Assembly: GCF_900105735.1 (NCBI RefSeq)
Contig: NZ_LT629793.1
Location: 3,782,001-3,846,000 of the forward strand
Direction of reading: 5' to 3'
Length of the DNA stretch: 64,000 bases
Source: Pseudomonas yamanorum
Lineage (GTDB): Bacteria; Pseudomonadota; Gammaproteobacteria; Pseudomonadales; Pseudomonadaceae
The notes under the pieces were generated by a model, which saw only the letters and a program-made list of their open reading frames with translations, was not told where the DNA came from and ran no database searches. This document shows positions 1 through 64,000 of this stretch, in pieces. Each line of letters opens with the position of its first letter. Within the stretch, counting starts at the first letter, position 1. Both the position numbers and the translations under genes were made by a program.

Positions 1-861
<861 letters not shown>

Positions 862-936
862 GGCTTAACGCTCAAACTATCCAAGGCTGGCCCGTATTGG
901 GCGAGCTGCACTCTTTTTATTCTGGGAGTTTCGTAA

Positions 937-2079
937 ATGGCAGTTGCCTCCGGCGCCTATAAGAAAGCCCTCGAGGGCGACCAGACACCGAAAAAGGTGC
1001 TGGTCAAAATCGACCGGGTCACGAAGAAGTTCGACGAGACGATTGCGGTGGACGATGTGTCCCTGGAAATCAAGAAAGGCGAGATCTTCGCCTTGCTCGG
1101 CGGATCGGGTTCGGGCAAATCCACCTTGCTGCGCATGCTCGCAGGCTTCGAGCGCCCAACCGAAGGACGCATTTACCTCGACGGTGTGGACATCACCGAC
1201 ATGCCGCCGTACGAGCGGCCGATCAACATGATGTTCCAGTCCTACGCCCTGTTCCCCCACATGACCGTGGCCCAGAACATCGCGTTTGGCCTGCAACAGG
1301 ACAAGATCCCCAAGGCCGAGGTCGACGCCCGTGTGGCCGAGATGCTCAAGCTGGTGCAGATGAGCCAGTACGCCAAGCGCAAGCCGCATCAGCTGTCTGG
1401 CGGTCAACGCCAGCGGGTGGCACTGGCGCGTTCCCTGGCCAAGCGTCCGAAACTGCTGTTGCTCGATGAGCCGATGGGCGCATTGGACAAGAAGCTGCGT
1501 TCGCAGATGCAGCTGGAACTGGTTGAGATCATTGAGCGCGTCGGCGTGACCTGCGTGATGGTGACCCACGACCAGGAAGAGGCCATGACCATGGCCGAGC
1601 GCATCGCGATCATGCACCTGGGCTGGATCGCCCAGATCGGCAGCCCGATCGATATCTACGAAACGCCTACCAGCCGCCTGGTGTGCGAGTTCATCGGCAA
1701 CGTCAACATTTTCGACACCCAGGTGGTGGACGACGCCGAAGGCCACGCGGTACTCAAGTGCCCGGACCTGGACCGCGACATCTACGTCGGCTACGGCATT
1801 GCCACCTCGGTGGAAGACAAGTCGGTGACCTACGCCATCCGCCCTGAAAAGCTGCTGGTGACCACCGAAATGCCGACCTGCGAGCACAACTGGTCCAGCG
1901 GCAAGGTGCACGACATCGCCTACCTCGGCGGCCACTCGGTGTTCTACGTCGAGTTGCCGAGCGGCAAGCTGGTGCAATCCTTCGTGGCCAACGCCGAGCG
2001 CCGTGGCCAGCGTCCAACCTGGGGTGACCAGGTGTACGTGTGGTGGGAAGACGACAGCGGCGTGGTACTTCGCTCATGA
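937..2079 (+). CDS. potG: Polyamine ABC transporter ATP-binding protein
   Basis: This is the cytoplasmic ATPase that powers polyamine uptake, 380 residues, the usual length for PotG/SpuF. Visible motifs are Walker A (GGSGSGKST), the Q-loop (MFQSYALFPHMT), the ABC signature (LSGGQRQRVALARSLA), Walker B (LLLLDEPMGALD) and the H-loop (VTHDQEEAM). The C-terminal part from about residue 290 is the TOBE-type regulatory domain. A GGGAG ribosome-binding site lies about 9 bases before the ATG. The stop codon overlaps the start of the next gene (ATGA), indicating translational coupling within the potFGHI operon. Confidence 0.96.
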   Translation: MAVASGAYKKALEGDQTPKKVLVKIDRVTKKFDETIAVDDVSLEIKKGEIFALLGGSGSGKSTLLRMLAGFERPTEGRIYLDGVDITDMPPYERPINMMFQSYALFPHMTVAQNIAFGLQQDKIPKAEVDARVAEMLKLVQMSQYAKRKPHQLSGGQRQRVALARSLAKRPKLLLLDEPMGALDKKLRSQMQLELVEIIERVGVTCVMVTHDQEEAMTMAERIAIMHLGWIAQIGSPIDIYETPTSRLVCEFIGNVNIFDTQVVDDAEGHAVLKCPDLDRDIYVGYGIATSVEDKSVTYAIRPEKLLVTTEMPTCEHNWSSGKVHDIAYLGGHSVFYVELPSGKLVQSFVANAERRGQRPTWGDQVYVWWEDDSGVVLRS

Positions 2080-2996
2080 ACATGAAGAAGTTCAAACGCC
2101 AGCTGCAACGAATAACCCCCGGTGGCCGGCATGTGGTCATCGGGATCCCTTTCCTCTGGCTGTTCCTGTTCTTCATGCTGCCGTTCTTCATCGTCTTGAA
2201 GATCAGCTTTGCCGAAGCCGACGTGGCGATCCCGCCGTATACCGAGATCTACACCTTCGTTGAACAGAAACTGCAGTTGGTGCTGAACCTGGCCAACTAC
2301 GGCATGCTGGGCGATGACGAGCTGTACATCGCGGCATACCTGGGCTCGCTGAAGATGGCGTTTTTCAGCACCATCCTCTGCCTGCTGATCGGCTACCCGA
2401 TGGCCTACGCCATTGCCAGCGCGCGTAAGGAAATCCAGACCGTGCTGGTGCTGCTGATCATGATGCCGACCTGGACTGCAATCCTGATCCGCGTCTACGC
2501 GTGGATGGGCATCCTCAGCAACAACGGTTTGCTCAACGGCTTCCTGATGTCCATCGGACTGATCAACGAACCGCTGCAGATCCTCAACACCAACATTGCG
2601 GTGTATATCGGCGTGGTCTATTCGTACCTGCCGTTCATGATCCTGCCGCTGTACGCCAACCTGGTGAAGCATGACCAGAGCCTGCTGGAAGCCGCCTCGG
2701 ACCTGGGTTCGAGCACCTTCAACAGCTTCTGGAAAATCACCGTGCCGCTGTCCAAGAACGGCATCATCGCCGGCTGCATGCTGGTGTTTATCCCGGTGGT
2801 GGGCGAGTTCGTGATCCCGGAACTGCTGGGCGGCCCGGAAACCCTGATGATCGGTAAAGTGCTGTGGCAAGAGTTCTTCAACAACCGTGACTGGCCGGTG
2901 GCGTCTGCCCTGGCGGTGGTGATGCTGGCGATCCTGATCGTGCCGATCATCCTGTTCAACCGCAGCCAAGCCAAAGAGATGGAGGGCAAGATATGA
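2076..2996 (+). CDS. potH: Polyamine ABC transporter permease PotH
   Basis: This is the first of two inner-membrane permease subunits of the polyamine importer, 306 residues with about six hydrophobic segments. The family's cytoplasmic EAA loop is visible as EAASDLGSSTFNSFWKITVP. The frame is open further upstream, but the ATG at 2076 overlaps the potG stop as ATGA, the arrangement usual for this operon, so I place the start there. It corresponds to SpuG in P. aeruginosa. It overlaps the start of potI by four bases. Confidence 0.95.
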   Translation: MNMKKFKRQLQRITPGGRHVVIGIPFLWLFLFFMLPFFIVLKISFAEADVAIPPYTEIYTFVEQKLQLVLNLANYGMLGDDELYIAAYLGSLKMAFFSTILCLLIGYPMAYAIASARKEIQTVLVLLIMMPTWTAILIRVYAWMGILSNNGLLNGFLMSIGLINEPLQILNTNIAVYIGVVYSYLPFMILPLYANLVKHDQSLLEAASDLGSSTFNSFWKITVPLSKNGIIAGCMLVFIPVVGEFVIPELLGGPETLMIGKVLWQEFFNNRDWPVASALAVVMLAILIVPIILFNRSQAKEMEGKI

Positions 2997-3880
2997 AGCG
3001 CGTCAGTTTCTCAAGCTTCATGCTGGTGGCGGGGTTGCTGTTCATCTACCTGCCGATGCTGATCCTGGTGATCTACTCGTTCAACGAATCCAAACTGGTG
3101 ACGGTGTGGGGCGGTTGGTCGATCAAGTGGTACGTCGGTCTGTTGGACAACACCCAGTTGATGGGCTCGGTCGGTCGCTCCCTGGAAATCGCCTGCTACA
3201 CGGCGATTGCGGCGGTGGCGCTCGGCACCTTGGCGGCGTTCGTGCTGACGCGTATCAGCCAGTTCAAGGGCCGCACGCTGTTTGGCGGCCTGGTGACGGC
3301 ACCGCTGGTGATGCCGGAAGTGATCACCGGTCTGTCGCTGTTGCTGCTGTTCGTGGCCATGGCGCAGATGATTGGCTGGCCGCAGGAACGCGGCCTGGTG
3401 ACCATCTGGATCGCCCACACCACGTTCTGTTCGGCGTATGTGGCGGTGGTGGTGTCGGCGCGCTTGCGTGAGCTGGACCTGTCGATTGAAGAAGCCGCGA
3501 TGGACCTGGGTGCGCGGCCATGGAAGGTGTTCTTCCTGATCACCATCCCGATGATCGCGCCGTCGCTGGCGGCGGGCGGCATGATGTCGTTTGCGCTGTC
3601 GCTGGACGACCTGGTACTGGCCAGCTTCGTGTCGGGGCCGGGTTCGACCACGTTGCCGATGGAAGTGTTCTCGGCAGTGCGTCTGGGGGTTAAGCCCGAG
3701 ATCAACGCCGTGGCCAGCTTGATTCTGCTGGCGGTGTCGATCGTGACGTTCCTGGTGTGGTTCTTCAGCCGTCGTGCCGAAGAGCACCGCAAGAAAGCGA
3801 TCCAGCAGGCGATTGAAGAAGCGGCTGCGGATGGCTGGGAGAAGCCGGCGGACTCGCGTCGCGCACCGGCACCGGTCTAA
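2993..3880 (+). CDS. potI: Polyamine ABC transporter permease PotI
   Basis: This is the second permease subunit, 295 residues, pairing with PotH in the membrane. The EAA loop reads EEAAMDLGARPWKVFFLITIP, and the segment FALSLDDLVLASFVSGPG is typical of PotI/SpuH. The start overlaps the potH stop (ATGA) and has a strong GGAGGG ribosome-binding site. The charged C-terminal tail of about 35 residues (HRKKAIQQAIEEAAADG and onward) is longer than in E. coli PotI. It is the last gene of the operon and is followed by a REPIN. Confidence 0.95.
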   Translation: MKRVSFSSFMLVAGLLFIYLPMLILVIYSFNESKLVTVWGGWSIKWYVGLLDNTQLMGSVGRSLEIACYTAIAAVALGTLAAFVLTRISQFKGRTLFGGLVTAPLVMPEVITGLSLLLLFVAMAQMIGWPQERGLVTIWIAHTTFCSAYVAVVVSARLRELDLSIEEAAMDLGARPWKVFFLITIPMIAPSLAAGGMMSFALSLDDLVLASFVSGPGSTTLPMEVFSAVRLGVKPEINAVASLILLAVSIVTFLVWFFSRRAEEHRKKAIQQAIEEAAADGWEKPADSRRAPAPV

Positions 3881-3910
3881 TCAGGTAACCCTGACGAAAC
3901 CGGATCAAAA

Positions 3911-4002
3911 ATGTGGGAGCGGGCTTGCTCGCGAAGGCAGTGGATCAGTCAATACATCCGGTGACTGACACTGCGCTTTCGCGAGCAAGCCCGCTCCCAC
4001 AT
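3911..4002. repeat. REPIN, family A (GTGGGAGCGGGCTTGC type)
   Basis: Two 25-base arms (3911-3935 and 3978-4002) are exact inverted copies, starting ATGTGGGAGCGGGCTTGC and ending in its complement. A further TCAGTCA/TGACTGA stem lies in the loop. It sits between the convergent ends of potI and the HD gene. The loop, read in reverse complement, is nearly the same as the loop of the copy at 7253, so the two are inverted copies of one element. Confidence 0.93.
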
Positions 4003-4024
4003 TTTGATTGCATTCCAATTCGGG

Positions 4025-4666
4025 TTAAGCGTTCCAAGGCGACTTGCGAATCACCTCGACAAAGTTCATCGGCTTGAACCCAGGCTCCTGATCCACCAGC
4101 ACATCGGTCTTCACGTTGCCAAACGTGGTCTGCGGACGATGGCGCAGGCCGTCGGCAAACGCGCAGATGATGCACTCCTTGAACCCTTCACCCCGTGGAT
4201 GCGCATGCACCACCGCTTCGCGCTGCACGCTGGTAAACGCCGCGTACTCCATCCCCAACACATCCATTTCGACGCCCGCCGTCACCAACGCCACGGTTGG
4301 ACGCAAATGCTTGGGCACGCCCGGCGTGGTGTGCAGGGCAATCGACAACCACACCTGCTCGATGTCGTCATCGCTCAGCCCGTAAGGCTTGAGGAAATCC
4401 GCTGCCGCATTGGCGCCGTCCACTTCAAAGCGCTCGTCGTCACTGCGGTGACCTTCCACCAAACCCAGATCGTGGAACATCGCGCCGACGTACAGCAGCT
4501 CCGGGTTGTAAGCCAACTGCTGGCGCTCACCACTCAAGGCGCCGAACAGGAACACCCGGCGGGAGTGGTGGTAGAGCAGGTCGGATTCGATGTCGCGGAT
4601 GTATTCGGTGGTGGCCTTGGCCAGGGCGCTGTCCGGGATCTTGATGCCGGCGATGGTGGTGCTCAT
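4025..4666 (-). CDS. HD-domain metal-dependent hydrolase family protein
   Basis: A 213-residue protein of the HD superfamily. Histidine and aspartate motifs visible include YHHSRRVFLFG, the core AMFHDLGLVEGH and SIALHTTPGVP, consistent with a metal-dependent phosphohydrolase or cyanamide-hydratase-like fold. The start MSTTIAGIK is chosen because a GAGGATAA ribosome-binding site precedes it; the frame extends five codons further upstream without one. The substrate is unknown. It is divergently transcribed from the GlxA-type regulator at 4934, which may control it. Confidence 0.82.
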   Translation of the reverse strand: MSTTIAGIKIPDSALAKATTEYIRDIESDLLYHHSRRVFLFGALSGERQQLAYNPELLYVGAMFHDLGLVEGHRSDDERFEVDGANAAADFLKPYGLSDDDIEQVWLSIALHTTPGVPKHLRPTVALVTAGVEMDVLGMEYAAFTSVQREAVVHAHPRGEGFKECIICAFADGLRHRPQTTFGNVKTDVLVDQEPGFKPMNFVEVIRKSPWNA

Positions 4667-4803
4667 GGTCGTTATCCTCAAGAAAGCGCCGGGTTGGCGC
4701 CGATGAGTCCAGTCTGGCCGTGCGCCCGCGAGGGGGCCACCGCGGCGAGGGTGCGATCCCGGCCAATGTGCCGCGATATCGCGCCAAGGCTATGCGCGAT
4801 CAA

Positions 4804-4891
4804 ATGTGGCAGCTGGCTTGCCTGCGATAGCATCACCTCGGTATACCTGATGGACCGAGTCGCCTGTATCGCAGGCAAGCCAGCTCCCACA
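4804..4891. repeat. REPIN, family B (GTGGGAGCTGGCTTGC type)
   Basis: An imperfect inverted pair. The left arm reads ATGTGGCAGCTGGCTTGC, with one substitution relative to other copies, and the right arm ends in AAGCCAGCTCCCAC. The loop begins AGCATCACCTCGGT, shared with the copy at 57323. It lies in the divergent intergenic region between the HD gene and the GlxA-type regulator, an unusual promoter-side position. Confidence 0.88.
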
Positions 4892-4933
4892 GGGATTTTG
4901 CATTTATTCAGTTGGAAAAAGGTGTTTCTACCC

Positions 4934-5899
4934 ATGGGCAAAACCGTTGCCATCCTGATCTTCCCCGGCGTCCAGTCACTGGACGTGACCGGGCCCTTGG
5001 ATGTTTTCTGCGAGGCCAACCGTTTTCTGCCGACCGAGGAGCATTACCAGTTGGAGGTGATTGGCCTGGGCCACGGCAACATGGCCTGTTCCAACGGCTT
5101 GTCGTTGCAGGCGCATCGGCATTTCAGCGAAGCCCTTGATCCCTACGATTTGCTGCTGATGGCCGGCGGGCCGCAGCTGCCCTTCGAGGATTTCGGCCCG
5201 GTGTTCAATCAATGGCTGCGTGACGCCAGCGCGCGAGCCAAGCGCTTCGGCTCCATCTGCAACGGCGCCTTCATGCTCGCCCGTGCCGGTCTGCTGGACG
5301 GCCGCACCGTCACCACTCATTGGGGCGACGCCGCCGACTTGGCCAGTTTGTGCCCATCGGCCCAAGTGGAAGCCGACCGCCTCTACGTGCAGGACGGCAA
5401 CCTCTACACCTCGGCCGGGGTGACGGCAGGCATCGACCTGTCGCTGTACCTGCTCGCGCAGGACCACGGGCCGGAAGTGGCACTCAGCGTGGCCAAGCGC
5501 CTGGTGGTGTTCACCCAGCGTTCGGGCGGGCAGTCGCAGTTCAGCCCGTTTTTGACACCCCACGCAGAAGCCACCTCGGCGGTGGCGCTGGTACAGCTCT
5601 ACGTATTGGCCAACCTGACGGGCGACCTGACCATCGCTGATCTGGCCAAGGCTGCCAACATGAGTGCACGCAACTTCTCGCGGGTATTCGCCCGGGAAGC
5701 GCAGATCACCCCGGCCGAGTTTGTCGAGCGGGCGCGGGTGGATGCGGCGCGGGTGATGCTGGAAAGCACCCACGCGCCACTCAAGACCGTGGCGTACCAG
5801 TGCGGCTTTCGCGACGCCCAGCACATGCGCAGTGTGTTCAATCGCCGGCTGGGCGTGACGCCGCAACAATTCCGACTTAACTTTGCGGCGCCGGTTTGA
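4934..5899 (+). CDS. GlxA-family transcriptional regulator (DJ-1/PfpI plus AraC domains)
   Basis: A 321-residue regulator. Residues 1-190 form a DJ-1/PfpI-like domain (VAILIFPGVQSLDVTGPLDV; nucleophile-elbow region GSICNGAFMLARAGLLDG). The C-terminal part from about residue 220 is an AraC/XylS double helix-turn-helix (LAKAANMSARNFSRVF and VAYQCGFRDAQHMRSVF). The same reading frame stays open back to 4004, but that stretch is the antisense of the HD gene. The ATG at 4934 has a GGAAAAAGG ribosome-binding site and matches the family start. Members often control amine or arginine metabolism; the target here is not visible, with the divergent HD gene the nearest candidate. Confidence 0.9.
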   Translation: MGKTVAILIFPGVQSLDVTGPLDVFCEANRFLPTEEHYQLEVIGLGHGNMACSNGLSLQAHRHFSEALDPYDLLLMAGGPQLPFEDFGPVFNQWLRDASARAKRFGSICNGAFMLARAGLLDGRTVTTHWGDAADLASLCPSAQVEADRLYVQDGNLYTSAGVTAGIDLSLYLLAQDHGPEVALSVAKRLVVFTQRSGGQSQFSPFLTPHAEATSAVALVQLYVLANLTGDLTIADLAKAANMSARNFSRVFAREAQITPAEFVERARVDAARVMLESTHAPLKTVAYQCGFRDAQHMRSVFNRRLGVTPQQFRLNFAAPV

Positions 5900-6230
5900 G
5901 CGTGTCGTAGGCTTCCAGGGCACGCAGCGAGTAGATATACGCCGCACCGGCATTCAGCGAAATCGCTGTGGCCAGAGTCGCCGCCACTTCTTCGCGGGTG
6001 GCGCCGGCCTTGATCGCTGCGTCGGCATGTACGCCGATGCAACCGTCGCAACGTGTGGTGATGGCCACGGCGATGGAAATCAGCTCACGGGTCTTGGCAT
6101 CCAGGACGTTGTTTTCCTCGGCAGCTTCCCCCAGCGCCATGTAGGCTTTGACCATCTTCGGGTTGCTCTTGCCCAGTGCGCCAAAGGCTTTCTTCACGGT
6201 AGGCAGCAAGTCGGACCAGTTATTGAACAT
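5877..6230 (-). CDS. Carboxymuconolactone decarboxylase-family (AhpD-like) protein
   Basis: A 117-residue protein. The core TRCDGCIGVHADAAIKAGATREEV contains the CxxC followed by a histidine that marks the AhpD/CMD fold and often gives peroxidase or alkylhydroperoxidase-like activity. The frame is open far upstream, but the ATG at 6230 gives the normal family length. The 3' end overlaps the end of the convergent GlxA-type regulator by 23 bases. It is divergently transcribed from the AraC regulator at 6330, which is its most likely controller. Confidence 0.9.
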   Translation of the reverse strand: MFNNWSDLLPTVKKAFGALGKSNPKMVKAYMALGEAAEENNVLDAKTRELISIAVAITTRCDGCIGVHADAAIKAGATREEVAATLATAISLNAGAAYIYSLRALEAYDTLKPAPQS

Positions 6231-6329
6231 CGTGTTAACTCCTGAACGGTTTGGGTGTGAAGCCAGTGTGTGCGGTTCAGGTTTGGCGCTTTTGTTCGAT
6301 CCACTCACCTTTTTGACCGATGCTCGCAA

Positions 6330-7232
6330 ATGAACTCCATCGACACCCTGATCGCGTTGGCCAACCTGCGGGGCAGCCTGGACTTGCGTTGCCAGTTCCA
6401 GGGCGCCTGGGCCATGGACCACGAGCCCGAGCCGCTGGGCGTGGCGCCGTATCACATTGTGCTGGCGGGCACGTGCCGCGCCGAATTGTCCGGTGGGCAG
6501 CAGGTGACGCTGGAGGAGGGCGATATCCTGTTGATGCCCGGTGGCGCAACGCACCTGGTGCGCAGCCAGGGCGCGCGAGTAAAACCGGTGGCGCAGACCG
6601 TGATTGAAGGCGGCTTGCTGCCGATCCATCGCCTGGGCGGTGAGCAGCCGGACGTGGACATGCTCTGCGGCAGTTTTCGCTACAACCGCCAGTCGTTGCT
6701 GTTCAGTGCGTTGCCGGACTACCTGGTGGTGTCGAGTCGGCAGTGGCAGGCCGATGGGCAGTTGGCGGCGTTGATCGCACTGCTGCGCAGCGAGGCGGAC
6801 GGGCAACGGCTGGGGGCCAGGTTCTTTATCGATGCGCTGTCGTCGGCGTTGTTCACCCTGATCCTGCGGGCGTGGCTGACGCAGCAAGCGCCAGTGGCCG
6901 GCACCTTTGCCTTGTTGACCGACAAACGCCTGGGCAAGGCCTGGCAGGCGATGCTGGCGGATCCCGGCCATGAGTGGACCATCGACAGCCTGGCCAGCGC
7001 CGCGTCGATGTCCCGGGCGACGTTCATGCGCGGGTTTGTCAAAGTGGCGGGTGTGTCGCCGTGGGTGTTGTTGACGCAGTTGCGCATGGAGCTGGCGTTC
7101 AACCTGCTGCAGCAGTCGCGGCTGAGCCTGACGGATATTGCTGCCCAGGCGGGGTATCAATCTCAGGCGGCGTTCAGCAAGAAATTCAAGGAGACCTACG
7201 GTGAAGCGCCGGGGCGGCTGCGAGCCCGGTAG
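6330..7232 (+). CDS. AraC-family transcriptional regulator with cupin-like sensor domain
   Basis: A 300-residue regulator. The N-terminal half is a cupin_6-type sensor (LEEGDILLMPGGATHLVRSQG, with MLCGSFRY further on). The C-terminal half has two helix-turn-helix motifs (LASAASMSRATFMRGF and DIAAQAGYQSQAAFSKKF). The ATG at 6330 is chosen over an in-frame ATG at 6270 because it gives the family's N-terminus (MNSIDTLIALANLRG) and leaves about 100 bases of divergent promoter. Members with this domain pair usually respond to small aromatic or redox ligands and act on the divergent gene, here the AhpD-like protein. The target is inferred from position only. Confidence 0.9.
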   Translation: MNSIDTLIALANLRGSLDLRCQFQGAWAMDHEPEPLGVAPYHIVLAGTCRAELSGGQQVTLEEGDILLMPGGATHLVRSQGARVKPVAQTVIEGGLLPIHRLGGEQPDVDMLCGSFRYNRQSLLFSALPDYLVVSSRQWQADGQLAALIALLRSEADGQRLGARFFIDALSSALFTLILRAWLTQQAPVAGTFALLTDKRLGKAWQAMLADPGHEWTIDSLASAASMSRATFMRGFVKVAGVSPWVLLTQLRMELAFNLLQQSRLSLTDIAAQAGYQSQAAFSKKFKETYGEAPGRLRAR

Positions 7233-7252
7233 ACGCAACAACGCAGATCAAA

Positions 7253-7344
7253 ATGTGGGAGCGGGCTTGCTCGCGAAAGCGGAGTGTCAGTCACCAGATG
7301 TATTGACTGATCCACCGCATTCGCGAGCAAGCCCGCTCCCACAT
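7253..7344. repeat. REPIN, family A
   Basis: A complete inverted pair with arms ATGTGGGAGCGGGCTTGC and its complement, and a loop beginning AGCGGAGTGTCAGTCAC. It lies between the convergent ends of the AraC gene and hacB. The loop is closely similar to those at 3911 (inverted) and 17795. Confidence 0.93.
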
Positions 7345-7364
7345 TGGGTCTTCTGTTTCTTCAG

Positions 7365-9728
7365 TTATTGCGGTGTGCGGGCTGGCAACAGCTTGAGCGT
7401 ACTGCGGGTATTCGCCGTCACTTCCTCATCATTGAAATGCGCCTGTTCATACCCACCCTCGATATACGTCTCCGCCTGGTCGGAGTAGTGCTTGTCGAAC
7501 GGCACGCCACTCTGCCCGACCGGGTTGATGGTCAGCGCATGGGCGGCGTCGGCGAAGTCGATCAGGCGCCGGGTCGACGGTCCGTACGTCACTGGCCATG
7601 GCGCCGGGCCGATCTGGGCGGATTGGTTGTTGGGCACTTCATGGGTGCCGGGTGCAGCAAAGGGGCCGACGTTAACGATCTTGTCCAACGGCTTCTGCGA
7701 GCCCAGCGGATGGCCGTGGGTCAGGGTGTGGGCCTTGCCCCATTGCCACTGCGACGGGTCGTCACCGAAGGTCGCCCTGAGGTGTTGCAGGCTATTGTCC
7801 CACGCGAGCTTGACAGTCTCGGCACGGTGGCCATCCCACCAGGGCGAATCCGCTGAGGCGGTCAGGCGCGGTAAGGCCGCATCCACCACTCGGGTGGTGA
7901 GCAAGGTCTTGAACATCGCATCGCCCAGCTTTGGGTGGAACGCGGCGTCAGTGAGGTTGAACAGGAACTGGTTGAACAGCGTGGCACTGGTGGACTCCAG
8001 CGGGTAATCGCCTTTCCACGTTGCCAATTGCTCCACCAGTTTCAACTGTGCCGGGTCCTTGACCACTTCACGCAGCACCGGCAACAGCGGTGCCAGTAGC
8101 CGTGGGCCGTAGGCGGTGATAGTGCCGAGCTGCAAGGCCTGGCTGTTGTCCACGTCCCATTTCACGCTGTTGTCGCTCAGCTGCGCGTTCAACTGCTGGC
8201 CACGGTCTGCGAGGTTGTAGTAACCGGGAATCGGCATGCCGGTGGGGGACGCGGGCTGGGCATTGGCGGACACCACATAACCGCGGGCCGGGTTTTCTTC
8301 CTGGGGGTTGGCGCTGAACGGGTAGAAGCCGAGCTTGTCCGCCTGGGCGGTGCTGCCGTCGAGGATAAAGCCCGGGTTGGCCCCGGCCGGGCGGATCGGC
8401 AACTGTGCCGCCGCCCACCAGCCGATATCGCCCTTGGCATTGGCCCACACGATATTCAAGCCAGGTGCCTGGACCTTCGCCGCCGCTGCGCGGGCCTTGG
8501 CGAGGGTATCGGCACGGTTGAGCTGGTAGAAGCCGTCGAGGATCGGGTTCTCGGTGTTGAGGAACGCCCACCACATGGCAATCGGCGTCTTGCCGGCATT
8601 CTCGCCGAGCACGTCATTGATGATCGGACCGTGGGGCGAGGTGCGCAGGGTCAGGGTTACCGGGTCCTGGCCCTTGACCGCGATCTGTTGCTCGCTGCTG
8701 GTCATGTCCACCCACTTGTCGTGGTACCAGACCTGGTTGGGGTTGTCCGGGTTGACCTTCTCGGCGATCAGGTCGAGGTCATCGTTCTGGAACATGGTCA
8801 GGCTCCAGCCGAAATCCTTGTTGTGGCCCAGGAACGCCACCGGCACCAGCGCGTTGTGATAACCGTAAAGCTCGAAACCCGGCGCTGACAGCTGCGCCTC
8901 GTACCACACCGACGGCACCGAGAAGCGGATATGCGGGTCACCCGCCAGCAACGGCTTGCCGCTCTTGGTGCGGCTGCCGCTGATGGCCCAGGCGTTGCTG
9001 CCTTCGAACTGCGGCAGGCCGTTGTCGGCCATGGCCTGTTCGCTCAACTGGGCGATGGCGCCCAAATCCTTCCAATCACCGGCCGCGAGATTCAGCGCGC
9101 CCTTGGGCTGCCAGTCGAGGTCGAAGACCTTCAGGTAATCGCTGCCCAGTTGATCGCGTACGTACGTCAGCAAGGGTTCGGTGCGAAAGGCGACGGCAAA
9201 GCTGTAGGCCAGGTAGCCGGCGACGCTGATGGTGTCTTCGGCGGTGAACCGGCGCTTGGGGATGCCCAATACGTCGAACTCCATGGGGCTGGCGTGGCTG
9301 TCCTGATACTGGTTGACCCCGTCCAGGTAGGCTTGCAGGGCCTTCCAGGGCGCAGACTCATGGTCCATGTGCTCGACGTAGCTCAAGGCACGCTCGCGAA
9401 TGCGCAGGCTGCGGAACAGTTTGTCGGTCTCCAGCAGCTTGGGCCCCAGCACCTCGGCCAACTCGCCACGGGACAGGCGGCGCATGATCTCCATCTGGAA
9501 CAGCCGATCCTGGGCATGTACGTAGCCGAGGGCGCGGTACAGGTCGGTCTCATTCTCGGCGCGGATATGCGGCACGCCTCGGTCGTCGTAGCGCACCGTG
9601 ACCGAACCTTGCAGGTGGGCCAGCTCCACCGTGCCCTGGCGGGTCGGCTGCTTGCTGTACACGTACCAGCCGGCGCCAACCATCAGGGCTACGAGCAGGA
9701 TGGCCAGCGCGGTCAGGATGCGTTTCAT
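7365..9728 (-). CDS. hacB: Penicillin acylase family protein, HacB-type acyl-homoserine-lactone acylase
   Basis: A 787-residue Ntn-hydrolase precursor, exported to the periplasm. It has an N-terminal membrane/signal segment (residues 4-22), an alpha-subunit region, and the autoprocessing site G243-S244 in FEGSNAWAISGSRTKSG; the new N-terminal Ser is the nucleophile of the beta subunit. The motif LGYVHAQDRLFQMEI is typical of the family. In P. aeruginosa hacB (PA0305) lies directly beside the spu polyamine operon, and the same neighbourhood here supports the assignment over PvdQ or QuiP. HacB degrades long-chain acyl-homoserine lactones; this homologue could instead process other N-acyl substrates. 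Confidence 0.85.
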   Translation of the reverse strand: MKRILTALAILLVALMVGAGWYVYSKQPTRQGTVELAHLQGSVTVRYDDRGVPHIRAENETDLYRALGYVHAQDRLFQMEIMRRLSRGELAEVLGPKLLETDKLFRSLRIRERALSYVEHMDHESAPWKALQAYLDGVNQYQDSHASPMEFDVLGIPKRRFTAEDTISVAGYLAYSFAVAFRTEPLLTYVRDQLGSDYLKVFDLDWQPKGALNLAAGDWKDLGAIAQLSEQAMADNGLPQFEGSNAWAISGSRTKSGKPLLAGDPHIRFSVPSVWYEAQLSAPGFELYGYHNALVPVAFLGHNKDFGWSLTMFQNDDLDLIAEKVNPDNPNQVWYHDKWVDMTSSEQQIAVKGQDPVTLTLRTSPHGPIINDVLGENAGKTPIAMWWAFLNTENPILDGFYQLNRADTLAKARAAAAKVQAPGLNIVWANAKGDIGWWAAAQLPIRPAGANPGFILDGSTAQADKLGFYPFSANPQEENPARGYVVSANAQPASPTGMPIPGYYNLADRGQQLNAQLSDNSVKWDVDNSQALQLGTITAYGPRLLAPLLPVLREVVKDPAQLKLVEQLATWKGDYPLESTSATLFNQFLFNLTDAAFHPKLGDAMFKTLLTTRVVDAALPRLTASADSPWWDGHRAETVKLAWDNSLQHLRATFGDDPSQWQWGKAHTLTHGHPLGSQKPLDKIVNVGPFAAPGTHEVPNNQSAQIGPAPWPVTYGPSTRRLIDFADAAHALTINPVGQSGVPFDKHYSDQAETYIEGGYEQAHFNDEEVTANTRSTLKLLPARTPQ

Positions 9729-9967
9729 GGGTTGTCCCTTATTAGTCGGTCACCGTGAAGATTCGGGCAGTTTAGTGGGTTTGGCGAGCGCTGCGGAAAA
9801 TGCTGTCGGGCTCGCGTTCCCTGAACCTCACCTGCATGAAGTCGGGGTTATGAAGTTGGATGCGGGTGAGCGGGTTATTATGTTTACTCTGTTACATGAA
9901 ACCAGCCGCGCCGTGATCAATCAGGCCATCCGTGCGCGCCTTTGCTATCACTTTCGGAATGCAATTT

Positions 9968-11053
9968 ATGACAGATCCCAGCCGTGCACAGGTGCCTTAT
10001 GCCTGCTGCATGGAAACGCCATCGCTGATCAGCAACTTTTTGCGATACCCGCCGGTGGGCTTCGACGCCCAGCTGTCAGCACAGGGACTGCCGTACTTTT
10101 TCACCCGGTTCGACCTGCAAACCACCGCCGACGACGAGCTGCGCACCCGCCTGCGCAGTTGGCCGGGGTACCGTTTGTGGCAGTCATGGCTGCATATCGA
10201 CACCTGTTTTGTCGGCACCACGGTCAGCGAATACTCCCCGTTTCCGCTGAGCGTACCGCCACAGGACATGGCGCAATGGCTGCAACAGGAGTGTGCGCCG
10301 CAACGCAAACTCACCATCGTCAAAGACGTGCCGCTGGATTCTCCGCTGCTCAGTGTCGAGGACAATCGCTACGCACACGCGCTGATTGAGGCTTGCACCC
10401 AGCGCGGATTCATCAATGTAGAGGGCCAGGCGCTGGCCTATGTGCCCATCGACTTCACCTCGATTGACGAGTATCTGTCGCGGTTATCCCATAGCCGCCG
10501 GCGTAATATCCGCCGCAAGTTGCGCAGCCGTGATGAGTTACGCATTGAGGTCCTGGACACCGGTGATGTGCGGTTCAGCGATGAGCAATGGCAGCAGGAA
10601 CTGTATCGGCTGTACAAGGCGGTGTACGCACAGAGCGAAATCCACTTCGATTTGCTCACGCCCGATTTCTTCATTCAGTTGCTCACCGATGCCGACAGCG
10701 GCGGGCATGTGTTCTGCTACTGGGACGAGGACGAGTTGGTCGGCTATAACCTGTGCTACCAGCAAGACGGCAAGTTGCTCGACAAGTACATCGGCCTTAA
10801 CTACCCGCTGGCGCTGGAGCACAACCTGTATTTCGTCAGCTGGTTTGTGAACCTGGAGTACGCCCTGGAAAAGGGCCTGCAGTTTTATGTCGCGGGCTGG
10901 ACCGATCCGCAGGTCAAATCCAGCCTCGGCGCCAAGTTCACCTTCACCCGCCATCTGGTGTGGGTGCGCAACCCGCTGTTGCGCAAGGTGTTGAACCGCT
11001 TCCGTCACCACTTTGAAAGCGACATGCAATGGCAGCAGGAGCAAACCTCATGA
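9968..11053 (+). CDS. FemAB/GNAT-like acyltransferase of unknown substrate
   Basis: A 361-residue protein with a C-terminal GNAT/BioF2-like acetyltransferase domain. Visible are SRRRNIRRKLRSRDELRIEVLD, then YRLYKAVYAQSEIHFDLLTPDFF and DELVGYNLCYQQDGKLLDKYIGLNYP, the layout seen in proteins annotated as peptidoglycan-biosynthesis-like N-acyltransferases. Its start is uncertain: ATGs at 9932, 9959 and 9968 are all in frame, and 9968 has a GGAA about 10 bases upstream. The stop overlaps the next start as ATGA, so it is coupled to the ureohydrolase-like gene. Its reaction is not known; in context it may acylate an amine made or handled by its neighbours. Confidence 0.8.
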   Translation: MTDPSRAQVPYACCMETPSLISNFLRYPPVGFDAQLSAQGLPYFFTRFDLQTTADDELRTRLRSWPGYRLWQSWLHIDTCFVGTTVSEYSPFPLSVPPQDMAQWLQQECAPQRKLTIVKDVPLDSPLLSVEDNRYAHALIEACTQRGFINVEGQALAYVPIDFTSIDEYLSRLSHSRRRNIRRKLRSRDELRIEVLDTGDVRFSDEQWQQELYRLYKAVYAQSEIHFDLLTPDFFIQLLTDADSGGHVFCYWDEDELVGYNLCYQQDGKLLDKYIGLNYPLALEHNLYFVSWFVNLEYALEKGLQFYVAGWTDPQVKSSLGAKFTFTRHLVWVRNPLLRKVLNRFRHHFESDMQWQQEQTS

Positions 11054-11931
11054 GCCAGGCCCGACCCGCGTTGATCCTCGATTTTGATGGCGCCGTGAAT
11101 AACATTCCCGGCGCCATCAACCTGCCGTTGCAGGCCTGGCAGGAGAAGATCCGGTTCGGTTGCCGCTGGGCACAGTTCAAGGAGCTGGAGAACGCCCTGC
11201 AAGCGCAGATGCCCAATGACTACGGCTGTGTGTTTACCGGCAGCGGTGACTATCACCATCTCAGCCAGTTGTTGTTGAACCGTCTTCCCACCCAGCAAAA
11301 GATCCAACTGATCATTTGCGATAACCACCCGGACAACATGCGCTATCCGTTTGGTATCCATTGTGGGTCTTGGGTCTACTGGGCCAGCCGCCTGCCACAG
11401 GTCGAGCATGTGCATGTGCTGGGCATTGGCTCGCCGGACATTTCCCTCAAGCACGCCTGGGAGAATCACTGGTCACCGCTGGTGAAACGCAAGCTGACCT
11501 ACTGGAACACCAACGTCGATACCCGCTGGTTGAACTGGATCGGCGCAGGCCGCAGCAACCGTGCATTCACCAGCGCGGACGAATTGATGAGCGCGTTCCT
11601 GGCGCAGCTCGACAGGTCATTGCCGGTGTATCTCTCCATCGACAAAGACGTGCTGAGCCCGGAGGTGGTGAATACCAACTGGGACCAGGGCGAGTTTCTG
11701 GAGAAGCATTTGAATGCGCTGATCGATGCCTGCCAGGGCAGCATTATCGGCGCGGACATTACCGGCGATGTCTCGGCTTATCACTACCAGAGTAAGTTCA
11801 AGCGTTGGCTGAGTGCGTCGGATGGCCAGGAAGAGCTGCCGGAGAACCAGGTGGTGATCTGGCAACAACAGCAGAATGAGTTGAACGCGCGCTTGTTGAC
11901 CCGTATCGATCAAGGCTGGGCTAGCGTTTAA
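11050..11931 (+). CDS. Arginase/ureohydrolase-fold family protein
   Basis: A 293-residue protein resembling the arginase superfamily. Likely metal-binding motifs are TGSGDYHHLS (replacing the usual GGDHS), CDNHPDNM (DxHxD) and LSIDKDVLSPEVV (SxDxD). In the last motif the usual final Asp-Pro is Ser-Pro, so it is a divergent member and may not hydrolyse guanidines. The ATG overlaps the upstream stop. The 3' end overlaps the convergent aminotransferase gene by 11 bases. Agmatinase- or acetylpolyamine-amidohydrolase-like activity is possible but unproven. Confidence 0.8.
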   Translation: MSQARPALILDFDGAVNNIPGAINLPLQAWQEKIRFGCRWAQFKELENALQAQMPNDYGCVFTGSGDYHHLSQLLLNRLPTQQKIQLIICDNHPDNMRYPFGIHCGSWVYWASRLPQVEHVHVLGIGSPDISLKHAWENHWSPLVKRKLTYWNTNVDTRWLNWIGAGRSNRAFTSADELMSAFLAQLDRSLPVYLSIDKDVLSPEVVNTNWDQGEFLEKHLNALIDACQGSIIGADITGDVSAYHYQSKFKRWLSASDGQEELPENQVVIWQQQQNELNARLLTRIDQGWASV

Positions 11932-13147
11932 GAATTCGCCGTAGATGATCCAGCACTTGCTCGAACAGTTCGTCCGTCAGCCAGTGGCTGTTGCTGATCG
12001 ACAGTGTCTGGGCGGCGAAGCTTTGCGCGCGGGGGATATCGGCGCCTGGCTGTAACAGCGGGGTGAGCGCCGGGTAGCTCGGCAAGACGTGGATAAACAG
12101 ACGGGTGACGCCCAGGCCCGCCGTCCACAGCTGCGCCATCGCGGTATCGCGGGTTTGTGCGCTGGGCATCACCACCATCAGGAACGGCCAGGTACCTTGC
12201 TGGCCCGGGCTGTCGGTCAACACCGAAACGCCGGGCAAGCTGCTCAGCTGCGCCACGCGACGCAAGGCCCGTAAGCGTCCTTGCTGCAAATGTTCGGGCA
12301 AGCGTGCCAATGCGGCAGCGCCGACCTTCTGGCGATAGCCGCCCAACCGGTGCAACGGAATATCGTTGACGGAAAAATCATCGCCGACTGCCGCCACTTC
12401 ATCGCCCCGCGCCAACGCCGCCCGCAGCGGTTTGCCGTACACGTACTTCAGCCCGCGGGGCTGATACGCCGCGGCATAGCCCCACAGCTCGGCGCTGCGT
12501 TGCACTTCCCAGCGCAGGCTGAAGGGCAAGTCCTGGCGGCATTGCTGGTGCAACGCCTGATGCAGCACCGCATCCCGGCTGAACAACACGCCGCCTTCGG
12601 CCGTCGTCAGGCCTTTGCCCAGTGCCATGCTGAAAAAGCCGATGTCGCCTTTGAGTCCGACGCTTTTTCCGTCATCCAGCGCGCCCATGGCCTGGGCGGC
12701 GTCTTCGATGACCGCCACGCCGTAAGGCTCGGCAATGCGCGTGGCGGCATCCACATCCGCTACGCGCCCGGCCAGGTGGGTGACGACGATCGCCAAGGTG
12801 TTTTCGTTGCACAGCTGCGCCAGCTGTTGCTCGTCCAGGTCGATGCTGCCGGGCTTTAAATCGCACGGCACCACGCGTAATGGCGGGCAATGATGGGCGG
12901 CCAGGGCCACCAGCGGGCAGGTATAGGCCGGCACGATAAGCTCGGTGCGCCCAGGGCTACGTTGCTGCAACACCCGCAGCGCCATGATCAGGGCGGCCGT
13001 GCCGGAACAGGGCAGGGCCGGCAAAGGGATGTCGAGCTGTTGGGCCAGGTCGCGGGCCAGGTTGCCCGAGAGGTTGAACAAATCCTGCCAGCGCAGGGGA
13101 AGGCCCGCCGTCGGCGGAATCTCCCGCTGGCTGACAACGGGCGTCAT
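11921..13147 (-). CDS. DegT/DnrJ/EryC1/StrS-family PLP aminotransferase
   Basis: A 408-residue PLP enzyme. Family landmarks are the N-terminal substrate loop with CSGTAALIMALRVL, the Asp-containing VIEDAAQAMGA, and the internal-aldimine lysine in FFSMALGKGLTTAEGG. Enzymes of this family transaminate keto-sugars or related cyclic ketones; the best-known membrane-linked case is ArnB of lipid A modification. It is the last gene of a minus-strand operon whose first two genes encode an ArnE/ArnF-like transporter pair. Its start overlaps the preceding gene's stop. Confidence 0.87.
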   Translation of the reverse strand: MTPVVSQREIPPTAGLPLRWQDLFNLSGNLARDLAQQLDIPLPALPCSGTAALIMALRVLQQRSPGRTELIVPAYTCPLVALAAHHCPPLRVVPCDLKPGSIDLDEQQLAQLCNENTLAIVVTHLAGRVADVDAATRIAEPYGVAVIEDAAQAMGALDDGKSVGLKGDIGFFSMALGKGLTTAEGGVLFSRDAVLHQALHQQCRQDLPFSLRWEVQRSAELWGYAAAYQPRGLKYVYGKPLRAALARGDEVAAVGDDFSVNDIPLHRLGGYRQKVGAAALARLPEHLQQGRLRALRRVAQLSSLPGVSVLTDSPGQQGTWPFLMVVMPSAQTRDTAMAQLWTAGLGVTRLFIHVLPSYPALTPLLQPGADIPRAQSFAAQTLSISNSHWLTDELFEQVLDHLRRILKR

Positions 13148-13557
13148 GACGCCAGCGTCTGCGAGGGCTCGGCCTCGACGGTCTTGCTCTCTTTGTCTTC
13201 ACTGCGCGCCAGGCACAGGATGCCGGCAATGATCAGCGCACCACCGACGATTTTGGGCAGGGTCAGGGTGTCGTTGAACAACCACACGGAGATCAACGTC
13301 ACGCTGATCAGCTCCAGGTGGGAGGCGGCAAACGCCGGGCCTACCGGCGCGTATTTCAACAACGTCATCCAGGTAAAAAATGCACCGATGTAGCCAACGA
13401 ATGCCCCGTAGATCCAGGGCGCACCAAACACGCGTATCAGCCACGCGGCGTCCATTGTCAGCGGTTCGGCATGAATCGAGGCGAACTTAAAGCTGACCTG
13501 CGCCAAGGTATCGAAAATGATCAGCGACAGAAAACCCAGGATATAAAACCGTTTCAT
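13144..13557 (-). CDS. Small DMT/EamA-type membrane protein (ArnF-like)
   Basis: A 137-residue protein with four hydrophobic segments (FLSLIIFDTLAQVSFKFAS, WIYGAFVGYIGAFFTWMTLL, the Ala/Ser-rich third, and VGGALIIAGILCLA) and a charged C-terminal tail. The four-helix size and order resemble SMR/ArnF half-transporters. Its start overlaps the stop of the preceding gene by one base (TAATG) and its stop overlaps the aminotransferase start, so all three genes are coupled. It probably forms a heterodimer with the neighbouring small membrane protein. Confidence 0.85.
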   Translation of the reverse strand: MKRFYILGFLSLIIFDTLAQVSFKFASIHAEPLTMDAAWLIRVFGAPWIYGAFVGYIGAFFTWMTLLKYAPVGPAFAASHLELISVTLISVWLFNDTLTLPKIVGGALIIAGILCLARSEDKESKTVEAEPSQTLAS

Positions 13558-13913
13558 TACTCAAACCCCACGACGGTCACGCCACAGGCGATCAGCATGA
13601 TGCCGATCAACCGCCATTTGCTCAGGCTTTCCTTGAACAGGAAACGGCCCGCAATCATGATCACGACAATGTTGATGGAGCCTAGCATCACCCCGACCGA
13701 CAACGGCACCAGTGTCAGGAAGGCCAGCCACAGCACGAATTCGAAGACATAGCAGATGATGCCCAGCCAGATCCACGGACGCTTGAGCATATGGCGCCAG
13801 TGGGCCATGCCGTCATGCTCGGCGCTGGCTGAAGCGGCGGCTTTAAACGCCAACTGGCCGGACGTATCGACGATAACGTTGAGTATCCAGAGGATGATGG
13901 TTAATTGGCTCAT
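13557..13913 (-). CDS. Small DMT/EamA-type membrane protein (ArnE-like)
   Basis: A 118-residue four-helix membrane protein: an N-terminal helix with VDTSGQLAFKAAA, then WIWLGIICYVFEFVLWLAFL, a third helix with SVGVMLGSINIVVIMIAGRF, and a last helix with IGIMLIACGVTVVGFE. Motif and size match SMR-like half-transporters such as ArnE. It is the first gene of the three-gene minus-strand operon. In ArnEF the pair moves an aminosugar-carrying lipid across the inner membrane. A similar flipping or exporting role for the product of this cluster is an inference from order and pairing. Confidence 0.85.
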   Translation of the reverse strand: MSQLTIILWILNVIVDTSGQLAFKAAASASAEHDGMAHWRHMLKRPWIWLGIICYVFEFVLWLAFLTLVPLSVGVMLGSINIVVIMIAGRFLFKESLSKWRLIGIMLIACGVTVVGFE

Positions 13914-14026
13914 GTGTTCCCGTGTCGTCTGCTGGTACGGCTAGCTGCTTACGATACAGGAGCATGCCGATACAGTTGTTCGAGTTTGTCGAACGAACAG
14001 CGTCTGTTCAGCTTGGCGCGCCCGGT

Positions 14027-14611
14027 TCAGGGTGCAGGCGCGGCCCCGTTCCACTCGCAGTAACAGCCTACCGCCAGGGTGTGGGTCGCATTGACCTCGC
14101 GCCCGCCTTCGAGGGCTTGCAGGATCGGCTCGATAAAGCTGTTGCTGGAGTTACACGTCAGCCCTTCGCTGTAGGGCCCGAAATACGCCAGCTTGCCGCT
14201 GCGGTCCCAGATGCCCACGGCAGGGCTGGCAGGCAGGTGCTGGGCGCCTGGCACGGCCTTGAGGGCCTTCATCGCGCCGAGGGTGGCGGGTAACTGGCCG
14301 TGGCTGCCGGCTTTCTGCAGGGAATAGAACTCCACGCCTTGGGGGGCGTACTGCTCGATCAGTTCGCTGAGGTGCTGTTGGTTTCCGACATTGCACGGGC
14401 AGGCCGGGTCCCAGAAGTGCACCAGGCGGATCGGGCCCGGGCCGGCAAGCTCGGCCGGCAGGCTCAGGCTGTCACCGGAAAACACCGCCGTATGCTCACT
14501 GAATGCCCGCAGGTAACGCCCCTGGAACCAGTCATACGCCGCCCATAACACCCCGGCGCAAATGATCACGATCAGGCTGGCGAAGAGGGTGGTGCGGTAG
14601 GGCTGTCGCAT
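14027..14611 (-). CDS. DUF6436-type thioredoxin-like membrane-anchored protein
   Basis: A 194-residue protein with one N-terminal membrane helix (TLFASLIVIICAGVLWAAY) and a periplasmic thioredoxin-like domain. The putative active site is HFWDPACPCNVGNQQHLSEL, a CPC in place of the usual CxxC. C-terminal cysteines (GLTCNSS and AVGCYCEW) may form additional disulfides. A thiol-redox function is likely but not demonstrated. It is divergent from the alpha/beta hydrolase, with a perfect 14-bp inverted repeat between them. Confidence 0.75.
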   Translation of the reverse strand: MRQPYRTTLFASLIVIICAGVLWAAYDWFQGRYLRAFSEHTAVFSGDSLSLPAELAGPGPIRLVHFWDPACPCNVGNQQHLSELIEQYAPQGVEFYSLQKAGSHGQLPATLGAMKALKAVPGAQHLPASPAVGIWDRSGKLAYFGPYSEGLTCNSSNSFIEPILQALEGGREVNATHTLAVGCYCEWNGAAPAP

Positions 14612-14656
14612 TTGGATCGATCCTCGGAGGACGCGTAGCTTGCCATGCTTGCCCTG

Positions 14657-14689
14657 ACAGATGAATATCGCGGCTCGATATTCATCTGT
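14657..14689. promoter_or_regulatory. Perfect 14-bp inverted repeat in divergent intergenic region
   Basis: Arms ACAGATGAATATCG (14657-14670) and its exact complement (14676-14689) are separated by the 5-base loop CGGCT. It lies between the divergent DUF6436 and alpha/beta-hydrolase genes, ending 33 bases before the hydrolase ATG. It has no resemblance to the REP families in the window. It could be an operator for a dimeric regulator or a leader hairpin of the hydrolase mRNA. Confidence 0.7.
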
Positions 14690-14722
14690 TCAATGCGTTG
14701 AAGCCACAGTCTGGAAGTTCTT

Positions 14723-15664
14723 ATGCCCGTTACGTTTGACCCTGATCATCTGCGCGAAAGCTTGCGGCCCCTGGTGGACGCGCAGCCGCTTTCTGCCGAG
14801 GCCCGGGTCTACCAGCGCTTCTACGGCCTGGACCTGCCCGCCCGCAAGGTGCCCGCAGTGAGCCGCCTGGGGCGGTTTGCGGTGGATGGGTTCGAGGTGG
14901 TCTGCCAGGTGTGGTGGCCGCCCGTTCCGGTGGCGACGATGTTCCTGTTCCATGGTTTCTACGACCATATGGGCCTGTACCGCAATGCCGTGGATTGGGC
15001 GCTGGACCAGGGCTTTGTGGTGATTGCCTGCGACTTGCCGGGCCATGGTTTGTCCAGCGGCGAGCGGGCCAGCATCGATGACTTTGCGGTGTACCAGGAC
15101 GTGGTGCAGGCGCTGTTTGAGCAGGCCAAGGCGTTGCAGTTGCCGCAGCCGTGGCACCTGTTCGGGCAAAGTACCGGCGGCGCGATTGTGGTGGATCACC
15201 TGCTTAACCATGGCGTCGACAGCCCGGCCCAGGGCAAGACCTTTTTGCTCTCACCGCTGGTGCGTCCCCGCGCCTGGGGCTGGTCGCAGCTCAGTTATTA
15301 CTTGCTCAGGCCGTTCGTCAAAGGCATCGCCCGGCGTTTCAGCGATAACACCAACGACCCGCAGTTCAAGCCGTTCCTGGAGGCCGACCCGTTGCAGCCA
15401 CGGCAGTTGCCCACCGCCTGGGTGGGCGCGTTGGCGCGCTGGATCAAACGCATTGAAGCGGCGCCACGCAGTACGCGGCGGCCGTTGATCGTGCAGGGTG
15501 AGGAAGACATGACGGTGGACTGGCAGCACAACCTGAAGGTACTGCGCAGCAAGTTCGACCAGCCGGAAATCTTGATGCTGCCGCGCGGCAGGCATCACTT
15601 GGCGAATGAGATTCCGGAGATTCGGCAGGTGTACTTCAAGTTTCTAAGTGATCACCTGGCCTGA
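14723..15664 (+). CDS. Alpha/beta hydrolase (monoacylglycerol-lipase-like)
   Basis: A 313-residue cytoplasmic-type serine hydrolase. The oxyanion region is FLFHGFYDHMGLYRN, the nucleophile elbow is LFGQSTGGAIV, and late Asp and His candidates are in EEDMTVDW and PRGRHHLANE. This layout matches the Hydrolase_4/monoacylglycerol lipase group. No signal peptide is visible. The substrate is unknown, with lysophospholipid or monoglyceride hydrolysis plausible. It starts shortly after the 14-bp inverted repeat. Confidence 0.85.
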   Translation: MPVTFDPDHLRESLRPLVDAQPLSAEARVYQRFYGLDLPARKVPAVSRLGRFAVDGFEVVCQVWWPPVPVATMFLFHGFYDHMGLYRNAVDWALDQGFVVIACDLPGHGLSSGERASIDDFAVYQDVVQALFEQAKALQLPQPWHLFGQSTGGAIVVDHLLNHGVDSPAQGKTFLLSPLVRPRAWGWSQLSYYLLRPFVKGIARRFSDNTNDPQFKPFLEADPLQPRQLPTAWVGALARWIKRIEAAPRSTRRPLIVQGEEDMTVDWQHNLKVLRSKFDQPEILMLPRGRHHLANEIPEIRQVYFKFLSDHLA

Positions 15665-15666
15665 GA

Positions 15667-15765
15667 TCGTTCCCACGCTCCGCGTGGGAACGCCTCCGAG
15701 GACGCTCCGCGTCCCGTGACGCAGAGCGTCACCAGCTGCGCTCCCACGCGGAGCGTGGGAGCGAT
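15667..15765. repeat. Compound palindromic repeat, family C (GTTCCCACGCTC type)
   Basis: A second class of intergenic palindrome, distinct from the REPINs. It opens with TTCCCACGCTCCGCGTGGGAA, has central GACGCTCCGCGTC and GACGCAGAGCGTC units, and closes with CTCCCACGCGGAGCGTGGGAG. Related copies occur at 38974 and 43035. It lies between the convergent hydrolase and DUF2059 genes. Confidence 0.88.
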
Positions 15766-15774
15766 CAATCGGTG

Positions 15775-16527
15775 TCAGGGTGCCAGGCTTGAGGTGCTTT
15801 GGCCGACCGCCAGGCCGGCGCGAATCGCCGCCAGTGCCGCTTTGTAGTACGCCTTGCCATCCGGCGACTCCGCGAATGTCGCGAACTCCTCCAGCTCCGG
15901 GTCGGACAGATCCCGGTAGACGTATAGCAACGTGTTGTTCAAATCATTGCCAATCTGCTGCATCAGGCGCTCACGCTGGCCATTCAGCATGCCTTGTGCC
16001 TGGCCGCCGCCCAACAGGCCGGGGATCATCTGGCTCAAGCTGTCGGCGGCCACACCGGCAATCGCCAGGCTGACTTCAGCCCCGGCTTCCCGCGCAGGCA
16101 GCGCCTGGGCCAGGTGGCCAATGATCAGGCTGCGGGTGGCGTCGGCCTCCATATGCGGCAAGCCCTGGGCATTCTTCGCCAGTTGATCCCGGCGGGTGGC
16201 CAGCAACTCGGCGGCGACAATCTTGCGGCCAAGGGGCGATTGGAAGAAGGCCAAAGCCGGCTTCGGGTCCGCCAGATTCTTGCGTAGCTGTGCTTCGGCG
16301 CGCTGGTCTACCGACTGCGGCGCAAAGCGTTTATTGCTGTTGTCCACCAGCGCTTGATACACCGCCGGCGGCAAGCTGTTGCGGTAGCGTTGCTGGGCGG
16401 CACTGAGGGCGTCATTAAAATGCGCGCGCTGGTCTGCCCAGCCGGCGACCTTGTACAACTGGTCATGGCTGTCTGCCCAGGCGGGCAAAACGCAGAGCAT
16501 CAGCAAGGAAAAAAACAAACGACGCAT
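15775..16527 (-). CDS. DUF2059 domain-containing exported protein
   Basis: A 250-residue protein with a clear signal peptide (MRRLFFSLLMLCVLPAWADS, cleavage likely after the Ala of AWA). The mature part is helical and alanine-rich, and the C-terminal LSDPELEEFATFAESPDGKAYYKAALAAI is the hallmark of DUF2059. The function of this family is not known; the location should be periplasmic. It is a single-gene unit, divergent from the 2OG oxygenase gene. Confidence 0.87.
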   Translation of the reverse strand: MRRLFFSLLMLCVLPAWADSHDQLYKVAGWADQRAHFNDALSAAQQRYRNSLPPAVYQALVDNSNKRFAPQSVDQRAEAQLRKNLADPKPALAFFQSPLGRKIVAAELLATRRDQLAKNAQGLPHMEADATRSLIIGHLAQALPAREAGAEVSLAIAGVAADSLSQMIPGLLGGGQAQGMLNGQRERLMQQIGNDLNNTLLYVYRDLSDPELEEFATFAESPDGKAYYKAALAAIRAGLAVGQSTSSLAP

Positions 16528-16649
16528 AGGGACTCCTGTCAGTCGGCCACTATTGTCCGTGTCGGACGTAGGATTTGTCGAGAAATCCTATCGGTCTCCT
16601 GACTAAAGTGTATTCAGACGCTCGGCGGCTCTGTCGGATTCACAGGCGT

Positions 16650-17291
16650 ATGGATACTATGCGCGCCATGCCCATACCCTCCGATCACCCGCTTCTGTTA
16701 CGCATTGTCGATGACCTGGCCGCACAAGGCTGGTCGCAGCAGAATATCTTCCTGCCCGAGGCTCTGACCCTCGAACTGGCGGCTGAGTGCCATAAACGCG
16801 CTGCCGAAGGCGAATTGGCGCCCGCCGCCGTCGGACGCGGGCCGTCCCAGGAGATTCGCGAGGGCATTCGGGGGGATCATATCCAGTGGCTGGAACCGGG
16901 TGAGGTAGTCGCCTGCGACACCTACCTCGAGCTGATGGACAGCCTGCGGGTGGCAATGAACCGCGGCCTGTTCCTCGGCCTGGAAGACTTCGAAAGCCAC
17001 TTCGCGATGTACCCGCCGGGTGCGTTTTACCTCAAGCATGTAGACCGTTTTCGCGATGACGACCGGCGCATGGTGTCGGCAGTGATCTACTTGAACAACG
17101 CCTGGCTGCCGGAGCATGGTGGCCAGTTGCGCATGTACCTCAAGGGCGACGTCGAATACGATGTGGTGCCCATCGGCGGTTGCCTGGTGGTGTTCCTGTC
17201 GGGGGAGATCCCCCATGAAGTCATGCCCGCCACCCGCGAACGCCTGTCCCTTACCGGCTGGTTTCGCCGGCGGGGTAACGAGCCGTTCTGA
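16650..17291 (+). CDS. 2OG-Fe(II) oxygenase (prolyl-4-hydroxylase-like)
   Basis: A 213-residue P4Hc-type dioxygenase. The likely iron ligands are the His and Asp of FYLKHVDRFRDD and a distal His in GEIPHEVMPATRERLSLTGWFRR, with the Arg of the last motif binding 2-oxoglutarate. In-frame ATGs occur at 16650, 16659 and 16668; I take the first, but the later ones are possible. The substrate is unknown, likely a protein side chain or small molecule. The stop shares a base with the start of the DUF523 gene, so the two are translationally coupled. Confidence 0.85.
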   Translation: MDTMRAMPIPSDHPLLLRIVDDLAAQGWSQQNIFLPEALTLELAAECHKRAAEGELAPAAVGRGPSQEIREGIRGDHIQWLEPGEVVACDTYLELMDSLRVAMNRGLFLGLEDFESHFAMYPPGAFYLKHVDRFRDDDRRMVSAVIYLNNAWLPEHGGQLRMYLKGDVEYDVVPIGGCLVVFLSGEIPHEVMPATRERLSLTGWFRRRGNEPF

Positions 17292-17788
17292 TGATGCAAA
17301 AGATTCTGGTCAGCCGCTGCCTGCTGGGGCACCGGGTACGCTACGACGGAGGCGCCAGCGGGCCTTTCGACCAACTCGCCGCATGGCAGGCCGAAGGCCG
17401 GGTGGTTGCCGTTTGCCCCGAGGTTGCGGGAGGTTTGCCGACGCCACGGCCGTCTGCCGAAATTCCGGGCGGGCAGGGGATTGACGTGTGGGAAGGCCGT
17501 GCCCAGGTGCTGACGGCCCAAGGGGAAGACTTCAGCGAAGCCTTCCTCGAAGGTGCCCGCCAGGCGTTGGCCTTGGTGCAGCGTCACAACATCCGGGTCG
17601 CCGTGCTCAAGGCCAACAGCCCGTCCTGCGGCAATCTGCTGACCTATGACGGCACCTTCACCGGCGTGAAGGTCACGGGCGAAGGCGTGACGGCGGCATT
17701 GCTCAAGCGCCATGGGGTGTTGGTATTCAGTGAGCTGGAACTGCCCGAAGCGGCAGCGGCCCTGGCCAAATTCTCCAGCCCGACATAG
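17291..17788 (+). CDS. DUF523 domain-containing protein
   Basis: A 165-residue protein of the DUF523 family: ILVSRCLLGHRVRYDGG at the N-terminus, then VCPEVAGGLPTPRPSAEI and LKANSPSCGNLLTYDGTF. The three conserved Cys positions suggest metal or cluster binding. Its biochemical role is not established, although some family members are fused to other domains in thiouracil-desulfurase-type proteins. It follows the oxygenase gene with a one-base overlap; start codons at 17291 and 17294 are adjacent and both usable. Confidence 0.85.
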   Translation: MMQKILVSRCLLGHRVRYDGGASGPFDQLAAWQAEGRVVAVCPEVAGGLPTPRPSAEIPGGQGIDVWEGRAQVLTAQGEDFSEAFLEGARQALALVQRHNIRVAVLKANSPSCGNLLTYDGTFTGVKVTGEGVTAALLKRHGVLVFSELELPEAAAALAKFSSPT

Positions 17789-17794
17789 ATCAAC

Positions 17795-17886
17795 ATGTGG
17801 GAGCGGGCTTGCTCGCGAAAGCGGAGTGTCAGTCACTAGATGCTCAAGCTGACCCCCCGCATTCGCGAGCAAGCCCGCTCCCACAT
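17795..17886. repeat. REPIN, family A
   Basis: A complete inverted pair with the same arms as the 7253 copy and a similar loop (AGCGGAGTGTCAGTCAC at its start). It lies between the convergent ends of the DUF523 gene and the amino-acid-binding protein gene. Confidence 0.93.
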
Positions 17887-17898
17887 TGACCGAGTCGT

Positions 17899-18678
17899 TT
17901 ATTCGGCCTTTTTGACCGGCTTGCTCGCATCCATTCCGAACCACTTCTCCGACAACGCCGTCAGCCGGCCATCGGCCTTAATCCGTTGCAGGGCCTTGTC
18001 CAGGCTGGCCTTGAACGCCGGGTTACCCTTCTGGAACGGAATCGCCAGGCTCAGCGTAGGGCCGACATCTGCGCCTTCCTTCACCGGCAACTGGCTGTCG
18101 CGAATCGCGTAGGGGATCAGCAACCGGTCACTGATGGCCGCATCGATCTGTTGGTCAGCGACGTCCTTGATCGGCTGCCTGGCATCGGCATAGCTGCGCA
18201 AATCAACGCCCTCGGCGGTGCGCGCCTGCTCCACAAACTGACTGCCCTGGGCCACGCCCAGCGCCTTGCCCTTGAGCGCCGCGAAGCTGCCCAGCGGGCG
18301 TTGTTCCTGCTTGCGCACGATCAGTTGTGCACTGGAGTAGCTGTAGGGCTCGCTGAAGTCGAAACGATCCGCCAGTTCAGGAGTCATAGCGATATGGTTG
18401 ATGGCCACGTCGTACTTGGCGCTTTCCACGCCAGGTAGCAGATCGGCGGCATCGACGGTGATAAAGGAGGGGCGTACGTCCATTTCCTTGGCCAGTAACT
18501 CACCCAGTTCCACTTCAAAGCCGGTGAGTTTGTCGCCTTCCTTGAAGTTGAAGGGCGGGGTGTTGGCTTCCAGGGCGATGCGCAATTCCCCGCGGTCAAA
18601 CACATCGTCAATCAGTTCGGCATGGGCCAACGGGCTTACAAGGGGAAGTAAAAGTAACAGGCCAGGCAGGAAACGCAT
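17899..18678 (-). CDS. Amino-acid ABC transporter-type periplasmic substrate-binding protein
   Basis: A 259-residue SBP_bac_3 family protein with an N-terminal signal peptide (MRFLPGLLLLLPLVSPLAHA). Typical landmarks are GELRIALEANTPPFNFKEGDKLTGFEVELGELLAKEM near the start and a late region with GPTLSLAIPFQKGNPAF. It would bind a polar amino acid or related ligand in the periplasm. No permease or ATPase is adjacent, so it either works with a transporter encoded elsewhere or acts as a stand-alone sensor. Confidence 0.88.
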   Translation of the reverse strand: MRFLPGLLLLLPLVSPLAHAELIDDVFDRGELRIALEANTPPFNFKEGDKLTGFEVELGELLAKEMDVRPSFITVDAADLLPGVESAKYDVAINHIAMTPELADRFDFSEPYSYSSAQLIVRKQEQRPLGSFAALKGKALGVAQGSQFVEQARTAEGVDLRSYADARQPIKDVADQQIDAAISDRLLIPYAIRDSQLPVKEGADVGPTLSLAIPFQKGNPAFKASLDKALQRIKADGRLTALSEKWFGMDASKPVKKAE

Positions 18679-18812
18679 GGTCTCTCCTAAAGAATTCGAA
18701 TGAGCGAGGCGCTGTTCCGGCTCGCTTTGCTATGGTGTTGAGTGCCTTGGACAGCAATTTGTCGCGAAGTTGTCATAACCCTACAGATTTCACCGAAAAA
18801 CTGGAGAAGTGA

Positions 18813-19253
18813 ATGAAAGCCTTTTTGACCCGTGCAACCCTGGCCAGCCTATTGCTGGGTGCTTCGATGTTGGCGACCGCTGCTGATGGCATTCCGCGCA
18901 GCGCTCCACCAGAAGGTGCCAAAGTGTTCATCGTGTCGCCAAAAGACGGCGCCACTGTCGATAAAACCTTCACCGTGAAATTCGGCATGGAAGGCCTGAA
19001 ACTGGCCCCGGCCACCAGCCAGGACCCGGGCACCGGCCACCACCACCTGCTGATCGACCAGAAAGCATTGCCTGACGCCAGCGTGCCAATCCCGGCCACC
19101 GACACCGTGATCCACTACGGCAAGGCCCAGACCGAAACCGAGCTGACCCTCACCCCAGGCAAGCACACGCTGCAACTGGTCGCCGGCGACAAACTGCACA
19201 TGCAGTTCAACCCGACTGTAGCCTCGAAAGTCATCACGGTTAACGTCAAGTAA
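18813..19253 (+). CDS. DUF4399 domain-containing exported protein
   Basis: A 146-residue protein with a signal peptide (MKAFLTRATLASLLLGASMLATAA). The mature domain has VFIVSPKDGATVDKTFTVKFGM and a histidine-rich GTGHHHLLID, the DUF4399 signature. The His cluster suggests a metal site, but the function is unknown. A small Ig-like periplasmic fold is likely. It is a single gene followed by a strong bidirectional terminator shared with serA. Confidence 0.88.
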   Translation: MKAFLTRATLASLLLGASMLATAADGIPRSAPPEGAKVFIVSPKDGATVDKTFTVKFGMEGLKLAPATSQDPGTGHHHLLIDQKALPDASVPIPATDTVIHYGKAQTETELTLTPGKHTLQLVAGDKLHMQFNPTVASKVITVNVK

Positions 19254-19266
19254 GATTTGTTCAGAC

Positions 19267-19299
19267 AAAAAAAGGGAGACCCGAGGGTCTCCCTTTTTT
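19267..19299. terminator. Bidirectional intrinsic terminator
   Basis: A GGGAGACCC/GGGTCTCCC hairpin with a 3-base loop is flanked by an A-run on the left and a T-run on the right, so it can stop transcription from both the DUF4399 gene (+) and serA (-). Confidence 0.93.
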
Positions 19300-19314
19300 A
19301 GGCGCGTTTAACGA

Positions 19315-20544
19315 TTAGAACAACACGCGGCTACGGATAGTGCCGTTGATGTGTTGCAGCTTCTCTTGCGCCAGGTCCGAGTACTCGGCGTCTACGTCGA
19401 TCACCACGTAGCCGACTTTCTCGTTGGTCTGCAGGAACTGACCGGAAATGTTGATGCCGTTTTCCGCGAAGACCTTGTTGATCTCCATCATCACGCCAGG
19501 GATGTTCTGGTGGATGTGCAGCAGACGGTGCTTGCCAGGGTGAGCCGGCAGCGCTACTTCCGGGAAGTTGACCGAAGACACCGACGTACCGTTGTCGCTG
19601 TACTTGACCAGTTTCTCCGACACTTCCAGGCCGATGTTGGCTTGGGCTTCAGCGGTGGAACCACCGATGTGCGGGGTCAGGATCACGTTGTCCAGGCCAC
19701 GCAGCGGGCTTTCGAAGATGTCGTCGTTAGAGCGCGGCTCTACCGGGAACACGTCGATGGCGGCGCCGATCAGGTGTTTGTCCTTGATCGCGTCGGCCAG
19801 GGCGTCCAGCTCAACAACAGTGCCGCGTGCGGCGTTGATCAGGATCCCGCCCTTCTTGATGGCGCGGATTTCCTTCTCGCCGATCATCCACTGGGTCTCA
19901 GCGGTTTCCGGTACGTGCAGGGTCACGATGTCGGACATGCCCAGCAGCTCGGTCAGGCTCGACACCTGGGTGGCGTTGCCCAATGGCAGCTTGGTCAGGG
20001 TGTCGTAGAAGAACACCTGCATGCCCAGGCCTTCGGCCAGAACCGACAGTTGAGTACCGATCGAGCCGTAACCGACGATACCCAGCTTCTTGCCGCGGAT
20101 TTCGAAGGAGTTGGCTGCGCTCTTGATCCAGCCGCCACGGTGGCAGGAAGCGTTCTTCTCAGGAATACCGCGCAACAGCAGGATGGCCTCGGCCAATACC
20201 AGCTCAGCCACGGAGCGGGTGTTGGAGTACGGTGCGTTGAACACCGCGATGCCGCGCTCGCGCGCTGCGTTGAGGTCGACCTGGTTGGTGCCGATGCAGA
20301 AACAACCTACAGCGACAAGCTTCTTGGCGTGATCGAAGATCTCTTCGGTCAGCTGAGTGCGGGAGCGAATGCCGATGAAGTGCGCGTCGGCGATCTTTTC
20401 CTTGAGCTGGGCTTCCGGCAGAGAACTGGTGATGTACTCAATGCTGGAGTACCCAGCAGCCTTCAGAACGTCGACGGCCGATGGGTGGACGCCTTCCAGA
20501 AGAAGGAACTTGATCTTGCTCTTATCGAGAGAAGTCTTGCTCAT
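19315..20544 (-). CDS. serA: D-3-phosphoglycerate dehydrogenase
   Basis: This enzyme oxidises 3-phosphoglycerate to phosphohydroxypyruvate, the first step of L-serine synthesis. It has 409 residues, as in the E. coli-type short SerA. Visible are the NAD-binding motif GKKLGIVGYGSIGTQLSV, the catalytic Arg/Glu/His region (NAARGTVVELDAL, VFPVEP and LTPHIGGSTAEAQ), and a C-terminal ACT domain for serine feedback (HQNIPGVMMEINKVFAENGINISGQF). It is divergent from the D-2-hydroxyglutarate dehydrogenase gene, and the two products work together. Confidence 0.97.
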   Translation of the reverse strand: MSKTSLDKSKIKFLLLEGVHPSAVDVLKAAGYSSIEYITSSLPEAQLKEKIADAHFIGIRSRTQLTEEIFDHAKKLVAVGCFCIGTNQVDLNAARERGIAVFNAPYSNTRSVAELVLAEAILLLRGIPEKNASCHRGGWIKSAANSFEIRGKKLGIVGYGSIGTQLSVLAEGLGMQVFFYDTLTKLPLGNATQVSSLTELLGMSDIVTLHVPETAETQWMIGEKEIRAIKKGGILINAARGTVVELDALADAIKDKHLIGAAIDVFPVEPRSNDDIFESPLRGLDNVILTPHIGGSTAEAQANIGLEVSEKLVKYSDNGTSVSSVNFPEVALPAHPGKHRLLHIHQNIPGVMMEINKVFAENGINISGQFLQTNEKVGYVVIDVDAEYSDLAQEKLQHINGTIRSRVLF

Positions 20545-20748
20545 CTGCGTAAACCTGTATCCCGGAGAAAAATGGCAGGGAATCGGATCACGTAAGCTGA
20601 CCCGGACGGCAGGAAAGCCGTCACCGCAGAACGCCCTTGGGCACTATCCTGCGGGGGCGGTATGCTAGCATACGTGCCCCGCTAAACACCCATTCCTGCG
20701 ACGTGAAGCGTTCTCAGGATGACCATGAATTGTTCGAGAGTTCTGTCG

Positions 20749-22143
20749 ATGACCCATCCTGCCCTGATTGATGAGCTGAAGACCCTGGTTGAGCCTGGCA
20801 AGGTCCTGACCGATGCTGACTCCCTTGAGGCTTATGGCAAGGACTGGACCAAGCATTTCGCCCCGGCCCCGGTCGCCATCGTCTTCCCGAAGACCACCGA
20901 ACAGGTGCAGGCCATCGTCCGTTGGGCCAATGAACACAAGGTGGCGCTGGTGCCGTCCGGTGGTCGTACCGGCCTGTCGGCTGCTGCGGTGGCAGCGAAT
21001 GGCGAAGTGGTTGTGTCCTTCGACTATATGAACCAGATCCTCGACGTGAACCTCACCGACCGCACCGCCGTGTGTCAGCCGGGCGTGGTCACCAAGCAAT
21101 TGCAGAACGTCGCCGAAGAAAAAGGCCTGTACTACCCGGTGGATTTCGCCTCGTCCGGTTCCAGCCAGATTGGCGGCAATATCGGCACCAATGCCGGCGG
21201 GATCAAGGTGATTCGCTACGGCATGACCCGTAACTGGGTCGCCGGCATGAAAGTCGTCACTGGTAAGGGCGACCTGCTGGAACTGAACAAAGACCTGATC
21301 AAGAACGCCACCGGCTACGACATGCGTCAACTGTTCATCGGCGCTGAAGGCACCCTGGGGTTTGTGGTCGAAGCGACCATGCGCCTGGACCGTGCGCCGA
21401 AAAACCTCACCGCGATGGTGCTCGGCACCACCGATTTCGACTCGATCATGCCGGTGTTGCACGCCTTCCAGAGCAAGCTGGACCTGACCGCGTTCGAGTT
21501 CTTCTCCGACAAGGCCCTGGCCAAAGTCCTCGGTCGCGGCGATGTTCCGGCGCCGTTCGAGTCCGGCTGCCCGTTCTACGCGCTGCTGGAATTCGAGGCG
21601 ACCACCGAAGAAGTGGCCAACGACGCCCTGGCCACGTTCGAACACTGCGTGGAGCAGGGCTGGGTGCTGGACGGCGTGATGAGCCAGAGCGAAACCCAAC
21701 TGCACAACCTGTGGAAGCTGCGCGAGTACATCTCCGAGACGATCTCCCACTGGACGCCGTACAAGAACGACATTTCGGTGACTGTGTCGAAAGTGCCGGC
21801 CTTCCTGAAGGAAATTGACGCGATCGTCGGCGAACACTACCCGGACTTCGAAATCGTCTGGTTCGGCCACATCGGCGACGGCAACCTGCACCTGAACATC
21901 CTCAAGCCGGAAAACCTGAGCAAGGACGAGTTCTTCGCCAAGTGCGCGACCGTCAACAAGTGGGTGTTCGAGACCGTGCAGAAGTACAACGGCTCGATCT
22001 CCGCCGAACACGGCGTGGGCATGACCAAGCGCGACTATCTGACCTACAGCCGCTCGCCGGTTGAAATCGAATACATGAAGGCAGTGAAAGCGGTGTTCGA
22101 CCCTAACGGGATCATGAACCCGGGCAAGATTTTCGCTGTTTAA
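20749..22143 (+). CDS. FAD-binding D-2-hydroxyglutarate dehydrogenase
   Basis: A 464-residue flavoenzyme of the FAD_binding_4/FAD-oxidase_C type. The PP-loop region reads VPSGGRTGLSAAA and SSGSSQIGGNIGTNAGGIKVIRYG. The C-terminal SAEHGVGMTKRDYL contains the conserved active-site His. In P. stutzeri the orthologue beside serA was shown to oxidise the D-2-hydroxyglutarate that SerA makes from 2-oxoglutarate, pulling serine synthesis forward. The same gene pair here supports that role. I place the start at MTHPALIDELK; in-frame ATGs at 20719 and 20725 are alternatives. Confidence 0.9.
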   Translation: MTHPALIDELKTLVEPGKVLTDADSLEAYGKDWTKHFAPAPVAIVFPKTTEQVQAIVRWANEHKVALVPSGGRTGLSAAAVAANGEVVVSFDYMNQILDVNLTDRTAVCQPGVVTKQLQNVAEEKGLYYPVDFASSGSSQIGGNIGTNAGGIKVIRYGMTRNWVAGMKVVTGKGDLLELNKDLIKNATGYDMRQLFIGAEGTLGFVVEATMRLDRAPKNLTAMVLGTTDFDSIMPVLHAFQSKLDLTAFEFFSDKALAKVLGRGDVPAPFESGCPFYALLEFEATTEEVANDALATFEHCVEQGWVLDGVMSQSETQLHNLWKLREYISETISHWTPYKNDISVTVSKVPAFLKEIDAIVGEHYPDFEIVWFGHIGDGNLHLNILKPENLSKDEFFAKCATVNKWVFETVQKYNGSISAEHGVGMTKRDYLTYSRSPVEIEYMKAVKAVFDPNGIMNPGKIFAV

Positions 22144-22165
22144 CAGTCCCTGAAGGAGTCGGTCC

Positions 22166-22831
22166 ATGAGCTACCAGCACAAGTATGTCGACGGCACCAA
22201 TATTCACTTTCCCCTGGGGAAAGTGGTGTGCATCGGGCGTAACTACGCCGAACACGCCAAGGAACTGGATAACCCGGTGCCTACCGAGCCGCTGCTGTTT
22301 ATCAAGCCCGGTAGCTGCGTGGTGGCGCTGGAAGGTGGTTTTGCCATCCCCACCGAGCGCGGTTCGGTGCACTACGAAGCGGAAATCGCCGTGTTGATCG
22401 GCAAGCCTCTGTCGGCCAAGCCGAGCCGCGAGGAAGTGCTGGACGCCATCTCCGGCTTCGCCCCGGCCCTCGACCTGACCCTGCGGGATAAACAGGCCGA
22501 GCTGAAAGCCAAGGGCCTGCCGTGGGAAATCGCCAAGTCGTTTGATGGCGCGGCAGTGATTGCCCCGTTCGTGGTCGGCAGCACGTTCCCGGACGTGACC
22601 GACATCGGCATCCGCCTGACCATCAATGGCGAAGTGCGCCAGGACGGCAACAGCGCGATCATGCTCAACCCGATCATCCCGATGATCCAGTACATGGCCG
22701 GCTGCTTCTCCCTGCAGGCCGGCGATGTGATCCTCACCGGTACACCGGCCGGCGTGGGCCCGCTGAATGTGGGTGACGAGCTGGTGCTGGAATTGCCGGG
22801 TGTGAGCCGCTTCGAAAGCAGCGTTCGCTAA
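22166..22831 (+). CDS. Fumarylacetoacetate hydrolase family protein
   Basis: A 221-residue FAH-family enzyme. The substrate and metal motifs are GKVVCIGRNYAEHAKEL, the acidic ligand region VHYEAEIAVLIG, and VILTGTPAGVGPL at the C-terminus. Small members of this size act as oxaloacetate tautomerase/decarboxylase or acylpyruvate hydrolase. Its exact substrate cannot be read from sequence. It lies 22 bases after the D-2-hydroxyglutarate dehydrogenase gene and has a GAAGGAG ribosome-binding site, so the two are likely co-transcribed. Confidence 0.88.
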   Translation: MSYQHKYVDGTNIHFPLGKVVCIGRNYAEHAKELDNPVPTEPLLFIKPGSCVVALEGGFAIPTERGSVHYEAEIAVLIGKPLSAKPSREEVLDAISGFAPALDLTLRDKQAELKAKGLPWEIAKSFDGAAVIAPFVVGSTFPDVTDIGIRLTINGEVRQDGNSAIMLNPIIPMIQYMAGCFSLQAGDVILTGTPAGVGPLNVGDELVLELPGVSRFESSVR

Positions 22832-22855
22832 ATACCGGGCGAAACGCGGTTCAAA

Positions 22856-22949
22856 ATGTGGGAGCCGGGCTTGCCCGCGATAACGGTGTGTCAGTCGCCT
22901 TGAATGTTGACTGAGCCGCCGCCATCGCGGGCAAGCCCGGCTCCCACAT
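22856..22949. repeat. REPIN, family A variant (GTGGGAGCCGGGCTTGCC type)
   Basis: An inverted pair whose arms carry GAGCCGGGCTTGCCCGCGAT instead of the usual GAGCGGGCTTGCTCGCGAA. It keeps the TGTGGGAG/CTCCCACA ends and the internal CAGTC...GACTG stem. It lies after the FAH-family gene. Confidence 0.92.
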
Positions 22950-23079
22950 TGTTTTGTGTTTGCCTGGAAGCACCGGTTTTTGCATTTTTTTCACACCCCA
23001 TCCGGATAATCCTCAGCCTCCTGCGCGCGGACCTTGTGATCCTGTGCTATCCCCTAAAGCTGACTTTCTGGAAAGCGTA

Positions 23080-24009
23080 ATGGCCGTGCCTCTCCCATCC
23101 GTAAAACCCTCGTTGCGTTCACGCCTTGCCATGCGCTGGTATTCCTGGCTGTTCCTAGCCGGCGCGATCATTTACGGCGTGGCCTGGGCGATGCATTGGG
23201 ATGACCGTGGCGTGCTGTGGGTGGCGGAGGGCTTCGAAACCCCGACCGAGCGCCTGGAAAGCGTCTGGCTCCCGGACTACCGCGCGGTGATCGATGCCAA
23301 GTTGCTGCCCGGAATGGAGAAGGACGAAGCCTCGGACCTCACCTACAACCCGCTGACCAAGACTCTGTTCTCGGTCATGGGCAAAAACCCGTTCCTGGTT
23401 GAATTGACCCTGCAAGGCGACGTACTGCGCAAGATGCCGCTCAACGGCTGGAACAACCCGGAAGGCGTGACCATGATGGAAAACGGCTTGATGGCCGTGG
23501 TCGATGAGCGTCAGCACAGCCTGACCATCATCAAGGTCGACCCGCAGACCCAGCAGTTGAACAAAGCTGACTTCCCGTCCTACGACCTTGGCCCGTCGAA
23601 GGACCAAAACAAAGCCTTTGAAGCCGTGACCTGGGACAAGCGCAACCAGCAACTGATCCTCGGCGAAGAGCGCCCACCGGCGCTGTTCACCTGGAAAAGC
23701 GACGGCAGCCAGACCCTCACCGGCGACAAGCAAAAGCTCGCCAGCACCGAGTTGGACATGCGCAACCTCTCAGCGCTGACCGTTGATCCGCGTACCGGCC
23801 ACCTGCTGGCGTTGTCGGCGGATTCCCATCTGTTGCTGGAACTGGACGAGAAGGGCGAGCAAGTCAGCTTCATGACGTTGCTCGGCGGCTTCAATGGCTT
23901 GAAGAACACCATTCCTCGTGCCGAAGGCGTGACCATGGACGAGAGCGGCACGCTGTACATGGTCAGCGAGCCGAACCTGTTCTATCGCTTCGAGAAGCAG
24001 AAACAGTAG
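23080..24009 (+). CDS. SdiA-regulated-like (YjiK-type) membrane-anchored beta-propeller protein, copy 1
   Basis: A 309-residue protein with one N-terminal membrane helix (SWLFLAGAIIYGVAWAMHW) followed by a propeller-like domain. The SdiA-regulated family features are DEASDLTYNPLTKTLFSVMGKNPFLVELTL and the ending TLYMVSEPNLFYRFEKQ. The ATG at 23080 follows GGAAAG and gives the normal N-terminus; the frame is open further upstream without a convincing start. The function is unknown. It is followed by a clear paralogue. Confidence 0.85.
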   Translation: MAVPLPSVKPSLRSRLAMRWYSWLFLAGAIIYGVAWAMHWDDRGVLWVAEGFETPTERLESVWLPDYRAVIDAKLLPGMEKDEASDLTYNPLTKTLFSVMGKNPFLVELTLQGDVLRKMPLNGWNNPEGVTMMENGLMAVVDERQHSLTIIKVDPQTQQLNKADFPSYDLGPSKDQNKAFEAVTWDKRNQQLILGEERPPALFTWKSDGSQTLTGDKQKLASTELDMRNLSALTVDPRTGHLLALSADSHLLLELDEKGEQVSFMTLLGGFNGLKNTIPRAEGVTMDESGTLYMVSEPNLFYRFEKQKQ

Positions 24010-24126
24010 TTCGATTACGTCAGATTTCTCTCTATCTGCGGCATCCGCCAGACACCCGGGGCGTTTAAGTTTAAATTCAGGCGACCGTGATATTCATTCG
24101 CCAGTTTTCACTTTGAGCCCCGCCCG

Positions 24127-25032
24127 ATGCGTCGACTTGCCCGTCCAAAGCCTGCCTTTTTCATCCTGATCCTGATCGCCTTGGTGGCTGTCGGCGTGGT
24201 CGCGCAGCAATTGCGACTGTTCGAGCGTGCCTGGTTCAACTGGCAGTCGTGGCGTAATCCCGCCGGTGAGCACTCCATTGGCCTGGGGAATTACCAGGTG
24301 GCCCTGGAGGCGCAGGTGATCGACGGTCTCAACGATGATGTCTCGGCCCTGACCTTCGATCCGGTGCGCAACAGCCTGTTTACCGTGACCAACAAGAATG
24401 CCGAGCTGGTGGAGCTGTCCCTGGACGGCAGAATCCTGCGACGCATTGCGCTGGTGGGTTTTGGCGACGCCGAGGCTGTGGAGTACATCAGCGACAACAC
24501 CTACGTCATCAGCGACGAGCGCCAGCAGCGGCTGATCAAGGTCCACGTGGATGACGACACCAAATTCCTTGATGCCGCCGACGCCGAGCAAATGACTCTC
24601 GGCGTGCACCTGGGCGGCAACAAGGGCTTCGAAGGCCTGGCCTATGACTCGGTGGGCAAGCGTTTGTTTGTGGCCAAGGAACGCGACCCGATGCTGATCT
24701 ACGAGGTCCACGGCTTTCCCCATTTCAAACCGGAAAAAACCTACTCGGTGCACGTGATCAACAACCCCAAGCGCGATGCCGGGTTGTTTGTGCGTGACCT
24801 GTCGAGCCTGCAATACGATGAGCGCAGCGGCCATTTGCTGGCGCTGTCGGATGAGTCATTCCTGGTGTTGGAGCTGGATATCGACGGTCGTCCCCTGAGC
24901 AGTTTGTCGCTGCTCAGGGGGCGGCATGGCCTGAAGCAGCGCGTGCCTCAGGCCGAGGGGATTGCCATGGACAACGACGGCACGTTGTACATGGTCAGTG
25001 AGCCCAATCTTTTCTATGTATTCAAGAAATGA
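24127..25032 (+). CDS. SdiA-regulated-like (YjiK-type) membrane-anchored beta-propeller protein, copy 2
   Basis: A 301-residue paralogue of the preceding gene. It has an N-terminal helix (PAFFILILIALVAVGVVAQQL), then DDVSALTFDPVRNSLFTVTNKNAELVELSLDG, and ends TLYMVSEPNLFYVFKK, the same closing motif as copy 1. Between the copies lie about 117 bases with no gene. The pair most likely arose by tandem duplication and both are probably anchored in the inner membrane facing the periplasm. No ligand or partner is known to me. Confidence 0.85.
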   Translation: MRRLARPKPAFFILILIALVAVGVVAQQLRLFERAWFNWQSWRNPAGEHSIGLGNYQVALEAQVIDGLNDDVSALTFDPVRNSLFTVTNKNAELVELSLDGRILRRIALVGFGDAEAVEYISDNTYVISDERQQRLIKVHVDDDTKFLDAADAEQMTLGVHLGGNKGFEGLAYDSVGKRLFVAKERDPMLIYEVHGFPHFKPEKTYSVHVINNPKRDAGLFVRDLSSLQYDERSGHLLALSDESFLVLELDIDGRPLSSLSLLRGRHGLKQRVPQAEGIAMDNDGTLYMVSEPNLFYVFKK

Positions 25033-25061
25033 ACCCGATCCCAGCCATGGCGAAGATCGAA

Positions 25062-25148
25062 GGTGGGAGCTGGCTTGCCTGCGATGCAGGCGACGCGGTC
25101 TTTCAGTAGTGCCGGGGCGATGCCATCGCAGGCAAGCCAGCTCCCACA
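25062..25148. repeat. REPIN, family B
   Basis: Arms GGTGGGAGCTGGCTTGCC and the complementary GGCAAGCCAGCTCCCAC flank a roughly 40-base loop. It lies between the convergent ends of the second SdiA-regulated gene and rpiA. Confidence 0.9.
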
Positions 25149-25165
25149 CTGGGTCTGTGGTGCTT

Positions 25166-25837
25166 TTATGCCTTAAGGGTTTTCACGCCTTCCGGGGTGC
25201 CCAGCAGCAGTACGTCAGCCGGACGGGCCGCGAACAAACCGTTGGTGACGACGCCGACGATGGCATTGATCTGACGCTCCAGTTCCACCGGATTGGTGAT
25301 CTGCATATTGAACACGTCGATGATGATGTTGCCGTTGTCGGTCAGCACGCCTTCGCGGTACACCGGGTCGCCGCCCAGCTTCACCAGCTCGCGGGCCACG
25401 TGGCTGCGGGCCATCGGGATCACTTCCACCGGCAGCGGGAACGCGCCGAGGACGGGCACCAGTTTGCTGGCGTCGGCGATGCAGATGAAGGTCTTGGCCA
25501 CGGCCGCTACGATCTTCTCGCGGGTCAGGGCTGCGCCGCCGCCCTTGATCAGGTTCAGGTGTGCGTCGCTTTCATCGGCGCCGTCGACGTAGAACTCCAG
25601 GTCGCTGACGGTGTTCAGCTCATACACCGGGATACCGTGGCCCTTGAGCCGCGCGGCGGTGGCTTCGGAACTGGCAACCGCGCCGTCGAACGCGCCCTTG
25701 TGCAGGGCCAGCGCATCGATAAAGCAGTTGGCGGTGGAGCCGGTGCCGACACCGACGATGCTTTTATCGTCGAGTTTAGGAAGGATTAAATCGACGGCGG
25801 CCTGGGCCACTGCCTGTTTGAGTTGATCCTGGGTCAT
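25166..25837 (-). CDS. rpiA: Ribose-5-phosphate isomerase A
   Basis: This enzyme interconverts ribose-5-phosphate and ribulose-5-phosphate in the pentose phosphate pathway. It has 223 residues, the normal RpiA length. Motifs are [16 protein letters not shown] near the N-terminus, [25 protein letters not shown] and the Lys/Glu active-site region. The frame continues upstream, but the start [14 protein letters not shown] is the family start. It is divergent from ilvA. Confidence 0.97.
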
Positions 25838-25973
25838 GCGGGCTCCGGAACGGGCGGGGAGTAAAGAGGGGCGCGAGTATAACCCAACAAAACCTCGGTT
25901 TTCGTGTGGTCGCCCGGCCAAACGCTGGGTTAGACTCCTTGGCCCTGCCCAACCCGCCCAGTGATGCTTTCCG

Positions 25974-27488
25974 ATGCTTGAACAGTACGTCAAAAAGATC
26001 CTCACCTCGCGCGTTTACGACGTTGCCGTAGAAACCCCGCTGCAGACCGCCCGCCAGCTCTCCGAGCGCCTGGGCAACAAGGTCTGGCTCAAGCGCGAAG
26101 ACTTGCAGCCGGTGTTCTCGTTCAAGATTCGCGGTGCCTACAACAAGCTGACCCAATTGAGCGCCGAAGAACGGGCGCGCGGTGTGGTCACCGCTTCAGC
26201 GGGCAACCACGCCCAGGGCCTGGCCCTGGCGGCCAAGGTGCTGGGGGTCAAGGCCACCATCGTGATGCCCAAGACCACCCCCGAAATCAAGGTCGAAGGC
26301 GTGCGCTCCCGTGGCGGCAAAGTGGTGTTGCACGGGGATTCGTTCCCGGAAGCGCTGGCGTATTCGCTGAAGCTGGTCGACGAAAAGGGCTATGTCTACA
26401 TTCACCCCTACGATGATCCGCACACCATTGCCGGGCAGGGCACCGTGGCAATGGAGATCCTGCGCCAGCACCCGGGGCCGCTGGACGCGATTTTCGTCCC
26501 GGTGGGCGGCGGTGGCCTGATCGCGGGTATCGCGGCCTACGTGAAATACCTGCGGCCTGAAATCAAGATCATTGGCGTCGAGCCGGACGACTCCAACTGC
26601 CTGCAAGCCGCCATGGCGGCGGGCGAGCGCGTGGTCCTGCCGACCGTGGGCATCTTCGCCGACGGCGTGGCAGTGGCGCAGATCGGCCAGCACACCTTCG
26701 ACATCTGCAAGGACTACGTGGATGAAGTGATCACCGTCAGCACCGATGAAATCTGCGCGGCGATCAAGGACATCTACGACGACACCCGCTCCATCACGGA
26801 GCCGGCTGGCGCCCTGGGCGTGGCGGGCATCAAGAAGTACGTCGAGACCCGTGGCATCACCGGGCAAACCCTGGTGGCCATTGATTCCGGGGCCAACGTC
26901 AACTTCGACCGCCTGCGCCATGTGGCCGAGCGCGCCGAGCTGGGTGAAGGCCGCGAAGCCATCATCGCCGTGACCATTCCCGAGAAGCCGGGCAGCTTCA
27001 AGGCCTTCTGCGAGGCCGTGGGCAAGCGCCAGATCACCGAATTCAACTACCGCTACCACTCCGGCCGCGAGGCGCACATTTTTGTCGGCGTGCAGACCCA
27101 CCCGGAAAACGACCCGCGCAGTGCGCTGATCGCCAGCCTTACCAGCCAGGGTTTCCCGGTGCTGGACCTGACGGAAAACGAACTGGCCAAGCTGCACATC
27201 CGCCATATGGTCGGTGGCCATGCGGCGCACGTCAGCGACGAAGTGGTGTTCCGCTTCGAATTCCCGGAACGTCCGGGGGCGCTGTTCAACTTCCTCAACA
27301 AATTGGGCGGGCGCTGGAACATCTCGATGTTCCACTATCGCAACCACGGTGCTGCCGATGGGCGCGTGGTGGCGGGCCTGCAAGTGCCGGCGGACGAGCG
27401 CCACCTGGTGCCCGCGGCGCTGGAAGCCATTGGCTACCCGTACTGGGATGAAAGTGATAACCCGGCCTACCAACTGTTCCTCGGTTGA
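25974..27488 (+). CDS. ilvA: Threonine ammonia-lyase (biosynthetic threonine deaminase)
   Basis: A PLP enzyme converting L-threonine to 2-oxobutanoate for isoleucine synthesis. At 504 residues it has the long form. The PLP lysine lies in [13 protein letters not shown], the glycine loop is [18 protein letters not shown], and two ACT-like regulatory domains follow ([18 protein letters not shown] and [19 protein letters not shown]), the basis of isoleucine/valine control. It begins 136 bases from the divergent rpiA. Confidence 0.97.
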
Positions 27489-27528
27489 GCGACTACGCTG
27501 ACTGAGCGGCCTACAAGGAATCGAGAAC

Positions 27529-27942
27529 ATGGAAACGCTGACCACCCTTAAAGTTATCCACATCGCGGCCACGGTGTTGCTGCTGCTCAGCGGTGTCGCG
27601 CTGGCGGTGCTGGCCTGGCGCAAACGCAGTGCGGGGCCGGCCTATACCGTGCAGCGGCCGTGGGTGTTTGTGTGGTTGTTGATGGGGATTTGCGTGGTGA
27701 GCATGCCGTTCACTGGCTGGTGGCTGGCGCACTTGATCGGCTGGCCGCTGGGGCAAACCTGGATTCTGGGCTCGAGCGTGATCTACACCGTGGCGGCGCT
27801 GAGCTGGTTCTGGCTGGTGGCGCGGCTTAATCGACTGCGGTTGGGCGGGGCGGGGAGTGTGAACTTTACTTTGGCGCTGGCCGTGGTCAGTTTGGTGGGG
27901 TTTGTGGCGATTGCCGGGTTGATGGGGGCTAAACCCGTTTAG
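27529..27942 (+). CDS. DUF2269-type four-helix membrane protein
   Basis: A 137-residue integral membrane protein with four predicted helices, beginning METLTTLKVIHIAATVLLLLSG, with FVWLLMGICVVSMPFTGWWLA in the middle and a last helix near FTLALAVVSLVGFVAIAGL. It resembles the DUF2269 family, in which an early His is conserved. The function is unknown. It follows ilvA by 40 bases on the same strand and may be co-transcribed. Confidence 0.8.
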   Translation: METLTTLKVIHIAATVLLLLSGVALAVLAWRKRSAGPAYTVQRPWVFVWLLMGICVVSMPFTGWWLAHLIGWPLGQTWILGSSVIYTVAALSWFWLVARLNRLRLGGAGSVNFTLALAVVSLVGFVAIAGLMGAKPV

Positions 27943-27965
27943 GGCTTGAAACCGGGTCGCCTTCA

Positions 27966-28047
27966 TTCGCGAGCAAGCCCGCTCCCACATTCGACTGCAT
28001 TCCAAAGGTGGAACTCGATCAAATGTGGGAGCGGGCTTGCTCGCGAA
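27966..28047. repeat. REPIN in inverse arrangement, family A
   Basis: The arms are ordered opposite to most copies: TTCGCGAGCAAGCCCGC...CACAT first (27966-27990), then ATGTGGGAGCGGGCTTGC...GAA (28023-28047). The 27-base spacer segment 27991-28017 is the exact reverse complement of 59254-59280, so this element and the one at 59224 are copies of one another. Confidence 0.92.
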
Positions 28048-28054
28048 AGCGTTA

Positions 28055-28711
28055 TCAGCTGCGCAGAGTAATTACCGGCCAACCACGCTTCTCAGCCTCA
28101 GCCCGCAGATTAGGATCCGGATCCACTGCCACTGCATGCGTCACCTGCTCCAACAGCGGCAGGTCATTCATCGAATCGCTATAGAAGTAACTGTCCTCCA
28201 GGCTAAACCCGGTCTCTTCCAACCAACGATTCAAGCGCGTCACTTTACCTTCGCGAAAGCACGGTACATCGGTGCTGCGTCCGGTGTAGCGGCCGTTTTC
28301 CATCTCGCATTCGGTGGCGATCAGGGTTTCCACGCCCAGGCGTGCGGCAATTGGCGCGGTGACGAAACGGTTGGTGGCGGTGATGATCACCAGCTTGTCG
28401 CCAGCGGCGCGGTGCTTGGCCAGCAACTCAACCGCCTGGGGCAGCATGATCGGCTCGATGCAGTCGCGCATGTAGTCACGGTGCCACTCGTCCAACTGGG
28501 CCATCTCGGTGCGGCCGAGGATTTCCAGGCAGAAGTTCAGGTACTCGGCGTTATCCAGCTTGCCGGCCAGGTAGTCCTGGTAGAACTCATCGTTGCGGGC
28601 CTTGTAGGCCACGGCGTCGAGAATCCCGCGTTCACAGAGGTAATCGCCCCAGGCGTGATCGCTGTCACCCCCCAAAAGCGTGTTGTCCAAGTCGAATAAA
28701 GCCAGGCGCAT
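28055..28711 (-). CDS. HAD-family (HAD-IB) phosphatase
   Basis: A 218-residue haloacid-dehalogenase-type phosphatase of the SerB-like IB subfamily. Motif I is [16 protein letters not shown], motif II is [11 protein letters not shown], and motifs III/IV appear in [11 protein letters not shown] and [17 protein letters not shown]. Proteins of this type act as phosphoserine or histidinol-phosphate phosphatases; which one applies is not clear. It is divergent from rppH. Confidence 0.9.
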
Positions 28712-28854
28712 TGCAGTTACTCGCTGAAAAGTCTGTAAAAAGGCGTCCAGAATACGGTCTTTTCACAAGAGTGCACATAAGGTAAGCAGCCTCGTTGCCG
28801 CTGTATCAATCTTTGTGGAACAATGCGGTGACATGCGTTTGCGAGGTTGTTGCC

Positions 28855-29334
28855 GTGATCGACCCCGATGGTTTCCGTCCTAATGTCGGGATTATTCTTA
28901 CGAATGATGCCGGACAGGTGCTATGGGCTCGCCGTATCAACCAAGATGCCTGGCAGTTTCCTCAAGGCGGAATCAACCCCGACGAAACCCCTGAAGACGC
29001 CTTGTACCGTGAGTTGAACGAAGAAGTAGGCCTTGAACGTGAAGATGTGCAAATTCTGGCCTGCACCCGAGGCTGGTTGCGCTATCGTTTGCCGCAACGT
29101 CTGGTGCGTACTCACAGCCAACCGCTGTGCATCGGCCAGAAACAGAAATGGTTTCTCCTGCGCCTGATCTCCAACGAGCAGCGGGTGCGGATGGATTTGA
29201 CCGGTAAACCGGAGTTCGATGGCTGGCGTTGGGTCAGTTATTGGTATCCGTTGGGCCAGGTGGTGACATTCAAGCGCGAGGTTTATCGTCGCGCTCTTAA
29301 AGAGCTTGCCCCGCGCCTTTTAGCGCGCGACTGA
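28855..29334 (+). CDS. rppH: RNA pyrophosphohydrolase RppH
   Basis: A Nudix enzyme that removes pyrophosphate from the 5' triphosphate end of mRNAs and so triggers decay. The Nudix box is [23 protein letters not shown] (Gly and Glu positions intact). I choose the GTG start at 28855 ([15 protein letters not shown]), giving 159 residues as in other pseudomonads; the frame extends 20 codons upstream to 28795, but those codons do not resemble the family. It is followed 22 bases later by ptsP, the usual gene order. Confidence 0.94.
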
Positions 29335-29356
29335 CGACGGAGTTCGACCCCGAGCC

Positions 29357-31636
29357 ATGCTCAATACGCTGCGCAAGATCGTCCAGGAAGTTAACTCCGC
29401 CAAGGATCTCAAGGCGGCGTTGGGGATTATTGTGTTGCGCGTCAAGGAAGCCATGGGCAGCCAGGTCTGCTCGGTTTACCTGCTGGACCCCGAGACCAAC
29501 CGTTTTGTCCTGATGGCCACCGAGGGCTTGAACAAGCGCTCCATCGGCAAGGTCAGCATGGCGCCCAATGAAGGTCTGGTGGGCCTGGTGGGGACGCGTG
29601 AAGAACCCCTGAACCTTGAAAACGCTGCCGATCACCCGCGTTATCGCTACTTTGCCGAAACCGGCGAAGAGCGCTACGCCTCGTTCCTCGGTGCACCGAT
29701 CATTCACCACCGCCGCGTTGTCGGCGTGTTGGTCATCCAGCAGAAAGAACGCCGCCAGTTCGACGAAGGTGAAGAAGCCTTCCTCGTGACCATGAGCGCG
29801 CAGCTCGCCGGGGTTATTGCCCACGCCGAGGCCACCGGTTCGATTCGCGGCCTGGGGCGCCAGGGCAAGGGTATCCAGGAAGCCAAGTTCGTCGGCGTAC
29901 CGGGTTCGCCGGGCGCAGCCGTCGGTACCGCCGTGGTGATGCTGCCGCCGGCCGACCTGGACGTGGTGCCGGACAAGACCGTCACCGACATCGACGCTGA
30001 AATCATCCTCTTCAAGACCGCCCTCGAAGGGGTGCGCAATGACATGCGCACCCTGTCGACCAAGCTGGCCACCCAGCTGCGGCCTGAAGAACGGGCGCTG
30101 TTCGACGTGTACCTGATGATGCTCGACGACGCGTCCCTGGGCAGCGAAGTCAAGGACGTGATCAAGACCGGCCAGTGGGCCCAGGGCGCGCTGCGCCAAG
30201 TGGTCACCGATCACGTCAACCGTTTCGAATTGATGGACGACGCCTACCTGCGCGAACGCGCCTCGGACGTGAAAGACCTCGGTCGCCGCCTGCTGGCCTA
30301 CCTGCAGGAGGAACGCTCGACCACGCTGGTGTACCCCGACAACACCATCCTGATCAGTGAAGAACTGACCGCCACCATGCTCGGCGAAGTGCCGGAAGGC
30401 AAACTGGTGGGCCTGGTCTCGGTATTGGGTTCGGGTAACTCCCACGTCGCGATCCTGGCCCGGGCCATGGGCATCCCGACGGTGATGGGCCTGGTGGACC
30501 TGCCGTATTCCAAGGTCGACGGCATCGAAATGATCGTCGACGGCTACCACGGCGAGGTCTACACCAACCCCAGCGAAGTGCTGCGCAAGCAATACGCCGA
30601 GGTGGTGGAAGAAGAACGCCAGCTGTCCCAGGGCCTCGACGCCCTGCGGGAACTGCCGTGCGTGACCCTCGACGGCCACCGTGTACCGCTGCTGGTCAAC
30701 ACTGGCCTGCTGGCGGACGTGGCACGCGCACAACAGCGCGGCGCCGAAGGTGTAGGGCTGTACCGCACCGAAGTGCCGTTCATGATCAACCAACGTTTTC
30801 CGAGTGAGAAGGAGCAGCTGGCGATTTATCGCGAGCAACTGTCCGCCTTCCATCCGTTACCGGTGACCATGCGCAGCCTGGACATTGGCGGCGATAAGTC
30901 ACTGTCATATTTCCCCATCAAGGAAGACAACCCCTTCCTTGGCTGGCGCGGTATTCGCGTTACCCTCGACCATCCTGAAATCTTCCTCGTCCAGACCCGC
31001 GCCATGCTCAAGGCCAGCGAAGGCCTGAACAACCTGCGCATCCTGCTCCCGATGATTTCCGGCACCCACGAGCTGGAAGAAGCCCTGCACCTGATCCACC
31101 GGGCCTGGGGCGAAGTGCGCGACGAAGGCGCCGACGTGCCGATGCCGCCGATTGGCGTGATGATCGAGATTCCGGCGGCGGTGTATCAGGCCAAGGAGCT
31201 GGCGCGGCAGGTGGACTTCCTGTCGGTGGGTTCCAACGACCTGACCCAGTACCTGCTGGCCGTGGACCGCAACAACCCACGGGTGGCCGACCTCTACGAT
31301 TACCTGCACCCGGCGGTGCTGCAAGCCTTGCAGAACGTGGTGCGCGACGCCCATGCCGAAGGCAAGCAAGTGAGTATCTGCGGTGAGATGGCCGGTGACC
31401 CGGCGGCGGCCGTGCTGTTGATGGCGATGGGCTTTGACAGCCTGTCGATGAACGCCACCAACTTGCCGAAGGTGAAATGGATGCTGCGCCAGATCAACCT
31501 GAGCCGGGCCAAGGAATTGCTGGCGGAGTTGATGACCATCGACAACCCGCAAGTTATCCACAGCTCGCTGCAATTGGCGCTGAAGAACCTTGGGTTGGCG
31601 CGGATGATCAATCCGGCGTCTGCAAAAACCCTCTAA
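29357..31636 (+). CDS. ptsP: Phosphoenolpyruvate-protein phosphotransferase PtsP (EI-Ntr)
   Basis: First enzyme of the nitrogen phosphotransferase system: it autophosphorylates with PEP and passes phosphate to NPr. It has 759 residues, with an N-terminal GAF domain (about residues 1-160), a linker, the phosphohistidine domain with GSGNSHVAILARAMGIPTV, and a C-terminal PEP-binding barrel (SLDIGGDKSLSYFPIKEDNP, SVGSNDLTQYLLAVDRNN and VSICGEMAGDP). In Pseudomonas PtsP affects nitrogen, carbon-storage and virulence traits. Confidence 0.97.
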   Translation: MLNTLRKIVQEVNSAKDLKAALGIIVLRVKEAMGSQVCSVYLLDPETNRFVLMATEGLNKRSIGKVSMAPNEGLVGLVGTREEPLNLENAADHPRYRYFAETGEERYASFLGAPIIHHRRVVGVLVIQQKERRQFDEGEEAFLVTMSAQLAGVIAHAEATGSIRGLGRQGKGIQEAKFVGVPGSPGAAVGTAVVMLPPADLDVVPDKTVTDIDAEIILFKTALEGVRNDMRTLSTKLATQLRPEERALFDVYLMMLDDASLGSEVKDVIKTGQWAQGALRQVVTDHVNRFELMDDAYLRERASDVKDLGRRLLAYLQEERSTTLVYPDNTILISEELTATMLGEVPEGKLVGLVSVLGSGNSHVAILARAMGIPTVMGLVDLPYSKVDGIEMIVDGYHGEVYTNPSEVLRKQYAEVVEEERQLSQGLDALRELPCVTLDGHRVPLLVNTGLLADVARAQQRGAEGVGLYRTEVPFMINQRFPSEKEQLAIYREQLSAFHPLPVTMRSLDIGGDKSLSYFPIKEDNPFLGWRGIRVTLDHPEIFLVQTRAMLKASEGLNNLRILLPMISGTHELEEALHLIHRAWGEVRDEGADVPMPPIGVMIEIPAAVYQAKELARQVDFLSVGSNDLTQYLLAVDRNNPRVADLYDYLHPAVLQALQNVVRDAHAEGKQVSICGEMAGDPAAAVLLMAMGFDSLSMNATNLPKVKWMLRQINLSRAKELLAELMTIDNPQVIHSSLQLALKNLGLARMINPASAKTL

Positions 31637-31665
31637 CCGGATTTCAGAGCCTGTCCCCAATCGAA

Positions 31666-31757
31666 ATGTGGGAGCGGGCTTGCTCGCGAAAGCGGTGCAT
31701 CAGTCAGCTTATGTATTGGCTGACACGCCGCCTTCGCGAGCAAGCCCGCTCCCACAT
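31666..31757. repeat. REPIN, family A
   Basis: A complete pair of ATGTGGGAGCGGGCTTGC arms around a loop with GCATCAGTCAGC...GGCTGACACGC. It lies between the convergent ends of ptsP and the NRDE gene. Confidence 0.93.
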
Positions 31758-31773
31758 TTAGTTTGCGTGAGGT

Positions 31774-32520
31774 TCAGATTTTGAGTTCAACTTCACCCAA
31801 CTGTCCGCCATACGGCCCGAAACTGCGCTCCACGATATGCCGTGTCCCGTCGGCATTCACAATCAGCGCCGTGCTCGCCCGCGTCCCGTAACTGGGGCTG
31901 GCAATAAACACACTCGACAACAGGCTCTCCGTCGCCAGTCCCACGCCGGTGTCCGGCAAGTCGGCAAACGGGGCGGTCTGCGGGTCGCTCAAAATCTCCA
32001 ACAAGGCCTCGGGCTGCGGATCTTCCAGCACTTGCGCCAGCGCCGCCTTGGCCTTCAACAACTTCGGCCACGGCGTATCCAGTCCCGCATTGGATAACCC
32101 ATAAACCCCTGTTTCCAGGCGCGTTGGCGCAGACTCCTTGGCGTTGTAATGCCAAAGCTCGTCCCGCGTCCCGACCAACAGGTTAAACCCGGCATACTCA
32201 ATGGATCTGCCATTAACGTCGGCCAAATAGTCGTCAATCGACAGCGAACCGCTGAGAAATCGCGCCACCAATTCGCCCCGCGACTTGCGGGCCGGCGGCT
32301 GGTGCGGGTCACGAATATTGGTCAGCGCCGCAAAGCGCCCCTCCGCCCCAACCCCCAGCCAAGTCCCGCCCGCTTCCTGGTCGCGTCCGGCGTAAACATG
32401 GGGCGCATCCAGCCACTGGGCCAACGGCAGACTGGGCCGGGCATAAAACTCATCACGGTTGGCCGCGACGATCAGCGGCTGGGCGTGGCCCGGCCGCCAG
32501 GCAAAAACAATCAGGCACAT
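31774..32520 (-). CDS. NRDE-family protein
   Basis: A 248-residue protein starting MCLIVFAWRPGHAQPLIVAANRDEF, with the Asn-Arg-Asp-Glu motif that names the family (TANGO2-like) and the near-N-terminal Cys typical of Ntn-like folds. TANGO2-type proteins are linked to haem handling or Golgi organisation in eukaryotes; the bacterial role is not established. The start at 32520 is set by this motif; the frame extends 12 codons further upstream. Confidence 0.88.
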   Translation of the reverse strand: MCLIVFAWRPGHAQPLIVAANRDEFYARPSLPLAQWLDAPHVYAGRDQEAGGTWLGVGAEGRFAALTNIRDPHQPPARKSRGELVARFLSGSLSIDDYLADVNGRSIEYAGFNLLVGTRDELWHYNAKESAPTRLETGVYGLSNAGLDTPWPKLLKAKAALAQVLEDPQPEALLEILSDPQTAPFADLPDTGVGLATESLLSSVFIASPSYGTRASTALIVNADGTRHIVERSFGPYGGQLGEVELKI

Positions 32521-32609
32521 AAGGCAATCCCTTTGTGTTTTGCCCACTCTACCCATAGAACCCTGTGCTTTGCATCCGTTAACATGCCGGTCTGTTTTCG
32601 GGGGCTCCC

Positions 32610-33392
32610 ATGGAATTTCTGCTGTATTTGCTGCTGGGTTCCTGTGCGGGCATGCTCGCCGGGCTGTTCGGCGTGGGCGGCGGGATCATTATCGTGCCCG
32701 TGCTGGTGTTCAGCTTCACCTTGCAGGGCTTCGATCCCTCGGTGTTGACCCACCTCGCTGTCGGCACATCCCTGGCGTCTATTATCTTCACGTCGGTCAA
32801 TGCGGTGCGTGAGCATCACCGGCGCGGTGCCGTGCGCTGGCCGATCTTTGTGTGGATGGCCGTGGGCATCCTGCTGGGCGCAGGCGTTGGCGCGCTGACC
32901 GCCGAAGCGATCTCCGGGCCGCACTTGCAGAAGATCATTGGTGTATTCGCCCTGGTGATCGCCTTGCAGATGACCCTGGAGCTCAAGCCCAAGGCCAGCC
33001 GCCAGGTGCCGGGCAAGCTCGGCCTGACCCTGGCGGGCGGCGTGATCGGCTGGTCGTCGGCGATTTTCGGCACCGGCGGCGGTTCGTTGACCGTGCCGTT
33101 CCTGACCTGGCGCAGCGTGCCGATGCAGCAGGCAGTGGCCACCTCGTCGGCCTGCGGCTTGCCGATCGCCCTGGCCAGTGCGTTAAGTTTCATGATTCTG
33201 GGCTGGCATGATCCGCTGCTGCCCGAGCATAGTCTCGGCTTTGTGTACTTGCCGGCGCTGCTGGGCATCGCCCTGACCAGCATGGTGGCAGCCCGCTTTG
33301 GCGCGCGCCTGGCGCATCGGTTGTCGCCGCGCTTGCTCAAGCGGCTGTTCGCCGGGCTGCTGTTTTGTGTAGGGCTGAATTTTTTGCTGTAA
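32610..33392 (+). CDS. TauE/SafE-family sulfite exporter-like permease
   Basis: A 260-residue inner-membrane protein with about eight hydrophobic segments in two repeats. The repeat motifs are GLFGVGGGIIIVPVLVF near the N-terminus and GWSSAIFGTGGGSLTVPFLTW in the middle, the TauE/SafE signature. Family members export sulfite, sulfoacetate or other organic anions. No sulfonate genes are adjacent, so the substrate is open. Confidence 0.9.
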   Translation: MEFLLYLLLGSCAGMLAGLFGVGGGIIIVPVLVFSFTLQGFDPSVLTHLAVGTSLASIIFTSVNAVREHHRRGAVRWPIFVWMAVGILLGAGVGALTAEAISGPHLQKIIGVFALVIALQMTLELKPKASRQVPGKLGLTLAGGVIGWSSAIFGTGGGSLTVPFLTWRSVPMQQAVATSSACGLPIALASALSFMILGWHDPLLPEHSLGFVYLPALLGIALTSMVAARFGARLAHRLSPRLLKRLFAGLLFCVGLNFLL

Positions 33393-33458
33393 CGCAGGCT
33401 TAATCGCGCACCGGCATGGTCCGATGCGCCATGACTATTGATTTAACGAGGAGTCGCA

Positions 33459-34271
33459 ATGCTGCCTTACCCGCAGATCAACCCGGTGGCCGTGGCCATC
33501 GGTCCGCTGCAAATCCACTGGTACGGGTTGATGTACCTGATCGGCATCGGCGGTGCCTGGTTGCTGGCTTCCCGGCGCCTGAACCGTTTCGATCCGACCT
33601 GGACCAAGGAGAAGCTCTCCGACATGGTGTTCTGGATGTCGATGGGGGTCATCGTCGGCGGACGCCTGGGGTATGTGCTGTTCTACGACCTGCCAGCCTA
33701 CATCGCCAACCCGACGCTGATCTTCGAGGTGTGGAAGGGCGGCATGGCGTTCCACGGCGGGTTTGTGGGGGTGATGATCGCCGCCTGGTGGTTTGGCCGG
33801 CGTAACGGCAAGTCGTTCTTCCAGCTGATGGACTTCGTCGCACCGTTCGTGCCGATTGGCCTGGGCGCCGGGCGCATCGGTAACTTCATCAATGCCGAAT
33901 TGTGGGGCAAGCCGACCGACGTGCCGTGGGCCATGGTGTTCCCGCCGTTCAGCGACCCGGCGCAATTGCCGCGTCACCCGTCGCAGCTGTACCAGTTCGC
34001 CCTGGAAGGTGTGGCGCTGTTCCTGATCCTCTATATCTTTTCGCGCAAGCCACGCCCAACCATGGCCGTGTCGGGCATGTTCGCGCTGTTCTACGGGATC
34101 TTCCGCTTTATCGTCGAGTTCGTGCGGGTGCCGGATGCGCAGCTGGGCTACCTGGCGTGGGGCTGGTTGACCATGGGTCAGATTCTCAGCCTGCCGATGA
34201 TCATCGCCGGCCTGGGCCTGCTGTGGTGGGCTTACAATCGCCCGCAAGGCATCAAGAACACCGCGCTTTAA
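33459..34271 (+). CDS. lgt: Prolipoprotein diacylglyceryl transferase
   Basis: Transfers diacylglycerol from phosphatidylglycerol to the lipobox Cys of prolipoproteins at the inner membrane. It has 270 residues and seven helices. The family signature is [20 protein letters not shown], with HGGFVG and [13 protein letters not shown] also present. It lies 51 bases before thyA on the same strand, the gene order common in gamma-proteobacteria. Confidence 0.97.
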
Positions 34272-34322
34272 ATTCGAACGCCGGGGCCCGAGGGGCCCGG
34301 CTTCAACGATACAGGTATAGAC

Positions 34323-35156
34323 ATGAAGCAATATCTCGAACTACTGAACGATGTCGTGACCAATGGCCTGACCAAGGGCGACCGCACCGGCACCGGCACC
34401 AAGGCCGTGTTTGCCCGTCAGTTTCGGCATAGCTTGGCCGACGGCTTCCCGCTGCTGACCACCAAGAAGCTTCACTTCAAAAGCATCGCCAACGAATTGA
34501 TCTGGATGTTGAGTGGCAACACCAACATCAAGTGGCTGAACGAGAATGGCGTAAAGATCTGGGACGAATGGGCCACCGAAGACGGTGACCTGGGCCCGGT
34601 GTACGGCGAGCAGTGGACCGCGTGGCCAACCAAGGACGGCGGCAAGATCAACCAGATCGACTACATGGTCGAGACCCTGAAGACCAACCCCAACAGCCGC
34701 CGCATCCTGTTCCACGGCTGGAACGTCGAGTACCTGCCGGACGAGACCAAGAGCCCCCAGCAAAACGCCCGGGACGGCAAGCAAGCGCTGCCGCCTTGCC
34801 ACCTGCTGTACCAGGCCTTTGTGCATGACGGACATCTGTCGATGCAGTTGTACATCCGCAGCTCCGACGTGTTCCTCGGCCTGCCGTACAACACTGCGGC
34901 CCTGGCGCTGCTGACCCATATGCTGGCCCAGCAGTGCGACCTGATCCCTCACGAGATCATCGTCACCACGGGCGACACCCATGCCTACAGCAACCATATG
35001 GAACAGATCCAGACCCAGCTGGCGCGCACGCCGAAGAAGCTGCCGGAACTGGTGATCAAGCGCAAACCTGCGTCGATCTACGATTACAAATTCGAAGACT
35101 TTGAAATCGTGGGCTATGACGCTGATCCGAGCATCAAGGCCGACGTGGCTATCTAA
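34323..35156 (+). CDS. thyA: Thymidylate synthase
   Basis: Converts dUMP to dTMP using methylene-tetrahydrofolate. The protein is 277 residues. The active-site Cys is in [13 protein letters not shown], the Arg pair is in [13 protein letters not shown], and the dUMP-binding segment is [18 protein letters not shown]. It has the usual position downstream of lgt. It works with dihydrofolate reductase, whose gene folA lies at 47666. Confidence 0.97.
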
Positions 35157-35173
35157 AAGCGCTCTCGGTCCCA

Positions 35174-35264
35174 ATGTGGAAGCGGGCTTGCTCGCGAATA
35201 CGGTGTATCAGAAACACACTCAGTGGCTGACACTCCGCTTTCGCGAGCAAGCCCGCTCCCACAT
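35174..35264. repeat. REPIN, family A
   Basis: An inverted pair with a left arm ATGTGGAAGCGGGCTTGC (one change) and an intact right arm. It lies between the convergent ends of thyA and cadR. Confidence 0.92.
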
Positions 35265-35281
35265 TTGTTTTGTGTACACAT

Positions 35282-35731
35282 TCAATGGCCGTGGCTTCTG
35301 CCTACATGTGAGGGCTCAGCCTCGCTGGCCGCGACACTCCCGCTGACCTCCAGCCGCTGCAAAATCCCGCACTGATCCAGATCCGGCCCGCCGCCGCAGC
35401 GTTGGCGCAGGTCAAGCAACTGTTCCTGCAACGCCAGCAGCCCGTCGATCCGCGCCTTCACGTGGTGGATGTGCTCATCAATCAATGCATTCACGCTTTC
35501 GCACTGGTCCTGAGGACTGTCCCGCAGGCCCAGCAGGCTACGAATTTCCTCAAGGGTCATGTCCAGACTGCGGCAGTTGCGGATAAACACCAGCCGTTCG
35601 GTGTGCGCCTGGGTGTACAGCCGGTAATTACCGTCACTGCGCGCAGGCGGCGGCAGCAGGCCTTCTTTCTCGTAATAACGGATGGTTTCCACCTGGCAAT
35701 CCGTCAATTTTGCCAATTCGCCGATCTTCAT
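35282..35731 (-). CDS. cadR: Cadmium-responsive MerR-family regulator CadR
   Basis: A 149-residue MerR-family metal sensor. The N-terminal helix-turn-helix reads KIGELAKLTDCQVETIRYYEKEGLLPPPAR, followed by the dimerisation helix. Metal ligands are probably the Cys of RNCRSLDM and the pair RCGGGPDLDQC, with a His-containing tail ending GRSHGH, as in P. putida CadR. The start MKIGELAK is the family start; upstream in-frame codons are discounted. It is divergent from cadA and should activate it through the 19-bp-spaced promoter between them. Confidence 0.95.
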   Translation of the reverse strand: MKIGELAKLTDCQVETIRYYEKEGLLPPPARSDGNYRLYTQAHTERLVFIRNCRSLDMTLEEIRSLLGLRDSPQDQCESVNALIDEHIHHVKARIDGLLALQEQLLDLRQRCGGGPDLDQCGILQRLEVSGSVAASEAEPSHVGRSHGH

Positions 35732-35754
35732 CGCAGCAATCTCCAAAAGGGTGC

Positions 35755-35785
35755 TTGACCCTATAGTGGCTACAGGGTCTTTACT
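35755..35785 (+). promoter_or_regulatory. CadR operator within cadA promoter
   Basis: The dyad ACCCTATAG-TGG-CTACAGGGT (35758-35778) sits between a -35 TTGACC (35755-35760) and a -10 TTTACT (35780-35785). The spacer is 19 bases, longer than the standard 17, as expected for promoters that MerR-type proteins activate by twisting the DNA. Confidence 0.88.
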
Positions 35786-35816
35786 TGGCAACAGGCACCT
35801 TTACGGACGCGACAGA

Positions 35817-38093
35817 ATGAGCGACTCCATCCACACCCCGCACAAGCACGACCACGACCATGATCATGACCACGCGCACGATCACGGCCCCAAGCTCAAG
35901 CCTGTGCAGAAGCACGACCATGGCAGCCATGGCGATTCCTGCTGTTCCAGCAAGGCCGCGCCGACACTGGTGAAGCTGACCGAAGCCCCGACAGCGGGCT
36001 CGCGGCTGAGCACCTTCCGCATCGAAGCCATGGACTGCCCCACCGAGCAGACGCTGATCCAGAACAAACTGGGCAAGCTTGCGGGTGTGCAGCAGCTGGA
36101 ATTCAACCTGATCAACCGCATTCTCGGCGTGACCCACGACCTGCCGACGACCGCGCCGATCATCGACGCCATCAAGTCCCTGGGCATGCAGGCGGATCCC
36201 ATCGAGGAAGGCGTTACCCCGGCTGAGCCGCCGGCGAAGAAGCACTGGTGGCCGCTGGCTGTGTCCGGCGTGGGTGCTCTAGGTGCTGAAGTGCTGCACT
36301 TCACCAACGCAGCCCCGACGTGGGTGATCGCCCTGGTCGCGCTGATCTCGATCTTCAGCGGCGGCCTCACCACCTACAAAAAGGGCTGGATTGCCCTGAA
36401 GAACCTCAACCTGAACATCAACGCCCTGATGAGCATCGCCGTCACCGGCGCGATCCTGATCGGCCAGTGGCCGGAAGCCGCGATGGTGATGTTCCTGTTC
36501 ACCGTGGCCGAGTTGATCGAAGCCAAGTCTCTGGACCGTGCACGTAACGCCATCAGCGGCCTGATGCAGATGACGCCGGAACAGGCCACGGTCCGTCAAG
36601 CGGACGGCAGTTGGGTTGAACAGGACGTTAAAGTTATCGAATTGGGCTCTATCGTACGGGTTCGTCCCGGCGAGCGTATTGGCCTGGACGGTGAAGTCAC
36701 CTCTGGCCAGTCCACCATCGACCAGGCGCCGATTACCGGTGAAAGCCTGCCGATTGAAAAGACTGTGGGCGATAAAGTCTTCGCCGGCACCATCAATCAG
36801 GCCGGTTCTCTGGAATACAAAGTCACTGCAGCCGCCAACAACTCCACCCTGGCGCGGATCATCCACGCCGTGGAACAGGCCCAGGGCGCCCGCGCGCCTA
36901 CCCAGCGGTTTGTCGACACCTTCGCCAAGGTCTACACCCCGGCGGTGTTCATCTTTGCCTTGGGCGTGGCGTTGATCCCGCCGCTGTTCATGGGCGGCGT
37001 GTGGTTTGAATGGGTTTACCGCGCGCTGGTGCTGCTGGTGGTCGCGTGCCCATGTGCACTGGTGATTTCCACTCCGGTGACCATCGTCAGCGGCCTGGCC
37101 GCTGCGGCGCGCAAAGGGATCCTGATCAAGGGCGGCGTGTACCTGGAGGGCGGTTACAAGCTCGACTACCTGGCCCTCGACAAGACCGGCACCATCACCC
37201 ACGGGAAACCGGTGCAAACCGATTACCTGGCGCTGTTCCCGAACATGGAAGACAGCGCGCCGGCCCTGGCCGCCAGTCTGGCTGGGCGTTCCGATCACCC
37301 GGTGTCCCTGGCCATCGCCAACGCGGCTGTGGATAAGAATCTCGCCGTTCACACGGTGGATAACTTCGAGGCCCTGACCGGTCGCGGTGTGAAGGGTGAA
37401 ATCAATGGCGAGGTCTACTACCTGGGCAACCACCGCCTGGTGGAAGAGCTGAACCTGTGCTCGCCGGCCCTGGAGAAGAAGCTCTTCGCCCTGGAAAAAC
37501 AAGGCAAGTCCGTGGTCCTGTTGCTGGACAAATCCGGCCCGCTGGCGCTGTTCGCCGTGGCCGACACCGTGAAAGACACCAGCCGCGAAGCCATCCAGCA
37601 GCTGCACGACCTGGGCATCAAGACCCTGATGCTGACCGGCGACAACTCCCATACGGCCAAGGCGATTGCTGATCAGGTCGGCATCGACCAGGCTCAGGGC
37701 GACCTGTTGCCTACCGACAAGCTGCAGGCCATCGAAGCGCTCTACGCCAAGGGCCACCGGGTGGGCATGGTCGGCGACGGTATCAATGACGCCCCGGCCC
37801 TGGCCCGTTCCGAGATCGGGTTTGCCATGGCTGCGGCCGGTACCGACACCGCCATCGAGACCGCCGACGTGGCCCTGATGGATGATGACCTGCGCAAGAT
37901 TCCGGCATTCATTCGGCTGTCGCGGCAAACGTCGAGTATCCTCAAGCAGAACATCGCCCTGGCCTTGGTGATCAAGGCGATCTTCCTCGCGGTGACCTTC
38001 CTTGGGATGGCCACCATGTGGATGGCGGTGTTCGCCGACATGGGCGTGAGCCTGCTGGTGGTATTCAATGGTCTGCGCCTGCTGCGCAAATAG
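35817..38093 (+). CDS. cadA: Cadmium/zinc/lead-exporting P1B-type ATPase CadA
   Basis: A heavy-metal efflux pump of 758 residues in the inner membrane. The N-terminus is strongly His-rich (HKHDHDHDHDHAHDHGPK, then HDHGSHGDSCCSS) and is followed by one metal-binding HMA domain with MDCPTEQ. Catalytic motifs are the membrane CPC (VVACPCALVISTPVT), the phosphorylation site LDKTGTITHG, TGES, and the hinge GDGINDAPAL. The start MSDSIHTPHK gives the expected His-rich start and lies just after the CadR-type promoter; the frame is open further upstream across the operator. Confidence 0.96.
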   Translation: MSDSIHTPHKHDHDHDHDHAHDHGPKLKPVQKHDHGSHGDSCCSSKAAPTLVKLTEAPTAGSRLSTFRIEAMDCPTEQTLIQNKLGKLAGVQQLEFNLINRILGVTHDLPTTAPIIDAIKSLGMQADPIEEGVTPAEPPAKKHWWPLAVSGVGALGAEVLHFTNAAPTWVIALVALISIFSGGLTTYKKGWIALKNLNLNINALMSIAVTGAILIGQWPEAAMVMFLFTVAELIEAKSLDRARNAISGLMQMTPEQATVRQADGSWVEQDVKVIELGSIVRVRPGERIGLDGEVTSGQSTIDQAPITGESLPIEKTVGDKVFAGTINQAGSLEYKVTAAANNSTLARIIHAVEQAQGARAPTQRFVDTFAKVYTPAVFIFALGVALIPPLFMGGVWFEWVYRALVLLVVACPCALVISTPVTIVSGLAAAARKGILIKGGVYLEGGYKLDYLALDKTGTITHGKPVQTDYLALFPNMEDSAPALAASLAGRSDHPVSLAIANAAVDKNLAVHTVDNFEALTGRGVKGEINGEVYYLGNHRLVEELNLCSPALEKKLFALEKQGKSVVLLLDKSGPLALFAVADTVKDTSREAIQQLHDLGIKTLMLTGDNSHTAKAIADQVGIDQAQGDLLPTDKLQAIEALYAKGHRVGMVGDGINDAPALARSEIGFAMAAAGTDTAIETADVALMDDDLRKIPAFIRLSRQTSSILKQNIALALVIKAIFLAVTFLGMATMWMAVFADMGVSLLVVFNGLRLLRK

Positions 38094-38109
38094 TCGATGA
38101 GAGGGTGGT

Positions 38110-38973
38110 GTGCTGAGTGCCGAGCTGAAGGCGTTTTACATGGTCGCCCGCCTGGGCAGTATTACCCAGGCGGCGAAAAAGCTCGGGCTGAGCCAGCCCA
38201 CGGTGACCACTCAGATTCGTCACCTGGAAAGCCAGTATTCGGTGGAGCTGTTCTACCGAGGCGGGCGCCGCCTGACCGTCAGCGACGAAGGCGCGCGGCT
38301 GTTGCCGATGGTCAAGGCGCTGCTGCAGCAGGAAGCGGACATCGAGTTTTTCCTGCGCAACAGTGGCCAGGTACAAGGGGCCTTGAGGATTGCCGCGACG
38401 GCACCTTATTACATCCTCGACCTGGTCAAAACCTTCCGCGAGCGGCTGCCGCAGGTCGAGGTCTCGGTGGAGATCGGCAATTCCCAACAGGTGCTGGAAG
38501 CGCTGGATGACTACCGCGTCGACGTTGCCGCCTCGTCCCAACTGCTTGAAGACCCACGCCTGATCCGCCGGGTGCTGGGCATGGACCCGCTGGTGTTGGC
38601 GGTGCATCGCAATCATCCGCTGGCGGTGCTTGAACATGTACCGCTGACCGCGCTGGCTGGGCATACCTTGCTGATGCGCGAGCCGGGGTCGACCACCCGT
38701 CGATTGACCGAGGAGATGTTGCAGGGCGCCGGCGTGAGTTACGGGCCGCTGCTGGAGATTGGCAGTCGGGAATCGATCCGTGAGGCAGTGCTGCGCAATA
38801 TCGGCATCAGCATCATTGCCCGCCAGGAAGTGCCCCACGACCCGCAATTGCGCGTGCTGACCATCGAAAATGCGCCGCAGATTCCCGAGTATTTGTACTG
38901 CCTCAAAGAGCGAAAGGGCGCCCGATTGCCGGCAGCTTTCCTGGGGTTGGCCCAGGAAATGTCCCCTCTCTGA
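38110..38973 (+). CDS. LysR-family regulator associated with aminoethylphosphonate catabolism
   Basis: A 287-residue LysR-type activator. The N-terminal helix-turn-helix is FYMVARLGSITQAAKKLGLSQPTVTTQIRHLE, and the effector-binding domain follows. Features such as MREPGSTTRRLTEEM and ENAPQIPEYLYCLKERKGARLP fit the LysR subgroup found with phosphonate genes. The start codon is GTG (38110). It lies upstream of, and on the same strand as, the transporter and catabolic genes, separated from them by a family C repeat and about 110 bases of promoter region. Confidence 0.87.
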   Translation: MLSAELKAFYMVARLGSITQAAKKLGLSQPTVTTQIRHLESQYSVELFYRGGRRLTVSDEGARLLPMVKALLQQEADIEFFLRNSGQVQGALRIAATAPYYILDLVKTFRERLPQVEVSVEIGNSQQVLEALDDYRVDVAASSQLLEDPRLIRRVLGMDPLVLAVHRNHPLAVLEHVPLTALAGHTLLMREPGSTTRRLTEEMLQGAGVSYGPLLEIGSRESIREAVLRNIGISIIARQEVPHDPQLRVLTIENAPQIPEYLYCLKERKGARLPAAFLGLAQEMSPL

Positions 38974-39081
38974 TCTTTCCCACGCTCTGCGTGGGAATGC
39001 CGGCCTGGACGCTCCGCGTCCGCTCTTAAGGTCGTGACGCGGAGCGTCACAAGATGTATTCCCACGCAGAGCGTAGGAACA
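38974..39081. repeat. Compound palindromic repeat, family C
   Basis: It starts with TTTCCCACGCTCTGCGTGGGAA, has a central GACGCTCCGCGTCC and GTGACGCGGAGCGTCAC, and closes with TTCCCACGCAGAGCGTAGGAA. It begins directly after the LysR stop codon. The layout is the same as at 15667 and 43035. Confidence 0.88.
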
Positions 39082-39198
39082 ATCTGTTGGCCCTACCCAA
39101 ATCCACCAATACCACTATCGCCACGTTTTGCCTTTCTGCCACAAGAGGGACGCATTGCCTGCCTAGGATGACCTTCATCAGTTTGATGAGGTGCCTCC

Positions 39199-40263
39199 AT
39201 GAACACAGCCATGACCAACCCCGGCGCGCCAATGAAGGTGCGCGGTGTGCAGAAACGCTTCGGCGCCTTTACCGCGCTGGATAACGTGTCCCTGGATGTC
39301 GCCGCCGGCGAACTGGTGTGCCTGCTGGGCCCGTCGGGCTGCGGCAAGACCACCTTGCTGCGCTGCATCGCCGGCCTGGAACGCCAGGACAGCGGCGAGT
39401 TGTACCTCGGCGACCGCGACGTTTCCCTACTTGCACCCCAGGCACGGGACTACGGCATTCTGTTCCAGTCCTACGCGCTGTTTCCCAATCTCACCGTCGA
39501 AGCGAACATCGGCTACGGCCTCACCGGCAGTGGCCGCGATGAAGTGCGCAAGCGCGTCGGGCAGATGCTGGAACTCGTAGGCCTGGTGGGCAGCGAAAAG
39601 AAATTCCCCGGTCAACTCTCCGGCGGCCAACAGCAGCGCGTTGCCCTGGCCCGCGCCCTGGCGCCGGCGCCGTCCTTGTTGTTGCTGGACGAACCCATGT
39701 CGGCCCTCGACGCCCGGGTTCGCGAGCATCTGTGCACCGAGCTGCGCCAACTGCAACGCCGCCTGGGCATTACCACCCTGATGGTCACCCACAACCAGGA
39801 CGAGGCCATGCTGATGGCCGACCGCATCGCTGTGATGAACAACGGCAAGGTCGAGCAGTACGCCACGCCCCAGGAAATCTACGACCGCCCGGCCACACCG
39901 TTCGTGGCCGAGTTCGTCGGCCAGGGCAACTGGCTGCCGTTCAGCCGCAACAGCGCCAGCCACGCCCAGGTCGGCGGGATGAATATGCGCCTGGCGGAAA
40001 ACTCCGGTGCCGCAAAATCGGGCCGTCTGTTCTGCCGCCCGGAAGCCATCAGCGTCAACCCGCCGGTGCATGAAGAAAACCTGTTCCCGGCCAAGGTCCG
40101 CGAGATCACCTTCCTCGGCAACCGCTGCCGCATGAGCTTTGAGCTGGACCAACTGCCCGGACATCCGCTGCTGGCCGAACTGGCCCCGGAAGCCATGCCG
40201 CGCCTCGGCGCCCAGGACATTTGGGTCGCGCTGCCCCCGCGCAGCCTGCAGGTGTTTGCCTGA
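39199..40263 (+). CDS. Putative 2-aminoethylphosphonate ABC transporter, ATP-binding protein
   Basis: A 354-residue ABC ATPase of the Fbp/Pot-like class. Walker A is LLGPSGCGKTTLLR, the Q-loop is LFQSYALFPNLT, the signature is LSGGQQQRVALARALA, and Walker B is LLLLDEPMSALDARV. A TOBE domain makes up the C-terminal third. It is coupled to the permease gene, which starts one base after its stop. The surrounding LysR, flavoprotein and PhnZ-type genes indicate a phosphonate substrate (PhnT2/AepW-like). Confidence 0.9.
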   Translation: MNTAMTNPGAPMKVRGVQKRFGAFTALDNVSLDVAAGELVCLLGPSGCGKTTLLRCIAGLERQDSGELYLGDRDVSLLAPQARDYGILFQSYALFPNLTVEANIGYGLTGSGRDEVRKRVGQMLELVGLVGSEKKFPGQLSGGQQQRVALARALAPAPSLLLLDEPMSALDARVREHLCTELRQLQRRLGITTLMVTHNQDEAMLMADRIAVMNNGKVEQYATPQEIYDRPATPFVAEFVGQGNWLPFSRNSASHAQVGGMNMRLAENSGAAKSGRLFCRPEAISVNPPVHEENLFPAKVREITFLGNRCRMSFELDQLPGHPLLAELAPEAMPRLGAQDIWVALPPRSLQVFA

Positions 40264-40264
40264 G

Positions 40265-41989
40265 ATGGCCCGCGATATGACTCTGCCGATACCCGATAAC
40301 GTGGCTCGTCAGGTTTCCCGTGCCGAAGTCGGCGACCGTATTTTTGTGGTCGGCGGCAAGCTGCTCTGGCTGTGTTTGCTGGGCGTCGCGGTACTGCTGC
40401 CGCTGCTGGCCATCTTCTGGCGCGGCTTCAGCAGTGAAGCCGGGCAGGGCGGTGGCCTGGTGGCGGCGCGGGAACTGGTCACCAGCGACAACTTCCACTG
40501 GTTGCTGGGTAACAGCCTGAAGGTTTCCGGCAGCGTGGCGGCCATCGTCGTACCGTTGGCCTACCTGTTTGCCTACGCCCTGCAACGCACGTTGATTCCG
40601 GGCAAGGCGATCTGGCGTGGCATGTCGCTGCTGCCGTTGATGGCACCGTCGATGCTGCCCGGGATTGCGCTGGTCTACCTGTTCGGTAACCAGGGTATGC
40701 TGCGCGGGCTGCTGTCGGACAACATCTATGGCTTCTGGGGCATCGTCCTCGGCGAAGTGATCTACACCTTTCCCCATGCCTTGATGATCCTGTTGTCGGC
40801 GCTTTCCCTGGCGGATGCACGCTTGTTCGACGCCGCATCGAGCATGGGCGCGAGTCCCGCCCGGGCGTTTCGCAGCATCACCTGGCCGGCGACCCGCCAG
40901 GCCGTGTTTGCCGCGTTTTGCCTGGTGTTCACCCTGACCATCACTGACTTCGGCGTGCCCGTGGTAGTCGGTGGCGACTATCAAGTACTGGCCCTGGAAG
41001 CCTACAAAGCCGTGGTCGGGCAGCAACAATTCGGCCGCGGTGCCTTGATCGGCATGGTCCTGCTGCTGCCGGCGCTGTTCAGCTTCGGTGTCGACGCCTG
41101 GCTGCGCCGCCGTCATGGCGACTCCATGAGCGGCCGCGCCCAGGTGTTCCAGCCGGCGCCGTCGAAACTGCGGGATGGCTGCTACCTGGCCATCGTCCTG
41201 CTGATCTGCGCGATCCTGTTGCTGGTGTTCGGCATGGCGGTCTACTCGTCGCTGGTGAAGTTCTGGCCCTACAACCTGTCGCTGTCCCTGGCCCACTACC
41301 AGTTCGAGGACACGGCCGGCGGCGGTTGGCTGGCCTACCGCAACAGCATCACCATGGCCCTGTGCACCGCGTTGATCGGCAGCGTGCTGATCTTTACCGG
41401 CGCCTACCTGATGGAAAAGACCAAGGGCCAGAAGGGCCTGAACCTGGCGCTGCGCATGCTCAGCTTCGTGCCGATGGCGGTGCCAGGGTTGGTGCTGGGC
41501 CTGGGCTACGTGTTCTTTTTCAACCTCAACGGCAACCCGCTGCATGTGCTCTACGGCACCATGACGCTGCTGGTGGTGTGCACCATTGCTCACTATTTGA
41601 CCACCGCACAAATGACCGCCACCACGGCCCTGCGTCAGTTGGACGCCGAGTTCGAAGCCGCCGCATTGTCCCTCAAGGCGCCGCTGTACCGGCATTACCT
41701 GCGGGTCACCGTGCCGATCTGCTTGCCGGCGCTGCTGGACATCGTGCGCTACCTGTTCGTCTCGGCGATGACCACCGTCTCCGCCGCGATCTTCCTCTAC
41801 AGCCCCGACACCATCCTCGCGGCAGTTGCCGTGCTGAACATGGACGACGCCGGCAACGTCGGCGGCGCGGCGGCCATGTCGACCCTGATTCTGTTCACCT
41901 CGGCGGGCGTGTCCTTGCTGCTGGCGTGGGCCTCACGCGGCTTGTTGCGCCGCTCCCAGGCCTGGCGCCAAACCGCGCCCGGTCAATAA
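40265..41989 (+). CDS. Putative 2-aminoethylphosphonate ABC transporter, fused double permease
   Basis: A 574-residue permease in which two six-helix modules are fused, as in FbpB-type and PhnU2-type transporters. Two EAA-type loops are visible: FDAASSMGASPARAFRSITWPATRQ and LDAEFEAAALSLKAPLYRHYLRVTVP. The start MARDMTLPIPDNVARQ follows the ATPase stop by one base; the longer open frame upstream is overlap with the ATPase gene. It forms the membrane channel for the ligand delivered by the downstream binding protein. Confidence 0.9.
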   Translation: MARDMTLPIPDNVARQVSRAEVGDRIFVVGGKLLWLCLLGVAVLLPLLAIFWRGFSSEAGQGGGLVAARELVTSDNFHWLLGNSLKVSGSVAAIVVPLAYLFAYALQRTLIPGKAIWRGMSLLPLMAPSMLPGIALVYLFGNQGMLRGLLSDNIYGFWGIVLGEVIYTFPHALMILLSALSLADARLFDAASSMGASPARAFRSITWPATRQAVFAAFCLVFTLTITDFGVPVVVGGDYQVLALEAYKAVVGQQQFGRGALIGMVLLLPALFSFGVDAWLRRRHGDSMSGRAQVFQPAPSKLRDGCYLAIVLLICAILLLVFGMAVYSSLVKFWPYNLSLSLAHYQFEDTAGGGWLAYRNSITMALCTALIGSVLIFTGAYLMEKTKGQKGLNLALRMLSFVPMAVPGLVLGLGYVFFFNLNGNPLHVLYGTMTLLVVCTIAHYLTTAQMTATTALRQLDAEFEAAALSLKAPLYRHYLRVTVPICLPALLDIVRYLFVSAMTTVSAAIFLYSPDTILAAVAVLNMDDAGNVGGAAAMSTLILFTSAGVSLLLAWASRGLLRRSQAWRQTAPGQ

Positions 41990-42012
41990 ATCATCCATAA
42001 AGGAACTGCACC

Positions 42013-43029
42013 ATGTTCAAGCCCCTGGCGTTAGCCGCTGCTGTGCTCACTGCGTTCAGCCTGAATGCCTTTGCCGCCAAGACCGAGTTGACCGTGTACA
42101 CGGCCCTCGAAGCCGAGCAATTGAAGACTTACAAACAAGCCTTCGAAAAGGCTAACCCGGACATCGATATCAAATGGGTGCGCGACTCCACCGGCATCAT
42201 CACCGCCAAGCTGCTGGCCGAAAAAGCCCGCCCGCAGGCTGACGTGGTCTGGGGCCTGGCGGCTTCCAGCCTGGCGATCCTCGACCAGCAGGGCATGCTG
42301 CAAAACTACGCACCCAAGGACCTGGGCAAGATCGGCGCGAACTACCGCGACGCCGCCAACCCACCGGCCTGGGTCGGCATGGACGTGTGGGCTGCGACCA
42401 TCTGCTTCAACACCGTCGAAGCCGAAAAGCAGGGCCTGAGCAAGCCGGTGAGCTGGCAAGACCTGACCAAGCCTGAGTACAAAGGCAAGATCGTGATGCC
42501 CAATCCGGCCTCGTCCGGCACCGGCTTCCTGGATGTCAGCGCCTGGCTGCAGACCTTCGGCGAGAAGCAGGGCTGGCAGTACATGGACGATCTGCACCAG
42601 AACATCGGCCAGTATGTTCACTCCGGCTCCAAGCCGTGCAAGCTGGCGGCGTCAGGTGAGTTTCCGATCGGTATCTCGTTTGAATACCCGGCCGTTCAAC
42701 TGAAGCGCCAGGGTGCACCGCTGGACATCATCCTGCCGAAAGAAGGCCTGGGCTGGGACATCGAAGCGACTGCCGTGATCAAAGGCACTGCCCACGCGGA
42801 CGCGGCACAGAAACTCGCCGACTTCTCCGCAAGCCCTGCGGCGATGGAGCTGTACAAGGAAAACTTCGCGGTACTGGCCCAGCCGGGTATTGCCAAGCCG
42901 CAGACCGAATTGCCGGCTGACTATGAGCAGCGGCTGATCAAGAACGACTTTGCCTGGGCGTCGAAAAATCGCGACAGCATCCTGACCGAATGGCGCAAGC
43001 GCTATGACGGCAAGTCGGAAAAACAATAA
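42013..43029 (+). CDS. Putative 2-aminoethylphosphonate ABC transporter, substrate-binding protein
   Basis: A 338-residue periplasmic binding protein with a signal peptide ([22 protein letters not shown]). The mature start [22 protein letters not shown] and [36 protein letters not shown] and GISFEYPAV match the PhnS2/AepX-type family rather than ferric-iron binding proteins, which otherwise look similar. It has a GGAAC ribosome-binding site. It is followed by a family C repeat, which may insulate it from the catabolic genes at the RNA level. Confidence 0.88.
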
Positions 43030-43034
43030 CCACC

Positions 43035-43145
43035 GATCGCTCCCACGCTCTGCGTGGGAACGCGGCTCTGGACGCTCTGCGTCCGCTTTTGTAGTCGTGA
43101 CGCGGAGCGTCACAGGATGCATTCCCACACGGAGCGTGGGAACGA
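43035..43145. repeat. Compound palindromic repeat, family C
   Basis: It opens with CTCCCACGCTCTGCGTGGGAA, has GACGCTCTGCGTCC and GTGACGCGGAGCGTCAC in the middle, and closes with TTCCCACACGGAGCGTGGGAA. It sits inside the phosphonate cluster, between the binding-protein and flavoprotein genes, ending only 9 bases before the flavoprotein ATG, so it overlaps that gene's ribosome-binding region (GAGAGGT). Confidence 0.88.
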
Positions 43146-43154
43146 GAGGTCTTC

Positions 43155-44279
43155 ATGACACAACTGCTGATCATCGGCGCCGGCATCCTCGGCCTTTCCC
43201 ACGCCTACGCGGCCGCCAAACGCGGCCTCAAGGTCAAGGTCTTCGAGCGCAGCGCCACTCCATTGGGTGCTTCCGTACGCAACTTCGGCCAGGCACTGGT
43301 CACCGGCCAGCCGCCCGGGCCGATGCTCGACCTGGCGCGGGAAAGCCGCGAAATCTGGGGCCAGTGGGCACAGCTCGCCGGTATCCAGCTCAAACGCAAC
43401 GGCTCCTATCTGTTCGCCCGCACCGAAGCCGAAGAGCACTTGCTTGAAGCCTTCTACGCCGGTCGCGCCCTGGAGCACGGTTATCGCGTCGAGTTGCTGC
43501 AAGGCGCGGCCCTGCACGGTCTGTACGGTGGCCAGTTCGCTCATCACCGTGCCGCGCTTCACGGCCTGGACGATCAACAACTGTATTCCCGCGAAGCCAT
43601 CCCGGCGCTGATCAACTACCTGAGCCGCGAATTGAACGTGGAGTTTCATTTCTCCACCCTGGTGCGCGACATCGAACCCGGCCAGGTGCACACCACCGCT
43701 GGCACCTTTCGCGGTGAGCAGATCATTGTCTGCTCCGGTCACGACTACCAGACGCTGCTGGCCGAGCAGATCGCCGAACTCCACCCGCAAATCTGCCGCC
43801 TGCAAATGCTGCGCGCCCGGCCTGCGGTGGCGTTGAACCTGCAACACGCACTGCTGACAGGTCTCAGCTGCGTCCACTACGGCGCCTTCGCCGATTTGCC
43901 GGAAGCCGCGCCGGTGCAGGCCGAAATCCTGCGGGATGTACCGCATCTGCACGAAAATGGCATTCACCTGCTGATCAGCCCAACGCCTTACGGTGAACTG
44001 ATCATCGGTGATTCCCACCATTACGGCAGCGATCCATCACCGTTCAATGCCGAACAAGTGGACACCTGGATGATCGAACTGGCCGAACACACCTTGGGCT
44101 GCAAGATCCAGGTCGTGGAACGCTGGCAGGGTGTCTATGGTTCCCGTGGCCCAGGGCCGTTTTCGTTCCTGCGGGCGGCGCCGGGGGTGAGTGCGGCGTT
44201 GATGCACACCGGCGTCGGTATGAGCGTCGGGCCGGCGATGGCCGAGCGCAATATCACTGAGCTGTGGGGGAGTGCGTGA
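43155..44279 (+). CDS. FAD-dependent amine oxidoreductase of phosphonate clusters (PbfC/PbfD-like)
   Basis: A 374-residue DAO-family flavoprotein (TIGR03364 type). The FAD motif is [29 protein letters not shown]. Further landmarks are [17 protein letters not shown] and the C-terminal [16 protein letters not shown]. This subgroup recurs in phosphonate catabolism loci, and members have been reported to oxidise N-methylated aminoethylphosphonate; the exact substrate here is unknown. Its stop overlaps the next gene's start (GTGATGA), coupling it to the PhnZ-like oxygenase. Confidence 0.88.
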
Positions 44280-44833
44280 TGAATACTGAACAGGCAATCG
44301 CCGAAGTCTTCGGCCTGTACGAACAGCACGGTACGGCCGACTACATTGGCGAACCGGTCTCGCAGATTGAGCACATGTCCCAGGCCGCGCAACTGGCCAT
44401 GGCCGAAGGCTTCGATGATGAAGTGGTGCTGGCGGCGTTCTTCCACGATATCGGGCATATCTGCGGCCAAGGTGGCGAGAACATGGGCGGCTATGGCGTG
44501 GTCAGCCATGAGCGGCTGGGGGCCGACTATCTGCGCCAGGCGGGCTTCAGCGAGCGCATGGCAAAACTGGTGGAATACCACGTGCAGGCCAAGCGTTACC
44601 TGACCTTCAGCCAGCCGGATTACTACGCGCGCTTGAGCGAAGCCAGCCGTCGTACCTTGGGTTACCAGGGCGGCGTGATGACTGCCGAGGAGGCACGGGC
44701 GTTTGAGCAGGACCCGCTGTGCGCCGTCAGCCTGCGCATGCGTCACTGGGATGAACAGGCCAAGGAAATGCATGTGCCGGTGCTGGACCTTGAAGTGCTG
44801 AAGTCCAAGGCCCGGCAGTTGTTGGCGGCTTAG
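44279..44833 (+). CDS. phnZ: PhnZ-type HD-domain mixed-valence diiron oxygenase
   Basis: A 184-residue HD-domain protein of the phosphonate-associated group. PhnZ uses a Fe2 centre and O2 to cleave the C-P bond of alpha-hydroxyphosphonates. Every ligand I recall for PhnZ has a counterpart here: H32, H56, D57, H77, H101 and D158. The gating pair Tyr/Glu is present (Y22 and E25 in DYIGE), as are likely phosphonate contacts H60, K105, S123, T126, Q130 and R155. It starts inside the flavoprotein stop codon. The 3' end overlaps the convergent DUF3482 gene by four bases. Confidence 0.92.
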   Translation: MNTEQAIAEVFGLYEQHGTADYIGEPVSQIEHMSQAAQLAMAEGFDDEVVLAAFFHDIGHICGQGGENMGGYGVVSHERLGADYLRQAGFSERMAKLVEYHVQAKRYLTFSQPDYYARLSEASRRTLGYQGGVMTAEEARAFEQDPLCAVSLRMRHWDEQAKEMHVPVLDLEVLKSKARQLLAA

Positions 44834-46203
44834 GTTTCGTCCAGGCGCTGGGCCAGGGCTTCGATTTGTTCCTGGCGTTCGGCCTGGCTCAACCTGGGGT
44901 GCGGGTTGAGGGACGACCACTGCGGATGGGCGCGGGCCTTGTTCAGGGCTTCCGGCAGCTTGCCTTCGCGCCAGGTCTTGTCCTGGGGCGTGTCGACCTT
45001 GATGCTGTGGATCGCCGCATGCCCGCGCAGGTTAAGGGCCTTGAGCAGTTGCCGCTGGCGCAGGGCCAACAGGCGCAGCACGCTGTCGTCGACGGTCAGC
45101 TCGCGTTGGCCCTTGATCTTGCCCAGCAGGCGGCTGCCGTAACTGCGAGCCGTTTGCAGGGCGCCACCGGCGATGGCCCCGGCGAGCGCGGCGGCGCCGA
45201 GGGTCAGGCCGCCTACGAGTAGATCCACACCCGCACCGGCGGCCGCGCCGGCTGCGATACCGCCACCGACCCGTACGCCCAGTTGCTTGAGGGTTTCGGG
45301 GTTGAACAGGTCATCGCCCCAACGCCCGTCCAGCAGCGGTAAATCGCTGGCGGCGGCGTCTTGCGGGCGGAAGCCGAATAGCTTGAGCAAGGCTTCCACG
45401 CAACGCTGTTCGCGCTGGCGCACGGCTTTGCGCAGTTCGCTGATGGCTTGCTGTTCTACCTCGGCTTCGCTGACCACGCTGCGGCGGCAGGCGGCGCAGT
45501 CGACCAGCAGTTCGGCGATCAGCCGCGCAGCACTTTGCTGGCGAGCCTGGCGCTGGGCTTCCTGATCGAGGATCAGCCGCTCCAGTTGCCCACGGGAATT
45601 TTCCAGCAGCAGGGCGAGGCTTTCATAGAGGCGGCGCTCGCCGTCTTCGGGTGGTGCGACGCTGTCGAAACGTACCAGCGCGTGCAGGCCGAGGCGGGCG
45701 AGGGCTTCGCGCCAGTCCGGCTCGCGGTGGTCGGCGCTGCTGACAAAATTGAGCACCGGCAGCAGCGGCTTGCCACAGCTGGCCAGCACTTGCAGCTCAT
45801 CGCGGTACTTGGCCAGCACCGGCTCTCGGGCATCTATCACATACAGACCGGCATCCGAGGCCAGCAGTTGGCGCAGCACCTTGGCTTCCTGTTCGAAGCG
45901 TTGCCGGGCCTCGCTGCCTTCCAGAAAACGCGCCAGCCGTGCCGGGCCGTCGAGGCGTTCGCCGGGGCGGTCCAGGCGCTCGAGGTAATCGAGCAGGGCG
46001 ATGGCATCTTCCAGTCCGGGCGTGTCGTACAGCTCCAGCAAGGCTTCGCCGTCTACCGACAGCCGAGCACCTTCGACATGCCGGGTGGTGCTGGGCCGAT
46101 GGGAGACTTCTCCGAAGCCGACGTCTCGCGTGAGGGTGCGCAGCAACGAGGTCTTGCCGACGTTGGTGTGGCCGACCACGGCGAGTTTCAGGGGCTTAGT
46201 CAT
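44830..46203 (-). CDS. DUF3482-containing GTPase
   Basis: A 457-residue GTP-binding protein. The G domain is at the N-terminus: G1 AVVGHTNVGKTSLLRTL, G2 region RPSTTRHVEG, G3 LYDTPGLEDA, and a probable G4 LNFVS. The C-terminal DUF3482 region includes a Gly/Ala-rich probable membrane-inserting segment (GGGIAAGAAAGAGVDLLVGG and onward). The start MTKPLKLAVVGH is set by the G domain. It overlaps the DUF2868 gene by eight bases; the pair is conserved and probably forms a membrane-associated system of unknown role. Confidence 0.88.
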   Translation of the reverse strand: MTKPLKLAVVGHTNVGKTSLLRTLTRDVGFGEVSHRPSTTRHVEGARLSVDGEALLELYDTPGLEDAIALLDYLERLDRPGERLDGPARLARFLEGSEARQRFEQEAKVLRQLLASDAGLYVIDAREPVLAKYRDELQVLASCGKPLLPVLNFVSSADHREPDWREALARLGLHALVRFDSVAPPEDGERRLYESLALLLENSRGQLERLILDQEAQRQARQQSAARLIAELLVDCAACRRSVVSEAEVEQQAISELRKAVRQREQRCVEALLKLFGFRPQDAAASDLPLLDGRWGDDLFNPETLKQLGVRVGGGIAAGAAAGAGVDLLVGGLTLGAAALAGAIAGGALQTARSYGSRLLGKIKGQRELTVDDSVLRLLALRQRQLLKALNLRGHAAIHSIKVDTPQDKTWREGKLPEALNKARAHPQWSSLNPHPRLSQAERQEQIEALAQRLDET

Positions 46204-47575
46204 GACCGGTCTCCAGCCAAGTGAGCGGCGCGCAATCAGCGAACGGGATCTGCAACTGCTGCAACGCTGTATGCCAGTCACCCAAGCGTTCCGCGTCCAG
46301 CGCCTGACCCGCCGGCGCTTGCAGCAGCCAGACGCGGGTGGCGGTGGCGCTGCGGGCCAGTTCGGCAATCAGCGCGAGGCTGCCACGATCCGGCGAGCGC
46401 CGTGGGTCGCAGGCGATGGCCAGGCGTGCGGGCGGGAAGCGGGTGAGTTGCTCCAGCAGCTTGTTGCGGGATTCACGGCTGTCGAGGATGCCGGCGTCCT
46501 TGACGCTGGCCGGGAGCTTCGGAGGCCAGGTGCGTTGGTCATCGAGTTCAATGGCCACCAGCAGAGCGCCGTCGCTTTCCAGTTCGCTGACGCCGCCGGT
46601 CACGTGGTGCAACTGTTCGGGCGCCGCATCGTTGACCCCAAGCCGTTCGCTGCTGGGCATCAGCCGCTCACGCAGTTGGCTGTAGCCGGGCAGGTTAAGG
46701 TCGAGGCACAGGGCGGCGCGCCCGCGTTTCCAGCGCCACAGGCACATCAACGCGAGGATCAGCCGCGGCAGGATGCCGTACACCAGCAGCACGCCCACCA
46801 GCCATGCAGCCCAGGACTGGCGGGCGCTTTCGATATTCAGGGCGGCATCGCCGCTGGCGCGGATCATCTCGACGGTGGGCACATTGAAGCCCAGCAAGGC
46901 GGGCAGGGCGCCGAGGGTTTGGGTCACGGCGACAAAGGTATCGGCCCGCAGGATGGTGGTCTCCCACACAAAGCCATAGCGCCGGGTGGCCAAGAGCGTC
47001 AGCAGGATCACCAGGGCGCTGAGCAGGGCCAGCAGCCACAAGCTGTTGACCAGCACACCGACGGCCCAGCGATTGAGTTTGCGCCGTTGCAGCAACAGCA
47101 GCAGGGCGGGCGCCAGTTGCGCGGCCTTGGCGTCGCGGGCGAGTTTTTCGCTGAGCCATAACCACAGGCGGCCGAGGCTCGCGCCGTGTTCACCGGCAAA
47201 CAACAGGCCCAGGGCCCAGCTCAACAGCAGGATCAGGTTCAAACCCAGCAGGCTGCCCAGGGCCCAGAACACATTGACCGGCGCCAGCCCGTTGCCCAGC
47301 GCGGCAAAGGCCAGGCCGGCACCGCTGATGATGGCAACCACCGCCAGCAGGATCAGCGCCAGGCGCGCGCCCTGCAGCCAGCGGGTCAGGGCGGCGGTCA
47401 GGCCATCGCGTTCAGCCAGCCACAGCGCGCGGTTTTGAATGCGCGTCGGCAAGTCACCGCCGGTGCTGCGGGCCAGGCGATTGGCTTCCTGGTCTTCTAG
47501 GGCGCCCGCGTGTTCCTCCCGCAGGCGCACGGTTTCGGTCAGCCAGAGTGTTTGCAGGGGATTCAGAGCTGTCAC
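46196..47575 (-). CDS. DUF2868 domain-containing membrane protein
   Basis: A 459-residue inner-membrane protein. Helices are visible at about residues 70-95, 105-130, 175-200 and 260-285, and a soluble C-terminal part has LAIACDPRRSPDRGSLALIAELA. It matches the DUF2868 family, which is regularly encoded next to DUF3482 GTPases. It is the first gene of a two-gene operon and its stop region overlaps the GTPase start. The function is unknown; the GTPase partnership suggests a membrane or stress-related role. Confidence 0.87.
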   Translation of the reverse strand: MTALNPLQTLWLTETVRLREEHAGALEDQEANRLARSTGGDLPTRIQNRALWLAERDGLTAALTRWLQGARLALILLAVVAIISGAGLAFAALGNGLAPVNVFWALGSLLGLNLILLLSWALGLLFAGEHGASLGRLWLWLSEKLARDAKAAQLAPALLLLLQRRKLNRWAVGVLVNSLWLLALLSALVILLTLLATRRYGFVWETTILRADTFVAVTQTLGALPALLGFNVPTVEMIRASGDAALNIESARQSWAAWLVGVLLVYGILPRLILALMCLWRWKRGRAALCLDLNLPGYSQLRERLMPSSERLGVNDAAPEQLHHVTGGVSELESDGALLVAIELDDQRTWPPKLPASVKDAGILDSRESRNKLLEQLTRFPPARLAIACDPRRSPDRGSLALIAELARSATATRVWLLQAPAGQALDAERLGDWHTALQQLQIPFADCAPLTWLETGHD

Positions 47576-47665
47576 GCGCCGTCCTGTTGAGCCAGTGAGT
47601 TTGGAGCATAACCGCTGGAACGCCGGTTGGGGTATGCCGCGCGCGCCTCTGGTATTCTCGTCGCC

Positions 47666-48178
47666 ATGAAAAAAACTCTCCCTTTAAGCCTGATCGCAGC
47701 CCTCGGTGAAAACCGTGTGATCGGCGTCGACAACAGCATGCCCTGGCATTTGCCGGGGGATTTCAAATATTTCAAGGCCACCACCTTGGGCAAGCCGATC
47801 ATCATGGGGCGCAAGACCTGGGATTCCCTGGGGCGACCCTTGCCGGGCCGGTTGAACATTGTGGTCAGCCGTCAGACCGACTTGGCGCTGGAAGGTGCGG
47901 AAGTTTTTCCGTCCCTGGACGCAGCAGTAGAGCGGGCTGAGCAATGGGCCAAGGCGCAGGGCGTGGATGAGCTGATGCTGATCGGCGGCGCGCAGTTGTA
48001 TGCCCAGGGGCTGGAGCAGGCGGACCGCCTGTATTTGACGCGGGTGGCATTGAGCCCGGACGGCGATGCGTGGTTTCCCGAGTTTGATTTGAACCAGTGG
48101 AAGCTGGTGTCGAATGTCGAGAATGCGGCAGAGGGTGACAAGCCGGCGTATAACTTCGAAGTCTGGGAAAAAGCCTAA
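47666..48178 (+). CDS. folA: Dihydrofolate reductase
   Basis: Reduces dihydrofolate to tetrahydrofolate with NADPH. It has 170 residues. Family motifs are LIAALGENRVIGVDNSMPWHLPGDFKYFK, IIMGRKTWDSLGRPLPGR and LMLIGGAQLYAQ. The start MKKTLPLSLIAALG follows 39 bases of in-frame upstream sequence that do not resemble the family. It is divergent from the DUF2868 gene. Confidence 0.97.
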   Translation: MKKTLPLSLIAALGENRVIGVDNSMPWHLPGDFKYFKATTLGKPIIMGRKTWDSLGRPLPGRLNIVVSRQTDLALEGAEVFPSLDAAVERAEQWAKAQGVDELMLIGGAQLYAQGLEQADRLYLTRVALSPDGDAWFPEFDLNQWKLVSNVENAAEGDKPAYNFEVWEKA

Positions 48179-48182
48179 GAGC

Positions 48183-48263
48183 ATCGCAGGCAAGCCAGCT
48201 CCCACAGTTGACCGAGTATTACTGAAAAAACCGGTTCAATGTGGGAGCTGGCTTGCCTGCGAT
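48183..48263. repeat. REPIN in inverse arrangement, family B
   Basis: ATCGCAGGCAAGCCAGCTCC comes first and GTGGGAGCTGGCTTGCC second, the opposite order from most family B copies. It lies between the convergent ends of folA and the cystine transporter gene. Confidence 0.9.
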
Positions 48264-48272
48264 AGCGGTCTG

Positions 48273-49664
48273 TCAGGCCTGCGCCAGTTCCGCATGCTCA
48301 TCCGCATTCAACAGCTCTTTATCCGTCTGCTGCATGATCTGGCTGGTAATCGCCCCGGCCGTCATCGAACCGTTCACGTTCAACGCCGTACGGCCCATGT
48401 CGATCAGCGGCTCAACCGAAATCAGCAGCGCCACCAGTGACACCGGCAAGCCCATCGCCGGTAGCACGATCAGCGCGGCAAATGTCGCACCGCCGCCCAC
48501 GCCCGCCACACCGGCCGAACTCAAGGTCACAATCGCCACCAGTGTTGCGATCCACAGCGGGTCCAGTGGGTTGATGCCCACTGTCGGTGCAACCATCACC
48601 GCCAGCATCGCCGGGTAAAGACCCGCGCAACCGTTCTGGCCAATCGTCGCGCCAAACGAGGCGGCAAAGCCGGCGATGGACTGCGGAATCCCCAGGCGAC
48701 GGGTCTGCGCTTCAATGCTCAGCGGGATGCTGGCGGCGCTGGAGCGGCTGGTGAAGGCAAACGTCAGCACCGGCCAGACCTTGCGGAAGAACCGCAGCGG
48801 GTTGATCCCGGCCAGGGACAGCAGCAGGCCATGCACCACAAACATCAGGCCCAGGGCCAGGTACGACACCACCACAAAACTGCCGAGCTTGATGATGTCT
48901 TGCAGGTTGGAGCTGGCGACCACTTTGGTCATCAGGGCCAATACGCCGTACGGGGTCAGTTTCATCACCAGGCGCACCAGGCGCATCACCCAGGCTTGCA
49001 GGGTGTCGATGGCGTTGAGGACTTTCTGGCCCTTTTCCACGTCATCCTTGAGCAATTGCAGCGCGGCAACCCCAAGGAATGCAGCGAAGATCACCACGCT
49101 GATAATCGACGTCGGCTTGGCCCGAGCCAGGTCGGCGAACGGGTTCTGCGGGATGAACGACAGCAGCAGTTGCGGGATATTCAGGTCGGCGACCTTGCCC
49201 GCGTAGTCACTCTGGATCACTTGCAGGCGTGCCATTTCCTGGGTGCCGGCCACCAGGCCTTCGGCAGTGAGCCCGAACAGGTTAGTCAGGCCGATACCGA
49301 TCAGCGCCGCGATCGCCGTGGTGAACAGCAGCGTGCCGATGGTCAGGAAGCTGATCTTGCCCAGGGACGAGGCGTTATGCAGGCGGGCCACGGCGCTGAG
49401 GATCGAGGCAAACACCAGCGGGATCACGATCATTTGCAGCAACTGCACGTAACCGTTGCCGACCAGGTCGAACCAGCCGATCGAGGCCTTGAGCACCGGG
49501 TTGCCGGCACCGTAGATCGCGTGCAGCACCACACCGAAGATCACGCCGAGGACCAACGCAAACAACACCTTCTTGGCGAGGCTCCAGTTGGTTCGGCGGG
49601 TTTGTGCCAGGCCCAGCAACAGGACCACGAACACCAGTAAGTTGAGAATCAGGGGCAGATTCAT
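48273..49664 (-). CDS. tcyP: L-cystine / dicarboxylate:cation symporter-family transporter (TcyP-like)
   Basis: A 463-residue inner-membrane symporter of the DAACS/glutamate-transporter fold. Characteristic segments are [28 protein letters not shown], the serine-rich re-entrant loop [47 protein letters not shown], and [23 protein letters not shown]. The sequence fits the TcyP/YdjN subgroup that imports L-cystine. An AT-rich region upstream (49735-49765) with ATAACGTTAT may bind a sulfur regulator such as CysB, but this is only suggestive. Confidence 0.88.
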
Positions 49665-49905
49665 TGAAGCTCCGTTGAGAAGGCAGCCAATCGCAGGAGC
49701 CTGCGATTGCGAACCGGCAAGCCTAACAGCTTGAAATATATTGATTTAATAACGTTATCGCATGGTGACTGTCGTTTTTGGAATAAGCGGATGGCGCCCA
49801 GGCGTATGGCATTGGCGCGATCACGACGAAAGCGGTCGCGCTCGGGCGATAACTGTCACACAGATTTGTTAGCGTCGATGTCTTTCACTCAGGGAGAAAA
49901 CGCAC

Positions 49906-50964
49906 ATGAAGCTAGCGCCGAAACTGTTTGCCGCCGCGCTGTGCCTGGGCCTCGCGAGCCAGGCCTTTGCCGCCACCGAGTTGAAACACTGGCCGGCGGC
50001 TGCCGCCAAGCAACTGGACACGATGATTGCCGCCAATGCCAACAAGGGCAACTTCGCGGTGTTCGATATGGACAACACCAGTTACCGCTACGACCTTGAA
50101 GAGTCGTTGCTGCCGTACCTGGAAAACAAGGGCCTGATCACCCGCGATACCATGGACCCTTCCCTGAAGCTGATCCCGTTCAAAGACACCGCTGACCACA
50201 AGGAAAGCCTGTTCAGTTACTACTACCGCCTCTGCGAAGTCGACGACATGGTCTGCTACCCGTGGGTCGCGCAGATTTTCTCCGGCTTCACCCTCAAGGA
50301 ACTCAAGGGCTACGTCGACGAGATGATGGCGTCGGGCAAGCCGGTGCCGGTCACCTACTACGAAGGTGACGTGGTCAAGAATATGGAAGTGCAGCCGCCG
50401 AAAGTCTTCACCGGCCAGGCTGAGCTGTTCAACAAGCTGATGGAAAACGGCATTGAGGTCTACGTGATGACCGCCGCGTCCGAGGAACTGGTACGCATGG
50501 TCGCGGCCGATCCGAAGTACGGCTACAACGTCAAACCCGAGAACGTCATCGGCGTGAGCACCTTGCTCAAGGACCGCAAGACCGGCGAGCTGACCACTGC
50601 CCGCAAACAGATCGCCGCCGGCAAGTATGACGAGAAGGCCAACCTTGGCCTGGAACTGACCCCGTACCTGTGGACCCCTGCCACTTGGATGGCCGGCAAG
50701 CACGCGGCGATCCTGACCTACATCGATGAGTGGAAAAAACCGGTGATCGTCGGTGGCGACACGCCAACCAGTGACGGCTACATGCTGTTTCATGACGTGG
50801 ACGTGGCCAAGGGCGGCATCCACCTGTGGGTCAACCGTAAAGACAAATACATGACCCAGCTCAACGGCATGATGGCCAAGCACGCAGCGGCCCAGGCCAA
50901 GGAAGGGTTGCCGGTGACGGCGGATAAAAACTGGGTGATCGTCAAGCCGGACGAGATTCAGTAA
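49906..50964 (+). CDS. pchP: Phosphorylcholine phosphatase
   Basis: A periplasmic HAD-type phosphatase that releases choline from phosphorylcholine. It is 352 residues with a signal peptide (MKLAPKLFAAALCLGLASQAFA). Motif I is FDMDNTSYRYD, with Asp54 of the precursor corresponding to Asp31 of the mature numbering used for P. aeruginosa PchP. Motif II lies in VYVMTAASEELV, and motif III/IV is GGDTPTSDGYMLFHD. With phospholipase it supplies choline from host or membrane lipids. In P. aeruginosa the gene responds to choline catabolism, but no GbdR site could be verified here. Confidence 0.93.
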   Translation: MKLAPKLFAAALCLGLASQAFAATELKHWPAAAAKQLDTMIAANANKGNFAVFDMDNTSYRYDLEESLLPYLENKGLITRDTMDPSLKLIPFKDTADHKESLFSYYYRLCEVDDMVCYPWVAQIFSGFTLKELKGYVDEMMASGKPVPVTYYEGDVVKNMEVQPPKVFTGQAELFNKLMENGIEVYVMTAASEELVRMVAADPKYGYNVKPENVIGVSTLLKDRKTGELTTARKQIAAGKYDEKANLGLELTPYLWTPATWMAGKHAAILTYIDEWKKPVIVGGDTPTSDGYMLFHDVDVAKGGIHLWVNRKDKYMTQLNGMMAKHAAAQAKEGLPVTADKNWVIVKPDEIQ

Positions 50965-50976
50965 ACCCGCGATCAG

Positions 50977-51067
50977 TGTGGGAGCTGGCTTGCCTGCGAT
51001 GGCGGTGTGTCTGTCGGCAGATGTATCAACTGACAGATTGCTATCGCAGGCAAGCCAGCTCCCACAT
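50977..51067. repeat. REPIN, family B
   Basis: TGTGGGAGCTGGCTTGCC and its complement form the arms. The loop has GTCGGCAGATGTATCAACTGAC. It lies between the convergent ends of pchP and ilvD, upstream of the shared terminator. Confidence 0.92.
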
Positions 51068-51103
51068 TTTTTGATCTCCTGCGTTCTGGGGATTTTCTCC
51101 AGA

Positions 51104-51138
51104 CAAAAAAATGCCCCGCACGTGGCGGGGCATTTTTA
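51104..51138. terminator. Bidirectional intrinsic terminator
   Basis: The hairpin ATGCCCCGC-ACGT-GCGGGGCAT has an A-run before it and a T-run after it, serving the convergent pchP and ilvD genes. Confidence 0.93.
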
Positions 51139-51148
51139 TGGGCGAGGC

Positions 51149-52990
51149 TTACAGCCCGTCGAGCATCGCCTTGTTACGCACCGCACCCTTGTCGGCACTG
51201 GTAGCCAGCAGGGCGTAAGCCTTCAACGCGGTAGTGACTTTGCGCGGACGCTTCTCTACCGGCTTCCAGCCTTTCTTGTCCTGCTCGATGCGGCGTGCCG
51301 CCAGTTCTTCGTCGCTGATCAACAGGTTGATCGAGCGGTTCGGAATGTCGATCAGCACCTTGTCGCCATCCTGCACCAGGCCGATGGCGCCGCCCGCAGC
51401 GGCTTCCGGAGAAGCATGGCCGATGGACAGGCCCGAGGTACCGCCGGAGAAGCGGCCGTCGGTGAGCAAGGCGCAGGCTTTGCCCAGGCCTTTGGATTTC
51501 AGGTACGACGTCGGGTAGAGCATCTCTTGCATGCCCGGGCCGCCTTTCGGGCCTTCGTAACGGATGATGACGATGTCGCCTTCCTTCACTTCGTCAGCGA
51601 GGATGCCGCGTACCGAGCTGTCCTGGCTTTCGTAGATCTTGGCGCGGCCTTCGAACACGTGGATCGACTCGTCCACACCGGCGGTTTTCACCACGCAGCC
51701 ATCCAGCGCGATGTTGCCGTACAGCACGGCCAGGCCGCCTTCTTTCGAATAGGCATGCTCAACACTGCGGATGCAGCCGTTTTCACGGTCGTCGTCGAGG
51801 GTTTCCCAACGGGTCGACTGGCTGAACGCGGTTTGCGTAGGGATGCCGGCCGGGCCTGCCTTGAAGAAGTGATGCACGGCTTCGTCGGTGGTCTGGGTGA
51901 TGTCCCACTTGGCGATGCCTTCGGCCAGGGATTTGCTGTGCACGGTCGGCAGGTCGGTGTGCAGCAAGCCGCCACGGGCCAACGAACCGAGGATCGAGAA
52001 GATCCCGCCGGCGCGGTGCACGTCTTCCATGTGGTACTTCTGGATGTTTGGCGCGACTTTGCACAGTTGCGGCACGTGGCGCGACAGGCGGTCGATGTTC
52101 CGCAGGTCGAAGTCGATCTCGGCTTCTTGCGCGGCGGCCAGCAAGTGCAGGATGGTGTTGGTGGAACCGCCCATGGCGATGTCCAGGGTCATGGCGTTTT
52201 CGAACGCCTTGAAGTTGGCGATGTTGCGCGGCAACACCGACTCATCGTTCTCGGTGTAGTAGCGCTTGCACAGTTCGACGATGGTGCGGCCTGCCTGCAG
52301 GAACAGTTGCTCGCGGTCGCTGTGGGTGGCCAGTGTCGAGCCGTTGCCCGGCAAGGCGAGCCCTAAGGCTTCCACCAGGCAGTTCATCGAGTTGGCGGTG
52401 AACATGCCGGAGCACGAACCGCAGGTAGGGCAGGCGCTGCGCTCGTATTCCGCAACCTTCTCGTCAGAAGCGCTGGAATCGGCGGCGATGACCATGGCGT
52501 CCACCAGGTCGAGGCCGTGGGAGGCGAGCTTGGTCTTGCCGGCTTCCATCGGGCCGCCGGAGACGAAGATCACCGGGATGTTCAGGCGCAGGGAGGCCAT
52601 CAGCATGCCAGGGGTGATCTTGTCGCAGTTGGAGATGCACACGATGGCGTCGGCGCAGTGGGCGTTGACCATGTATTCCACGGAGTCGGCGATGATCTCG
52701 CGGCTCGGCAGGGAATACAGCATGCCGTCATGGCCCATGGCGATGCCGTCATCCACGGCGATGGTGTTGAATTCTTTCGCTACACCGCCGGCGCGTTCGA
52801 TCTCGCGGGCGACCAGTTGGCCCAGGTCCTTGAGGTGGACATGGCCGGGTACGAACTGGGTAAACGAGTTGGCAATCGCGATGATCGGCTTTTTGAAGTC
52901 GTCATCTTTCATCCCCGTGGCGCGCCACAATGCGCGGGCGCCGGCCATGTTGCGGCCGTGGGTGGATGTTTTCGAGCGGTAATCGGGCAT
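51149..52990 (-). CDS. ilvD: Dihydroxy-acid dehydratase
   Basis: Iron-sulfur enzyme of valine, isoleucine and pantothenate synthesis. The length of 613 residues matches the family. Cluster and Mg sites are visible in [15 protein letters not shown] and [19 protein letters not shown]. The C-terminal [22 protein letters not shown] carries the active-site Ser. It is a single-gene unit whose upstream region of about 250 bases contains a long hairpin near the MFS gene end. Confidence 0.97.
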
Positions 52991-53168
52991 TGGAGCACTC
53001 CGGGCGGCTAATCAGGGACTAAGGGGAGTGAGCTTCTATTGACGTCTGGAACACTCAGAAAATGGCCGTGTGTCCGGAAGTTGCCACTCGCGTCGCGGGA
53101 TCGCCGCTTGCTTGGGCCTCGAGCTCATAAACCCGCCGGGGGATGACTGGCGATGAATAGGTCCGATT

Positions 53169-53210
53169 CTACACCGCTGGCGGCCGGAGGGAATGGCCGC
53201 CAGCGTGTAG
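53169..53210. repeat. Long hairpin between the MFS gene and ilvD
   Basis: The arms CTACAC(C)GCTGGCGGCC and GGCCGCCAGCGTGTAG pair with one bulged base around the loop GGAGGGAAT. There is no T-run on either side, so it is not a standard terminator. It lies 40 bases past the end of the MFS gene and about 180 bases upstream of ilvD. Confidence 0.7.
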
Positions 53211-53249
53211 ATAGCGCTTACGAGACGTGTGGGGGCGCAAATTTCACTG

Positions 53250-54449
53250 TCAGCGGCCGACCCGAGCGTTCGTCACCACGCCCCAAACGCTGAACACGAT
53301 GAAGCTGATGGCGATGGTCAGCAGCAGGTTGGCTCCCGCTTGGGCGAGGGCGGCGCTGCTGACGGCGGCGGTGATGAACATGATGCTATTGCCGGCCGAA
53401 GCGGCGGTGCCGGCGCTGCTGGAGAACAGCAACATGGCCGCGGAAATCGCGGCGGGGCGTACCAGGGTCACGGCCAGGGCGCTGATCAGCATCGGGATCA
53501 GCAGGGTGATGGTGGTGATAGCTCCAAGACCGACGATCAGTATCAGAAGCACGCCTGCAATAAGCAGCAATCCAAGGCCGATGTTGATTTGCCGGGACAG
53601 CGAGATGCGTTTTTGAAGATACGACGCCGCCAAGCCACCGAGCAGATAGGCCACGCCATACACCATGAGTACCAGTGCGTACTGGTATTCGGAGAGTTTC
53701 AACGAGTCCATGAAAATCAACGGTGTCACGCTGATCAAGGCGAAGTAGCAGGCGAACACCAGCGCGGCGATCCACCAGTAACGCAGGAAGTCGCGATTGG
53801 TCGCGACATCTTTCAGAGTGCCGATGATCGACACCGGCGTGCGGTGCGGGCTGGCGGACTTGGAGGGCAGTATGCAGAACGCATGGATCAACATGCCCAA
53901 CGCCATCAGTGCGAATCCATAGAAACTACCTTGCCAGTCGAAGGTGGTTTGCAACCAGGAGCCGATCAGCGGTGACAAGGCGACGAACGAGCCGCTCAGG
54001 GTCATGTAGTAGAGGCGAACACGGGCTCGATCCTGTTCTTCGAACAGGTCCTCCACTAACGCGTGGCCCAGTACGAAGAAGCCGCAACCCATGGCCTGGA
54101 CCGAGCGAAACAGCAGGAAGCTCAGGTAGTCCGTCGATAATGCGCAACCTATCGCACCCAGGATCGACAGCGTGATGCAACCGAGCAGGACTTCCTTGCG
54201 GCCCCATTTATCCGACAGCGGGCCGGCGACCAGTTGGGAAATCGAAAAAACCAACGTGAACAGGCTGATGGACAGCGCGACATCTGCGCTGGGCATGTCG
54301 AATCGGGCGGCGAGGGCCGGGAATGAGGGCAGCAGGATATTGATCGGGAAAAAGCTGATCAGCGAAATGCAGGTGATGAGGATGAAGCGTGAGAGTTGGT
54401 GGCGTTTTATCTCGCTGCCGAGTAAGGGCGAGCAGGAAGACTCAGACAT
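53250..54449 (-). CDS. MFS multidrug-type exporter (Bcr/CflA-like)
   Basis: A 399-residue transporter with twelve predicted helices. It has the MFS loop motif AGPLSDKWGRKEVLLG between helices 2 and 3, and DMPSADVALSISLFTLVFSISQL typical of Bcr/CflA exporters. The start MSESSCSPLLG has GGAAAT upstream; a longer frame using a TTG start at 54509 is less likely. It lies 122 bases downstream of the SagB-type gene on the same strand and could export the product of that enzyme. Base composition is lower in G+C than in most of the window, especially towards the start. Confidence 0.88.
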   Translation of the reverse strand: MSESSCSPLLGSEIKRHQLSRFILITCISLISFFPINILLPSFPALAARFDMPSADVALSISLFTLVFSISQLVAGPLSDKWGRKEVLLGCITLSILGAIGCALSTDYLSFLLFRSVQAMGCGFFVLGHALVEDLFEEQDRARVRLYYMTLSGSFVALSPLIGSWLQTTFDWQGSFYGFALMALGMLIHAFCILPSKSASPHRTPVSIIGTLKDVATNRDFLRYWWIAALVFACYFALISVTPLIFMDSLKLSEYQYALVLMVYGVAYLLGGLAASYLQKRISLSRQINIGLGLLLIAGVLLILIVGLGAITTITLLIPMLISALAVTLVRPAAISAAMLLFSSSAGTAASAGNSIMFITAAVSSAALAQAGANLLLTIAISFIVFSVWGVVTNARVGR

Positions 54450-54571
54450 TGTTTTTATTTCCGGTGGGGTGCCAAAAACCGATATTAGCCTTGGGTGGCG
54501 AGAATTCAATCAATAAAGGTGGAGTCATTCTCTTCCAAAGGCATGCTGTAAAAGGCTGCATCGCCAAGGCC

Positions 54572-55654
54572 TCAATCAGTCCTCAAAAGCTTTTCGAATT
54601 CATCGCTGAAAACCTGACCGTCGCTGTAACCGGCGCCTACGAAAAGTACCAACTGCTCTTTAAGGTCCTGTATGCCAAGGGCTTTCTCGATCTTGGTGTC
54701 GTTGAGAGCGGAGGAAATCCAAGTGTTAAGCCCCATGGCGGTTGAAATGAGCTGAGCTGTTTGTGAGATGTGTCCGGCTTCTATCAGGGCAACTCGGTAG
54801 GCTCTGGAGTGTGGGTACTTCCACCACAGTTTGTCGAATCGTGATGTAATGAAAATACCAAAGGGAAGATTGTCGATGAAGTGCTGGCCGTTAAGGTAAT
54901 TTCCAAGAGGCTCTTGTATTCGACGAATCAGCCTGAGTGCGTGTAACTCCGGGTGGTAATAATAAAATCCGGGATTTACGCCTCTTATGTTGTGCGCATA
55001 CACATAACCTTCGCTGGAGCTTAATCCACCACCTGACGGGCTGCTTCGTCTAGCGCGGAAAGAGGGGGGCGTTAAATGTGAGGTGTCTTGCAGGCGTTCT
55101 TTTAAGTGCCCTAGAGACAGGTAGAGCAGCGTACTTAGGTCTTCTAAAGAAATGCTTTTGTTTAAATAAGTGCGGCAGGTTTTTCGCTTAACTAACGTGT
55201 GTTGCAGTAACGGGTATGTTCTGAGCGATTCGTTTGGTGAGGGTTGCGGTAGACTGATAAAGTCTTCTGATTGGAGATGGGCGAACCGATTCGAATCAGG
55301 AGGACTCTTGCGCATTACGCCCTGGCAGTGGGCCAAATAATGAGCTGCCCAACTGACGCCGTCTGTAGGTTGATCAGCGTCTGATAAGTCTTTTGTACCG
55401 ATGTGGAATATCCTCGACAAATCATCCCATCCCCACTGGTTATCTAACGTTGGCGCACCTTGTTGAATAATTGCATGGTGAGTGAACGTCGAGTCGATCT
55501 CAAACTCAGGGTTATAAAGCGAAAGGTCGTATATTAGCTCTAGCAGTCGCTGCGAGTGCGCGCGATCTAATTCAAATTGCTCATGAGTTTTGTAGTTCCA
55601 GATAATCAGATGTTGTGATTTGGTTAAGAAAAATAAGTTGGGATTCATTTGCAT
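54572..55654 (-). CDS. SagB/ThcOx-family flavin-dependent peptide dehydrogenase
   Basis: A 360-residue nitroreductase-fold enzyme. SagB-type enzymes oxidise azolines in peptides to thiazoles or oxazoles using FMN. The family landmarks are HTLVKRKTCRTYLNKSISLEDLSTLLYLSLG, the FMN-binding RRSSPSGGGLSSSEGYVYA, NPGFYYYHPELHALRLI and AYRVALIEAGHISQTAQLIS. The N-terminal 150 residues, starting NPNLFFLTKSQHLIIWNY, are a less conserved domain that could recognise the peptide. The start MQMNPNLFF follows GGGAAG; longer frames to 55705 or 55729 run back through the hairpin and peptide gene. The gene is visibly more AT-rich than the core genome, suggesting transfer. No YcaO cyclase is adjacent. Confidence 0.88.
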   Translation of the reverse strand: MQMNPNLFFLTKSQHLIIWNYKTHEQFELDRAHSQRLLELIYDLSLYNPEFEIDSTFTHHAIIQQGAPTLDNQWGWDDLSRIFHIGTKDLSDADQPTDGVSWAAHYLAHCQGVMRKSPPDSNRFAHLQSEDFISLPQPSPNESLRTYPLLQHTLVKRKTCRTYLNKSISLEDLSTLLYLSLGHLKERLQDTSHLTPPSFRARRSSPSGGGLSSSEGYVYAHNIRGVNPGFYYYHPELHALRLIRRIQEPLGNYLNGQHFIDNLPFGIFITSRFDKLWWKYPHSRAYRVALIEAGHISQTAQLISTAMGLNTWISSALNDTKIEKALGIQDLKEQLVLFVGAGYSDGQVFSDEFEKLLRTD

Positions 55655-55675
55655 TGTTTTCTTCCCATTCTTAGG

Positions 55676-55698
55676 GCTGGGTTGGCGTACAACCCAGC
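55676..55698. promoter_or_regulatory. Perfect 9-bp hairpin between peptide gene and SagB-type gene
   Basis: GCTGGGTTG and CAACCCAGC are exact complements around the 5-base loop GCGTA. On the transcribed (minus) strand it starts 14 bases after the peptide stop codon and ends 21 bases before the SagB-type ATG. It is not followed by a T-run. Such hairpins between a precursor gene and its enzyme gene often set the ratio of the two messages. Confidence 0.75.
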
Positions 55699-55712
55699 TT
55701 GTCATCAACGAC

Positions 55713-55778
55713 TTATTTAGGCATTCCAATCAATGCGAATGCTGCCAGTGCTTTTGACTCAAGAAAGATTGCATTCAT
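55713..55778 (-). CDS. Small peptide gene, candidate precursor for the SagB-type enzyme
   Basis: A 21-codon open frame beginning MNAIFLESK and ending FALIGMPK, followed by TAA. A GGAGAG ribosome-binding site lies five bases before the ATG. It lies directly upstream of the SagB-type dehydrogenase gene, separated by the 9-bp hairpin, and downstream of the inverted repeat at 55809. The peptide is hydrophobic and alanine-rich, has one Ser and no Cys or Thr, and has a basic C-terminus. Size and position resemble precursors such as PqqA, but I recognise no family. That it is translated and modified is inference. Confidence 0.6.
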   Translation of the reverse strand: MNAIFLESKALAAFALIGMPK

Positions 55779-55808
55779 ATCAGCTCTCCATTTCATTAAG
55801 TTAAATGG

Positions 55809-55833
55809 CTGTCACACAAAATGATTGTGACAG
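55809..55833. promoter_or_regulatory. 8-bp inverted repeat upstream of the peptide gene
   Basis: CTGTCACA-N9-TGTGACAG, perfect arms, 31-55 bases upstream of the peptide ATG on the minus strand. The position fits an operator overlapping the promoter of the peptide-SagB-exporter unit. The half-site order is the reverse of a CRP/Vfr site (TGTGA-N6-TCACA), so a different dimeric regulator is expected. The rest of 55834-55999 is AT-rich and holds no gene that I can support. Confidence 0.6.
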
Positions 55834-55999
55834 AAACTAGGCTAGGCGCTGGTTTTAGATTTATCTAGTCAGGAGGCGTAGGAGGATTCTGCTGGCGTTG
55901 TAGTATGTTTTTGCTGTATCGATGAAGCTATATGTTGTTTTTGACTTTGTACAAGAAATGAAAAGTTTGCTTTTATTTGAAGGGGCGGCTTTGTGAATT

Positions 56000-56029
56000 G
56001 ATGCTGCCCGGAGCCAGTCGGGCAGCATC
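56000..56029. terminator. Hairpin after the RlmI-type methyltransferase gene
   Basis: GATGCTGCCCG and CGGGCAGCATC form a perfect 11-bp stem with the 8-base loop GAGCCAGT, starting 12 bases after the methyltransferase stop on the minus strand. A T-rich stretch (GTTTTT) lies before rather than after it in the direction of transcription, so it is an atypical terminator. Confidence 0.6.
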
Positions 56030-56040
56030 GCGGGAAAAAC

Positions 56041-57237
56041 TTAGCTATTCGGCAACAACCGGCACGTAATGCTCTTGATATACCGAGTCTCGGCAATCGC
56101 CGGGTGCACCGGGTGATCCGGGCCCTGGCCGCCGCGTTCCAGCATCTGGATATTGCGGTCCAGGTGACGGGCGCTGGTCAGCAGGATGTTTTGCAGGTCA
56201 TCTTCCGGCAAGTGCATCGAGCACGAAGCGCTGACCAGGATGCCGTCCTTGCTGAGCAGGCGCATGGCTTGCTCGTTCAGGCGGCGGTAGGCGCCTTCGC
56301 CGTTTTTCATGTCTTTCTTGCGCTTGATGAAGGCCGGCGGGTCGGCCACGATCACGTCGAAACGCTCTTCGCTGGCTTTCAGCTCTTTGAGGGCTTCGAA
56401 CACGTCGCCTTCGATGCAGGTCATCTTCTCGGCAACGCCGTTCAGTGCCGCGTTGCGCTCCACGCCGTCGAGGGCGAAGGCGGAGGCGTCGACGCAGAAC
56501 ACTTCACTGGCGCCGAAGGCAGCCGCTTGCACGCCCCAGCCGCCGATGTAGCTGTACAGGTCGAGTACGCGTTTGCCTTTGGCATACGGAGCCAGGCGAG
56601 CGCGGTTCATGCGGTGGTCGTAGAACCAGCCGGTCTTCTGACCCTGGATCACCGGCGCTTCGAACTTCACGCCGTTTTCTTCCAGGGCAACCCACTCCGG
56701 CACCAGGCCGAATACGGTTTCGACGTAGCGGTTGAGGCCTTCGGCATCACGCGCGGCGGAGTCGTTCTTGAACAGGATGCCGCTTGGCTTGAGCACTTGG
56801 GTCAGTGCGGCGATCACGTCTTCCTTGTGGGCTTCCATGGTCGCCGAAGCGATCTGCACCACCAGGATGTCGCCGAAACGGTCGACCACCAGGCCTGGCA
56901 ACAGGTCGGAATCGCCGTACACCAGGCGGTAGAACGGCTTGTCGAACAGGCGGTCACGCAGGGACAGGGCCACGTTGATGCGGTGTACCAGCAGCGACTT
57001 GTCCAGCGGCAGCTTGATGTCGCGGGACAGCAGGCGGGCGCAGATCAGGTTGTTCGGGCTCATGGCCACGATGCCGAGGGTCTTGCCGCCGGCTGCTTCC
57101 AGGATCGCCTGGTCGCCTGCCTGGAAGCCGTGAAGAGGTGTGGCGGCCACATCGATTTCGTTGCTGTAGACCCACAGGTGGCCGTTGCGCAAACGACGAT
57201 CGGCGTTGGCTTTGAGACGCAGGCTTGGCAGGGACAT
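56041..57237 (-). CDS. rlmI: Class I SAM-dependent rRNA methyltransferase (RlmI-like)
   Basis: A 398-residue enzyme that would methylate a cytosine of 23S rRNA. It has an N-terminal PUA domain (RLKANADRRLRNGHLWVYSNEI), then the methyltransferase domain with the SAM motif KRVLDLYSYIGGWGVQAA and the catalytic segment FDVIVADPPAFIKRKKD, as well as a late VSASCSMHL motif typical of m5C enzymes. The start MSLPSLRLKANADRR is family-typical; the open frame upstream runs into a REPIN. The RlmI name rests on domain order and length. Confidence 0.88.
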   Translation of the reverse strand: MSLPSLRLKANADRRLRNGHLWVYSNEIDVAATPLHGFQAGDQAILEAAGGKTLGIVAMSPNNLICARLLSRDIKLPLDKSLLVHRINVALSLRDRLFDKPFYRLVYGDSDLLPGLVVDRFGDILVVQIASATMEAHKEDVIAALTQVLKPSGILFKNDSAARDAEGLNRYVETVFGLVPEWVALEENGVKFEAPVIQGQKTGWFYDHRMNRARLAPYAKGKRVLDLYSYIGGWGVQAAAFGASEVFCVDASAFALDGVERNAALNGVAEKMTCIEGDVFEALKELKASEERFDVIVADPPAFIKRKKDMKNGEGAYRRLNEQAMRLLSKDGILVSASCSMHLPEDDLQNILLTSARHLDRNIQMLERGGQGPDHPVHPAIAETRYIKSITCRLLPNS

Positions 57238-57322
57238 GACGTCGCTCCGGAAAAAAGAGCGGGAGTATACCGTGTTGTGCAGTACTTGGCCGCGCCGCCG
57301 GACATGTGGGTTGTGATATCCC

Positions 57323-57409
57323 TGTGGGAGCTGGCTTGCCTGCGATAGCATCACCTCGGTTATCTGAAAGACCGAGCCGTCTGCTTCGCAGGCAAGCCAG
57401 CTCCTACAT
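57323..57409. repeat. REPIN, family B
   Basis: The left arm is TGTGGGAGCTGGCTTGCC; the right arm ends GCCAGCTCCTACAT with one change. The loop begins AGCATCACCTCGGT, as at 4804. It lies between the divergent methyltransferase and HDOD genes, on the promoter side. Confidence 0.9.
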
Positions 57410-57496
57410 TCGATCCGGTTTCAGTTCGGGTTTTTGAGGTGTCAGCCCGGTTGCCATAAAGGTTAGAATCGCCGCCTAGTCCAGAGTGTGCCCCCT

Positions 57497-58363
57497 ATGT
57501 CCCAAGAGCTATCCGCCGAACAGATCCAACAGAGCCTCCAAGGCATCAGCGTGCCGCCTCAACCGCAAATCATGGTGGATTTGCAGATGGAGCAGTACAT
57601 GCCCGATCCGGATCTGGAAGTGATCGCCCGGCTGATCGCCCAGGACCCGGGCCTTTCCGGCTCGCTGCTGAAGATCGTCAACTCGCCGTATTACGGGCTG
57701 AGCAACAAGATTGTCTCGATCCAGCGCGCGGTGAACCTGCTGGGCAGCCGCTCCATCGTCAACCTGATTAACGCGCAGTCGATCAAGGGCGAGATGAGCG
57801 ACGACACCATCGTCACCCTCAACCGTTTCTGGGACACCGCCCAGGATGTGGCCATGACCTGCCTGGCCCTGGCCAAGCGCACCGGCAGCCAGGCGGTCGA
57901 TGAAGCCTACGCGTTGGGGCTGTTCCACGATTGCGGCGTGCCGCTGATGCTCAAGCGTTTCCCGAACTACATGAGCGTGCTGGAGGAGGCCTATGCCAAC
58001 GCCGGCCCGGAATGCCGTGTGGTCGACACCGAGAACCAGGCGTTCAACACCAACCATGCCGTGGTGGGCTACTACACCGCCAAATCCTGGCGCCTGCCGG
58101 AGCATGTGACCGACGCCATCGCCAATCACCACAATGCCCTGGCGATTTTCAGCGACGAGTCCAACCACAAGCCGCAGCTGAAAAACCTGCTGGCGATCCT
58201 GAAAATGGCCGAGCACATTTGTGCGTCGTACCGCGTGCTGGGCAACCAGGTGGATGACCATGAGTGGAGTGCCATCGGCCCGCTGGTGCTGGACCATATC
58301 GGCCTGTCGGACTACGACTTCGAGAGTTTGAAGTTGTCGATCCGCGAGCTGGGCGCGCACTAA
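57497..58363 (+). CDS. HDOD-domain signalling protein
   Basis: A 288-residue HDOD protein. Landmarks are VPPQPQIMVDLQMEQYMPDPDLEVIARLIAQDPGLSGSLLKIVNSPYYGL and the later GLFHDCGVPLMLKRFPNY with NTNHAVVGYYTAKSWRLPEHV. HDOD domains are non-catalytic relatives of HD domains and act in signalling. The GTG at 57488 is also in frame, but the ATG at 57497 is a better start. It lies 21 bases before mutM, so the two are likely co-transcribed. Confidence 0.88.
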   Translation: MSQELSAEQIQQSLQGISVPPQPQIMVDLQMEQYMPDPDLEVIARLIAQDPGLSGSLLKIVNSPYYGLSNKIVSIQRAVNLLGSRSIVNLINAQSIKGEMSDDTIVTLNRFWDTAQDVAMTCLALAKRTGSQAVDEAYALGLFHDCGVPLMLKRFPNYMSVLEEAYANAGPECRVVDTENQAFNTNHAVVGYYTAKSWRLPEHVTDAIANHHNALAIFSDESNHKPQLKNLLAILKMAEHICASYRVLGNQVDDHEWSAIGPLVLDHIGLSDYDFESLKLSIRELGAH

Positions 58364-58384
58364 CCCTTTCTCCATGAGGTAAAC

Positions 58385-59197
58385 ATGCCCGAGTTACCGG
58401 AAGTCGAAACCACCCGGCGCGGAATTGCGCCGCATCTGGAAGGCCAGCGGGTCAGCCGTGTGGTGGTGCGTGAGCGGCGTCTGCGCTGGCCGATCCCGGA
58501 AGACCTGGATGTGCGGCTGTCCGGGCAACGGATCGTGCTGGTGGAACGGCGGGCCAAGTACCTGTTGATCAATGCCGAAGTCGGCACCTTGATCAGCCAT
58601 CTGGGCATGTCGGGCAACCTGCGCCTGGTAGAAGCCGGCAGCCCGGCGGCCAAGCATGAACATGTGGATATCGAGCTGGAGTCGGGCCTGGCCCTGCGCT
58701 ACACCGACCCGCGACGCTTTGGCGCGATGCTCTGGAGCCTCGACCCACTGAACCATGAACTGCTGATCCGCCTGGGGCCGGAGCCGTTGACCGACCTGTT
58801 TGACGGCGAGCGGTTGTTCCAGCTGTCCCGTGGACGCTCGATGGCGGTGAAGCCGTTCATCATGGATAACGCGGTGGTGGTGGGGGTGGGCAATATCTAC
58901 GCGACGGAGGCGCTGTTTGCCGCCGGGATTGATCCGCGTCGGGAAGCCAAGGGCATTTCCCGTGGGCGTTACCTGAAGCTGGCGATCGAGATCAAACGCA
59001 TCCTGGCGGCGGCCATCGAGCGCGGCGGCACCACGCTGCGGGATTTTATCGGCGGCGACGGGCAGCCGGGGTATTTCCAGCAGGAATTGTTCGTTTATGG
59101 CCGTGGTGGCGAGGCGTGCAAGGTCTGCGGGGCTGAGTTGCGCAACGTGATGCTGGGCCAGCGGGCGAGTGTGTTTTGCCCGAAGTGTCAGAGCTGA
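58385..59197 (+). CDS. mutM: Formamidopyrimidine-DNA glycosylase
   Basis: Removes 8-oxoguanine and ring-opened purines from DNA. The protein is 270 residues and begins (M)[13 protein letters not shown]; after Met removal Pro is the catalytic nucleophile. ERRAKYLLI and [10 protein letters not shown] follow, and the C-terminal zinc finger reads [16 protein letters not shown] and then FCPKCQS. It follows the HDOD gene on the same strand. Confidence 0.97.
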
Positions 59198-59223
59198 CAA
59201 TTTGTGGTGCTGCTGATGGCCTC

Positions 59224-59305
59224 TTCGCGAGCAAGCCCACTCCCATATTCGTCCGAGTTCCACCTTTGGAATGCAGTCGAATATGGGAGCGGGCTTGCTC
59301 GCGAA
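59224..59305. repeat. REPIN in inverse arrangement, family A
   Basis: TTCGCGAGCAAGCCCACTCC comes first, then ATATGGGAGCGGGCTTGC. The spacer segment 59254-59280 is the exact reverse complement of 27991-28017. The arms have changed slightly (CCCAC for CCCGC, CATAT for CACAT). It lies between the convergent ends of mutM and the ferredoxin gene. Confidence 0.92.
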
Positions 59306-59330
59306 GGGACCTAACGAATCGCCAAGGGAC

Positions 59331-60233
<903 letters not shown>

Positions 60234-60278
60234 TTATTCAGAAGAAAGCACTATAGACACCGCGAATACCCGGTTTTT

Positions 60279-61874
60279 TCAGGCCGTTTTCAGACGTTCG
60301 GCCAATGCTGTCGCCAGTTGCGCGGTCAATCCGTAGACCGATAACTGCGGGTTAGCCCCAATGCTGGTGGGGAATAGCGAGCCATCGTGGATCGATAAGT
60401 TGCGCAGTTGATGATGGCGCCCAAGACTGTCGGCCACCGCATTTTTCGGTTCTTCACCCATGGCGCAACCGCCCATCACATGCGCGCTGCCGAGCCGCGT
60501 ACGATGCAATTCAAGGTTCAAACCGTCAATCATGCTGCGGGCTTCGGCCAGCGTGTTCACGTAGCGTGCATCCCCGTGCAGCGGCATCACCGACTTGGCA
60601 CCGCCGGCGAACTGAATCTCCGCCATGCTGTGGAACGCCCGGCGCAGGCCATCCCAGGCGTAGGGCGAGACCTGATAATCGAGCACCGGGGTGCCATCGC
60701 CGCGCAATTCGACTGTGCCGCCCGGGCTGTCGGGGTGGAAACCGTCGCGCAGCAGGGCAAGCATTGCGTGGGTCTTGGGCAGTTGGCCCATATCCAGCGC
60801 GTTCTGCGTGCCGTAGCCGCCAAGCAAGGTACTGGCGAGTCCCGGATGCAGTGGCGGCACTTCGAGCTTGTAGGACATTTTGCCGGTGGTGCCGTCCTGC
60901 CATTGGAAGTGATCGGAATAGATCGACTGCGGCGCCCCGTAGAACGGGTTGATCACCTCGTCGAACAGCCCGGCGGAAAAATTAACCAGATGCAAAAAGG
61001 TCCGCTTGCCCAGGCGCGAGTGGGGGTCGGGCGCATCGGAACGGAGCAGCAGCGCCGGGCTGTTGATGCCGCCGCCGGCCAGTACGTAGTGCTTGGCTTT
61101 AACCGTGATTTTGCGGCCTGTGGGAGCCACGCAATACTGATCCATGGCCACGCATTCGAGGCTGGTGATGGTGTCACCGCTGAACTTCAGGCGTTCGGCG
61201 CGGGCCAGGTACAGCAGTTCGCCGCCTTTCTCCAGGGTCGACGGAATGGTCGTCACCAGCATCGATTGCTTGGCATTGACCGGGCAGCCCATGCCGCAAT
61301 ACCCCAGGTTGAAACAGCCGCGCACGTTGCGCGGGATCACGTGCCAGCTGTAGCCGAGTTTTTCGCAGCCTTTGCGGATCACGTCATTGTTGGCGTTCGG
61401 CGGCATCGCCCAGGGCGCGATGCCCAGGCGCTGCTCCATTTTTTCGAACCAGGGCGCCATCTCGGCGCTGCTGTGGCCCTTGACCGCGTATTCGCTGGCC
61501 CAGTGGGCGAGGGTCGGGTCCGGGGTGCGGAAACTGGAGGTCCAGTTGATCAGCGTGGTACCGCCAACCGCGCGGCCCTGCAGGATGGTGATGGCGCCGT
61601 CCTTGCTCATGCGCCCGATGCCTTCCTGATACAGGCTGGCGTAGGCCTCGTCTTCCAGCAGCTTGAAGTCGTTGCTGGTTTTCAGCGGCCCTTCTTCAAT
61701 CAACAGTACCTTGTAGCCGGCTGCGCTGAGGATTTCGGCGGTGGTGCCGCCGCCGGCGCCGCTGCCGATGATTGCGACGTCAGCTTCCAGGGTCAGGTCC
61801 TGGTCGAGGGCGGCGCCATTATGGGTTTTCCAGCCGCGGGCCATGCCATCGCGGAACAGATCAGGTACGGGCAT
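60279..61874 (-). CDS. laoA: GMC-family flavoprotein alcohol dehydrogenase LaoA
   Basis: A 531-residue FAD alcohol dehydrogenase. The FAD motif is VAIIGSGAGGGTTAEILSAAGYKVLLIEEGPLK. The C-terminal region with GSAHVMGGCAMG and PTSIGANPQLSVYGLTAQLA carries the catalytic His. A short Cys-containing stretch (RGCFNLGYCGMGCPVNAKQSM) is typical of this GMC subgroup. Together with the two upstream genes it matches LaoA-LaoB-LaoC of P. aeruginosa, which oxidise long-chain alcohols such as dodecanol from SDS or alkanes. It is the last gene of the unit in this orientation. Confidence 0.88.
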   Translation of the reverse strand: MPVPDLFRDGMARGWKTHNGAALDQDLTLEADVAIIGSGAGGGTTAEILSAAGYKVLLIEEGPLKTSNDFKLLEDEAYASLYQEGIGRMSKDGAITILQGRAVGGTTLINWTSSFRTPDPTLAHWASEYAVKGHSSAEMAPWFEKMEQRLGIAPWAMPPNANNDVIRKGCEKLGYSWHVIPRNVRGCFNLGYCGMGCPVNAKQSMLVTTIPSTLEKGGELLYLARAERLKFSGDTITSLECVAMDQYCVAPTGRKITVKAKHYVLAGGGINSPALLLRSDAPDPHSRLGKRTFLHLVNFSAGLFDEVINPFYGAPQSIYSDHFQWQDGTTGKMSYKLEVPPLHPGLASTLLGGYGTQNALDMGQLPKTHAMLALLRDGFHPDSPGGTVELRGDGTPVLDYQVSPYAWDGLRRAFHSMAEIQFAGGAKSVMPLHGDARYVNTLAEARSMIDGLNLELHRTRLGSAHVMGGCAMGEEPKNAVADSLGRHHQLRNLSIHDGSLFPTSIGANPQLSVYGLTAQLATALAERLKTA

Positions 61875-61907
61875 CAGGGTCGTCTCTTGTTTTTATCGGG
61901 ATGCGAA

Positions 61908-62453
61908 TCAGATTTTCGGTGGGCCGGGGTAGCCGCAATGCGCCCAGGACTCGGGGCGGAAATACCAGGCCATGATCACCAGTTTGAGCAACGAACCCTG
62001 GCCCATGCGCAGCAGGTTCAGGTAGCTGTTTTCCCAGCGGTGCAGGAAGTTGCGGATCTGCTCGGCGCTGGCGTTTTCCCAACTGCCCCACACACCGGTC
62101 AGCGGTCCACGGGTGACCGCCATGCCCAGTACGTCGAACAGTTGCTGGGTCAGCTTGAACATCTCGGGCGAGAGGTGTTGCAGGCTGAAATCGAGTTTTT
62201 TCAGGGTGTCGTCGATGCCGGCCACCACCACCTCGGCGCTGGCCACGCCCTCCAGCAGCACCGGAATCACTGCCCGCAAAAACGGCAGGTCACTGCTGCG
62301 CAACATCGCAAAGCCGCTGGCCGGGGTGCTGCTGGAGCAGCCGCTGAGGCTGGCGCCAAGCCCGGCTGTGGCCAGGAAGGCGCTGGCGCACAGGCCGAGT
62401 TTCAAGACGCCGCGCCGTGACAGCGCGGGTGATTCAGTCAGGCTAGGGTTCAT
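61908..62453 (-). CDS. laoB: LaoB-like small exported protein with Tat-type signal
   Basis: A 181-residue protein whose N-terminus has a twin-arginine motif (SRRGVLKLGLCASAFLA) and a lipobox-like LSGC at about residues 36-39. The rest is helical (LDFSLQHLSPEMFKLTQQLFDVLG) and resembles subunit 3 of gluconate-type dehydrogenases, which help export or anchor a flavoprotein partner. It sits between laoA and laoC, so it is probably the partner of the GMC enzyme at the membrane. Confidence 0.85.
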   Translation of the reverse strand: MNPSLTESPALSRRGVLKLGLCASAFLATAGLGASLSGCSSSTPASGFAMLRSSDLPFLRAVIPVLLEGVASAEVVVAGIDDTLKKLDFSLQHLSPEMFKLTQQLFDVLGMAVTRGPLTGVWGSWENASAEQIRNFLHRWENSYLNLLRMGQGSLLKLVIMAWYFRPESWAHCGYPGPPKI

Positions 62454-62481
62454 TCTTATTGTTATCCCGGTGATGGGTTTG

Positions 62482-63909
62482 TTAGCGGACGAACAGCTTC
62501 TGGATCAACTTCTGGATGGATTTGCCGTAGGGCGGGTAAATCAGCTTGGCGGCGTTCAGGCGTTGCTTGATCAGCACGCCCTTGGCCTTGCTGAAGGTCA
62601 GGAAACCTTCATGGCCGTGGTAATGGCCCATGCCCGACGGGCCGATGCCGCCGAAGGGCATGTCGTCCTGGGCCACATGCAGCAAGGTGTCGTTCAGGCA
62701 CACGCCGCCGGAATGGGTCTCGTGCAGTACGCGGTTCTGTTCGGCCTTGTTGTAGCCGAAGTAATACAGCGCCAGTGGGCGAGGGCGCTGATTGATGTAG
62801 GCGAAGGCCTGGTCGAGGCCGCGATACGGCACGATCGGCAGCACCGGGCCGAAGATCTCGTCCTGCATCACCGTCATGTCGTCGCTGACATTCAGCAGCA
62901 GGCTGTGGGCCATGCGCCGGTCCTGGCCTCGGTCATACAGTGGGACCAAGGTGGCGCCCTTGTCAGTGGCGTCTTTCACGTAGCCGTTGAGCCGGGCCAG
63001 TTGTCGTTCGTTGATGATCGCGGTGTAGTCCGGGTTGTCGGCTAGAGTCGGATAGAACCCGCGAACCGCCTTGCTGTAGGCCTCGACGAAACCGTCTACA
63101 CGGTCTTCCGGCACCAGCACGTAGTCCGGCGCCACGCAGGTTTGCCCGGCATTCAGCGCCTTGCCGAAGGCGATGCGTTCGGCGGCGTCCTTGAGCGGTA
63201 CGTCGGCGGAAACAATCGCCGGTGACTTGCCACCCAGTTCCAGGGTGACCGGTGTCAGGTGTTCGGCCGCCGCGCGCATCACGTGCTTGCCGATGCTGGT
63301 GGCGCCGGTGAACAGCAGGTGATCGAAGCGCAACTTGGAAAACGCCATGCCGACTTCCGCTTCGCCGAGCACTACGCACACGAGGTCTTCGGGGAAGATC
63401 TTCGCCAGCAGCGCCTTGAGCAACTGGCCGGTGGCGGGAGTAGATTCGCTGAGCTTGAGCATCACCCGGTTGCCGGCCGCCAAGGCGCCTACCAAAGGGC
63501 CGATGGCCAGGTACAACGGGTAGTTCCAGGGCACGATCACCCCGACCACGCCCAGCGGTTGATAGATAACCTTGGCCGACGCGGGCTGGAAGGCGATGCC
63601 TACAGCGCGGCGGGAAGGTTTCATCCAGCCTTTGAGGTGTTTGCTGGCGTAGTGAATGCCATGCAGGCTGGGCATCAATTCGGCGAACAGGGTTTCGTCG
63701 GCGCTACGATGGCTGAAATCACTGCTGATGGCGTTGATCAGCGCCTGGCGCTCATCGCTCAGCAGGTCGCGCAAGGCCTTGAGCCATTGCTGACGCTGGG
63801 CGGCGGGCGGCATCGGGTTGGCCGCGTAGGCCCGGCGTTGAGCGTCGAACAGGTCCTGGAGTTGGTCCAGCGCCTGGGAATCTTGCAGGTAGGCAACGTT
63901 GGCAGACAT
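62482..63909 (-). CDS. laoC: Aldehyde dehydrogenase LaoC / coniferyl-aldehyde-dehydrogenase family
   Basis: A 475-residue NAD(P)-dependent aldehyde dehydrogenase. The catalytic Glu is in TLELGGKSPAIV, the catalytic Cys in NAGQTCVAPDYVL, and the nucleotide loop is FTGATSIGKHVM. By sequence it is a coniferyl-aldehyde-type ALDH. In the lao context it oxidises the long-chain aldehydes produced by LaoA to fatty acids. It is the first gene of the minus-strand unit and begins 91 bases before the window edge. Confidence 0.9.
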   Translation of the reverse strand: MSANVAYLQDSQALDQLQDLFDAQRRAYAANPMPPAAQRQQWLKALRDLLSDERQALINAISSDFSHRSADETLFAELMPSLHGIHYASKHLKGWMKPSRRAVGIAFQPASAKVIYQPLGVVGVIVPWNYPLYLAIGPLVGALAAGNRVMLKLSESTPATGQLLKALLAKIFPEDLVCVVLGEAEVGMAFSKLRFDHLLFTGATSIGKHVMRAAAEHLTPVTLELGGKSPAIVSADVPLKDAAERIAFGKALNAGQTCVAPDYVLVPEDRVDGFVEAYSKAVRGFYPTLADNPDYTAIINERQLARLNGYVKDATDKGATLVPLYDRGQDRRMAHSLLLNVSDDMTVMQDEIFGPVLPIVPYRGLDQAFAYINQRPRPLALYYFGYNKAEQNRVLHETHSGGVCLNDTLLHVAQDDMPFGGIGPSGMGHYHGHEGFLTFSKAKGVLIKQRLNAAKLIYPPYGKSIQKLIQKLFVR

Positions 63910-63946
63910 GGCGAAGTTCCCGATTGTTATTGGAATGCTTCATTTA

Positions 63947-63964
63947 TTAGAGTCATTGCTCTAA
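63947..63964. promoter_or_regulatory. Palindrome upstream of laoC, candidate LaoR operator
   Basis: TTAGAG-TCATTG-CTCTAA, perfect 6-bp arms, 38-55 bases upstream of the laoC start in an AT-rich patch. In P. aeruginosa a TetR-type repressor (LaoR) is encoded next to laoC; here that gene would lie just outside the window. The assignment rests on position and symmetry only. Confidence 0.6.
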
Positions 63965-64000
63965 ATTGTCAAATAACATTGCACATACGTGCCGATTTAT

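What the first reader, a model, noticed from the sequence alone, without database searches (positions are those of the whole stretch)
53250..55833. Compact peptide + SagB-type dehydrogenase + exporter locus without a YcaO cyclase
A 21-codon open frame with a strong GGAGAG site (55713-55778) lies directly before a SagB/ThcOx-family dehydrogenase, followed by an MFS exporter, all on one strand in an AT-richer island between ilvD and rlmI. SagB-type enzymes normally act on azolines made from Cys, Ser or Thr by YcaO proteins. Here there is no YcaO and the peptide has no Cys or Thr and one Ser. If the peptide is the substrate, the flavoenzyme must do something else to it, such as dehydrogenating the backbone or a side chain. 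The locus could make a new class of small modified peptide or a peptide-derived cofactor or metabolite. I do not recognise it as a described system.
Basis: partly seen in the sequence, partly recalled or inferred. Interest (0 to 1): 0.85.

Follow-up and report, generated by a model that had tools for sequence, protein, structure and literature searches.

The report
Tiny peptide oxidised without YcaO
A 21-residue peptide gene sits directly before a flavin enzyme gene and an exporter gene in this Pseudomonas genome, and a matching peptide gene precedes the enzyme gene in all 148 distinct related loci compared, so the enzyme is predicted to oxidise the peptide itself without the ring-forming partner such enzymes usually need, likely giving an unrecognised family of small exported molecules.

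Summary
The 21-codon frame (55713-55778, minus strand) is a real gene. A matching short frame starts about 120-260 nt upstream of sagB in 148 of 148 distinct Pseudomonas loci with full-length sagB; with an SD-like site it is 146 of 148, against 11 of 2960 shuffled upstreams. Codon-position variation shows protein-level constraint, and a covarying hairpin separates peptide and enzyme genes. Most relatives carry an extra AurF-type diiron oxygenase gene; the window's clade lacks it, and a third group carries carbamoyltransferase genes. Peptide core type matches enzyme set without exception: 128/128, 14/14, 6/6. The SagB N-terminus is predicted to fold like a RiPP recognition element. No YcaO gene lies in the locus, and 13 of 106 sampled genomes with an unbroken family sagB have no YcaO hit. 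Best explanation: mini-RiPPs whose stand-alone SagB enzyme likely desaturates one core residue (Phe14 here), as the related PflD nitroreductase domain does to Phe. The peptide's role as substrate is well supported; the exact chemistry is inferred. New variant of a known kind.

The parts
55713..55778 (-). short precursor peptide gene, 21 codons plus stop: MNAIFLESKALAAFALIGMPK (LE motif at 6-7, core A12-A13-F14)
   Evidence: matching frame in 148 of 148 distinct loci with full-length sagB
55784..55789 (-). Shine-Dalgarno-like GGAGAG of the peptide gene
   Evidence: SD-like site before 146 of 148 homologous frames
55676..55698 (-). hairpin between peptide gene and sagB; likely limits read-through or protects the peptide mRNA (inferred)
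   Evidence: in 19 aligned spacers, 6 of 8 pairs show changes on both sides with the pair kept; not a terminator by the scan's rule
54572..55654 (-). sagB: SagB/ThcOx-type FMN dehydrogenase, 360 aa
   Evidence: TIGR03605 129.5 bits, cut-off 78.4; PF00881; ThcOx 5lq4_A, E 5.3e-16
55460..55654 (-). N-terminal domain of SagB (residues 1-65), predicted RRE-like peptide-binding fold
54815..54820 (-). Lys279-Tyr280 of SagB, invariant in the 17 aligned members and aligned with WKY of ThcOx
   Evidence: 17 of 17 sequences; alignment with ThcOx
53250..54452 (-). MFS transporter, Bcr/CflA-like, 400 aa
   Evidence: TIGR00710 180.3 bits, under its cut-off 200.9; PF07690 146.2 bits; MFS gene found downstream in 80 of 80 loci
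51149..52990 (-). flanking ilvD (not part of the cassette)
   Evidence: ilvD on one side and rlmI on the other in 75 of 80 loci
56041..57354 (-). flanking rlmI (not part of the cassette)

Best explanation
The locus encodes a conserved 21-residue peptide, a SagB-type flavin dehydrogenase with a predicted peptide-binding N-terminal domain, and an MFS transporter; the peptide is predicted to be a ribosomal natural-product (RiPP) precursor that the dehydrogenase likely desaturates at one core residue (Phe14) without any YcaO partner, and a trimmed product would then be exported. How it would work: (1) the peptide is translated from a strong-looking site, and the hairpin behind it would keep the enzyme in lower supply (inferred). 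(2) The RRE-like domain would grip the M-x-x-I-x-L-E segment (fold predicted, binding inferred). (3) The FMN domain, with invariant Lys-Tyr, would take hydrogen from C-alpha and C-beta of the residue eight places after the Leu of the LE motif: Phe here, Phe or His in the other AurF-less peptides, Leu (rarely Met, Trp or Phe) in AurF-bearing ones (inferred from the pattern and from PflD). (4) In most relatives an AurF-type diiron oxygenase would act on or near the Asn just before it; the window's clade lacks both that enzyme and that Asn. (5) Host proteases would trim the product and the Bcr/CflA-like transporter would export it (inferred).
For: Shown: peptide frame in 148 of 148 distinct loci with full-length sagB; with an SD-like site 146 of 148 against 11 of 2960 shuffles. 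Protein-level constraint: pN/pS 0.40 over 61 distinct genes, with Glu7, Ala12, Asn13 and Leu14 unchanged in 69 of 69 23-residue peptides although Ala12 and Leu14 each use four codons; variation concentrated at third codon positions, 101 of 100000 permutations as extreme. Core type matches enzyme set 128/128, 14/14, 6/6. N-terminal domain resembles leader-bound RREs. Lys279 and Tyr280 invariant in 17 of 17. AurF-like proteins keep E, ExxH, E, H, ExxH in 85 of 85 aligned (two shorter ones of 87 left out). Genomes with an unbroken family sagB but no YcaO hit: 13 of 106. PflD-type nitroreductase domains are among the nearest non-family relatives compared (33-34% identity), and their published activity is Z-dehydrophenylalanine formation (PMC12636437, passages). 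The AurF-less members are one supported branch. In one genome with broken sagB the peptide has lost its SD site and its Glu7 (L182).
Confidence: 0.55

Rival explanations
1. The peptide is the SagB substrate, but the reaction is not desaturation of residue 14: for example oxidation of another backbone position, oxidative cleavage, or a cross-link, with AurF and carbamoyltransferase as later tailoring steps.
For: Same co-conservation data. In AurF-bearing peptides several neighbouring residues (A12, N13, L14, L17) are equally or nearly invariant, so the target is not fixed by sequence.
Against: The characterised YcaO-free nitroreductase domain of PflD makes dehydrophenylalanine (PMC12636437), and the Lys-Tyr pair shared with ThcOx is kept.
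Confidence: 0.25
2. The peptide is a scaffold: an amino acid is added to it (PEARL-like) by an enzyme coded elsewhere, SagB oxidises the added residue, and the small molecule is clipped off and exported, as in 3-thiaglutamate pathways (pathway recalled, not looked up).
For: Peptides are very short, C-terminal tails vary, and the exporter is of a small-molecule type.
Against: The genes named in the cassettes are SagB, AurF, carbamoyltransferase, methyltransferase and MFS; no ligase was seen, though none was searched for by model. Tails differ in length and last residue, while the middle is conserved.
Confidence: 0.08
3. The short frame is a regulatory leader peptide: ribosome stalling on it controls sagB-MFS expression through the hairpin; it is not a substrate.
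For: Short frame, hairpin, then operon is the usual attenuator layout; the hairpin covaries.
Against: Peptide core type changes with the enzyme set in 148 of 148 loci; SagB carries a predicted peptide-binding domain; the consensus structure is one hairpin well before the sagB start; no Rfam family match of note in the region.
Confidence: 0.07
4. SagB works with a distant YcaO to make azoles on this or another precursor.
For: The window's genome has one YcaO, and 316 of 398 Pseudomonas genomes have one.
Against: 13 of 106 genomes with an unbroken family sagB have no YcaO hit. The window peptide has no Cys, Ser or Thr after Ser8, and 59 of 148 peptides have none after the LE motif and the next residue. 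The YcaO frames listed are large, mostly 730-800 aa (capped list); a paper on Pseudomonadota YcaO acting on uL16 was seen only as a search listing with the start of its abstract (PMC13063428).
Confidence: 0.02

Closest known systems
PflD nitroreductase domain, pfl/pos RiPP clusters of Pseudomonas (PMC12636437; earlier Os17 cluster, PMC7726476)
   Same: SagB-type flavin domain acting on a ribosomal peptide in Pseudomonas without YcaO; 33-34% identity over 227-264 residues
   Different: There the domain is fused to an MNIO, beside HEXXH and GNAT genes and an NHLP-type precursor (85 aa in Os17). Here it is joined to a predicted RRE-like domain, with a 21-26 residue precursor (33-58 in one branch) and no MNIO or HEXXH.
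TIGR04511, putative peptide maturation dehydrogenase
   Same: Best NCBIfam match by E-value (147.8 bits); SagB-like; 28-30% identity to four members
   Different: Below the curated cut-off of 240; the four members examined (454-580 bits) form their own branch, and no LE-type short frame was found upstream of them under my RBS filter.
ThcOx and McbC dehydrogenases of azole RiPPs (TOMMs)
   Same: Same fold and, for ThcOx, the aligned Lys-Tyr pair; ThcOx also carries RRE copies (PMC8795117, passages)
   Different: They oxidise azolines made by YcaO-type enzymes from Cys, Ser or Thr (general knowledge); neither YcaO nor suitable core residues are present here.
BmdC, NRPS-associated oxidase
   Same: N-terminal RRE-like domain plus FMN oxidase domain (PMC8795117, passages)
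   Different: Works on an NRPS assembly line, not on a ribosomal peptide.
PqqA/PQQ pathway (recalled, not looked up)
   Same: A peptide of about 23 residues serves as raw material for a small molecule
   Different: Radical-SAM chemistry (PqqE) on Glu and Tyr; no SagB enzyme.

Membership tests
RiPP (ribosomal, modified peptide) | conserved precursor peptide gene next to the modifying enzyme | tested here: met
   148 of 148 distinct loci; protein-level constraint
RiPP (ribosomal, modified peptide) | leader-binding (RRE) domain | tested here: met
RiPP (ribosomal, modified peptide) | covalent modification of the peptide | not testable with these tools
   needs mass spectrometry
Azole RiPP (TOMM/LAP) | YcaO cyclodehydratase | tested here: not met
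   one YcaO in the whole genome, 2.8 Mb away; 13 of 106 family genomes without any hit
Azole RiPP (TOMM/LAP) | Cys, Ser or Thr in the core | tested here: not met
   window core KALAAFALIGMPK has none; some relatives do have them
SagB family peptide dehydrogenase (TIGR03605) | model score over cut-off | tested here: met
   129.5 bits against 78.4
TIGR04511 | model score over cut-off | tested here: not met
   147.8 bits against 240
Pfl/Pos RiPP system | MNIO fusion, HEXXH enzyme, NHLP precursor | tested here: not met
   SagB here shows only PF00881; neighbours are MFS, ilvD and rlmI
AurF-type diiron oxygenase (cassette relatives) | PF11583 score and diiron ligands | tested here: met
   66.1 bits against 29.6; E, ExxH, E, H, ExxH in 85 of 85 (ligand pattern of AurF recalled); absent from the window locus
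PEARL/pearlin scaffold pathway | tRNA-dependent peptide ligase | not tested
   no model search for the ligase was made

The most novel reading that the evidence does not exclude
A new RiPP class: 21-26 residue precursors (33-58 in one branch) are desaturated by a stand-alone RRE-SagB dehydrogenase with no cyclase, giving dehydro-Phe, dehydro-His or dehydro-Leu. Swappable second enzymes (AurF-type diiron oxygenase, or NodU-type carbamoyltransferase with or without a methyltransferase) are each tied to their own core motif, and the small product is exported. It is spread over about a quarter of sampled Pseudomonas species.
Probability: 0.5. Interest if true: 0.85.

Novelty: new variant of a known kind. 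Interest (0 to 1): 0.74.

Why it matters
SagB-type enzymes are usually read as the second half of azole formation. This family shows, over 148 loci, that such an enzyme is kept with a tiny peptide, which in the window cannot form azoles, and in some genomes without any YcaO hit. It offers a minimal two-gene system for studying direct peptide desaturation. The window's form (peptide, dehydrogenase, exporter) may be among the smallest RiPP cassettes, and the natural sets with and without the diiron oxygenase make the role of each enzyme directly testable. The peptides are short enough that gene callers are likely to skip them (not tested here), so the pathway may have been overlooked in many sequenced Pseudomonas genomes.

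Tried and rejected
The first look at upstream frames read the 18 minus-strand loci in the wrong orientation; corrected. Rfam gave only a chance miRNA match (E 0.62). The sigma-70 and terminator scan found no promoter for the peptide gene and no terminator by its rule, so the hairpin is not claimed to be a terminator. PADLOC gave nothing for SagB or the AurF-like protein, so a defence role is not supported. Pfam and NCBIfam gave no match for six representative peptides at E 1. The own-genome AurF homologue (L052) is 26% identical over 165 residues and lies elsewhere, so it is not taken as the missing partner. The Os17 85-aa precursor system was considered and set apart (PMC7726476, abstract, outline and passages). 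PMC13060819 was read in abstract and passages and is not this system. The RRE paper PMC12710340 was searched for passages only and does not discuss this system there. In the class-level search (34 of 369 genomes at E 1e-15) the best hit outside the own genome scored 165 bits against 538; the four best outside hits are TIGR04511 members, the rest were not typed. The first AlphaFold model is weak at residues 73-89, so nothing is built on that stretch. The tree does not settle whether AurF was lost in the window's clade or gained elsewhere: the base of the family is an open fork. A literature check for this system found no paper that describes it in the listings seen; open-licence PMC papers only.

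Rows dropped before counts: one search pooled 196 loci, removed identical ones to leave 158, and split off 10 broken or partial sagB. 'Full-length' there means at least 330 residues covered by one alignment, so a few with an internal stop (G122, G341) may be counted in. The same species may be held twice. In L259 and L260 the start of sagB is missing, so the place searched for the peptide there was extrapolated. The genome-contig scan returned the best 80 of 173 relatives. The tree used 47 chosen rows; one (L172) held two stop letters set to X because the range I gave ran over its end. One search left out 2 short AurF frames of 87. The AurF frame of G108 (L042) aligns in two pieces and may be broken.
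Full report
CHECK OF THE OBSERVATION. The window holds, on the minus strand, a 21-codon frame at 55713-55778 (MNAIFLESKALAAFALIGMPK) with GGAGAG five bases before its ATG, then a SagB-type gene at 54572-55654, then an MFS gene at 53250-54452. The SagB protein passes TIGR03605 (129.5 bits, cut-off 78.4) and has PF00881; the MFS protein is Bcr/CflA-like but stays under that model's cut-off (180.3 against 200.9). ilvD and rlmI flank the locus, and GC is 0.40-0.51 around the peptide and sagB against about 0.60 nearby.

IS THE SHORT FRAME REAL? A search of 398 Pseudomonas genomes gave 144 with some SagB-like match; by my sorting of that printed list 106 genomes carry this family's gene in one frame and 11 more in pieces. 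The first 30 loci all showed a short frame with an LE motif before sagB, and so did 80 of 80 named Pseudomonas loci from the GTDB scan. Pooling 196 loci, removing identical ones and setting aside 10 broken or partial ones left 148 distinct loci with full-length sagB: 148 of 148 have the frame, and 146 of 148 have it with an SD-like site, against 11 of 2960 shuffled upstreams under the rule with the SD site. There are 103 distinct peptide sequences. In the 23-residue group, pN/pS is 0.40 over 61 distinct genes (synonymous sites are far diverged, so this is rough). Glu7, Ala12, Asn13 and Leu14 never vary in 69 peptides, though Ala12 and Leu14 each use four codons. Third codon positions vary most, with 101 of 100000 permutations as extreme.

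THE WIDER CASSETTE. In 70 of 80 named loci an AurF-like gene lies between sagB and the MFS gene; the other 10, the window's clade, lack it. The AurF-like protein passes PF11583 (66.1 bits, cut-off 29.6) and keeps E, ExxH, E, H, ExxH in 85 of 85 aligned sequences, the ligand pattern of AurF as I recall it. A more distant branch has a NodU-type carbamoyltransferase, in some with a TPR-methyltransferase, and another MFS gene. Seventy-five of 80 loci sit between rlmI and ilvD. A tree of 47 rows places the AurF-less members on one branch (SH-aLRT 99); its base is an open fork with several AurF-bearing branches and the carbamoyltransferase branch, so loss of AurF in the window's clade is plausible but not shown (support is SH-aLRT only, and some long branches meet). 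The family was not recognised in other genera of the class sample: 34 of 369 genomes matched at E 1e-15, the own genome among them, and the four best others are TIGR04511 members.

PEPTIDE TYPE FOLLOWS ENZYME SET. All 128 AurF-bearing full-length loci have Asn followed by Leu, Met, Trp or Phe at a fixed place after the LE motif. None of the 14 AurF-less loci has that Asn, and their 12 distinct peptides all carry Phe or His at the next place. All 6 carbamoyltransferase loci have SN[DN]AY. This is what a substrate should look like, but each switch is one event in the tree, so shared descent is not excluded. Broken loci give mixed evidence. In L182, where sagB aligns in three pieces, the peptide has lost its SD site and has Gln for Glu7; in L259 and L260, where only late pieces of sagB remain, no frame was found, but the place searched was extrapolated. 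In L179, L181, L183 and L255-L258 the peptide still looks intact.

NO YCAO. The window's genome has one YcaO, a 733-aa frame 2.8 Mb away. YcaO hits occur in 316 of 398 Pseudomonas genomes. Setting the printed lists against each other, 13 of the 106 genomes with an unbroken family sagB have none: G035, G058, G108, G112, G124, G173, G182, G198, G201, G239, G250, G340 and G347; all are listed as 99-100% complete, and each has the peptide. The window core cannot form azolines, and 59 of 148 peptides have no Cys, Ser or Thr after the LE motif and the next residue.

LIKELY MECHANISM. The closest characterised YcaO-free enzyme I found is the nitroreductase domain of PflD. The preprint PMC12636437 (passages read) reports that it turns a Phe into Z-dehydrophenylalanine, and its authors suggest that other nitroreductases without YcaO may make other dehydroamino acids. 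Two such proteins from Pseudomonas share 33-34% identity with the window's SagB over 227-264 residues; TIGR04511 members are nearly as close (28-30%). One PflD-type locus was checked to have the same fusion and neighbours. I therefore commit to C-alpha/C-beta desaturation of residue 14 by SagB. The diiron enzyme, where present, would act on or near Asn13. Steps shown: the genes, their conservation, and the pairing of core and enzyme set. Steps inferred: binding, reaction, site, trimming, export, and any biological role.

COMPARISON AND NOVELTY. It is a SagB-family enzyme by model, fails the TIGR04511 cut-off, and fails defining features of azole RiPPs and of the Pfl/Pos system. Literature searches showed no description of this cassette in their listings, and none of the held papers has both SagB and AurF. 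Since RiPPs, RREs and one YcaO-free nitroreductase are known, I rate it a new variant of a known kind; a shown product would make it a new RiPP class.

The count of genomes without YcaO was raised from 12 to 13 of 106 after a recount, the shuffle control is now set against 146 of 148 and not 148, and the claim that the window's clade lost AurF was weakened to 'lacks'.

Noticed in passing
L043:10246-11220 and the same place in 70 of 80 loci: AurF-type diiron oxygenase gene between sagB and the MFS gene, absent in the window; likely a second peptide-modifying enzyme.
   Followed up: yes
L049, L050, L051, L176, L177, L180, L181: Branch with NodU-type carbamoyltransferase, sometimes TPR-methyltransferase, and longer peptides (33-58 residues) with SN[DN]AY; no AurF.
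   Followed up: partly
L052 (own genome, C1:3278112-3278837): A second AurF homologue elsewhere in the genome, preceded by a 254-aa frame; looks like the pvf type of cluster (recalled, not tested).
   Followed up: no
L184:3235-7368: Pfl/Pos-type RiPP cluster (MNIO-nitroreductase fusion, HEXXH-like, GNAT-like and NHLP-like frames) in a genome that also carries the mini cassette.
   Followed up: partly
L187:3807-4880 (G119): Another SagB-like protein, 28-31% identical, near frames that look like a recombinase and ParB (by eye, not scanned); partner genes unknown.
   Followed up: no
L182, L258, L259, L260: Decaying cassettes: sagB in pieces or remnants; in L182 the peptide gene has lost its SD site and the otherwise constant Glu.
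   Followed up: partly
L168 (G532, another gammaproteobacterium): Up to three SagB-like matches in a row (7168 to about 9045 onward), none with a clear short upstream frame under my filter.
   Followed up: no
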